Source: Planctomycetota bacterium (GTDB lineage Bacteria > Planctomycetota > Planctomycetia > Gemmatales > Gemmataceae). From it: a stretch of 37,371 bases of DNA. The stretch covers positions 6,518-43,888 of the forward strand of contig JAKBCS010000016.1 of the NCBI GenBank assembly GCA_021807595.1. The letters are read 5' to 3'. The position numbers were made by a program, and so were the translations under genes. Every line of letters begins with the position of its first letter. Within the stretch, counting starts at the first letter, position 1. Shown here one piece after another: positions 1 through 37,371 of this stretch. The notes under the pieces are model-generated. The model was not told the origin of the DNA, did not search any database, and saw only the letters and a list, made by a program, of their open reading frames with translations.

Positions 1-1
1 T

Positions 2-301
2 TCGGGTCGCTATCTTCTCGATCCGGCGGAGGCAATCAACGCCGTGGTCGATGCGGAGACACGCGCCGAAGAAGCCGAATCTCAGGCACTTGAGGAGGCC
101 CAAGCACGACAACGCGCCGAAGCCCAAACACGCGCCGAAATGCAAGCACGACGGGTTGCGGAAGCGCGCGCTCAAGCGGAGTCCCAAGCGCGACAGGATG
201 CCGAAGCGCGCGCTCAAGCGGAGTCCCAAGCGCGACGAGCAATTGAGGCTCGTCTTCGCCAGCTGGAAGCAGAGCTGAATCAACTTCGTGGACAATCTTA
301 A
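2..301 (+). CDS. C-terminal part of a coiled-coil-tailed protein, probably Uma2 family
   Basis: The frame is open from the left window edge and ends at TAA 299-301, so only about 99 C-terminal residues are visible. They begin [15 protein letters not shown] and continue as an Ala/Arg/Glu/Gln-rich helix made of 14-residue (two-heptad) units such as [12 protein letters not shown], ending in [12 protein letters not shown]. Uma2-type (PD-(D/E)XK-like) nuclease-fold proteins, which are very numerous in planctomycetes, often end in a 'TGRYLLTPEE'-like line followed by such an Ala/Glu/Arg coiled coil. That is the basis for the call; the nuclease domain itself lies outside the window. A 34-nt segment is repeated exactly with a 42-nt period (161-194 and 203-236). 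The next gene starts about 25 nt downstream. Any other protein with a coiled-coil tail would also fit. Confidence 0.55.
161..236 (+). repeat. 42-bp period in-frame tandem repeat in coiled-coil region
   Basis: A 34-nt block at 161-194 recurs identically at 203-236, giving a 42-nt (14-codon, two-heptad) period. Diverged copies lie upstream. It encodes the [12 protein letters not shown] unit, so it is protein-coding repeat expansion rather than a regulatory repeat. Confidence 0.85.
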
Positions 302-326
302 TTACTGGAATCCGTTTTCGAATAGG

Positions 327-3300
327 ATGCCGAATCCCGTGACAAGCGAATTAGCGAAACACTACGACCCTCGCGAGGCCCAACGGCGTTGGTTGAAGTT
401 CTGGAACGAACGCGGCTTCTTTCACGCTCGACCCGATGTCAGCCGCCAGCCGTTTTGCATCGTCATCCCGCCGCCCAATGTTACCGGCGCGCTGCACCTC
501 GGCCATGCTCTCAATAATACGCTGCAAGACGTGTTGGTGCGTTGGCGACGGATGCAGGGCTACGCCACTCTCTGGATGCCCGGCACCGATCATGCCGGCA
601 TTGCCACTCAAGCCGTGGTCGAACGCCGTCTGCGCGACGAAGAGAAGAAGACGCGCCACGATCTCGGTCGTGAGGAATTGGTGAATCGCATTTGGCAATG
701 GAAGGATCAGTACGAGAAGCGAATCCTCAGCCAGCTGAGCGAATTGGGTTGTAGCTGCGATTGGCAGCGTACGCGCTTCACACTCGATCCGGTCTGCGCT
801 CGAGCCGTCCGCACCACTTTTTTCAAGATGTTCAAAGACGGCCTAATCTTCCGCGGCAAGCGATTGGTGAACTGGGATGCCCAATTGCAAACGTCGGTGG
901 CCGACGACGAGGTGGAAAACGTCAAGCAGAAAGGCAAGTTTTACTACTTTCGCTATCCGATTTTGTTGGGAGCGTCCGGCGGTCTCGACCACGTTCTCAT
1001 CGGCACGACGCGGCCGGAGACGATGCTCGGCGATACCGCCGTCGCCGTCCATCCCGAACCGGCGCGCGAATTCGACAAGCGCGAACGCGAGCTAGAGGCG
1101 AGTTTGGCCAAGGCTAACGAAAGAGAGACGCGCGACAACCAGGAACGGCTCGAACGTCTGCGCCGCCGTCGCGACGAGATGCTGCCGCATCTCGTGAAAC
1201 TCGCCGAGTTGGCCCGCGCCGGCGCGATTCTCGAATTGCCCCTTGTGGGACGAAAAATTCCGCTTATCGCCGATCGCTACGCTGATCCCGAAAAAGGGAC
1301 CGGTGCGGTCAAGATTACACCCGCTCACGACGCCAACGATTATGCCGTCTGGGAACGCCACAAGGAGATTGGCGAACCGATCAACATTTTGAATCCCGAC
1401 GGTTCCATCAACGACAAGGGGCGCGGCGAATATCGCGGTCGAACCTTCTCGTACACCGGAATCGACCGCAAGGAAGCGCGGCGAAAAGTGATCGAAGATT
1501 TGCAGGACATCGGCCTGTTCGACCGCGAAGAGGAAATCGAGAACACCATCCCGCTCAGCGACCGCAGCAAGACACCCATCGAGCCGTATCTATCGGATCA
1601 ATGGTTCGTGCGCATGGGCGATAGGGACGGTCAACCGGGTTTGGCCCAGCGCGCCATCGACGCCGTCAAGGAAGGGCTGGTGCGCTTTAGTCCGGAGCGC
1701 TATGCCAAGACCTACCTCGATTGGCTCGGCGAGAAGCGCGATTGGTGCATCAGCAGGCAGTTGTGGTGGGGGCATCGCATTCCCATTTGGTATGCGTATT
1801 GTCCGGAAACCGAATTGAACCGCATCTTCGCAGGACGCAATGACGTGGCCTGGCGGCTCGACGAAGCGAACGGCCGTTGGCTCATTTGCGCCCTCAACGA
1901 TTTACCGAACGATATTCTTGGTCCGAAATATCCTTTGGAACAAGATCCGGATGTCCTCGATACTTGGTTCAGTTCGGCGTTGTGGCCGCACTCGACGCTC
2001 GGCTGGCCGGAGCAGACGCCGGAACTGGCCTACTGGTATCCGACCGGCGTTCTGGTGACGAGCCGCGACATCATCACGCTCTGGGTGGCGCGCATGGTGA
2101 TGACCGGACTTTACAACCTCAAAGAAGTGCCGTTTCATCAGGTGTATATCCATCCGAAGATCCTCGATGCCTTCGGCGAGACGATGAGCAAGACCAAGGG
2201 CAACGGCCTCGATCCGCTCGATATCATCGAGCGCTACGGAGCCGACGCGCTCCGCTTTCAAATGGTGCATTTGGCCACGGAGACGCAGGACAGCAAGATG
2301 CCGGTGGCCAACGTGTGTCCGCACTGCGATGTCCTCGTGCCCGTGAAGATGGAACACCTCGGCGGCAAAACGCGCAAGGTCGCCTGTCCCAGCTGCAAGA
2401 AGCCGTTTCGTCCCGGCGGGCCGTGGCACGCTCCCGATCCCGATTTGCCGACGGCGAAGCAGGCATCGGAGCGCTTCGAGGTCGGTCGCAACTTCGCCAA
2501 TAAACTGTGGAACGCAGCCCGCTTTTTATTCCTCAATTTAGAGGGCTATACTCCGCAAGCGATTCGTCTCGAGGACTTACCGCTCGAAGATCGCTGGATC
2601 CTGAGCCGATTGGCGACGACGTCGGCGACGGTGACGCAACATTTGGAGAACTATCGTTTCAGCGAGGTCGCGCGGACGATCTACGATTTCACCTGGTCCG
2701 AGTTCTGCGATTGGTATGTCGAGATGAGCAAGCGCCGCCTGCAAGATCCCGCATCGCGTCCATTGGTGCAGCGCGTTTTGGTCGGGCTTCTCGATGGCAT
2801 CTTGCGGCTCGTGCAGCCGATCGTACCGTTCGTCGCCGAGTCGATCTGGCAGGCGTTCAATGAGATCGCCTTTGAGCGAGGCTTGCCAGCACCGGAGCCG
2901 GCAGCCGAAAGCGTCGTGGTCGCGGCATGGCCGATTCTGCCCGAATCGTGGCGCGACACGACGATGGAGGCGCGGATCGGTCGAATGCAAGAGCTGGTCC
3001 GCGCCGTGCGCGAAGTGCGAAATCGCTACACCGTCGAACTGAAAACGAATCTCGATGTGTTCGTGCGTTGTTCCGAGTCCATCGCCGAGGATTTTCGCGC
3101 GCTTACGCCGTTCATTTCATCTTTGGCCGGCGTTGGACAACTGGCGTGCGGTCCTGCCATCGAGAAGCCGCGCCAAGCCGCCAGCCAGGTAACGGCGGAT
3201 TTCGAGGTCTACACTTCACTGCAAGGCTTGATCGATGTCGACGCCGAAAAGGCTCGCTTGGAAAAACAATTGGCCGAGAAACTGAAACATCTGCAAGCGG

Positions 3301-3440
3301 CGCGAGCTAAACTCGGCAACGCCAACTTCGTCGAGCGCGCTCCCGCCGATGTAGTACAACAACAACGCGACCTCGTCGCCGATCTACAGATACAAATTCA
3401 AGCAGTGGAGATGAACCTGAAGGAACTGAGTCAGGAATAG
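327..3440 (+). CDS. valS: Valyl-tRNA synthetase
   Basis: Cytoplasmic class I synthetase that charges tRNA-Val. The HIGH motif is HLGH at residues 57-60 after PPPNVTGA. The KMSKS motif is MSKTKGN from residue 620. The editing domain shows GTTRPETMLGDTAVAVHPE and GTGAVKITPAHD, and the C-terminus is the usual ValRS coiled coil (EKARLEKQLAEKLKHL...). Two insertions are unusual. A highly charged helical segment of about 55 residues (about 242-298) sits inside the editing domain. A zinc-ribbon-like segment with C664-x2-C667 and C687-x2-C690 lies between the KMSKS loop and the anticodon-binding domain. I recall similar inserts in planctomycete ValRS. The ATG at 327 begins MPNPVTSELAKHYDP. A GTG at 288 would add 13 residues overlapping the previous gene. 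Neither start has a convincing ribosome-binding site. Confidence 0.97.
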   Translation: MPNPVTSELAKHYDPREAQRRWLKFWNERGFFHARPDVSRQPFCIVIPPPNVTGALHLGHALNNTLQDVLVRWRRMQGYATLWMPGTDHAGIATQAVVERRLRDEEKKTRHDLGREELVNRIWQWKDQYEKRILSQLSELGCSCDWQRTRFTLDPVCARAVRTTFFKMFKDGLIFRGKRLVNWDAQLQTSVADDEVENVKQKGKFYYFRYPILLGASGGLDHVLIGTTRPETMLGDTAVAVHPEPAREFDKRERELEASLAKANERETRDNQERLERLRRRRDEMLPHLVKLAELARAGAILELPLVGRKIPLIADRYADPEKGTGAVKITPAHDANDYAVWERHKEIGEPINILNPDGSINDKGRGEYRGRTFSYTGIDRKEARRKVIEDLQDIGLFDREEEIENTIPLSDRSKTPIEPYLSDQWFVRMGDRDGQPGLAQRAIDAVKEGLVRFSPERYAKTYLDWLGEKRDWCISRQLWWGHRIPIWYAYCPETELNRIFAGRNDVAWRLDEANGRWLICALNDLPNDILGPKYPLEQDPDVLDTWFSSALWPHSTLGWPEQTPELAYWYPTGVLVTSRDIITLWVARMVMTGLYNLKEVPFHQVYIHPKILDAFGETMSKTKGNGLDPLDIIERYGADALRFQMVHLATETQDSKMPVANVCPHCDVLVPVKMEHLGGKTRKVACPSCKKPFRPGGPWHAPDPDLPTAKQASERFEVGRNFANKLWNAARFLFLNLEGYTPQAIRLEDLPLEDRWILSRLATTSATVTQHLENYRFSEVARTIYDFTWSEFCDWYVEMSKRRLQDPASRPLVQRVLVGLLDGILRLVQPIVPFVAESIWQAFNEIAFERGLPAPEPAAESVVVAAWPILPESWRDTTMEARIGRMQELVRAVREVRNRYTVELKTNLDVFVRCSESIAEDFRALTPFISSLAGVGQLACGPAIEKPRQAASQVTADFEVYTSLQGLIDVDAEKARLEKQLAEKLKHLQAARAKLGNANFVERAPADVVQQQRDLVADLQIQIQAVEMNLKELSQE

Positions 3441-4254
3441 GGTAACTCCGAAAGGCAATCCGTTCTCGCTGTGCCGATTCGCCTCTGACAAACCGAGCCT
3501 GGGATAATAGGACTACTGCCACAACATTCCGAACAGTGAAGGGCTACAGCAGTTTCTTTACCAGAGCTAACTTGCTTTCTACAAGATACTTTCGGAGACG
3601 AGAATCCTCTGAAAAGAATGAGCCATGAACCGTGTGGTTTGCCGCTCGCCGCGACGATATCTTGGCCGACGCCGAGGTCGATCCTGCCATCGACATGGTT
3701 TTTGACGGTGTAAGCCGGTCGGGGAGAAAATGGGACTCCGGCGTTGACGGTGGCGACGTTGCAGAAATGAATTGCGGGTGTGTTGAAGCCTCTTTTGGGT
3801 ACGAGTCGTTGTGCGTACCAGCGTCGCCCGTCGAGGTGTAGTTTGCGACGTATTGAGGAAGCACGGCTGTACCGCTGGAAAGCCCTGAACCGCTTGCCGC
3901 CGTTGAGAATCGGCCAAAGAAAAGATGGTCCACGGTAGAATTAGGAAGGAGCTTAACTCCGGCCACGATGCGCCGGGACGTATCGTCCTTGTCGTCGCCA
4001 TTTCGCCCGATGGCAAGACTGTGCAATCCCGCGACTCCGGCGGCACCATCTACGTCCACAAATCGAGCGAGTAACACCGGTTGCAGTGAAACGGTGCATA
4101 GGAGCTTCTGCGAGGCCGCAATCTCCTCGCTTCTACCCGCACTGACCTCACCTCGCCGACTTGTAGAGTAAATTTGAGTCGGACATCCGAGCATAAAAGC
4201 ATATCGTAAAGTGGATCGAGGAACTCGACTCACTTTAAGAATCAGGAATCGTTT
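3441..4254. other. Intergenic region without a confident gene
   Basis: About 810 nt between valS and tdh with lower GC than its neighbours. The plus strand carries only short open stretches. One of them (about 3907-4074) reads VAISPDGKTV...GGTIYV near its end, which recalls a WD40/propeller strand but is too short to call. The minus strand has a long open frame, listed separately as a possible decayed gene. No terminator or strong promoter was seen. Confidence 0.5.
3544..4194 (-). pseudogene. Possible decayed minus-strand gene, unknown product
   Basis: A minus-strand frame stays open from ATG 4194 to the stop at 3544 (216 residues), which is long for a spacer. Its first part (roughly 4075-3890) uses codons typical of the real genes here (gac, gcc, ggc, atc, ctc) and reads FVDVDGAAGVAGLHSLAIG. 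From about 3840 downward, a different minus frame has the more coding-like codon use and reads FNTPAIHFCNVATVNAG and VDGRIDLGVGQDIVAASGK. That pattern suggests one gene with a frameshift near 3840-3880. I do not recognise the family; an FG-GAP or beta-propeller type surface protein is only a guess. There is no good ribosome-binding site. It could equally be chance openness. Confidence 0.25.
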
Positions 4255-5286
4255 ATGAAGGCTCTCGTGAAACGCAAGGCGGAGGCGGGATTGTGGCTCG
4301 AAGATGTGCCGCGTCCGGAAATCGGCGTCAACGATGTTCTCATTCGCGTGTACCGCACGGGCATTTGCGGCACCGACGTTCACATTTGGAAGTGGGACGA
4401 TTGGGCGCGGAAAACGATCCCCGTGCCCATGGTCGTCGGCCATGAGTTTGTCGGCGAAGTTGTCGAGGCCGGCTCCAATGTGGCCGATTTTCACCCCGGC
4501 GAGATCGTCAGCGGGGAGGGCCATGTCGTCTGTGGCCGCTGTCGCAATTGTCTGGCGGGCCGCCGTCATTTATGCAAGGACACGCGCGGTGTCGGCGTCA
4601 ATCGTCCCGGCGCGTTCGCCGAGTATATCTCGTTGCCGATGACCAATGTTTGGCATCACGATCCGACCATCGATCTCGATGTGGCAGCCATTTTCGATCC
4701 GTTCGGCAATGCGGTTCATACCGCGCTGTCGTTTCCGGTTCTCGGCGAAGACGTGCTGGTCACCGGCGCTGGCCCCATCGGCATCATGGCCGCGGCGGTG
4801 GCGCGTCACGCCGGCGCGCGCTATGTCGTCATCACCGACGTCAATCCGTATCGCCTGGATCTGGCGCGCAAGATGGGCGTCACCTTGGCTTTGAACATTC
4901 GAGAATCCAGTCTCGCTGAGGCGCAGAAACAACTGGGCATGAAAGAAGGCTTCGATGTCGGACTTGAAATGTCCGGAAACCCCTCCGGCTTCCGCGACAT
5001 GCTGACCAACCTGTGCCACGGTGCCAAGGTGGCCATGCTCGGCATCCCCGAAAAAGAAATGGCCATCGATTGGAACCTCGTCGTTTTTAATATGCTGACC
5101 ATTAAGGGCATCTATGGCCGCGAGATGTATGAGACTTGGTATAAGATGACCGTCATGCTGCAAAGCGGCCTCGATATTCGACCGATTATAACCCATCGTT
5201 TTCCTTATAGCGAGTTTCAAAAGGGATTCGATGTTATGATGTCCGGCCAATCCGGCAAAGTTATCCTCGATTGGACGAGCGACTGA
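4255..5286 (+). CDS. tdh: L-threonine 3-dehydrogenase (zinc MDR family)
   Basis: NAD-dependent oxidation of L-threonine to 2-amino-3-ketobutyrate, the first step of threonine breakdown to glycine and acetyl-CoA; cytosolic. At 343 residues it matches E. coli Tdh (341) in length and motif positions. The catalytic zinc and active-site residues are C38, T40, H43, H63 and E64 (GHE). The structural zinc loop is C93, C96, C99 and C107. The Rossmann motif is [11 protein letters not shown], and the C-terminal part [14 protein letters not shown] is very Tdh-like. An AGGAA sits about 8 nt before the ATG. No 2-amino-3-ketobutyrate CoA-ligase gene (kbl), the usual partner, is adjacent. The next gene follows after 53 nt. 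Confidence 0.95.
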
Positions 5287-5339
5287 GGGAGAGGTTCAAT
5301 CTTTTGTCTCGAAGGCTCTCGCGGAGAGGAAATGTCAAC

Positions 5340-6854
5340 ATGATATACTGTCCGTTCTTTTCGATCCGCATGCTTCCGGCCATCGTCGTCCTGTTGACAC
5401 TCAGCTCGAACTGCCGCGCCGATTCCCTCGACGCCGACGCCGTCAACAAGGTTGTGGCCGATGCGCTTCAGGCGTGGCATGTTCCCGGCGTCGCCGTCGC
5501 CATCGTTCGCGGAGACGAGGTTATTTATCTGCGCGGTCACGGCGTTCGCTCCGTAGAGGACCGCGCCAGAGTGACTCCGGATACGCTGTTCCCCATCGCC
5601 TCGTGTACCAAGTCGTTCACGACGACGGCGCTCGCGTTGCTCGTCGATGAAGGTAAACTGCGCTGGGACGATCCGCCGCGCAAGTTTGTCCCCTATTTCC
5701 ATCTGTCCGATCCACTCGTCGACGGCGATGTAACGCTTCGCGACCTGGTGACGCATCGCACCGGCCTGCGCGACCACTACATGCTCTGGCATCGGTCCCC
5801 TTGGACACAGGAAGAGATCATTCGCCGCGTTGGCCTTTTGCCGTTGGACAAGCCTTTCCGCACCACATTTCAGTACCAGAGCACCATGTTTACCGTGGCC
5901 GGCTTCGCCGCCGCCAAGGCATCCGGCACGACGTGGGAAGAACTGGTGCGAAAGCGGTTGCTCGATCCGCTCGACATGAAGGCAACGCAATTCACGACCA
6001 AAGCCATCGAGAAAGTCGCCGACAAGGCAAGTCCGCATCGCCTCGACGGCGACAATAAACCTTATGTTATCGCTGCTTATCCGACGGACGTGCCCGAACC
6101 GGCCGGCTCGATTCAGTCCAATGCCGGCGACTTGAGCAAATGGCTGCTCTTTCACCTCAATAACAAGAAGGTGAACGGCAAACCGCTCGTCTCGCCTCGC
6201 CATTTAGAGGAGACGCATACACCTCAGATCGTGCTGCGGATGGACGCGACAGACCGCGCCATGTTTCCGGAAACGCATCGCATGAGTTACGGGATGGGCT
6301 GGGTGATTCAAGACCACTTCGGGAACCGCCTGCTGCAACACGCCGGAGCGATCGACGGCTTTCGCTGTCATTTCACGATGGTTCCTAAATCTCGATTGGG
6401 GATCGTTCTTTTGTGTAATTTGCATCACTCGCGCATGAACATCGCGCTGAGCAATAGCCTTCTGGAAACGCTGTTGAAGTTGCCGCATCGAGATTGGAAC
6501 CGAACGGTGGCCGAGGCGGCGCGGAGAGATCGAGCCGAGGCGGATCGGGAAGAGCGCGAAGACCGGAAGCGTCGCCTCCTTTCCACGCGACCCACGCGCG
6601 AACTGGCCGGCTATGCCGGCGTCTACGAACATCCGGCCTACGGCACTGTTCGTGTGTCGTTGGAATCCGGACGATTAGTCTGGCAGTGGCATCGTTACAG
6701 CGCCGCGCTGGTCCACAGCTACTACGACACTTTTGCGCTGCCCATCGAGATCATGGACGAACCGCGCGTGGTATTCGCACTGGATGCCAAAGGAGTCGTG
6801 GCACGCATGAAAGTATTGGGAGCGATGGGAGTGGAGTTTGAGCGGCATCGTTGA
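5340..6854 (+). CDS. Secreted serine hydrolase, class C beta-lactamase/penicillin-binding-protein fold, DUF3471-like tail
   Basis: The protein has a signal peptide (hydrophobic MLPAIVVLLTL, likely cut after NCRA) and then a beta-lactamase-fold domain. The nucleophile motif is S88-C-T-K91 in LFPIASCTKSFTTTALALLVDEG. A Tyr in YQSTMF sits where the YxN motif is expected. The third motif is HAG in LLQHAGAIDGF, replacing KTG as is common in esterase/peptidase members. The last 80 or so residues (ELAGYAGVYEHPAYG...) match the DUF3471 accessory domain seen in such planctomycete hydrolases. The ATG at 5340 is chosen because GGAGAGGAA precedes it by about 9 nt; an in-frame TTG at 5271 would overlap tdh. 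Substrate unknown: D-amino peptide, ester or beta-lactam are all possible. Probably periplasmic. Confidence 0.88.
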   Translation: MIYCPFFSIRMLPAIVVLLTLSSNCRADSLDADAVNKVVADALQAWHVPGVAVAIVRGDEVIYLRGHGVRSVEDRARVTPDTLFPIASCTKSFTTTALALLVDEGKLRWDDPPRKFVPYFHLSDPLVDGDVTLRDLVTHRTGLRDHYMLWHRSPWTQEEIIRRVGLLPLDKPFRTTFQYQSTMFTVAGFAAAKASGTTWEELVRKRLLDPLDMKATQFTTKAIEKVADKASPHRLDGDNKPYVIAAYPTDVPEPAGSIQSNAGDLSKWLLFHLNNKKVNGKPLVSPRHLEETHTPQIVLRMDATDRAMFPETHRMSYGMGWVIQDHFGNRLLQHAGAIDGFRCHFTMVPKSRLGIVLLCNLHHSRMNIALSNSLLETLLKLPHRDWNRTVAEAARRDRAEADREEREDRKRRLLSTRPTRELAGYAGVYEHPAYGTVRVSLESGRLVWQWHRYSAALVHSYYDTFALPIEIMDEPRVVFALDAKGVVARMKVLGAMGVEFERHR

Positions 6855-6925
6855 GTGGAATGGATGCCGTTCTAGCCCGCGCCACAATCGAGGAAACGAC
6901 ACTACGCTAAATGGGAGACATCCGC

Positions 6926-7456
6926 ATGGCTCGAATCCAACCCCTGGAAATCGAACGAGTCGAACCTGCCGCGCGCGTGCAGTTGGACGCGCAGCTTGCC
7001 TCCGGCGGGCGCGTCACCAATATGAAACGCACGCTCGCCCATTCGCCGACGGCGTTGCACGCTCTCATGCAGTGGTATCCGCTCCGCGATGAAGTGTTGC
7101 CGATCCTCGGTCAGCGCTTGACGGTATTGTTCGCATTTGCCGTGTCCACCCAGACCGATTGTCTGATTTGCTCGACGTTCTTTCGCCGCATTCTCCTCGA
7201 CGCCGGAGAGAAACCGGACGAGTTGACTTTGGACGAACGCGAGGAAACGGTTGTCGAGTATGGTCGGCAATTGGCGCGAGATGCAAACGGAGTCTCCGAC
7301 GAACTGTATCGGCGACTGGCGAGCTTTTTTCAACCTGCGCAGATTGTGACGCTGACGGCGTTTGGCGGCTTGATGATCGCCACGAATCTGTTCAACAACG
7401 CGCTGAAGGTAGACCTCGACGACTATTTGCAACCGTATCGCAACCCTCCCTGTTAG
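6926..7456 (+). CDS. Carboxymuconolactone decarboxylase/AhpD-like family protein
   Basis: A 176-residue, mainly helical protein. The helix FAVSTQTDCLICSTFFRR holds a C79-x2-C82 pair, the redox/active-site signature of the AhpD/CMD fold. EELVVEYGRQLAR-like and ALASFF-like helices before and after it fit the family, where the Cys pair relays electrons for peroxidases or serves an unrelated lyase. The ATG at 6926 has GGGAG 8 nt upstream; an in-frame ATG at 6911 has a poorer site. A 14-bp perfect hairpin begins at its stop codon, and the SDR gene follows 78 nt later, so the two may be co-transcribed. The true substrate cannot be read from the sequence. Confidence 0.75.
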   Translation: MARIQPLEIERVEPAARVQLDAQLASGGRVTNMKRTLAHSPTALHALMQWYPLRDEVLPILGQRLTVLFAFAVSTQTDCLICSTFFRRILLDAGEKPDELTLDEREETVVEYGRQLARDANGVSDELYRRLASFFQPAQIVTLTAFGGLMIATNLFNNALKVDLDDYLQPYRNPPC

Positions 7457-7511
7457 CCGCGACGCGCAGTGGAGCGCGGGAGCGGTCGCGCGCTCTGCTG
7501 CGCGTCGCGGC
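7456..7511. repeat. Strong palindromic hairpin between the CMD-like and SDR genes
   Basis: The arms 7456-7469 and 7498-7511 are perfectly complementary over 14 bp. An inner 6-bp stem (7473-7478 with 7489-7494) gives a two-tier hairpin. No T-tract follows. The inner sequence CGGGAGCGGTCGCGCGCTC resembles the hairpin at 12274-12307, so it looks like a member of a dispersed palindromic repeat family. It could attenuate or punctuate the transcript. Confidence 0.8.
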
Positions 7512-7534
7512 CAACCCAGAATTGCAGGCAAATC

Positions 7535-8341
7535 ATGGCGAACGAATTGGCGGGGCGCGTCGCTCTCATCACCGGAGCCGCCCACGGTCAAGGCCGCGCT
7601 TCGGGCCTGGCGTTGGCGCGAGAAGGTGCGCACATCGCGGCCCTGGACGTGGCGAAAACGCTGGCCTATCCCGGATACGCGCTCGGTTCCCCCCAGGCGC
7701 TGGAGACGTTGGCCGAGGAGTGCCGGCTGTTGGGCGTCGATTGCCTCACCTTTGCCGCCGACGTGCGCGACGACCAGGCCGTGTCCGCGGCGGTTCGAGA
7801 AACGATGGCGCGTTTCGGACGCATCGACATTCTCTTTAACAACGCCGGCATCTGTGCCTATGGTCTGGCGCACGAAATGACGGAAGACGCCTGGGACGCC
7901 ATGCTCGACATCAATCTCAAGGGAGCGTGGATGGTGACGCGTCGCGTGGTGCCGCATATGATGGCGCGAAACGCTGGAGTGATTCTCAACAATTCGTCGA
8001 TCGCCGGGCTGCGCGGCATGGCGCGCTTGAGCCATTATGCCGCCTCGAAGTGGGGGCTGGTCGGATTGACGAAGTCGTGGGCTTTGGAGTTCGCTCCATA
8101 TAACATTCGCGTAGTCTCGCTGCATCCGACGGGAGTGAATACTCCGATGAACGATGGGCTGGCCGCCCTGGAGGGAGCGACGCCTCAGGAGATCGCCGAG
8201 CGTTCGGCGGGGAATCTGTTGCCGGTGCCGTGGATCGAACCGGAGGACGTGGCTGCGGCCGTCGTGTTCCTTGCCTCCGACAAGGCGCGCTTCATCACCG
8301 GCTCGCAGTTTGTCCTCGACGCGGGACTAATGACGCGCTGA
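7535..8341 (+). CDS. SDR family NAD(P)-dependent oxidoreductase
   Basis: Classical short-chain dehydrogenase of 268 residues, cytosolic. Cofactor motif T13-G-A-A-H-G-Q-G20, NNAG at 102-105, N127, and the catalytic S155, Y168 (YAASK) and K172 are all present. The end ITGSQFVLDAGLMTR is the standard SDR C-terminus. The GQGRA variant of the glycine motif and a 12-15 residue insert after the second strand (TLAYPGYALGSPQALETL) recall the mycofactocin-coupled SDR subfamily, but no mycofactocin genes are in the window. The ATG at 7535 gives MANELAGRVALITG, the normal distance to the glycine motif; the longer frame from 7469 lies inside the hairpin. Substrate unknown. Confidence 0.92.
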   Translation: MANELAGRVALITGAAHGQGRASGLALAREGAHIAALDVAKTLAYPGYALGSPQALETLAEECRLLGVDCLTFAADVRDDQAVSAAVRETMARFGRIDILFNNAGICAYGLAHEMTEDAWDAMLDINLKGAWMVTRRVVPHMMARNAGVILNNSSIAGLRGMARLSHYAASKWGLVGLTKSWALEFAPYNIRVVSLHPTGVNTPMNDGLAALEGATPQEIAERSAGNLLPVPWIEPEDVAAAVVFLASDKARFITGSQFVLDAGLMTR

Positions 8342-8369
8342 CTGGCATTCGCGTTTTGGAGAAAGTAAT

Positions 8370-10712
8370 ATGTGTCGTTTTTTGAAGTGTGCGTGTCTCC
8401 TCTCTGCTGTTGTGGGCGTTGAGGCCTCGTTGGCTCGAGCCGACAGCCTTACGCCCGTGCCTTTTCAAGAAGTGCATATAAAGGACGGCTTTTGGAGCAA
8501 ACGCATTCATACCAATCGCACCGCGACGATTGAAGCGAACCTCCATCAGTGCGAGGTCACCGGTCGCATCCGCAACTTTGCCGTGGCCGGCAAGCTCGAA
8601 AAGGGCAAGCACAAAGGATTGTTGTTCGACGATTCGGATTTGTACAAGGTGCTCGAGGGCATCGCCTATACGTTGAGCAACCAGCGCGACGCCGAATTGG
8701 AGAAGCGAACCGACGCCATCATCGACCAGATCGCCGCCGCCCAGCAGCCGGATGGTTACTTGAACACCTATTTCACTTTGGTCGAGCCGCAAAATCGCTG
8801 GAAGAACATCCAGTATGGGCACGAACTCTATTGTGCGGGCCATCTCATCGAGGCAGCCGTCGCCTACCATCAGGCGACGGGCAAACGTAAGTTGCTCGAT
8901 GTAGCCATCCGCTTGGCCGACCACATCGACCGCACGTTTGGCCCCGGCAAGAAAGTCGATACCTCCGGCCACGAGGAGATCGAATTGGCCCTCGTCAAGC
9001 TCTACCGCGCCACCAAGCAAGAACGCTATCTGAAATTGGCACAATTCTTTCTCGACGTGCGCGGCGACAAGTCCAAGCGGCGCTTGTTCGGCGAATATGC
9101 TCAGGATCACAAGCCGATCCGCGAGCAGGACGAAGTGGCCGGCCATGCCGTGCGGGCGATGTATCTCTACTGCGGCATGGCCGACGTGGCCGGCATCACG
9201 GGCGATCGGCCGTTGATCGATGCCATCACGAAAATCTGGCGCGACGTCGTCGAACGCAAGATGTACGTGACCGGCGGCATTGGGCCGTCGGCGAGCAACG
9301 AAGGCTTTACCGCGCCCTACGATCTGCCCAACGATTCCGCTTACGCCGAGACGTGTGCCGCCATCGGCATGGCCTTATGGAATCATCGCATGTTCCTGAT
9401 GAGCGGGAACGGCAAATACGCCGACGTGCTGGAACGCGAGGTCTACAACGGCTTGCTCTCCGGTGTGTCGCTAAGCGGCGACCGCTTCTTCTACGTCAAC
9501 CCCTTGGGCAGCAAAGGTCGCCATCATCGCGTGCCGTGGTTCGATTGCTCGTGTTGTCCCACGAACATTGTGCGCTACATTCCCGGTATGGGTGAGCGCG
9601 TATGGGCGCAGCGCGACAATGGCCTCTGGAGCGTTCTCTACACGAGCAACACGGCCACGATCGCGCTGAAAGACGGCAAGGTGAAGCTAATCGAGAAGAC
9701 GAATTATCCCTGGGACGGCGATATGGAGTTCACGATTGAGCCTGAGCAATCGTTCGCTTTCGATGTGCATTTGCGGATACCCGGCTGGTGTCGCTCCGAA
9801 CCGACCCTGAGTGTAAATGGTGAGAAAGCGAAAGTAGAGATCGAGGCCGGTTACGTTCGGCTACATCGAATGTGGAAAAAAGGCGATGTCATTCGCTTGT
9901 CGTTGCCGATGCCGGTTCAGCGCGTGTACGCCGATCCGCATGTAAAAGCTGATGTGGGCCGAGTGGCGTTGCAACGGGGGCCGATCGTCTATTGTCTCGA
10001 GGGCGTGGATAACGACGGGCGCGTGCGCAATTTGTGCTTGCCCAAGGGAAGCAAATTGTCGGAGAAGTTCGATAAGGACCTCCTTGGCGGCGTCACAATT
10101 ATCCAAGGTGAAGCGTTGGCGGTTGCTCGTCCGAAAGAAAAACTAGAGACAGAAAAAGTGTCTTTTAAGGCGGTTCCGTATTTCGCCTGGGACAATCGCC
10201 GTCCGGGCGAAATGATCGTCTGGTTGGCCGAGGAGCCGGAAGGAGTCGAGTTGCCGAGTACCGAGGGCGTTTTCGTCGGCGGGCTGCGCATTCGCGCTTC
10301 CCACATCAACAGTACGGATACATTGGGAGAGCTAACTCACTCCAGCGAACCGAAATCCTCGAAAGATCATGCCATTCGGCGTATGACGTGGTGGGATCAT
10401 CGCGGCGGAGTCGAATGGCTGTCCTACGGTACGACGAAGCCGCGTAAACTGACCGGCGCATCGGTGTACTGGTTCGACGACACCGGCATCGGTGCATGCC
10501 GCGTCCCGGCCGAATGGCGGCTGCTCTGGCGCGACGGCAACGAATGGAAGCCGGTTCAACTACTCAAGAGCGAACGCTACGGCACGGCATTGGATCGCTT
10601 CAATCGCGTCTCGTTCGAGCCGGTTACAACGAGCGAGTTGCGGTTGGAGGTCAAACTGCAATCGGGCTTCTCCGGCGGCGTGTTGCGATGGCTCGTTACG
10701 GAGGAGAAGTAA
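8370..10712 (+). CDS. Secreted GH127-like beta-L-arabinofuranosidase (DUF1680)
   Basis: A 780-residue protein with a signal peptide (MCRFLKCACLLSAVVGV..., likely cut after SLARA). The (alpha/alpha)6-barrel of GH127 follows: LFDDSDLYKVLEGIAY, AAQQPDGYLNTYF, GHELYCAGHLIEAAVAYHQ, VTGGIGPSASNEGF. Family catalytic residues are visible: E327 with C329 in YAETCAA, and C395-C396 in FDCSCCPTN. These match the Glu and zinc-bound Cys set of Bifidobacterium HypBA1, where Cys is the nucleophile. A beta-sandwich domain follows, then about 120 C-terminal residues (WRLLWRDGNEWKPV..., SELRLEVKLQSGFSGGVLRW) that look discoidin/F5-8C-like. GGAG lies about 10 nt before the ATG. Likely role: periplasmic or extracellular removal of L-arabinofuranose from plant or algal glycans. 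Confidence 0.92.
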   Translation: MCRFLKCACLLSAVVGVEASLARADSLTPVPFQEVHIKDGFWSKRIHTNRTATIEANLHQCEVTGRIRNFAVAGKLEKGKHKGLLFDDSDLYKVLEGIAYTLSNQRDAELEKRTDAIIDQIAAAQQPDGYLNTYFTLVEPQNRWKNIQYGHELYCAGHLIEAAVAYHQATGKRKLLDVAIRLADHIDRTFGPGKKVDTSGHEEIELALVKLYRATKQERYLKLAQFFLDVRGDKSKRRLFGEYAQDHKPIREQDEVAGHAVRAMYLYCGMADVAGITGDRPLIDAITKIWRDVVERKMYVTGGIGPSASNEGFTAPYDLPNDSAYAETCAAIGMALWNHRMFLMSGNGKYADVLEREVYNGLLSGVSLSGDRFFYVNPLGSKGRHHRVPWFDCSCCPTNIVRYIPGMGERVWAQRDNGLWSVLYTSNTATIALKDGKVKLIEKTNYPWDGDMEFTIEPEQSFAFDVHLRIPGWCRSEPTLSVNGEKAKVEIEAGYVRLHRMWKKGDVIRLSLPMPVQRVYADPHVKADVGRVALQRGPIVYCLEGVDNDGRVRNLCLPKGSKLSEKFDKDLLGGVTIIQGEALAVARPKEKLETEKVSFKAVPYFAWDNRRPGEMIVWLAEEPEGVELPSTEGVFVGGLRIRASHINSTDTLGELTHSSEPKSSKDHAIRRMTWWDHRGGVEWLSYGTTKPRKLTGASVYWFDDTGIGACRVPAEWRLLWRDGNEWKPVQLLKSERYGTALDRFNRVSFEPVTTSELRLEVKLQSGFSGGVLRWLVTEEK

Positions 10713-11309
10713 AGTCGAGCGAAGAAACCAAAAGCGAGCTCGTCTCGCGGTGCGGGACGAACTCGCTCGCTTCTGTGTGAGGAATCGACTTAGTGACTGT
10801 CCCACAAGCCCCCCTCTCCCCTGTATTCAGGGGAGAGGGGTTGGGGGTGAGGGGCGGATTTTCGCCGCTTCCTCGCCCCCTCACCCCAACCCCTCTCCCC
10901 CTGAGTACAGGGAGAGAGGGGCTTCTGAGACAGACTCTTATGATTCGTCCCCTTGACGCTACGCCATCGAAGTAAATATACCATTGAATGAGAGATATTG
11001 TCCTTCTACAGAGCTGCCCAACGATGTTCGTCTCCTACCATCTCCTAAAAAATCAACCGGCGTCGGTCGCACGGCGTCCCGGTTTCACCTGACTCCTCTC
11101 TTCTCGCTAACGGCGTGACCGCGCTCAGCTGCTTCAATCTCTCAAGAGTCCTCGGTACTGTTCCGTCCCTATCGGTTTGCGCCGAAGTTCCAGATTCTCG
11201 TTAAGGCTCGCCGTGCGGCCTTCTTCGCCGTCGGGCCGAAAGGCGAGGAATCTCCTAGCGGTTGCGGTTCTCTTGTTTCTTCTTCGTCTGAATTAGAAAG
11301 GAAGTCGCC
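10713..11309. other. Intergenic region with REP-like inverted repeat
   Basis: About 600 nt between the GH127 gene and the DUF1559 gene. The left third holds the large inverted repeat at 10808-10924. The remainder (10930-11309) is non-coding by eye, with pyrimidine-rich patches just before the DUF1559 start. It presumably contains that gene's promoter, but I see no clear -35/-10 pair. Confidence 0.6.
10808..10924. repeat. Inverted pair of REP-like palindromic units
   Basis: Two G/C-run units lie in opposite orientation. Unit 1 (about 10808-10855) contains a perfect 12-bp hairpin, 10811-10822 with 10829-10840, loop GTATTC, then TTGGGGGTGAGGGG. Unit 2 (about 10874-10924) is the same element reversed (CCCCTCACCCCAA followed by CCCCTCTCCCC and an imperfect hairpin with a GAGTAC centre). 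The whole can fold into one long hairpin around GCGGATTTTCGCCGC. Repeats of this CCCTCTCCCC/GGTTGGGGTGAGGGG type are widespread in bacterial genomes and are often mistaken for short ORFs. Confidence 0.9.
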
Positions 11310-12263
11310 ATGATTCGACTTCGACGAACGGTCGGCGATAGGCTGGCCCCTCCGCGTGCGGGTTTTACACTGATCGAACTGCTCGTGGTCATCGCCATCA
11401 TCGCCGTGCTGATTGGCCTGCTGTTGCCGGCGGTGCAAAAGGTGCGCGAGGCCGCCGCGCGCGCTCAGTGCGCGAACAATCTCAAACAGATGGGCTTGGC
11501 GATTCACAACTACAACGGCGTCTACAACTCCTTGCCTCCCAGTAGGGTAGGGCCGCAGCACGCCACTTGGTTCGTGGTGATTCTCCCGTACATGGAGCAG
11601 AATAACCTGTACGCACAATGGAACCTCGCCAACAACTATTACGAACAATCGCCCGCAGTGCAGAATGCCTTCGTCAAGCAGTATGTTTGCCCGACACGGC
11701 GGAACTTGCCAATGCCGAGTACGCAGTACGAAGTTTCGAGTACCGGCATTCCCGATACGCAATTGCACCCAGGGACCCAAGGCGATTACGCCTGCAACGG
11801 CGGACAGTACGCGAATAGTCCCATCGTCGATAATCCCTTGTGCCGAGGCGCGATGTGTAGCGCCAATTCCCAAGTCAACAACTCTGACCAGGTCACGTTC
11901 ACGACCTCGCAAACTCGGCTGAACGACATCACGGACGGCACGAGCAATACGTTTCTTCTCGGCGAGAAACATTCGGTTCGCGCCCGATGGGGGCAGAGCG
12001 GGATGTGGGGAGAAGGCTCCATCTGGAACGGCGATTATCCTCGCAACTTCGCTCGCATCGCCGGCCCCACGTTATGGAATCTGGGACAAGGCCCCAACGA
12101 TGCGACCGGCCCGTTTCACTGTAAGTTCGGCAGCTGGCATCCGGGCATTTGCCAGTTCGTTTTTGCCGATGGCCATGTGGTCGCCTTGGCCAATTCAACC
12201 GACATTCCGACGCTTCAAATCTTGGCGGTTCGCAACGACGGTCTGGTAGCTCCCGACTATTGA
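11310..12263 (+). CDS. DUF1559 domain protein with type IV pilin-like N-terminus
   Basis: A 317-residue member of the planctomycete-expanded DUF1559 family. The N-terminus is a type III (prepilin peptidase) signal: a basic leader ending in G18, then FTLIELLVVIAIIAVLIGLLLPAVQ with E23 at the conserved +5 position. The juxtamembrane VREAAARAQCANNLKQMGLA helix is family-typical. The C-terminus carries the FADGHV motif of the family near residue 288. Such proteins are presumed to be pseudopilins or surface proteins exported by a type II secretion/type IV pilus-like machine; individual functions are unknown. AAAGGAAG lies about 8 nt before the ATG. A small lipoprotein gene follows 73 nt after the stop, a common planctomycete arrangement, with a hairpin between them. 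Confidence 0.95.
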   Translation: MIRLRRTVGDRLAPPRAGFTLIELLVVIAIIAVLIGLLLPAVQKVREAAARAQCANNLKQMGLAIHNYNGVYNSLPPSRVGPQHATWFVVILPYMEQNNLYAQWNLANNYYEQSPAVQNAFVKQYVCPTRRNLPMPSTQYEVSSTGIPDTQLHPGTQGDYACNGGQYANSPIVDNPLCRGAMCSANSQVNNSDQVTFTTSQTRLNDITDGTSNTFLLGEKHSVRARWGQSGMWGEGSIWNGDYPRNFARIAGPTLWNLGQGPNDATGPFHCKFGSWHPGICQFVFADGHVVALANSTDIPTLQILAVRNDGLVAPDY

Positions 12264-12273
12264 AAATCGGTTC

Positions 12274-12307
12274 GACGGGCGGGAGCGGCCATGCGCTCCC
12301 GTCCGTC
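12274..12307. repeat. Palindromic hairpin after the DUF1559 gene
   Basis: The arms 12274-12287 and 12294-12307 pair over 14 bp with one G-T wobble, around loop GCCATG, starting 10 nt after the stop codon. No T-tract follows. The core GCGGGAGCGGCCATGCGCTC is close to the core of the hairpin at 7456-7511, indicating a shared repeat family. It could act as a processing or termination signal. Confidence 0.8.
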
Positions 12308-12336
12308 TCCCAACCTCAACGAAATGGATCGAACGC

Positions 12337-12726
12337 ATGAATCGCTCTTGCTTCTCTCTCTCGATCGCCGCACTTCTCGCGATGGTTGTGGCCATCGGCT
12401 GCGGCAAGAACTCTTCCAAGCAACCAGCGGACAAGGCCATAGAGATCGTGGACCAATTCCTTGAGGCTTGGAGTCGAGGCGAGTCCGTGGACCAATTCGC
12501 CGATCCCTCTCGCCCCCTTCAGGGCACCGATCCCGACTGGAAGGCAGGGCATCAGCTGATGAGCTTTTTGAGCGCCGGGGCCAAGCAATCCCCCGAATCA
12601 CCCGATCGCTTTCGCTGCCGTGTCGCCCTCTCCCTCCGCAATGGGAAGGGAAGAATGTGGGATCAGGAAGTCGAATACGACATACAGATAGGCGAGAAAA
12701 GCGTCGTTCGCCGCGCCTCTCCCTAA
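12337..12726 (+). CDS. Small predicted lipoprotein
   Basis: A 129-residue protein with a lipoprotein signal: MNRSCFSLSIAALLAMVVAIGC, lipobox AIGC with C22 as the lipidated residue. After a short KNSSKQ linker comes a compact domain (ADKAIEIVDQFLEAWSRGESVDQF..., then beta-rich RCRVALSLRNGKGRMWDQEVEYDIQIGEKSVVRRA). The helix-then-sheet pattern with 'FLEAWSRGE' recalls NTF2/SnoaL-like folds, but this is only an impression. It follows the DUF1559 gene closely, and such small lipoproteins commonly accompany DUF1559 genes in planctomycetes. Probably anchored in a periplasm-facing membrane. Function unknown. Confidence 0.82.
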   Translation: MNRSCFSLSIAALLAMVVAIGCGKNSSKQPADKAIEIVDQFLEAWSRGESVDQFADPSRPLQGTDPDWKAGHQLMSFLSAGAKQSPESPDRFRCRVALSLRNGKGRMWDQEVEYDIQIGEKSVVRRASP

Positions 12727-12801
12727 AATAATCTCACCTCGAAGGGGTCTCGCCGTTCGCGCCCCACAGACGAGTTTCGTCCGCGCCAGGGAGATGGCTC
12801 G

Positions 12802-13668
12802 ATGCAACGCTTTAATCGACTCTTCAAAGTCCGCCATTATGAGTTGGACGCGCTAGGATTCGTCAGCGACATCAATCTCGTCCGCTACATGCAAGAGGCG
12901 GCCATCGAAGCCTCGACCGATCTAGGCTTCAGTCTCGATTGGTACAATGCCCACGGCGTCGGCTGGGTAGTCCGGCGGTTATCGGTGCGGCACGACGCTC
13001 CGACGGTTTACGGCGACGAGATAGCAGCGGCCACTTGGCTATCGGGACTGCGTGGCGTGCGTTCGATCCGCGAATACGATTTGACCCGAACGCGCGATGG
13101 AGGCCGAGTGGCGAGGGGGCGGGCCGAATGGGTGTACATGGACTTCCAGACCGGCGAGCCGACGCGCATTCCCGATGCCTGGGCCGAGGCTTTCGATCTA
13201 AAGGAGAAGCCGGAAGAACTCGGCATTCGTTTAACCGCGGCCCATCCCACTGACGGAGCGCGGCGTTATACTTCCTTCCGCCACGTGCAGTTTCACGAAC
13301 TGGATGCCGTCGGGCACGTCAATCATGCCGTGTACCTTCAGTGGATCGCCCAGGCGTTCCGAGACGCGCTCGATGCCCGCGCCGAGGCACTGGAACCGCT
13401 CTTGCGCGGGTGCGGGAGAGTCGTGCAATCGGGGCATGAGATTCAATACTTCGCGGCGGCAGTGGATCGAGAACCGATCGAGATTCTCAGCTGGCTGTGT
13501 GAAACGTCGCCCGTCGGAGCCGCTTGGACCCATGAGATTTACCATGCCGACACACACAAGCTGATGGCTCGCGATTACGCGCGCATGGCCGTCGTCGATC
13601 GCAACCACGAGCCGATCGTCCCGCACCCGCGATTCCTCGAGGCGATTCTTTCCGAGCCGGAAGCGTAG
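12802..13668 (+). CDS. Double-hotdog acyl thioesterase (FatA/4HBT-like)
   Basis: A 288-residue protein made of two hotdog domains in tandem. The first (about residues 5-140) has RHYELDALGFVSDINLVRYMQEAA, and the second (about 155-280) has RHVQFHELDAVGHVNHAVYLQWIAQAF, the D-x-x-GHVNNxxYxxW signature of acyl-CoA/acyl-ACP thioesterases. It should hydrolyse acyl-CoA or acyl-ACP thioesters in the cytosol; chain length cannot be inferred. Tandem domains are the FatA/B-like layout. GGGAG lies about 9 nt before the ATG. An interrupted hairpin (11 + 7 bp) spans the stop codon. It stands alone rather than in a lipid operon. Confidence 0.85.
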   Translation: MQRFNRLFKVRHYELDALGFVSDINLVRYMQEAAIEASTDLGFSLDWYNAHGVGWVVRRLSVRHDAPTVYGDEIAAATWLSGLRGVRSIREYDLTRTRDGGRVARGRAEWVYMDFQTGEPTRIPDAWAEAFDLKEKPEELGIRLTAAHPTDGARRYTSFRHVQFHELDAVGHVNHAVYLQWIAQAFRDALDARAEALEPLLRGCGRVVQSGHEIQYFAAAVDREPIEILSWLCETSPVGAAWTHEIYHADTHKLMARDYARMAVVDRNHEPIVPHPRFLEAILSEPEA

Positions 13669-13716
13669 GCGAGGATGAGGAGTCTTATACCTCGCTTCCA
13701 GTTCAGGCTCGGAAAG
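13648..13716. terminator. Terminator-like hairpin spanning the thioesterase stop codon
   Basis: The arms 13648-13658 and 13706-13716 are perfectly complementary over 11 bp (CTTTCCGAGCC with GGCTCGGAAAG). An inner GGAAGCG/CGCTTCC stem extends the pairing. No U-run follows, so it may be a Rho-assisted end or an mRNA stabilising structure. Confidence 0.5.
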
Positions 13717-13858
13717 AGCCGATTGTAGCGAGTACGCCGTTCCCCTCAGCTGATCTCTTCGCGCATTGAGGCAAATCCCATTGCGAGGAAGGTTCAAAAA
13801 AAGCCAAAATCGTATAGTTCCAGCGCCGGCATACAAGAGACATCGCAGGGGGATTAGC

Positions 13859-14542
13859 GTGAACAGCATCGCCGAATGCACCGTGCCGGAAAAAATACTT
13901 TTGGCCGGCTTTCAACTCGAAGAACAGGGGCAATCGCCGTTCTCCGCCGAGGCGCTCATTGTCGTGGCCTGGCAAAAGTATCCGCGCACGTTCGGACTCA
14001 AAGGATACGACGATCAGTATCCCGACTCGAATAAAGTGTTGGCCAGCATCATGGGGGAAAAAGGGTTGGCGCGGCGCGGCTGGCTGAACAAGATGGGACA
14101 GAAGTTGTATTCGCTCAGCAACGACGGACGACGGGCGGTACGTCGGCTGTTGCAAGGCGAAGAAGCGCCGGAAACCGTCAAGCGCGAACGCCCCATCAAA
14201 CTATCCAAAGATCAGGATAAGCTGATGCAAGGGCTGTTTGAAACCTCGGCTTACGAAAAATGCCGCGAAGGACGCCACCAGGAACTGACCTTCGCCGACG
14301 CCTGCCGATTTTGGGGCATCACGGAGAATCAATCCGGCGAGATACTCGATGCGCGGCTCGATCATGTGCGAGCGGCGTTGGCCGACATCGAACGCATTGT
14401 GGGAATGAGCAGCGCCAACCTCAGCGACGGGCACAACATCGGTTCCGACGATGTGGCTCAGATGTGCCAGATCCACACGCAGCTCACGCAGCGGTTCGGC
14501 CGGCATCTCAACCTGCTGCGCAACCGGATTATGCGGCCATGA
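13859..14542 (+). CDS. Winged-helix-like protein of unknown function next to a DNA methyltransferase
   Basis: A 227-residue protein I cannot assign to a named family. Residues about 8-100 (PEKILLAGFQLEEQG...SAEALIVVAWQKYP...NKVLASIMGEKGLARRGWL...YSLSNDGRRAVRRLLQ) have the helix-turn-helix plus beta-wing pattern of a winged helix ending in 'LSNDGRRAV'. The second half (about 120-227) is helical, with TFADACRFWGITENQSGEILDARLDHVRAALADIERIV and a basic C-terminus. No PD-(D/E)XK, HNH or GIY-YIG motif is visible. The GTG start at 13859 is chosen because AGGGGG lies 7 nt upstream. The gene overlaps the convergent methyltransferase gene by 14 bp tail-to-tail. Context suggests a regulator or partner of the methyltransferase, possibly an atypical restriction subunit; this is inference only. 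Confidence 0.75.
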   Translation: MNSIAECTVPEKILLAGFQLEEQGQSPFSAEALIVVAWQKYPRTFGLKGYDDQYPDSNKVLASIMGEKGLARRGWLNKMGQKLYSLSNDGRRAVRRLLQGEEAPETVKRERPIKLSKDQDKLMQGLFETSAYEKCREGRHQELTFADACRFWGITENQSGEILDARLDHVRAALADIERIVGMSSANLSDGHNIGSDDVAQMCQIHTQLTQRFGRHLNLLRNRIMRP

Positions 14543-15419
14543 GCGAATCGCCAAAACGCAGCTGCGAGCCGGCCACATACTCGGCATTGATCTCGATGCT
14601 CAACCAGTGCCGCTCCAGCTGCTCGGCGACATGGCCCGTCGTGTTGCTGCCGGCAAACGGATCGACCACCATTTCACCCGGCTCGGTGAGAAATCTCACG
14701 AAAAACTCCGGCACCGGGGCGGGAAAGCGAGCCGGATGGATCGGCAGACCGGCGGCGCGACAGCGGCGAAAGTATTCGTCGCTGGAGCGGGTGTTCGGGA
14801 CTTGCAAGATGTTGGGGGGAATCGCGCCGCCGTTATCTCTGCGGAAATGAGGTCCGATGTCGTGCTGCGATGGTCGTTTCGCCGTCTGATAGCCATCGCG
14901 CAACAGGCGGCGCATCGAACGACTGTAGGGGCGCAGGACGCGGCGATTGTCGGCGTTGGGCGTATCCGACTTCGAGAGCCACCACAGCGGAGTCACCGCG
15001 TCCTTGACCCGCGTGCGGCGGATGGTTACCCACTCCGCCGGCGTCGGCATCTTGCTGGGATTGTACCAGTAAAACTCTTGAGCTAAATGAAACATTTTGC
15101 AGAGCCGTAATATCAACTCGTACTGATAGAGCGAGCGCGTGCCGCTGCCGCGATTCCAGGCTCCCCCCAATTCAAAGACGAAACTCCCTTCGTCGGTCAG
15201 CACCCGATGGATCTCGACGGCGAAAGGCCAAAACCATTCGACGTATTCCGATGCCTCAACATTGCCGTAGGCCTTGCGTCTCCGCAGCGCGAATGGCGGC
15301 GATGTCAGAACCAGCGACACCGAATTGCTCGGCATCTGGCGAAGCACTTCGAGGGAGTCGCCCTCGTAACATTGTCCCCAGGTGGTGCGATAACTCGGCT
15401 CAATACCCGTATCGATCAC
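14529..15419 (-). CDS. PvuII-like N4-cytosine DNA methyltransferase (beta class)
   Basis: A 296-residue S-adenosylmethionine-dependent DNA methyltransferase. Catalytic motif IV TSPPF (39-43) lies near the N-terminus, and SAM-binding motif I DPFAGSNTTG (253-262) near the C-terminus, the permuted beta-class order. An SPP[FY] motif is typical of N4-methylcytosine enzymes. SPPFALRRRKAYGN, FYWYNPSKMPTPAEWV, RVKDAVTPLWW, HDIG, GGAIPPNILQ and HPARFPAPVPEFF closely resemble what I recall of M.PvuII, whose site is CAGCTG. The GTG start at 15419 is chosen because AAGGAGG sits 6 nt upstream; a longer frame to 15554 adds 45 unconserved residues. No PvuII-like endonuclease or C protein is nearby. It overlaps the convergent winged-helix gene by 14 bp. 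Confidence 0.93.
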   Translation of the reverse strand: MIDTGIEPSYRTTWGQCYEGDSLEVLRQMPSNSVSLVLTSPPFALRRRKAYGNVEASEYVEWFWPFAVEIHRVLTDEGSFVFELGGAWNRGSGTRSLYQYELILRLCKMFHLAQEFYWYNPSKMPTPAEWVTIRRTRVKDAVTPLWWLSKSDTPNADNRRVLRPYSRSMRRLLRDGYQTAKRPSQHDIGPHFRRDNGGAIPPNILQVPNTRSSDEYFRRCRAAGLPIHPARFPAPVPEFFVRFLTEPGEMVVDPFAGSNTTGHVAEQLERHWLSIEINAEYVAGSQLRFGDSLMAA

Positions 15420-15811
15420 GTCGATCCTCCTTGATCTCGTCTCAACGACGGACGCCTTCCGCGCGTATCCCAAACCGGCACGCCCATTGTTACCGGAGAT
15501 CGAGCCGGCGCGAAGACGAAGTTGCCACGACCGGACTGAATGCGCAGGGTACAATGGGCTATCGTCTCATCGAGAGCGTCGAGGAAACCAAAACAAAAGA
15601 GTCCACGAACGGTTGTCGGAAGTGGAACGCTAAACGTCCGCTCTGACGCCGAAGCGAATACGCTACGGCCGGCGCGCCGAATTGCGACGAGGAGGATGCC
15701 TCGGAGCGGGTGAGTGCTACCTTCCGAGAGTTAGCCTCTTGCCCTCCACCCTTGCCGCGGTGAGAATAGCGGTAGTCTCGCCCCATTCCTTCGCACGAGG
15801 AGATGCTTGCC
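15420..15811. other. Divergent intergenic region between methyltransferase and peroxiredoxin genes
   Basis: About 390 nt separating two divergently transcribed genes, so it should hold both promoters. The methyltransferase ribosome-binding site AAGGAGG (minus strand, 15426-15432) and the peroxiredoxin site GAGGAG (15797-15802) lie at its ends. Short frames in between look like chance. I see no confident -35/-10 pair or operator-like palindrome, and no C-box-like repeat expected of a controlled restriction-modification locus. Confidence 0.5.
15426..15432 (-). promoter_or_regulatory. Ribosome-binding site deciding the methyltransferase start
   Basis: Minus-strand AAGGAGG, 6 nt upstream of GTG 15419-15417. 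This near-perfect Shine-Dalgarno sequence favours the shorter, 296-residue product over the frame starting at 15554. Confidence 0.85.
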
Positions 15812-16372
15812 ATGCGCTTGCTACGCATTCTCGGATTGGCCGGCCTAGTCGGCCTGGCCGTCCCCGGTTTCGCCGAAGAGAAGTCGGCAAAGGTCGAAGA
15901 GGGGAAACCCGCGCCGTCCTTCGATTTGCCCGCCGTCAACATCGACAGAGTTTTTCCGGACAAGAAAGATGCCAAAACTCTTAGTCTGAAGGATCTCAAA
16001 GGGAAGCACGTCGTCTTGTTCTTCTATCCAAAAGCATTGACCGGGGGCTGAACCATCGAGGTCTGCGGCTATCGCGACCACGCCGAGCAGTTTGCTCGAG
16101 CCAACACCGTCCTCCTGGGTATCAGCGTCGACAAGTTGGAAGATCAAAAGCGATTTTCGGACAAAGAAAAGCTGACATATCCCCTTCTGGCCGATCCAAC
16201 GAAAAAGACCGCGAAGGCTTACGGCGTACTCTCCGAACGCGGCTACTCCAATCGTGTGACCTTCGTCATCGACAAGAACGGCGTCGTTCGCAAGATCTAT
16301 CCCAAAGTCAAACCGGCCGAGAACGCCGGGGAAGTCCTCGATTGGATCAAGACCAACCTCACGGATAAATAG
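15812..16372 (+). CDS. Secreted Bcp/PrxQ-type peroxiredoxin with in-frame TGA at the peroxidatic Cys: candidate selenoprotein
   Basis: A 186-residue frame read through TGA 16049-16051. The ATG at 15812 has GAGGAG 9 nt upstream. A signal peptide (MRLLRILGLAGLVGLAVPGFA) predicts export. The thioredoxin fold follows: GKPAPSFDLPAVN, LKDLKGKHVVLFFYPKALTGG, then TGA, TIEVCGYRDHAEQF, LLGISVDK, YPLLADP, YGVL, RVTFVIDKNGVVRKIY. The Bcp/PrxQ motif is TPGC-T-x4-C-G-x-RD, so the TGA falls exactly on the peroxidatic Cys, giving U80-x4-C85 with the resolving Cys kept. The frame stays intact for 107 more codons with family-conserved sequence. A SECIS-like hairpin begins at 16060. Peroxiredoxins are an established bacterial selenoprotein family. 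The alternative is a single Cys-to-stop mutation (TGC or TGT to TGA) making a fresh pseudogene. No sel genes are in the window. Confidence 0.8.
16060..16079 (+). promoter_or_regulatory. Candidate bacterial SECIS hairpin downstream of the TGA
   Basis: GGTC (16060-16063) pairs with GACC (16076-16079), T16064 is a bulge, GCG (16065-16067) pairs with CGC (16073-16075), and the loop is GCTAT. Beyond an A-A mismatch, C57-G82 and G58-C81 can extend the stem. A bulged U below a short stem and an apical loop starting with G are hallmarks of the E. coli fdhF SECIS that SelB recognises. The loop starts 17 nt after the last base of the TGA, within the usual range. These codons also encode the conserved VCGYRD, so the fold could be partly coincidental. 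Confidence 0.6.
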
Positions 16373-16436
16373 GAAGTGAAGGTCGAGGTGCAATCCGCTT
16401 GCGGCTCCCATCGAAACCGCAAGCGGACTCCCGATC

Positions 16437-17510
16437 TTACCGGCTGACGAGGGTGAGGGGAGCCGTTGGCTTATCCTTTTCGATGTTTATTTTCTGTTGG
16501 AATGTCCAACGTCCTTCCACGTCCTGCGTGTACATCAACCAATTACCGGACGGTAGCTTCGCGCGAAATCTCCCGGCTTCATCCGCGATCGTCGTTTGCC
16601 TTCCGCTTTCGTCATCGGCCCGAACGAAGACGATCTTGGCGCGGGCCAACGGGCTGCGGTCGGCGCGCAGCAAGCGTCCCTCGGCGTTGTAGCTGGGAGT
16701 CGAGGTGATGCGGTCGTAGCGCACACGCGGTGTGGTCGCGGGGGCGGCAGGTTGTGCCGGCAACGGCGATTGAAGCTGCGGCGGACGATAGGACGTACCG
16801 TTCTTCGCCGGCGGCATGAACGGAATGCGGTTGGAGGTCTGATTGCCTTGGCCGGGAGGCTCGATTGTCCCGGTGCCACCGGAGGGCGGGCCGTTCGGCT
16901 GACCCCCGACGGCGGGAGGCGTACCCATCGGCCCCCCGGAGACAGCCGGTTGTTGTTGCGGCACGGCTACCCCCGTCGATCCGGGCGGCGGCGCGGCCAC
17001 GGGAGCGCCGATGGTGGTCGTGCAGCACGTTGTTTGCGGTTCGTAATAGTTCACCTGTTGATAGGTCGTCACCGGCTGCAAGCAGCAGCGTTGGAGATAG
17101 CTCGTTACCGGGCAAGATTGCGAACGCAGCCGATAGGTCGTTACAGGTTGAGCGACTTGCTGGTAACTGCACGAACAAGGATCGTAGTAGCAGCTGTACC
17201 GATAGCTCGTGCAAGGTTCGTAGTAATAGCTGGTGCGATAGCTGGTCACAGGTTCCGCATAGCAGCTCTGCCGATAGGTGACAACCGGCTGATAGTAGCT
17301 GCGCTGCACATAATTGGTCGTGCATTGCTGGCATCCGCCGCTCGGCGCGGCCACGGCGACGGGGGCGACCGGAGCCGCGTAGCTCGATCCGCTCCGGCAA
17401 CTGTGGCAACAAACCTGGAAGACGTTATTCCAGGCGGCTTCGGCGGAGCCGTTCCCCACGGCCAAGACCGCCAGCGCGCCGCACCACAACGAAACCCGGA
17501 AGGGTCTCAT
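16437..17510 (-). CDS. Secreted Cys/Tyr-rich repeat protein with CarboxypepD_reg-like C-terminal domain
   Basis: A 357-residue predicted surface or cell-envelope protein. A signal peptide (MRPFRVSLWCGALAVLAVGNGSAEA) precedes a Cys/Tyr-rich region (about residues 30-150) of degenerate units such as YYQPVVTYRQSCY, AEPVTSYRTSYYYEPCTSYRYSCYYDPC and QPVTTYRLRSQSC. A Pro/Gly/Gln-rich linker (about 160-270) follows. The last 80 or so residues (YNAEGRLLRADRSPLARAKIVFVRADDES...DEAGRFRAKLPSGNWLMYTQD) look like a carboxypeptidase-regulatory (CNA-B-like) beta-sandwich. The Tyr-Thr/Cys repeats recall the YTV-type proteins proposed as cell-wall components in Rhodopirellula; that link is tentative. The ATG at 17510 is chosen for AAGGAG about 8 nt upstream and the signal peptide. 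Confidence 0.82.
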   Translation of the reverse strand: MRPFRVSLWCGALAVLAVGNGSAEAAWNNVFQVCCHSCRSGSSYAAPVAPVAVAAPSGGCQQCTTNYVQRSYYQPVVTYRQSCYAEPVTSYRTSYYYEPCTSYRYSCYYDPCSCSYQQVAQPVTTYRLRSQSCPVTSYLQRCCLQPVTTYQQVNYYEPQTTCCTTTIGAPVAAPPPGSTGVAVPQQQPAVSGGPMGTPPAVGGQPNGPPSGGTGTIEPPGQGNQTSNRIPFMPPAKNGTSYRPPQLQSPLPAQPAAPATTPRVRYDRITSTPSYNAEGRLLRADRSPLARAKIVFVRADDESGRQTTIADEAGRFRAKLPSGNWLMYTQDVEGRWTFQQKINIEKDKPTAPLTLVSR

Positions 17511-17828
17511 GGCACATTCTCCTTCCCAGCGGGTTTGCTTCTCGGTGCCTCTCGACAGCTCCAGCACGCGCTGGAGTCGCACCACGAAACCTCTCGAACG
17601 AATCGGCGCACCCGTGGCTCACGTCGATCCTTCTTTATCCTTAATTACCTGCAATCGTCGATCAAGAGAGGAGAGCGCATTCCCATTGGGAAAATCCGGA
17701 CGCCGCCGATACAACTGTCGGATCCGCTATAGTCAACAACCCCCACGTTTTGACCGTGAGGGTTGAGGCGCGTCTGGGAGACATGGGAAAGATAGAAAAG
17801 TCTCCCTTTCCTTGACTTGCAGCTGCAC

Positions 17829-18350
17829 TTAGCCAACGATGGCTTTGATGGCCGTCAGGGCGGATTCGTAGTTGGGATGAGAGCCGACCTCCGGCACATA
17901 CTCGGCATGGGTGATAACGCCGTCTTTATCGACCACGAACACGGCTCGACTCAGCAGGGCCAACGGCAGTCCTTCGATGAGAACACCGTAATTATGGCCG
18001 AACGAATGATTGTGAACGTCCGACAGCGTCTGCATGTTGGTGATGTTCTCCGCCGTGCAGAATCGCTTCTGCGCGAACGGTAGATCGAGGCTGATGGTGT
18101 AGCAGGCGAGTTTGTCTTTGTAAGCGCCGAGAGCCTCGTCGAATTTGTGCGTTTGCTGGTTGCACACGGGCGTATCCAACGACGGGACAACACTGAACAG
18201 CCGGGCCTTCGCGGGCGTTTTGTCGAGTCCGACGACATCGAGTCCGCTCAGGCAGGCGAAGCCCGGCGCTTTATCGCCGGCCTTCAGTTGTGGACCAACG
18301 AGCGTGAGCGGGTTGCCTTTGAAGGTGACGGCATTGGGACGTTTCAGCAT
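17829..18350 (-). CDS. tpx: Thiol peroxidase Tpx
   Basis: Atypical 2-Cys peroxiredoxin of 173 residues that reduces hydrogen and alkyl peroxides using thioredoxin. The peroxidatic Cys is C63 in SLDTPVCNQQT and the resolving Cys is C98 in FCTAEN, matching E. coli C61/C95. The N-terminus VTFKGNPLTLVGPQLKAGDKAPGF and the end GSHPNYESALTAIKAIVG are family-typical. There is no signal peptide, so it is cytosolic here. GAGAGGAA lies about 9 nt before the ATG. It lies 1.5 kb from the candidate seleno-peroxiredoxin, but on the other strand and separated by another gene, so they are not an operon. Confidence 0.96.
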   Translation of the reverse strand: MLKRPNAVTFKGNPLTLVGPQLKAGDKAPGFACLSGLDVVGLDKTPAKARLFSVVPSLDTPVCNQQTHKFDEALGAYKDKLACYTISLDLPFAQKRFCTAENITNMQTLSDVHNHSFGHNYGVLIEGLPLALLSRAVFVVDKDGVITHAEYVPEVGSHPNYESALTAIKAIVG

Positions 18351-18705
18351 GGGAGTTCCTCTCGATGAAGGTGAATTGGCACGTTAACGACTCGGTTAAA
18401 ATATGCGGCCCCCTCACAATCGTCAAACGCCCCACAATCTGCTCTATCCCACTTGACGGATGAGAAGATCCCGACAGGTTGCTTCGCAGCCGGCTTCCAG
18501 GTCGAGGGGTTATCGAACACTCCGAGTGAATTCGGGGAATAGCACTCTCGCCTCATGAGAGGATTCATATAGTCCATAAATGGCATATCTGGCTCTTCGA
18601 GAAATCATCCGGCAACGAGCGGATGTTCGCAGTTCGACAATTCCCGATCTTTCGACTTATCAATACCTTGCCCTCACTCTTCTCCCGTCGCGAGCCGAGA
18701 AGAGG
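18351..18705. other. Intergenic region upstream of tpx and downstream of the ABC-F gene
   Basis: About 355 nt. It should contain the tpx promoter on the minus strand; an AT-rich patch near 18393-18405 is the only candidate. No gene, terminator with T-tract or repeat was found. Confidence 0.4.
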
Positions 18706-20622
18706 CTAATTCAACTCCACCGCCTCTTCCCAGTGTTCGTACAGATATTGCAACCGCGCCTTGGCTTCCTCGAACGCCTTGGTTGTCTGCTTGACCCGCT
18801 CGCCGTCGCGGTACAGATCCGGCGAGGCGAGGGTCCGTTCCAATTCCTGAATCTCCGTCTCCAGAGCCGCGATGTCCGCTTCCAACTCCTCGACCTTGCG
18901 ATAGGGAAATTGTCGTTTTCTCTTTACTTTCGCCGTCGCTGCTGCGCTCGGCTGGCGCGTGGGGGTCTGACGCCCCGCAGCTTCTTTCTGTGGAGAATTG
19001 ACACCCGCAGATCGCGCGGATTGCGAGCGCATCAACTCATAGGTATCGTAGTTGCCGTGGATCACCTGCACATTGCCGGAACCGTCGAGAACCAGCAGCA
19101 CATCGACGACGCGATTGAGGAAATAACGGTCGTGGCTAACCACGATGGCCGTGCCCTCGAACTCCAAGAGCGCTTGCTCGAGCGCGTCGCACGCCCACAA
19201 ATCGAGATGATTCGTCGGCTCGTCGAGAATCAGGACGTTGACCCCCTGGGCGACGAGCTTAGCCAGTGCGGCTCGGCTCTTCTCGCCCCCCGATAAATTG
19301 CCGACGCGCTGATACACCTGTTCGCCCGTCAGCCCGAAGCGACCGAGCAGATCGCGCATACCCTGTTCGACGACATCGGGGTCGGCTTCCGGCCACACGG
19401 CACGAATGACAGTCTTTTCTGGAGGCAACGAATTCAAGTGCTGATCGTAATAGCCGAACTCGACGAGATGGCCGCGCTGCACCTTGCCGCCGTCCGCTTC
19501 TTCTTCGCCCAACAGTACCCGCAGCAGCGTCGTCTTGCCGCTACCATTCGGGCCCATGATGCCCAGTCTCTTGCCGCGATGCAGCGTGAAATTCAGATCC
19601 TTGAACAGCGGGCGATCGTAAGACTTCGCTAAATCTTCAACGTGCAACACCACATCGCCGCTGCGACGCACGCCACCGAAGTGCATGTACGGCGTCTCGA
19701 TCGTGGTCGGGCGCTCGAGGCGTTCGATCTTGTCGATCGCTTTCTGCCGCGACGCCGCCTGCTTGTGCAGCTGCCCATAATGAACCCGGCGAATGTACTC
19801 TTCTTGTTTGCCGATGTACTCGCGTTGGGCTTCCCAGGCTTTAAGCTCCATTTCATAGCGTTCTTGTCGCAATCGCCAGTATTGCTTGAAATTACCGGGA
19901 TACGAGTCGATGCGTTTGCCATGCAACTCGAATACCTTGTTCACCACGCGATCCAGAAAGTAGCGATCGTGGCTGACGATCAGCATGGCCTCCGGCTGCC
20001 GAATGAGATAATCTTCGAGCCATCGCGTGGTATCGATGTCGAGATGATTGCTCGGCTCATCCAAAAGCATCACATCGGGCGAGGCGAGCAACAGCTTGGC
20101 GAGCATGACTCGGCTCTGCTGCCCGCCGCTAAACGTCTCGACCGGCCGTTCATAATCGTCGCGGCGAAAGCCGAGTCCATCGAGAACCTGTTCGACGTGA
20201 TGATCGACGTTGTAGGCGTCGTGATGGCGCAGCAACTCGTTGAGCCGGTCGTAGCGTGCGGCCAACGTCTTGCGTTCGATCTCCTCCGTCGCTTTGGCCA
20301 GCGCCTCGGCGGTGTGGATCATGTCGTCGTGGGCGGCGAGCAATTCGTCGAGCGCCGAGCGCGCTTCGACGAACAGTGTGCGTTCCGGCTCGAACACCGG
20401 CTGTTGCCGCAGCAAACTCACCCGCGCCCCGGCGTGCAACCGCACCGCTCCTTCGTCGGGACGATCCAGCCCCGCTAGGATGCGCAACAGCGTCGTCTTG
20501 CCCGCCCCGTTGGGACCGACCAAGCCGACTCGTTCGCCGCCTTGTAATTCAAACCCGATGTCCTGAAAAAGCGGCCCCTCGTCGAATCCGCGAGAAAGAC
20601 CGGCACAACTCAATAGCAGCAT
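18706..20622 (-). CDS. ABC-F family ATPase (Uup/EttA-like ribosome-associated protein)
   Basis: A 638-residue soluble protein with two ABC ATPase domains and no membrane segments. Domain 1 has Walker A GPNGAGKTT (from residue 36), signature SGGQQSR and Walker B LLDEPSNHLD. Domain 2 has GPNGSGKTT, LSGGEKSR and LILDEPTNHLD. The inter-domain linker (about 235-310) is the charged helical arm (KQYWRLRQERYEMELKAWEAQREYIGKQEEYIRR) that ABC-F proteins insert at the ribosomal E site. A C-terminal coiled coil (YRKVEELEADIAALETEIQELERTL...) is the Uup-type extension. Likely role: a translation factor resolving stalled or abnormal ribosomes; antibiotic-resistance ABC-F is less likely given the layout. 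No dedicated operon partner. Confidence 0.93.
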   Translation of the reverse strand: MLLLSCAGLSRGFDEGPLFQDIGFELQGGERVGLVGPNGAGKTTLLRILAGLDRPDEGAVRLHAGARVSLLRQQPVFEPERTLFVEARSALDELLAAHDDMIHTAEALAKATEEIERKTLAARYDRLNELLRHHDAYNVDHHVEQVLDGLGFRRDDYERPVETFSGGQQSRVMLAKLLLASPDVMLLDEPSNHLDIDTTRWLEDYLIRQPEAMLIVSHDRYFLDRVVNKVFELHGKRIDSYPGNFKQYWRLRQERYEMELKAWEAQREYIGKQEEYIRRVHYGQLHKQAASRQKAIDKIERLERPTTIETPYMHFGGVRRSGDVVLHVEDLAKSYDRPLFKDLNFTLHRGKRLGIMGPNGSGKTTLLRVLLGEEEADGGKVQRGHLVEFGYYDQHLNSLPPEKTVIRAVWPEADPDVVEQGMRDLLGRFGLTGEQVYQRVGNLSGGEKSRAALAKLVAQGVNVLILDEPTNHLDLWACDALEQALLEFEGTAIVVSHDRYFLNRVVDVLLVLDGSGNVQVIHGNYDTYELMRSQSARSAGVNSPQKEAAGRQTPTRQPSAAATAKVKRKRQFPYRKVEELEADIAALETEIQELERTLASPDLYRDGERVKQTTKAFEEAKARLQYLYEHWEEAVELN

Positions 20623-20851
20623 ATCCCCTCATGCGGCTCCGTGATGAAAGCAAATCTCCGGCAAACGTCGCTCATCAAACCACAAAGAGCGGGCCGAGCG
20701 GAAGGGCAATGTCGCGGTGTTTAAGGTTCAGTCGGACTTGGAAAATGGAAAGCGTTCATCGCGAACGGCGAACATCGGCATTTCACCACGAACGACAAAG
20801 ACTCCGCACTCCAGAGCAGCTATTCCCGCAACTGCGAAACGTAGGGAACAG

Positions 20852-20895
20852 GAGCCGTGGATGGCCGAGGCCCATCGTGAGCAGAGCCACGGCTC
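20852..20895. repeat. Compound palindrome
   Basis: GAGCCGTGG (20852-20860) pairs perfectly with CCACGGCTC (20887-20895). The enclosed ATGGCC...GCCCAT can pair further, giving a branched or extended hairpin. No T-tract. It probably belongs to a dispersed palindromic repeat family. Confidence 0.6.
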
Positions 20896-21101
20896 GTCTT
20901 CCCCGTTTTCGGTACCTGACTTCGCCCGGTGGACACCGAACCGTCTAAACAGGCATTTCGATCTATCTTCCGACGGGTCGATCGTGGGAATCTCTTGGAA
21001 ACAGGTGGTTGAATATCGGTTTCCTCAATCGGACAGATTGCCTGCCGCTGCAGTCCGATTGCAGCCCTGGGCTTCATTGGCGATTCATTGAAGGATCTCA
21101 C

Positions 21102-21202
21102 GTTCCCACGCCGGAGCGTGGGAACGAGGAGGGTGCCGGAGCGTGGGAACGAGGAGGGTGCCGGAGCGTGGGAACGAGGAGGGTGCCGGAGCGTGGGAAC
21201 GC
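21102..21202. repeat. Tandem array of a 25-bp unit with embedded palindrome
   Basis: The 25-bp unit GCCGGAGCGTGGGAACGAGG + AGGGT repeats at 21110-21134, 21135-21159 and 21160-21184, with a fourth partial copy at 21185-21202. The first copy is preceded by CGTTCCCACGC, which forms a perfect 11-bp inverted repeat with GCGTGGGAACG. The array begins 10 nt beyond the lactonase stop codon, on the downstream side of that minus-strand gene. It looks like expansion of half of a common GTTCCCACGC/GCGTGGGAAC palindrome. Confidence 0.92.
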
Positions 21203-21211
21203 GGAGAGACA

Positions 21212-22387
21212 TCACTCGCGGGCCATGAATTTGACGCACACCGGCTTGCCGACTTGAGCCTTCTCGCCCGTCGGTGTTAGCGCGCCGGTTTTGGGATCGA
21301 TGCGAAAGACCAGGATGCTGTCGCCGTCTTGATTGGCGACGAGCAAGAACTTGCCGGTCGGATCGATGCCGAAGTTCCGCGGGATGTTGATGCCTTCGGC
21401 CTGATGCCCGGCGGCGGTCAATTGGCCGGTCTTCTCGTTGATGGCGAAGACGGCGATGCTATTGTGGCCGCGATTGGAACCATAGAGAAACTTGCCGGAC
21501 GGATGGACCTGCACCTCGGCGGTCCACGTCGGTTTGTCGTACCCTTTGGGCAATGTGGTAATGGTCTGCATCGGCGTCAAGGTTCCCTTGTCGGCGTCAT
21601 AGTTCATGGCCGTGACGGTGTTGGCCATCTCGTTAATGACGTAGGCATGGCGGCCGTTGGGATGGAAGGCGAAATGACGCGGGCCGGACTTAGCCGCGAC
21701 TCGGACGAAGGGTGGAGCGCTCTTCTCGAGTTTGCCAGTGGCGGCGTCGTAGCGATAAATCAGCACCTTATCGAGTCCGAGATCGGCGACAAAGGCGTAG
21801 CGATTTATGGCGTCGAGATTGATGGAGTGGGCGTGCGGGGCTTCTTGACGTGTCGGGTCAGCGCCCTTGCCGGTGTGTTGCACGAACGCGGTTTCCTCGC
21901 CGAGTCGTCCGTCGTCGTCGATGGCCAGCACTGTCGCGTTGCCTCCGCTGTAATTGGCAACCAGAACGTGCTTGCCCGCCTTATCGACCACCAGATGACA
22001 GGCCGCCGCGCCGCGCGAAGGCTTCTGATTGAGTTGCTTCAACGCCCCGCTGGCCCGATCGATGGCGAACGCGGTGACGCAACCGCTCCTCTTCCCCTCG
22101 AACTTGTCCAGTTCGCCGACGGCATAGAGGAAACGCTGTTTCGGATCGAGCGCCACAAACGAGGGGTTGGCCGTCTCGGCGACTAGCTCCGCCGCGCCCA
22201 ACTTGCCGGTGTCGGCGTCGAAAGCACAGCGATAAATGCCCTTGCTCTTGCCGCCGGTGTAGGTGCCGACAAAAACCCAGAAGCGCGACGGCTTGGCGGC
22301 GCTATCCGCCGGCGCTGCCAAGGCGAACCATGCCAGCCCAGCCAGGGCGAGAACGAAGCAAACCAGCGGACGAATGGGAGACATCAT
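21212..22387 (-). CDS. Secreted lactonase family seven-bladed beta-propeller protein
   Basis: A 391-residue protein of the 6-phosphogluconolactonase (YbhE)/3-carboxymuconate cyclase-like propeller family. A signal peptide (PLVCFVLALAGLAWFALAAPADSA) precedes the propeller: VFVGTYTGGKSKGIYRCAFDADTGKL, NPSFVALDPKQRFLYAVGE, GAAACHLVVDKAGKHVLVANYSGGNATV, HAHSINLDAINRYAFVADLGLDKVLIY, GPRHFAFHPNGRHAYVINE, RNFGIDPTGKFLLVANQDGDSILVF. The ATG at 22387 is chosen for AAGAGG 8 nt upstream and for the signal peptide; the longer frame to 22456 is unsupported. Export argues against a role in the cytosolic pentose phosphate pathway. The substrate is probably another sugar lactone, but many such planctomycete proteins are uncharacterised. 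Confidence 0.92.
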   Translation of the reverse strand: MMSPIRPLVCFVLALAGLAWFALAAPADSAAKPSRFWVFVGTYTGGKSKGIYRCAFDADTGKLGAAELVAETANPSFVALDPKQRFLYAVGELDKFEGKRSGCVTAFAIDRASGALKQLNQKPSRGAAACHLVVDKAGKHVLVANYSGGNATVLAIDDDGRLGEETAFVQHTGKGADPTRQEAPHAHSINLDAINRYAFVADLGLDKVLIYRYDAATGKLEKSAPPFVRVAAKSGPRHFAFHPNGRHAYVINEMANTVTAMNYDADKGTLTPMQTITTLPKGYDKPTWTAEVQVHPSGKFLYGSNRGHNSIAVFAINEKTGQLTAAGHQAEGINIPRNFGIDPTGKFLLVANQDGDSILVFRIDPKTGALTPTGEKAQVGKPVCVKFMARE

Positions 22388-22595
22388 CGGTAGACCTCTT
22401 GCGATGGCCAAAGGTGGGGTGCGATTACGGATGGAATTAGTGTACCGAAATCGCACGCATTTTCACGTCCCCTTCCGACGGCGCTGTCCGGTCGGCCCGC
22501 TTCACATGGCAAGGGTCGAGCCGCTTCGGCGATGGTCCATCGGCTCCATACAAATCCAGCATCGCCGATAACCGAAATTTCAAAGGAGATGGTTC

Positions 22596-23327
<732 letters not shown>

Positions 23328-23685
23328 AGTGTCTCGGCAAGCGATTGCCAAATTGCCGAACGGGGACTGCCGCCCCCGTTCGGATCGTGTTGCAGGAGCG
23401 ATATCGTTAACTTCTACCACGAGGAACCACCGTTGTCCTTGCCGGTGGACAACGGCTAACGTCGGAATCCTGCATTCTCAGACTTGCACAATGGCGATAT
23501 GGAATATAGCATCAGAGTCATATTCGTAAACGGTTCGACTGGGAGGGACGCCCGGACTTGGCGCGATGGCTAGTAATCGAGCGTCCGCATCGCAATGAAA
23601 GATGACTTTTCGGGACGGGAAAGGAATGCAGGCGACTGTTCCAACTTGCTGACGAACGAAACGACACTTTTCAGAGGAGTCCACC
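23328..23685. other. Intergenic region after the DUF1080 gene
   Basis: About 360 nt. It contains the hairpin at 23356-23383 and no credible gene. The promoter of the next gene should lie in the right half; nothing definite was seen. Confidence 0.45.
23356..23383 (+). terminator. Terminator-like hairpin after the DUF1080 gene
   Basis: CCGAACGGGG (23356-23365) pairs perfectly with CCCCGTTCGG (23374-23383) around an 8-nt loop, 28 nt past the stop codon. No T-tract follows, so intrinsic termination would be weak. Confidence 0.5.
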
Positions 23686-24306
23686 ATGAAAACACGTTTC
23701 ACAGCGGCGTGGATACTTATCCTTTTCGAAATCTGCTCCGGTTATTCGTGGGGGCAGGCGTTCCGATTCATTCCTCGCATTCCCGTTCGCTTGCCCAGTG
23801 TCCCTCCGATTCGTTCTCCCATCCATCCTCCCATACACTTACCCCCAAGCACGGACCATTCAAAGGAGAACGAACCGCGCGGCAAGCAAAGCTCACCCGT
23901 GGATGAGGGGGTTGGTATCCCCTTCTTCAGCATCGGCCTTGGTCTGTTCGCGATCCTCGCCTTGATCATTTGCGCGGCGATGGGTGGCAAGTTCGCCGGC
24001 GGGACGATTCGCATCGTGACCACACCGCCTGGAGAGGCACCGCAGAGCATCCGCGAAGCGTGGATTGGCCTTGAATTGCCTTTGGCGAAATCACGAGATC
24101 AAGGAAGGAAACTCGCGGTGATGGGCGTGCGATCGTGGAAGGGGATCTTCATGACTGGATACGCAGTGGAAGGGCGAGTGGCCCTTGAGTATCTCGCCAC
24201 TCGCTCGCCGACAGCCGCGGCCTGGTGGCGCGAAAATGTGCCCCACGTTCTGAAGTCTGGCTTTCAATTTGTCTTCCCGGTAGAGAACTGCGTAAAGTTG
24301 GACTGA
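23686..24306 (+). CDS. Hypothetical membrane protein with Pro-rich segment
   Basis: A 206-residue protein of unrecognised family. It starts with a signal-peptide-like segment (MKTRFTAAWILILFEICSGYSWG). A Pro/Ile/His-rich stretch follows (about 28-55: IPRIPVRLPSVPPIRSPIHPPIH), then one clear transmembrane helix (about 80-100: FFSIGLGLFAILALIICAAMGG). The C-terminal domain of about 100 residues starts GTIRIVTTPPGEAPQSIREAWIGLELPLA and includes VRSWKGIFMTGYAVEGRVALEYLA and WWRENVP. The segment GEAPQSIREAWIGLELPL followed by a beta-strand-rich part suggests a small soluble beta-domain facing one side of the membrane. AGAGGAG lies 8 nt before the ATG. Function unknown; no operon partner. Confidence 0.75.
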   Translation: MKTRFTAAWILILFEICSGYSWGQAFRFIPRIPVRLPSVPPIRSPIHPPIHLPPSTDHSKENEPRGKQSSPVDEGVGIPFFSIGLGLFAILALIICAAMGGKFAGGTIRIVTTPPGEAPQSIREAWIGLELPLAKSRDQGRKLAVMGVRSWKGIFMTGYAVEGRVALEYLATRSPTAAAWWRENVPHVLKSGFQFVFPVENCVKLD

Positions 24307-24369
24307 TGGCTTAGTCGTCCAAGTCCAGCAAGGCGAAATTCTCTTCCCAACGAGCCTGGTATTCGCTCC

Positions 24370-25389
24370 TCAAGCCAGCGAGGCGATAATCGCTTGGCTC
24401 ATTTCCGTGGTCGTGGCCTGGCCGCCGAGGTCGGGGGTGAGGGCGCGGCGTTCGGTCAGGACGCGCTCGACGGCGGAGAGGATGCACTGGGCGATGGGCT
24501 TTTGCCCTTCGGTGTCTAGCAGGTCGATGGCTGGGAGTAACAGCGGTAGGGGGTTGGCGCGGTTGACGCCGATGTCCTCGCGCAAACCGCCGTGGAATGA
24601 TTCGTAAACGTGGACGCCCTCGCCGACGTTGATACCCGCCGTGGCACTGATGCCGCCGACCACGCCCGCGCCCAGATCGCTGACGAGGTCGCCGTACAGA
24701 TTACCCATGACCAACACATCGAACTGCTGCGGGCGCGACACCATTTGCATGCAGCAGTTATCGACGATGATTTCCCTGGTCTGAAACTCCGGGAAATCGC
24801 GCGCCGTGGTCCGGAACGATTCGAGAAACAAACCGTCGGCCAATTTGAGGATGTTCGCCTTGTGAACGCAAGTGACGGATTTGCGCCCCATCGTCCGCGC
24901 CCACTCGAAGGCGAAGCGAAAGAAGCGATTGCTGGCCGCGGCCGTGACGACCTTGATGCTCTGTACCACGCCCGGTACGATCTCATGCTCGATGGCGGCA
25001 TACAGATCCTCGGTCAGCTCGCGAACGACGAGCATGTCCACGCCCTGAAAGCGGGCCGGAAGCCCAGCCAGGTTCTTCAAGGGGCGCACCGAAGCGAACA
25101 GGCCGAGTTCGCGACGGAGTTGTACGTTGAAATTGATCTTCTCCGGTCGTGGTCCCTCAATTGGTCCCGGCGGCGGCAACAACTTCGTTTTCAGCGCCAG
25201 CCCCGATTGGCGCACCGAATCGAGCAAGGTTTGTGGGAGAGGTTCGCCACCACGCTCCATCGACGCCCACCCGGCCAAGTGTTCGTCCCAGTCGATGTCC
25301 GCCCCGGCGGCGCTCAGGATGGCTTGCACTGCCGGAACCTGATCGAGTCCCGCGCCGCCGCCTTGAATTAACGTCACCCGCAAACCCAT
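24370..25389 (-). CDS. Isocitrate/isopropylmalate dehydrogenase family protein, probably NAD-dependent isocitrate dehydrogenase-like
   Basis: A 339-residue beta-decarboxylating dehydrogenase. Visible family residues: R92, R102 and R123 for the carboxylates, Y130 in ELTEDLYAAIEHE, K177 in VHKANILKLADGLF, and metal ligands D210, D234 and D238 in NLYGDLVSDLGAGVVGG. ELTEDLY...IEH is closer to NAD-isocitrate dehydrogenases (RENTEDLYAGIE) than to IPMDH (RENTEGEY). Several usually invariant segments diverge: the N-terminal GDGIGPE is replaced by QGGGAGLDQVP, TPIGGG by LPPPGPIEG, and the cofactor loop HGTAPDIAG by FHGGLREDIGVNRANP. Substrate specificity is therefore uncertain; homoisocitrate or another malate analogue is possible. 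Cytosolic. It follows the BNR gene on the same strand 51 nt later, so read-through is possible. Confidence 0.85.
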   Translation of the reverse strand: MGLRVTLIQGGGAGLDQVPAVQAILSAAGADIDWDEHLAGWASMERGGEPLPQTLLDSVRQSGLALKTKLLPPPGPIEGPRPEKINFNVQLRRELGLFASVRPLKNLAGLPARFQGVDMLVVRELTEDLYAAIEHEIVPGVVQSIKVVTAAASNRFFRFAFEWARTMGRKSVTCVHKANILKLADGLFLESFRTTARDFPEFQTREIIVDNCCMQMVSRPQQFDVLVMGNLYGDLVSDLGAGVVGGISATAGINVGEGVHVYESFHGGLREDIGVNRANPLPLLLPAIDLLDTEGQKPIAQCILSAVERVLTERRALTPDLGGQATTTEMSQAIIASLA

Positions 25390-25440
25390 GCTCGCTCCTT
25401 GATAGAGAAGCCCTCGCTTACGCTACAGTCGCTGCGTTTT

Positions 25441-28400
25441 TCAATCGTCGATCCGGCTGCCTCGCATCTCGCTCTGCTCGCGTTCCTCTTCGTCTTCGTC
25501 TTCGTCTTCTTCCTCGTCGGCGATGAGGTTGGCCGACTTTAACTGCGGATCGTTCTCGACGCGCAAACCTTGCTCGTACTCCTTGCCGTCCACGGTCAAG
25601 ACGAGGCGATACATGCCGGGAGTGGCAGGATTGAGCAGACGCCGCCGCATCGGTCCCTGCCCCGGCCCCGCGCCTCCGCCGCGCACCAAATCCCAGGTCG
25701 CGCGATGCAGTCCCGGCGTCAGGTCTTCTTTTTTCAGGGGTAACTCGCGCACCGCCTTGCCGGTGTAATCGAGGATCTTAAGCTGAGCCTTCTGCGGCTG
25801 TTTGGTCAGCGAGTAATAGATTTGCGCTCCGCCGGGTGGATTTTGCCCCACGAAGAGATGGTTCCCGATGCCGTAGGGCGAGCCGCGCGTCGGTTCGCGC
25901 CGCCAACGCATCGCCGTCGCAGGACGATACAGCGTTGCCTCGGCTTTGAGCGATTCTGGCTTCATCTGCCGCAGCGGCGTGGCGTCCAACACCCACAGAC
26001 TGCGCCCATGCGTCGCCGCCACAATCTCACCGCCCGGATGTTGGGCCAACTCGTGAACGGCGACGGTCGGCAAATTGTTATTGATCCGCGTCCACGATAC
26101 GCCGCGATCGATCGACAACCACACGCCGAACTCGGTGCCCAGATACAACACGTTGGGATTTTCGATATCCTCGCGCAGCACGCGGGTCGAACCCATCGGC
26201 AGGTTGCCGCGCAGCGACTTCCACGATTGCCCGAAATCTTCGGTGACATAGACATAGGGGGCGTCGTCGTCGGAACGATGGGCGTCAAAGGCGACATAGG
26301 CGCGTCCGTCGACGGCGCGGGACGGTTCGATGCTGGCCACCCAACGTGGACCAGGCAGACCTATTTTGTCGGCGATATTGCTCCACTTCGTTCCGCCGTC
26401 TTGCGTCACCCACAGATTGCCGTCGTCTGTGCCGGCGTACAAGATGTTGGGATTGCGCGGCGACTCGGCGATGGCCGTGGCCGTGCCGCGCTTGGTGCGG
26501 CTGATCTCCGGCGAAATCGCCTGCAGATCGTCGCCCTGTTTGATGGAGCGAAAGACGTAATTACCGCCACAGTAGAAGATTTGCGAATTGTGGCTCGACA
26601 GGATGAACGGGGCGTTCCAGTTGAAGCGATAGGGCGGCAGGCCGCGCGGATCGCGCGGGCGAATGCCGGACGATTCGCCGGTGCGAAGGTTGCGTCGCGT
26701 GATGCGGCCGTCCTGCGATTCGAAGTAGACGAGATCCGGATCGTGCGGATCGACGCGGCAGACGAAGCCGTCGCCGCCGCCGACCATGACCCAATCTTCG
26801 TTGATTGGCCCCCGCCCGTCCAGGGCGTGGCTTGGGCCGCCCCAGCTGCCGTTGTCTTGCAACCCGCCATACACCCGATACGGCAGCCGCGAATCGACAT
26901 CCACATGATAAAACTGACCGATGGCCATGTGGTTGAGATATTCCCAATGCGTCATGCGGTCGTAGGTGACGTAATAGCCGCCGTCGGTGCCGAGTAGCAT
27001 GTGACGTCCATCGCGCGGATCGATCCACAGGGCGTGTTGATCGGGATGATATTCGCCGCCGTCGGTCTTGAAGGTTTTGCCTCCATCTTCCGAGCGGTAT
27101 AAGCCGATGCCGAGAACATAGATATATTTCTCGTCGCTGGGATCGACGCGGACTTGACTGAAATACATGGGCCGAGGATTGACGCTGTTGATGCGCGTCC
27201 ACGATTCGCCGCCGTCGCTGGACTTGTATAATCCGCCGTATTCGAAACTGTTCGGCCCCTGTTGGTCCTGTACATTCTCCCGCTGGCCGCCATACCAAAA
27301 ACTATAAGGCCGATTGGCATTGGCCTGTCCTTGCGGTCCACGACGTTCCACCGTCAGCGTTAGATCTTTAATGTCTTTGCCCCGCAGCACTTTGAGCGTC
27401 ACTTTGTCGCCCGGGTTGCGGGTGCGGAGGAGATCGACGATTTGCCTGAACGATTTCACTTCCGTTTTGTCGATTTTTTGCACCACGTCGCCGACTTTTA
27501 GTCCTGCTTTCTCGGCCATTCCTTGTGGAGCGAGTTGCTCCACGCGGACTCCGTTTGCGGCGTCCTCGCCGCGAAAACCAATGGGGAACCCTTGCCGGGC
27601 TCCGCCGCCTCCCGGTTGTTGAGGCCGTTTGCCCAACGTCACGGTAAGCTCAAGCGATTCCTTGCCGCGCGCCACGCTCAGAGTCAACTTGTCGCCGGCC
27701 TTGTGCGCGCGGATTTGTTCGGCCAGATCCTCGTACTTGCCAATGGACTTCTTATCGACCGTCTTGATGATGTCGCCGACTTTCAGTCCCGCCTTGGCGG
27801 CGGGACTGTCGGCGGTGATCTGTGTCAGCTTGGCCCCGCCGGGGGCGTTCTCGCCGGCGATGCCGAGATAGACCTGACTCGGCGGCGTGCCCATGCCGAT
27901 TTTCTCGCAGTCGATGATGGCAAAAACCACATTGGGATTCTTCCGCGAATAATCCAAGCCAATCCGTCCGAGGGAGCAGCTGGGCAACCCCTTGGTCAAC
28001 TTGCGAAACGTCTTGCCGCCGTCGGTCGTCTTGTGGATCGCGCCGCCCGGTCCCCATTTCTTGATGGGATCGTAGGCGTCGTAGCCGTCTTGCAACGCCG
28101 GTTCGCCTCGATGGCTGTCAAAGCCGTCGCGCTGCCGTTCCCACGTCGCCACCAGCAGCGTGTCCGGTTCCGTGGGATGCATGCGCATATCAATGACGCC
28201 GGTTTTGTCGTCCACATATAAGATTCGGTGCCACGACTTCCCGCCGTCGCTGGTCTTATATAAACCGCGTTCCTCATTGGGACCATACAATCGTCCCAGC
28301 GCGCCGACATAAACGATGTCGGGATTTTTAGGATGGACGATAACCCGGCCAATCTGAAATGACTTTTTCAGTCCCATATTTTGCCACGTCTTGCCGCCGT

Positions 28401-28923
28401 CGGTCGATTTATACACGCCGTCGCCGTAGGACACCGAATTGCGCGGATTGTTTTCGCCGGTGCCAACCCAGACGATGTCCTTGTTCGAGGGGGCGACGCA
28501 CACATCGCCGATGGAAACCGTTGCTTCGCGGTCGAATTGGTGGACGAATGTGACGCCGTTGTTTACGGTTTTGAGCAAGCCGCCGGAAGCGGTGGCTACC
28601 CAATAGACGGTGGGGTCGGCCTCATACACCGACAGCGCGACGATGCGCCCGCCCATCGACGCGGGACCGATGCAGCGCCAGTTCAACGACCGCGTCCATT
28701 CGGGCGCAAGCGTGGCTTGCGGCAAGGCGGGAGTCGCCGGCATGTGCCGCAGTTCTTCGAGCTTTTTGGATAGTTCTTGAATCTGCCGTTCGAGGTCGGC
28801 GATTTGCTGGTCGCGCGAGGCGATCTCCTCCGCGCCCGGTCCCGATACGCCGAGTAGGAAAACGAACAAGATCGCCGGCATCGCGCGCAGCAACCAAAAG
28901 GACGCCTTGATGCGTGAAAACAT
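25441..28923 (-). CDS. Giant secreted BNR/VPS10-type beta-propeller protein with two inserted PDZ domains
   Basis: A 1160-residue protein. The N-terminus is a signal or anchor (FWLLRAMPAILFVFLLGVSGPGAEE), then a coiled coil (RDQQIADLERQIQELSKKLEEL). Many BNR/Asp-box repeats follow (GGLLKTVNNGVTF, GVYKSTDGGKTW, GLYKTSDGGKSW, GLYKSSDGGESW), as in sortilin/VPS10-like exo-alpha-sialidase-fold proteins. Between blades, at about 348-432 and 446-527, sit two PDZ domains (YLGIAGENAPGGAKLTQI..AGLKVGDIIKTVDKK and VRVEQLAPQGMAEKAGLKVGDVVQKIDK). After the propellers come a beta-sandwich (AQIYYSLTKQPQKAQLKILDYTGKAVREL) and an acidic low-complexity tail (EEEDEDEDEEE). The ATG at 28923 is chosen for AGAGGG upstream. 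Likely an extracytoplasmic binding or scaffold protein; no protease triad was seen. Confidence 0.88.
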   Translation of the reverse strand: MFSRIKASFWLLRAMPAILFVFLLGVSGPGAEEIASRDQQIADLERQIQELSKKLEELRHMPATPALPQATLAPEWTRSLNWRCIGPASMGGRIVALSVYEADPTVYWVATASGGLLKTVNNGVTFVHQFDREATVSIGDVCVAPSNKDIVWVGTGENNPRNSVSYGDGVYKSTDGGKTWQNMGLKKSFQIGRVIVHPKNPDIVYVGALGRLYGPNEERGLYKTSDGGKSWHRILYVDDKTGVIDMRMHPTEPDTLLVATWERQRDGFDSHRGEPALQDGYDAYDPIKKWGPGGAIHKTTDGGKTFRKLTKGLPSCSLGRIGLDYSRKNPNVVFAIIDCEKIGMGTPPSQVYLGIAGENAPGGAKLTQITADSPAAKAGLKVGDIIKTVDKKSIGKYEDLAEQIRAHKAGDKLTLSVARGKESLELTVTLGKRPQQPGGGGARQGFPIGFRGEDAANGVRVEQLAPQGMAEKAGLKVGDVVQKIDKTEVKSFRQIVDLLRTRNPGDKVTLKVLRGKDIKDLTLTVERRGPQGQANANRPYSFWYGGQRENVQDQQGPNSFEYGGLYKSSDGGESWTRINSVNPRPMYFSQVRVDPSDEKYIYVLGIGLYRSEDGGKTFKTDGGEYHPDQHALWIDPRDGRHMLLGTDGGYYVTYDRMTHWEYLNHMAIGQFYHVDVDSRLPYRVYGGLQDNGSWGGPSHALDGRGPINEDWVMVGGGDGFVCRVDPHDPDLVYFESQDGRITRRNLRTGESSGIRPRDPRGLPPYRFNWNAPFILSSHNSQIFYCGGNYVFRSIKQGDDLQAISPEISRTKRGTATAIAESPRNPNILYAGTDDGNLWVTQDGGTKWSNIADKIGLPGPRWVASIEPSRAVDGRAYVAFDAHRSDDDAPYVYVTEDFGQSWKSLRGNLPMGSTRVLREDIENPNVLYLGTEFGVWLSIDRGVSWTRINNNLPTVAVHELAQHPGGEIVAATHGRSLWVLDATPLRQMKPESLKAEATLYRPATAMRWRREPTRGSPYGIGNHLFVGQNPPGGAQIYYSLTKQPQKAQLKILDYTGKAVRELPLKKEDLTPGLHRATWDLVRGGGAGPGQGPMRRRLLNPATPGMYRLVLTVDGKEYEQGLRVENDPQLKSANLIADEEEDEDEDEEEREQSEMRGSRIDD

Positions 28924-29101
28924 GGATGTACCCTCTAATAGTTCGCCAACGGCCTCGTCCCGCTCTCCGACCGCGCCGGTAACGCTTCCGGATTTCGGGA
29001 ATGGGTCTTGATTGAGAATAGCTTCCTCGCCGCTCAAATCCAATAAAATTTACTTTCTCTCGCCACAACTCCATGAGAATGCGATGAGAAAAGCCACCCG
29101 C

Positions 29102-29998
29102 TCACGAACGCAATACTTTCGAGGGCAAGAGTAACTTGCACGACGAGTCGATGCGGCCGATGGCAACCAATCGACCGTCGGCATCGAAGATGGCCGTCTC
29201 TCCTTCTCTTTCAAAGCGAGACGGCGCTTCGGCCAACGGAACGCTCTGCCCGCGCCGCAATCGCCATAGGTCCGCCTCGCTCAGAAAGAGACGTGGCAGT
29301 TCGACGACGGCCCGTTCCATCGGCAACAAACGCGCGCGCGCCGATTCGGCGTCGGCGTCCCACGGCACTGCTTCCTCGACCATGAAAGGTCCGAGGCGAG
29401 TGCGCTGCAGAGTCTCGACCAGCGCGCCGCAGCCGAGGCGCTTGCCGGTATCGCGGGCCAGCGAACGTATGTACGTTCCCTTGCCGCACCGCACCTGTAA
29501 ATCCAAATGAGGATAGTGGTAATCCAGGATCTCGATCGAAGAGATGGTCACTGCGCGCGGGCGGAGCGATACCTCGTCGCCGCGCCGTGCCAGATCGTAA
29601 GCGCGCTTCCCGCCGACCTTGGCCGCCGAGTAAGCCGGAGGCACCTGTTCGATGGTGCCGAGAAATGCCGCCAAGCACGCCAGCACCTCGGCGGCTTCCG
29701 GAGCGGCCGCGCCGGGGACAGGGACGACATTGCCGTCGGCGTCGTCGGTATCGCTGCGCGCGCCGAGGAGGAAAGAGGCGCGATAGGTCTTCCCCATCTT
29801 TTGGACGTATTCGACCAGGCGCGTGGCGTTTCCCAGGCAGAGAACCAGCAAGCCGGTGGCCAACGGATCGAGCGTGCCAGTATGGCCGAGGCGCGTGCCG
29901 CGCGGGAACCAACGCAAGGCGGTGTCCACCGCGGTTCGCGATGTCATCCCAGAGGGCTTGTCCACAACGAGCAATCCGTCGATGGCTGCGGCGTTCAT
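29102..29998 (-). CDS. truB: tRNA pseudouridine(55) synthase TruB
   Basis: Cytosolic enzyme making pseudouridine 55 in the T-loop of tRNAs; 298 residues, normal length. The catalytic Asp is D44 in GHTGTLDPLATGLL. Other TruB landmarks are GLLVVDKPSGMTS, KTYRASFLLGARSDTDDADG, QVPPAYSAAKVGGKRAYDLARRG and CGKGTYIRSLARDTGKRLGCGA. The last 60 or so residues (LWRLRRGQSVPLAEAP...AIFDADGRLVAIGRI) form the PUA-like C-terminal domain. GGGAG lies about 9 nt before the ATG. It is not next to rbfA or infB, its neighbours in many bacteria. Confidence 0.96.
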   Translation of the reverse strand: MNAAAIDGLLVVDKPSGMTSRTAVDTALRWFPRGTRLGHTGTLDPLATGLLVLCLGNATRLVEYVQKMGKTYRASFLLGARSDTDDADGNVVPVPGAAAPEAAEVLACLAAFLGTIEQVPPAYSAAKVGGKRAYDLARRGDEVSLRPRAVTISSIEILDYHYPHLDLQVRCGKGTYIRSLARDTGKRLGCGALVETLQRTRLGPFMVEEAVPWDADAESARARLLPMERAVVELPRLFLSEADLWRLRRGQSVPLAEAPSRFEREGETAIFDADGRLVAIGRIDSSCKLLLPSKVLRS

Positions 29999-30105
29999 GG
30001 GAAATTCTCCCGGCGTGGCTCGACGAGGTTGTGCATCTTTGCGACCTTACGAAGATGTAATGCAATCGAACTTGCGGTCGAGGGCGGGCCGGGTTAACTT
30101 ATAAC

Positions 30106-30173
30106 CATCACGTTGATTGGGCGACAGCGTGATGTCGGTCGGCTTCTTTCGGGAAGCCGGCCGTTCTTTTTTT
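30106..30173 (+). terminator. Orphan intrinsic terminator with preceding hairpin (possible small RNA or leader)
   Basis: Stem 30136-30146 with 30153-30163 (11 bp, one G-T wobble, loop TTTCGG) is followed directly by TTCTTTTTTT, a textbook Rho-independent terminator on the plus strand. One nucleotide upstream sits another hairpin, CATCACG (30106-30112) with CGTGATG (30128-30134). There is no plus-strand gene upstream: truB runs the other way. The terminator must therefore end a short non-coding transcript or act as an attenuator in the leader of the gene at 30301. TATAAC at 30100-30105 could be a -10 element, though no matching -35 is visible. Confidence 0.8.
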
Positions 30174-30251
30174 GTACGGCAAAAACCCAGCGTCGATCGC
30201 CACCGTTTCGCCTGCCCTTCGCGGGCCGAGGATGGACGACGGGCGAGAGTT

Positions 30252-30260
30252 TGCTACAAT
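30252..30260 (+). promoter_or_regulatory. Possible extended -10 promoter upstream of the membrane protein gene
   Basis: TG-C-TACAAT (30252-30260) fits an extended -10 element and would start transcription about 34 nt before ATG 30301. The -35 region is poor. It lies downstream of the terminator at 30106-30173, which would insulate the gene from upstream transcription. Confidence 0.3.
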
Positions 30261-30300
30261 TGCATATTCAAAAGCTTTTCGATTCGACTCGGGCCTCAGA

Positions 30301-31683
30301 ATGATCGCGACGGGTTCCATCTTCTTCGAGATCGAGTTGCCCAACGCCACGACGTGGTTCTACTTCTCGGCGTTGCTTGCAGTCGCGTTGTTTTTCAAGT
30401 TCACCCGATTACTCAGCATTCGCAACGCCGACGTTTTCGCGCTGTTCCTTCCCATGCCTGGCTTTTTGTTGCTCGATCCGCACGAGAACAGCCCCTTGTG
30501 GGGCTACCTTTGGCTTTTGGGCACGTCGATCCTTTATCTGCTGCGTTGCCTGTTCGATCTGACGTTGGTGCGCCGTCCGGCGTTGAGTCCGAACCTCAAC
30601 TTCAGCGGCCTGGTGTGGTTGGCCGGCGCGCTGTTCGTCAGTCTCATTGCCGTGGCGGGAAGGCATCCCAACTCCCAAGACAAGGGGGACAACGACACTT
30701 CCAAGCACCGCGACTCGGCCCCCGTGACTCTTGAGCCGGTGAAACGCCTCGGCGAGAAGGTCATTGTGGACCAAGCTCCGCCGCAGGTAGATCGCAAATT
30801 GCTCGAGGAATCGGTGGGTCTGTGGATGGAGCGCGGGTTCACGGTCTTGTGCCACTTGTCTGTCGCAGTCGGACTGATCCTGATAGGCTGGCGTCACTTC
30901 GAGGATTTGCACGCTGGGATGGCGGCGGCGACATTCTATCTTCTTTTGCCCTACACCTATCTCTTGATGCCGCGAACGCCGATGGATTTGGGCCGCTGGG
31001 ACCACGCTTGGCCGATGGCCGCCATCGTGTGGACGGTGCTGTCTTTCCGCCGCCCGACATTGGCCGGCGGGTTTCTGGGCTTGGCGGCGGGGACGGTGTT
31101 CTTTCCGGTACTCGTCTTTCCGCTGTGGCTCAGCTTTTACCGAGGCCGGGGCGCGTCGCGATTCGGCTTGTCGTTCGTCGGTTCGGCGGGTTCCTGTTTA
31201 GCGATTATCGGACTCGTTTTATGGCTCAACGACGCCTTGCCGCAACCGTTGGCGTCGAGTTGGAAGCTGTCGGCTTGGCTGCCCTGGCTGCCTCCGGGCA
31301 AGGACATGCAAGGCTTGTGGGCGGGCGAAACGTCGCATTGGGCCTATCGGCTTCCGATCTTCCTCGCCTATGTCGCCTTCGCCGGCACGACGGTGTTTTG
31401 GCCCTCGCCTAAGAATCTCGGTCATGTGATCGCCCTGACCGCCGCCCTGTTGATCGGGATTCAGTTCTGGTACGCCGATCGCGGTGGATTGTATATCTTG
31501 TGGTACTTGCCGCTCTTGCTTCTGTTGGTCTTTCGTCCCAATCTCTCGGCGTGTCAACCGCAGCCGCCCGTTCCGGATTGGTTGTCGCGACTCGGTCGCC
31601 GTTCGCTCCTCTTCGCGCGCCGCCTCGTTCGCCTCCTGCGCCCCGTCCGCCCATCCCGCCCCATTTCTCGGCAAGTATCCTAA
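30301..31683 (+). CDS. Polytopic membrane protein of unknown function (possible GT-C-type glycosyltransferase)
   Basis: A 460-residue integral membrane protein with about 10-11 hydrophobic helices, e.g. WFYFSALLAVALFFKF, FALFLPMPGFLLLD, YLWLLGTSILYLLRCLF, LVWLAGALFVSLIAVAG, VLCHLSVAVGLILIGW, FYLLLPYTYLLM, FLGLAAGTVFFPVLVFPLWLSFY, LPLLLLLVF. A polar loop of about 60 residues follows the fourth helix. The middle part (HAGMAAATFYLLLPYTYLLMPRTPMDLGRWDHAWPMAAIVW...RPTLAGGFLGLAAGTVFFPVLVFPLW) resembles polyprenol-phosphate-dependent GT-C/GT87 membrane proteins in helix pattern, but I see no decisive catalytic motif. The C-terminus is a strongly basic Arg-rich cytosolic tail. The ATG at 30301 begins just before the first membrane helix; the ribosome-binding site is weak, and a longer frame from 30172 is unlikely. 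Confidence 0.8.
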   Translation: MIATGSIFFEIELPNATTWFYFSALLAVALFFKFTRLLSIRNADVFALFLPMPGFLLLDPHENSPLWGYLWLLGTSILYLLRCLFDLTLVRRPALSPNLNFSGLVWLAGALFVSLIAVAGRHPNSQDKGDNDTSKHRDSAPVTLEPVKRLGEKVIVDQAPPQVDRKLLEESVGLWMERGFTVLCHLSVAVGLILIGWRHFEDLHAGMAAATFYLLLPYTYLLMPRTPMDLGRWDHAWPMAAIVWTVLSFRRPTLAGGFLGLAAGTVFFPVLVFPLWLSFYRGRGASRFGLSFVGSAGSCLAIIGLVLWLNDALPQPLASSWKLSAWLPWLPPGKDMQGLWAGETSHWAYRLPIFLAYVAFAGTTVFWPSPKNLGHVIALTAALLIGIQFWYADRGGLYILWYLPLLLLLVFRPNLSACQPQPPVPDWLSRLGRRSLLFARRLVRLLRPVRPSRPISRQVS

Positions 31684-31777
31684 GCGTCAAAGCCGCCTTT
31701 CCAAGCATCGACGCGCGCGTTAAGATCGGCTCCCCTCGCGGCCGATAGGGAATGGTTGTAGCCCAAGGAGGTCTTTC

Positions 31778-32476
31778 ATGTTGCGTGCCAGTGGATTGGC
31801 GACCGGCTGTCTCGTTGTTGTCGCCCTGATCGTGACGCCGAGCGTTTACGCCCTACGCCAGCATGCGCGGACGCGCAATTTCCGCGTCGTCCGCCCCGGC
31901 GTTCTCTATCGCAGCGGCCAGATGACGCGCGAGGGTCTGCAGCGCATCCTTCACGATTATCAGATAAAAACGGTCATCAATCTCCGCGACGGTCAATCGG
32001 CCGTGGATCGAAACGAAGAAGATTTTTGCAAGAGCGAAGACGTTCGTTTCGTGCGCATCATGCCCAGCCGTTGGGGCGACGACGGCGGTTCGGTACCGGT
32101 CGAAGCTGGCGTTCGGCGTTTCCGCGACGTGCTGGCCGATCCGAACAACTATCCGGTTCTCGTGCATTGCTACGCCGGCATCCATCGGGCCGGATCGTAC
32201 AGCGCCATTTATCGCATGGAGTTCGAGCATTGGACGAAAGCTGAAGCCATCGCCGAGATGAAGAAGTGCGGCTACGACAATCTCGACGACGAATTGGACA
32301 TCCTTGGCTTCATGGAGCAATATCGCCCAACCTGGATGCCTAAAGAAGAAAAATCTCCGGAACGACCCAGCGTCGAAGCCAAGGCCAAACCGAAACCAAA
32401 GAAGCAACTCAAGCCCAAACCCTCCGCCAAGGCGCGCCGCGCACTCGACGGCTGGGTGCTGCAGCCCGACCGATGA
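31778..32476 (+). CDS. Membrane-anchored dual-specificity/tyrosine phosphatase
   Basis: A 232-residue protein with an N-terminal membrane anchor or signal (GLATGCLVVVALIVTPSVYA). A cysteine-dependent phosphatase domain follows: the P-loop is H130-C131-Y-A-G-I-H-R137-A-G (HCx5R), with C131 as nucleophile, and a likely general-acid Asp lies in SRWGDDGG (101-102). VLYRSGQMTREGLQRILHDYQIKTVINLRD matches the DSP/SIW14-like bacterial family. The C-terminal 45 residues are Lys/Pro-rich (AKAKPKPKKQLKPKPSAKARRA), perhaps for binding nucleic acid, phosphoinositide-like or cell-wall polyanions. AAGGAGG lies 7 nt before the ATG. It converges on glpK with a 22-nt gap. The substrate may be phosphotyrosine or an inositol phosphate; side of the membrane uncertain. 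Confidence 0.9.
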   Translation: MLRASGLATGCLVVVALIVTPSVYALRQHARTRNFRVVRPGVLYRSGQMTREGLQRILHDYQIKTVINLRDGQSAVDRNEEDFCKSEDVRFVRIMPSRWGDDGGSVPVEAGVRRFRDVLADPNNYPVLVHCYAGIHRAGSYSAIYRMEFEHWTKAEAIAEMKKCGYDNLDDELDILGFMEQYRPTWMPKEEKSPERPSVEAKAKPKPKKQLKPKPSAKARRALDGWVLQPDR

Positions 32477-32498
32477 CCGCCGCCGAGAGCTTCGCTCG

Positions 32499-33998
32499 CT
32501 ACACTTCTTCGGAATAGAAGGCAATTACCGCTCGGACGGCGCGATGCCAGAGGTGCATGCGCCGTTCGCGTTCGGCTTCCGGCAATCGAGGTTCGAAAGG
32601 CCGCGCGGGCGAGGATAATCCGCGCAACTGCTCTTCGCTCGCCCACACGCCGCACTGTAACCCGGCGAGAAAGGCGGCTCCGCGCGCCGTCGCCTCGGAT
32701 GCCGCGGCTTGCAGAACCGGCAAGCCGAGTACGTCGGCCTGGCACTGCAAAAACCAAGCGTTGTTCGCCATGCCGCCATCCACGCGCAGGCTGTGCAGCC
32801 GTTCGCCGGCATCGCGTCCGGCGGCTTCGATGAGGTCGGCGACTTGATAGGCAACCCCTTCCAGCGTCGCTCGGCCCAAATCCGCCGCCGACGTGCCGCG
32901 CGTCAATCCGAAAAGAACGCCGCGCGCGTTCGGTATCCAGTGTGGAGCGCCCAAACCCACGAAACCCGGCACGAAGACGATCGGCTGCTCGGCGTCGGAT
33001 CGCGCCGCCAAAGCCTCGATTTCCGGCGCATTCTCCAAAAGGCGTAGGCCGTCGCGCAGCCATTGCACGGCGGCCCCGGCGATGAAGACGCTGCCTTCCA
33101 GCGCATATTGTCGTTCGTTCGCTTCGCCCGCCGCCAATGTCGTCAACAAACGATGGCGCGATAGGATCGGACGCGGGCCGAGATGCTGCAAAAAGAACGC
33201 TCCGGTTCCGTAGGTACACTTGGCCTCCCCAGCGCGAAAGGCACATTGACCGAACAGCGCCGCTTGTTGATCGCCAGCCACGCCCGCAATCGGCAGTCCA
33301 TCCGGTAGAAATGCCAAGCCCGCCGTTGCGCCGAAGTCGTCCCGGCTGGCCTTCACATGGGGCAATAGGCAGCGAGGCACCTCGAAGAAGCGGCACAACT
33401 CGTCGTCCCATTCGGTGGAATGAAGGTTGAACAGCAGTGTCCGCGAGGCATTGGTGCGATCGGTGGCATGGACGCGGCCCGCCGTCAACCGCCAGAGAAG
33501 GTAACTGTCGATGGTTCCACATGCCAGCTGCCCCGCTTCGGCTCGACTTCGCAAGGTAGCATCGTGTTTCAGCAGCCAGTGTATTTTTGTGGCCGAGAAA
33601 TAGGGATCGAGTAGCAGGCCAGTGCGCCCGCGCACCCACTCTTCCTCCGATTGCCGTTGGCGACAGAATTCGCTGGTCCGGCGGTCCTGCCACACGATGG
33701 CCGGTGCGACGGGGCGGCCGGTGTCGCGCTCCCAGAGTACGACGGTCTCGCGTTGATTGGTCAATCCGATCGCCTTCAGCTGGCGCGCCTCGATCTTAGC
33801 GTCCGTCATCGCGCGAGGCACGACTTCGGCCACAGAGTTCCAAATTTCCTCGGCGTCGTGTTCGACCCACCCGGGACGCGGATAGTGCTGCTTCAGTTCG
33901 CGGCCGGCGCGTCCGCAATCTCGGCCCGAGGCGTCGTAAACCACGGCGCGCGTGCTGGTTGTACCCTGATCGATTGCCAACAGATAGGGAACTGTCAT
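32499..33998 (-). CDS. glpK: Glycerol kinase
   Basis: ATP-dependent phosphorylation of glycerol to sn-glycerol 3-phosphate in the cytosol; FGGY family, 499 residues, the usual length. Landmarks: N-terminal AIDQGTTSTRAVVYD with the DQGTTS phosphate-binding loop (10-15), IGLTNQRETVVLWERDTGRPVAPAIVWQDRRT, GTIDSYLLWRLT, AGVAGDQQAALFGQ, CTYGTGAFFL, and DGGMANNAWFLQCQADVLGLPV, the FGGY signature. The ATG at 33998 has GGAGG about 10 nt upstream; the frame stays open further upstream by chance, over the divergent gene. No glpF or glpD nearby. Confidence 0.97.
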   Translation of the reverse strand: MTVPYLLAIDQGTTSTRAVVYDASGRDCGRAGRELKQHYPRPGWVEHDAEEIWNSVAEVVPRAMTDAKIEARQLKAIGLTNQRETVVLWERDTGRPVAPAIVWQDRRTSEFCRQRQSEEEWVRGRTGLLLDPYFSATKIHWLLKHDATLRSRAEAGQLACGTIDSYLLWRLTAGRVHATDRTNASRTLLFNLHSTEWDDELCRFFEVPRCLLPHVKASRDDFGATAGLAFLPDGLPIAGVAGDQQAALFGQCAFRAGEAKCTYGTGAFFLQHLGPRPILSRHRLLTTLAAGEANERQYALEGSVFIAGAAVQWLRDGLRLLENAPEIEALAARSDAEQPIVFVPGFVGLGAPHWIPNARGVLFGLTRGTSAADLGRATLEGVAYQVADLIEAAGRDAGERLHSLRVDGGMANNAWFLQCQADVLGLPVLQAAASEATARGAAFLAGLQCGVWASEEQLRGLSSPARPFEPRLPEAERERRMHLWHRAVRAVIAFYSEEV

Positions 33999-34163
33999 AG
34001 GGAGAGCCTCCAGTGCATCCATTCGATGTCGCGTCGGACACGCCGGCGTGGAACCAGAACTCGCCGTCTCGATTGCATCGAGGAGAACCTGACCTATATT
34101 TGATTGGAATTCGTATCGTGACCCAATGGATTGGGCGTGTCCAATCGAACAGGTGATCGACCC

Positions 34164-35183
34164 ATGTCGATGATTTGTCCACAGTGTAACGCAACCTACG
34201 AGCAGCGCCTTCAATGTCCGTTGTGTGGAGTGCGTTTGCTTTATCACGACGCCCGGCGCATCGGGGATCGATTGCCGGTGCGGCCTGCGCGTTGGCAGCA
34301 ACAGCCGTGGGGTCGCATCTTTCTGGGACTCGTTCTCGCTCAGGGCTTGTTCTATGGAATGCGCCATCTCCTCACCGCCGTGTTGTTGGCCGTCTGGGGT
34401 AACGAGGCGGTCGAGCAACTCGGTGCCTCCACTTCCGGCGTTCTCTTGCTCCAAGCCGTGTGCGTTCTCTCTCTCTTAATCGGCTCGGTGTTCGCTGGGG
34501 CCGGACAATCGCAGGGCGCGTTCCTCGGCACTTTGGTCGGTGCGTGGAACGGCGTCTTTTCGGTGTTGTTGCTGTCTGGACCGGCGCAAGCCCTGACGCC
34601 GATTGCCGTTTTGGGGCAGCCGCTCTTGCAGGCGGGATTCGGCGTGGTCGGTGGCTGGCTTGGCGCGTCGATCTGGAAACCCTTGTCCGACACGATCGGT
34701 ACCAAGACACCTTTGCCCCGTAAACGCAACTTCCTGCGCAACAACATGAGTCTATTCAGCGGCCCCGTGGCTTGGGTGCGCGTTGGACTCGGGGCGGCAT
34801 TAGCGGTGTGCGGCACGTTAATGGCAACCTTGCTCTTCGAGAAAATCCTCGACCTCGGCCACGGCGCTTTGGGCACGACGGACGAAGTGCAGGACAACAT
34901 CATCACGATGGAAATCCAGGCTTTGGCGCTGATGCTCGGCGGCGCGTTGGCCGGTGCCACTACGCGCAACGGCGTCAAGCAGGGTCTGTGCGTTGGTTTG
35001 GCCGTCGCCGTCATCCTCTCCGGCATCGAACTGCATTACTTCGAGCGTTGGCTGCAAATAGCTGGACTCACATCCGTAGCCGCGACAACCCTCAGCATGG
35101 TCGGAGGCTGGTTCGGAGGACAACTTTTCCCGCCCCTTTTCAAGCTGCCGCGCGGCGGTCGTCTGGGTCGCTCGATGATTTGA
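34164..35183 (+). CDS. Zinc-ribbon polytopic membrane protein, unknown function
   Basis: A 339-residue protein that opens with a zinc ribbon (MICPQCNATYEQRLQCPLCGVRLL: C-x2-C ... C-x2-C). About seven to eight hydrophobic helices follow, several Gly-rich (FLGTLVGAWNGVFSVLLLSG, LLQAGFGVVGGWLGASIW, LALMLGGALAGATT, LSMVGGWFGGQLFPPLF). The GGWLGA/GGWFGG pairs suggest an internal duplication of a two-helix unit. A cytosolic zinc ribbon on a membrane protein is common among planctomycete hypothetical proteins. The ATG at 34164 (MSMICPQC) is chosen for AGGTGA about 10 nt upstream; an in-frame GTG at 34131 would add 11 residues. Divergent from glpK. Confidence 0.8.
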   Translation: MSMICPQCNATYEQRLQCPLCGVRLLYHDARRIGDRLPVRPARWQQQPWGRIFLGLVLAQGLFYGMRHLLTAVLLAVWGNEAVEQLGASTSGVLLLQAVCVLSLLIGSVFAGAGQSQGAFLGTLVGAWNGVFSVLLLSGPAQALTPIAVLGQPLLQAGFGVVGGWLGASIWKPLSDTIGTKTPLPRKRNFLRNNMSLFSGPVAWVRVGLGAALAVCGTLMATLLFEKILDLGHGALGTTDEVQDNIITMEIQALALMLGGALAGATTRNGVKQGLCVGLAVAVILSGIELHYFERWLQIAGLTSVAATTLSMVGGWFGGQLFPPLFKLPRGGRLGRSMI

Positions 35184-35324
35184 GGCGCGTCGCACGAACA
35201 ACGCCAATCGGCGGCGTACGATGCCAGTTCGTCTTTTTCCTGCACGGGCCATCTCGCCTCGGCCGATAGAGAGGGAGAGCGACGGGTTCGACGCGCACGG
35301 ATGTTCGCACCTTTGAGGACACGG

Positions 35325-36533
35325 ATGTCACCCAGACGAACGGATTCACGCAGCACTCTCTGGATGCTGTGTCTGGCCAGCTGCGGCTGGGCCTTCAGCT
35401 TTGGGCTCGGCGCGCCATTAGCATCGTTGTGGATGCGCGATGCCGGACGCGGACCTCGTATCATCGGACTCAACACCAGCCTCTATTATTTCGGCGTCGT
35501 TTTGGCTTCGTTTGCCGTGCCGTACCTGATGCGCCGCGCCGGTCGATGGTGCGTTGTCGCCGGGATTGTCACCGATGCCCTTGTCACCGCGCTCTTCCCC
35601 TGGACCGATGGCTTGCCGTTGTGGTTTGTCCTACGTCTGTTCGGAGGGGTAGGTACGGCTCTGAGCTTGATCCCGATGGAAACGGTGGTCAATCACAATG
35701 CTCCGAAGGAACGCCGCGCCCGCGACTTCGGCTACTACGCCTTCAGTGTGGCTCTCGGTGTGGCGCTGGGTTCCCTGGTCGGTCTGCCTCTGTATCCGAT
35801 CGTGCCGCGCTTGGCCTTTGCCTTGGCCGGATTCATCACGCTGGCTTCGGCACTTGTCGCGTGGCTCGCCTTACCTGCGGGGCAACTCATTCAACCGGAA
35901 GAACAATCGGAAACCGAGCCGACAAGCCCGACCTATCGGGCTAACTTTCTCAGCTACGGCACGGCATGGGTTCAAGGATTTCTCGAAGGCGGACTCATCA
36001 CGTTTCTCTCGATGTATCTCTTGGAACGCGACTACACGGAAGGACAGGTTAGCTTGTTGGTGGGCGGACTGTTTGCCGGGGTGATCCTCTGTCAGGTACC
36101 GTTGGCTTGGCTGGCCGATCGCCTCGGGCGGTTGCCGATCTTACTCGCTTGTCATCTGCTGATGATCCTCGCGCTGTTGGTCGTCGGTTGGTATCCCGGC
36201 ACAGTCGCGCTGTCCGTTGCCTTGTTTGTGTTGGGGACTTGTTGCGGGGCGCTCTATCCACTGGGTTTGGCGTTGCTGGGAGATCGCGTGCCGTCCAACG
36301 GAATGGCCCGCGCCAACGCCTTGTACCTGGCGAGCAACTGCGCCGGCAGCCTCACTGGTCCCGTCTTGTTCGGCTTGACCATCGACGGTTTTGGTTCTTC
36401 GGCGCAGTTTGCCGCAGGCACACTCGCCGTCGTCGTCGTTTTGGGAGCGAGCGCCGTCGCGCGCCGCGCCCCATCGGTACGCCCTCAACCGGAGGTGCGA
36501 GACGAAGCGATGCCGCGCCGCTTGGCGGGATAA
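35325..36533 (+). CDS. Major facilitator superfamily transporter
   Basis: A 402-residue, 12-helix MFS permease of the inner membrane. The first half starts STLWMLCLASCGWAFSFGLGAPLASLWMRDAG, then LYYFGVVLASFAVPYLMRRAGRW, a variant of the MFS loop 2-3 motif. PLAWLADRLGRLPILLACHLLMI in the second half is the equivalent motif (DRLGRLP). Central loop EEQSETEPTSPTYR is acidic. Overall it resembles the YcaD/YfcJ-like drug or sugar exporter subgroup; the substrate is unknown. The ATG at 35325 has GAGGA about 6 nt upstream; an in-frame ATG at 35301 adds 8 residues without a good site. It ends 4 nt from the stop of the convergent small gene. Confidence 0.9.
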   Translation: MSPRRTDSRSTLWMLCLASCGWAFSFGLGAPLASLWMRDAGRGPRIIGLNTSLYYFGVVLASFAVPYLMRRAGRWCVVAGIVTDALVTALFPWTDGLPLWFVLRLFGGVGTALSLIPMETVVNHNAPKERRARDFGYYAFSVALGVALGSLVGLPLYPIVPRLAFALAGFITLASALVAWLALPAGQLIQPEEQSETEPTSPTYRANFLSYGTAWVQGFLEGGLITFLSMYLLERDYTEGQVSLLVGGLFAGVILCQVPLAWLADRLGRLPILLACHLLMILALLVVGWYPGTVALSVALFVLGTCCGALYPLGLALLGDRVPSNGMARANALYLASNCAGSLTGPVLFGLTIDGFGSSAQFAAGTLAVVVVLGASAVARRAPSVRPQPEVRDEAMPRRLAG

Positions 36534-36537
36534 GGCG

Positions 36538-36753
36538 TCATTCGTCGATCCTTTCCTCGCGTTCGCGCCGGGTGGCATCGCGGTCGTTGCCGTTGAGTCC
36601 CGCCGTGGAGCATCGGCCAAAGCTGAACTCAGTCTGAGCGGCGTCCTCGGGATGGTCCTTCAATTCGCGTTGGAGATGCCGTCGCCTTTTGCGATTTCCC
36701 GCCTGCTTCAGATCCCGTTTGAGTTGCCGATGGTTGCGCTTGTCCTGATCCAT
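36538..36753 (-). CDS. Small highly charged basic protein, 71 aa
   Basis: A 71-residue protein reading MDQDKRNHRQLKRDLKQAG, then NRKRRRHLQRELKDHPEDA, then EFSFGRCSTAGLNGNDRDATRR. I recall similar small planctomycete proteins with the same layout: a basic helix 'KR.LKR..K.AGNK.RR..LKR.L...PE.A', then 'FGR..S..LNG.D.DATRR'. That recurrence makes this a likely real gene rather than a shadow frame. No catalytic motif; a basic helical N-terminus may bind RNA or ribosomes. It converges on the MFS gene with a 4-nt gap. The start is uncertain, since the ribosome-binding site is weak. Confidence 0.65.
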   Translation of the reverse strand: MDQDKRNHRQLKRDLKQAGNRKRRRHLQRELKDHPEDAAQTEFSFGRCSTAGLNGNDRDATRREREERIDE

Positions 36754-37142
36754 ATGCGTCAGACTCTCGGTACGCGAAAAGGTTCGCCCATACTCGTTGA
36801 TTCTGGATCGCTCTTGAGCGATACTTCGTCCTCTTGACGAATGGGGGGCGCGTCCTAAAAATGCTTTTGTCCTACCTCAATTGTCTCGAATGCGGGTATT
36901 GTGCGTTTCCAAAATTGTATTGGGTGCTGTCGTAACAAGCGAGCTTTTGGGCTTCGATCAGGTGAAGCATGCTTTGCGGTAGAGAAGCGATAGGTCGCTT
37001 CCCTTCAAGAGCGTCATTTGCGGAGCGTGTATAGGGCTCTGAGTCTCTTGGAAATCGAAGAAGCGAGAATGCAGCGTTCTCGCAGTTCTTGGTTGTGTCG
37101 ATTCAGCCAGAGGGGCGCAGGGCGCTAAAAACGGAGTCCGAT
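36754..37142. other. Intergenic region before the broken FGE-like gene
   Basis: About 390 nt with lower GC than the genes. It includes a hairpin at 37063-37083 (GCGAGAA with TTCTCGC, extendable by AAGAA/TTCTT with a 2-nt bulge). No coding frame is supported. GGAG at about 37131-37134 precedes the ATG at 37143. Confidence 0.5.
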
Positions 37143-37371
37143 ATGCCCCGAGCTATTCTGCTCGTCGGTCTCGCGGCTGGCGCGCTTGCAGCCACTTTCG
37201 AACCGATCAAGCTCACCCAGTACAATGCGACGGCCTCCGGCATGGTCTGGATACCCGGCGGCTAGTTCACATGGGCACCGATTCAGAGTTCGACTGGCCG
37301 GACGAAAAACCGGCTCATCTCGTGCGGGTAGACGCTTTTTGGATGGACGAGACCGAGATCACAAATGCCCA
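37143..37371 (+). pseudogene. Broken formylglycine-generating-enzyme/SUMF1-like gene, 5' part
   Basis: The ATG at 37143 starts a signal-peptide-like MPRAILLVGLAAGALAATF, then YNATASGMVWIPGG, the entry motif of the FGE-sulfatase (SUMF1) domain. The next codon is TAG (37263-37265), where the family has Glu (GGEFTMG). A single base is also missing after 37270 (TTCAC-ATGGGC instead of TTCACCATGGGC). Past these two lesions the domain continues in another frame as MGTDSEFDWPDEKPAHLVRVDAFWMDETEITNA, up to the window edge. Two disabling changes within about 8 nt point to a decayed gene, or to local sequence error. Family members in planctomycetes either activate sulfatases or serve as secreted iron/substrate-binding domains. 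Everything beyond 37371 is unseen. Confidence 0.75.

What the first reader, a model, noticed from the sequence alone, without database searches (positions are those of the whole stretch)
15812..16372. Candidate selenocysteine-containing, secreted Bcp/PrxQ peroxiredoxin
The only in-frame stop inside an otherwise intact peroxiredoxin is a TGA located exactly at the peroxidatic Cys (TGG-U-T-I-E-V-C-G-Y-R-D, U80-x4-C85). Everything after it, 107 codons to a natural C-terminus, keeps family sequence and codon use. Random nonsense mutation would rarely hit this very codon, whereas Sec-for-Cys exchange at redox sites is the rule for selenoproteins, and peroxiredoxins are a known bacterial selenoprotein family. 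Ordinary annotation would split this into two fragments or call it a pseudogene. The protein also has a signal peptide, so it would be an exported selenoenzyme, whose folded state and export route are of interest.
Basis: partly seen in the sequence, partly recalled or inferred. Interest (0 to 1): 0.9.

Follow-up and report, generated by a model that had tools for sequence, protein, structure and literature searches.

The report
Exported selenocysteine peroxiredoxin in a planctomycete
An apparent stop codon in the middle of a peroxide-destroying enzyme gene of a Gemmataceae bacterium is almost certainly read as selenocysteine, the 21st amino acid, at the catalytic position; this kind of selenoprotein is already known, but this member looks exported and its lineage has swapped selenocysteine and cysteine many times.

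Summary
Window 15812-16372 (+) encodes a 186-residue Bcp/PrxQ-type peroxiredoxin with a predicted signal peptide; its only in-frame stop is TGA at 16049-16051, exactly at the peroxidatic Cys. The selenocysteine reading is strongly supported. A second species of the genus has the same TGA, and the 106 codons after it are under purifying selection (dN/dS 0.15). Homologues carry TGA (27) or TGC/TGT (48) at this codon and no other stop. TGA forms have better SECIS-type hairpins than Cys forms (P = 8e-7); here CGAGCA-GUU-UGCUCG. The genome encodes SelB and a SelD that is itself a selenoprotein. selA and selC are missing from this 95.5%-complete assembly, but all three genus relatives have both, and the selB contig ends exactly where selA follows in a relative. 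It is a new member of a known selenoprotein family (Prx, COG1225/Bcp, TxxU). Less ordinary: predicted export, a Prx-selB cluster in four relatives, at least seven supported Sec/Cys switches, and relic SECIS hairpins in some Cys forms. Sec insertion, export and activity are inferred, not measured.

The parts
15812..16372 (+). Gene of a Sec-containing Bcp/PrxQ-type peroxiredoxin (186 aa including U80)
   Evidence: Pfam AhpC-TSA 1e-37
15812..15874 (+). Predicted Sec-pathway signal peptide MRLLRILGLAGLVGLAVPGFA (no twin Arg, no lipobox Cys)
   Evidence: sequence inspection; hydrophobic N-terminal leaders also in the related homologues, absent from cytosolic Bcp types
15796..15802 (+). Shine-Dalgarno-like CGAGGAG about 9 nt before the ATG at 15812
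   Evidence: inspection
16049..16051 (+). TGA codon read as selenocysteine (U80) at the peroxidatic position
16064..16066 (+). Cys85, probable resolving cysteine (U80-x4-C85)
   Evidence: C-x4-C spacing of atypical 2-Cys Bcp/PrxQ is from established knowledge
16084..16098 (+). Candidate bSECIS hairpin CGAGCA-GUU-UGCUCG, loop 37-38 nt after the UGA
   Evidence: fold z = -3.6; conserved in 9 TGA homologues with U-A/C-G/A-U exchange at one pair; synonymous-codon control p = 0.02

Best explanation
The gene encodes an exported selenol/thiol peroxidase of the Bcp/PrxQ type in a Gemmataceae planctomycete. During translation the UGA at codon 80 is recoded: SelB carrying Sec-tRNA(Sec) binds the hairpin 37-38 nt downstream and delivers selenocysteine instead of termination. 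The protein is led out of the cytoplasm by an N-terminal signal peptide (Sec pathway inferred). There U80 would be oxidised by hydroperoxides to a selenenic acid, which C85 resolves to a selenenylsulfide that a thioredoxin-like reductant reduces. Shown computationally: the reading frame, the family, the position of the TGA, selection on the downstream part, Sec/Cys exchange in relatives, the hairpin, SelB and SelD. Inferred: tRNA(Sec) and SelA (probably in assembly gaps), actual Sec insertion, export and peroxidase activity.
For: TGA is the only stop and sits at the peroxidatic Cys. The same TGA is in a congeneric species, with dN/dS 0.15 over the 106 downstream codons. 27 TGA and 48 TGC/TGT forms at this codon, with no other stop in the aligned part of any. 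Hairpin energies after the codon: TGA mean -6.7, Cys mean -2.9 kcal/mol, P = 7.5e-7; 58% of TGA forms against 4% of Cys forms beat synonymous recodings at p < 0.05. GAG-CAG-TTT-GCT has no synonymous change in 9 TGA homologues, and the next pair covaries. SelB with SelB-wing_3 domain in the genome. SelD with in-frame TGA. selA and tRNA-Sec (anticodon UCA) in all three genus relatives. 22 of 24 TGA-bearing genomes of the order have selB. In four relatives the Sec-Prx gene lies directly upstream of selB, in one of them followed by selA.
Against: selA and selC were not found in this assembly. The missing selC could not be tied to a contig end: synteny with G003 stops just before selC and other DNA follows. 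The hairpin loop starts at 37 or 38 nt, at or just beyond the edge of the published 16-37 nt range (PMC13188914). Covariation rests on one variable pair. The excess of selB among TGA genomes over Cys genomes is not significant (P = 0.11). Two TGA homologues (L198, L205) have no clean hairpin, and G060 (L205) lacks selB. No selenium or protein measurement.
Confidence: 0.95

Rival explanations
1. Pseudogene: a nonsense mutation has truncated an ordinary peroxiredoxin.
For: The assembly lacks selA and selC, and an in-frame stop is the usual sign of decay.
Against: Same TGA in a second species with dN/dS 0.15 after it; TGA recurs at this codon in 24 genomes of the order; no other lesions; SECIS hairpin; selB and Sec-type selD kept.
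Confidence: 0.02
2. UGA is read as another residue (reassignment, or readthrough by a near-cognate tRNA) rather than Sec.
For: Sec identity is inferred, not measured; selC not seen in this assembly.
Against: The codon alternates only with Cys codons; SelB, SelD and the SECIS-type hairpin are specific to Sec; the peroxidatic site needs a thiol or selenol (established knowledge).
Confidence: 0.02
3. Sequencing or assembly error turning TGC/TGT into TGA.
For: The source is a fragmented assembly (282 contigs).
Against: TGA found independently in G003 and many other assemblies.
Confidence: 0.005

Closest known systems
Selenoprotein Prx family, COG1225 (Bcp), TxxU motif (PMC1088965, PMC2398784, PMC9312934)
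   Same: Same domain family, Sec at the peroxidatic Cys in PxxxTxxU, bacterial SECIS downstream, widespread Cys homologues.
   Different: This member has a predicted signal peptide and a Gemmataceae origin; in some relatives its gene sits next to selB and selA.
PrxU of Eubacterium acidaminophilum (NF040737)
   Same: Sec-containing peroxiredoxin; an experimentally studied selenoenzyme (cited in PMC9312934).
   Different: Scores far below the NF040737 cut-off (54.5 against 270 bits); a different Prx subfamily.
E. coli Bcp / PrxQ (PRK09437)
   Same: Family and spacing of peroxidatic and resolving residues (x4).
   Different: Cys instead of Sec, cytosolic, no SECIS; the window protein scores 108.8 against a cut-off of 140.
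Planctomycete selenoproteomes of the Porphyra isolates P1 and P2; Sec genes in Gemmata obscuriglobus (PMC4807772)
   Same: Planctomycetes with complete Sec-insertion gene sets.
   Different: The main text does not name this gene; its supplementary list could not be read here.

Membership tests
Peroxiredoxin (AhpC/TSA, Bcp/PrxQ type) | AhpC-TSA domain above gathering score | tested here: met
   129.3 bits against 26
Peroxiredoxin (AhpC/TSA, Bcp/PrxQ type) | PxxxTxx(C/U) active site and conserved Arg | tested here: met
   P73, T77, residue 80 and R148 invariant
Peroxiredoxin (AhpC/TSA, Bcp/PrxQ type) | Curated cut-off of the bcp equivalog model PRK09437 | tested here: not met
   108.8 bits against 140: a Bcp-like subfamily, not the E. 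coli-type equivalog
Bacterial selenoprotein (Prx, TxxU) | In-frame TGA at a redox position with Cys homologues | tested here: met
   27 TGA, 32 TGC, 16 TGT
Bacterial selenoprotein (Prx, TxxU) | bSECIS model: loop 3-9 nt, G in the first two loop positions, stem 4-16 bp, energy at most -7.5 kcal/mol, spacing 16-37 nt | tested here: inconclusive
   Loop GUU or AGUUU, stem 5-6 bp, -10.5 kcal/mol with its flank, spacing 37-38 nt: met at the edge of the spacing range
Bacterial selenoprotein (Prx, TxxU) | SelB and SelD in the genome | tested here: met
Bacterial selenoprotein (Prx, TxxU) | SelA and tRNA-Sec in the genome | tested here: inconclusive
   Absent from the 95.5%-complete assembly, present in all three genus relatives; contig break at the expected selA site
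Bacterial selenoprotein (Prx, TxxU) | Selenium in the protein | not testable with these tools
   needs 75Se labelling or mass spectrometry
Exported protein | Cleavable signal peptide and extracytoplasmic location | not tested
   Leader recognised by eye only; no signal-peptide predictor was on hand

The most novel reading that the evidence does not exclude
Exported Sec-peroxiredoxins of Gemmataceae are co-expressed with selB-selA and tied to selenium supply, so that Sec at this one site is gained and lost repeatedly, with the SECIS hairpin kept for a time after loss and able to allow a return to Sec.
Probability: 0.15. Interest if true: 0.6.

Novelty: new member of a known kind. Interest (0 to 1): 0.45.

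Why it matters
Standard annotation would split the gene or call it a pseudogene, so it corrects annotation across an order of planctomycetes. The family offers close Sec/Cys pairs (for example G028/G029 and G103/G099) with present, relic and broken SECIS elements, useful for timing the order of events in Sec loss or gain, and a peroxidase whose Sec residue is predicted to work outside the cytoplasm.

Tried and rejected
Rfam scan of the window: no hits. tRNA-Sec model in G000: eleven matches, all under the cut-off; the best eight are ordinary tRNA-Ser, -Leu, -Gly and -Tyr by ARAGORN. A selC core pattern with up to 3 mismatches found nothing in G000 but found the G003 control. The hairpin GGUC-UGCGGCUAUCGC-GACC nearer the UGA (spacing 16) was considered as the SECIS and set aside, because the same GCG-loop-CGC occurs in Cys homologues and follows from coding CGFRD. 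The association of TGA forms with selB is in the expected direction but not significant. A first DNA alignment with wrong coordinates (A2) was discarded. No structure prediction was run, as the family assignment was already clear.

Full report
Observation. The reading frame described is there. ATG 15812 follows a good ribosome-binding site; the frame runs to TAG at 16370-16372 and is interrupted once, by TGA at 16049-16051. Read through, the product matches AhpC/TSA (Pfam, 1e-37) and, among named subfamilies, the Bcp model best, though below its cut-off. The TGA stands at the peroxidatic position: in an alignment of 14 homologues P73, T77, residue 80 and R148 are invariant. C85 gives the U-x4-C spacing known for the resolving cysteine of Bcp/PrxQ.

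Is it translated? G003, another species of the genus, has the gene in the same neighbourhood, with TGA at the same codon. DNA identity is 90%; dN/dS is 0.04 before and 0.15 after the TGA, against 0.76 and 2.6 for the shifted frames after it. A dead 3' half would not show this. It also excludes a sequencing error.

Sec/Cys exchange. In 75 homologues, mostly from the same order, the codon is TGA in 27, TGC in 32 and TGT in 16, and none has another stop in the aligned part. A few of these are copies of one genome held in two collections. On a maximum-likelihood tree the label changes at least 12 times by parsimony, of which 7 are forced by well-supported branches. Close pairs such as L028 (Cys) and L030 (Sec), and L192 (Cys) and L193 (Sec), differ at this codon.

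SECIS. The stretch CGAGCA-GUU-UGCUCG lies 37-38 nt after the UGA and folds at -10.5 kcal/mol with its flank (z -3.6). Its core GAGCAGUUUGCUC is identical in nine TGA homologues down to about 50% protein identity, without one synonymous change in GAG CAG TTT GCT. L028, the closest Cys relative of L030, has it broken (GAACAGUUUGCCC). The base pair next to the core is U-A, C-G or A-U in eight of nine sequences. Most other TGA homologues have unrelated hairpins with a G near the start of the loop at 17-33 nt. Over all distinct sequences, hairpins after TGA are stronger than after Cys codons (means -6.7 and -2.9 kcal/mol, Mann-Whitney P = 7.5e-7). Against synonymous recoding, 58% of TGA forms and 4% of Cys forms reach p < 0.05; related sequences are not independent, so the P value is too small by an unknown amount. 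The published bSECIS model asks for a 3-9 nt loop with G among its first two bases, often followed by G or U, and 16-37 nt spacing (PMC13188914). This element fits if the closing A-U is counted in the loop (37 nt) and is one base outside otherwise. Some Cys forms (L191, L192, L098, L099 and L222) keep a hairpin nearly like that of their TGA relatives, which looks like a relic of recent Sec loss.

Machinery. The window lies in G000, 5.67 Mb, 282 contigs, 95.5% complete. SelB is present (C81:885-2834, 385.8 bits) with the C-terminal SelB-wing_3 domain. SelD is present and has an in-frame TGA at the usual site (ASCAGUAGKL), a second selenoprotein in the same genome. SelA was not found, nor tRNA-Sec. 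The three other genomes of the genus each have SelA (576-582 bits) and tRNA-Sec (73-75 bits; UCA anticodon by ARAGORN). In G003 the order is selB, an ORF, selA; in G000 contig C81 has selB and a 66%-identical copy of this ORF, and ends two residues before the ORF's end, where selA would start. selC of G003 lies next to a DcuC-like gene and an integrase gene; in G000 the synteny ends with the DcuC-like gene and the contig goes on with other DNA, so the place of selC there is open. The simplest reading is that selA and selC fell into assembly gaps.

Context. In G006 the Sec-Prx gene is followed directly by selB and selA, and in G084, G085 and G087 directly by selB, on the same strand. In the window it stands alone between a DNA methylase gene and a Cys/Tyr-rich protein gene, both on the minus strand, so there is no operon here. 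Of 24 TGA-bearing genomes in the order 22 have selB; of Cys-bearing ones 32 of 42 (P = 0.11).

Export. MRLLRILGLAGLVGLAVPGFA-EEKS has the charged, hydrophobic and small-residue parts of a Sec-pathway signal peptide. Homologues of this subfamily have comparable leaders; the cytosolic Bcp types of other families do not. This was judged by eye. That the Sec residue works outside the cytoplasm is therefore likely but untested.

Organism. Named close relatives are Gemmataceae or other Planctomycetota assemblies, and the genome shares a family with an uncultured Gemmata, so the window comes from Gemmataceae.

Known or new. Sec-containing Prx assigned to COG1225 (Bcp) with a TxxU motif was found in numbers in the Sargasso Sea and GOS data and is listed among experimentally supported prokaryotic selenoproteins (PMC1088965, PMC2398784, PMC1794560, PMC9312934). 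One survey found Sec-Prx in 78 organisms (PMC5029168). Planctomycetes, including Gemmata obscuriglobus, were known to have Sec genes (PMC4807772). No paper in the library holds both 'Gemmataceae' and 'selenoprotein'. So the case is a new member of a known kind, with well-resolved Sec/Cys turnover and predicted export as its points of interest.

Noticed in passing
L224, L225, L226, L227 (G006, G085, G087, G084): The Sec-Prx gene lies directly upstream of selB (and selA in G006) in relatives, a possible operon of a selenoprotein with its own insertion machinery.
   Followed up: partly
L021:661-1740 (-), G000:C218: SelD of the same genome is itself a selenoprotein (TGA in ASCAGUAGKL).
   Followed up: partly
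L191, L192, L098, L099, L222: Cys-coding homologues that keep a SECIS-like hairpin close to that of their TGA relatives: probable relics of recent Sec-to-Cys change.
   Followed up: partly
L205 (G060) and L198 (G072): TGA forms without a clean SECIS hairpin; G060 also lacks selB. Could be decaying genes or use imperfect hairpins.
   Followed up: partly
L179 (G003:C209), tRNA-Sec at 3793-3888: tRNA-Sec gene followed by an integrase gene, so selC may be an integration site of a mobile element in this genus.
   Followed up: no
window 17829-18350 (-): A second peroxidase gene (thiol peroxidase, PRK00522, 178 bits) 1.5 kb away, with Cys at its active site.
   Followed up: no
window 16437-17585 (-): Cys/Tyr-rich repetitive protein (SYRTSYYYEP-type repeats) with a weak carboxypeptidase-regulatory-like C-terminus; perhaps a surface protein.
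   Followed up: no
L037 (G036): Homologue from another family of the class with TGA, no C85 equivalent and a twin-arginine leader (SRRAWLQ), suggesting Tat export of a Sec-Prx without the usual resolving Cys.
   Followed up: no
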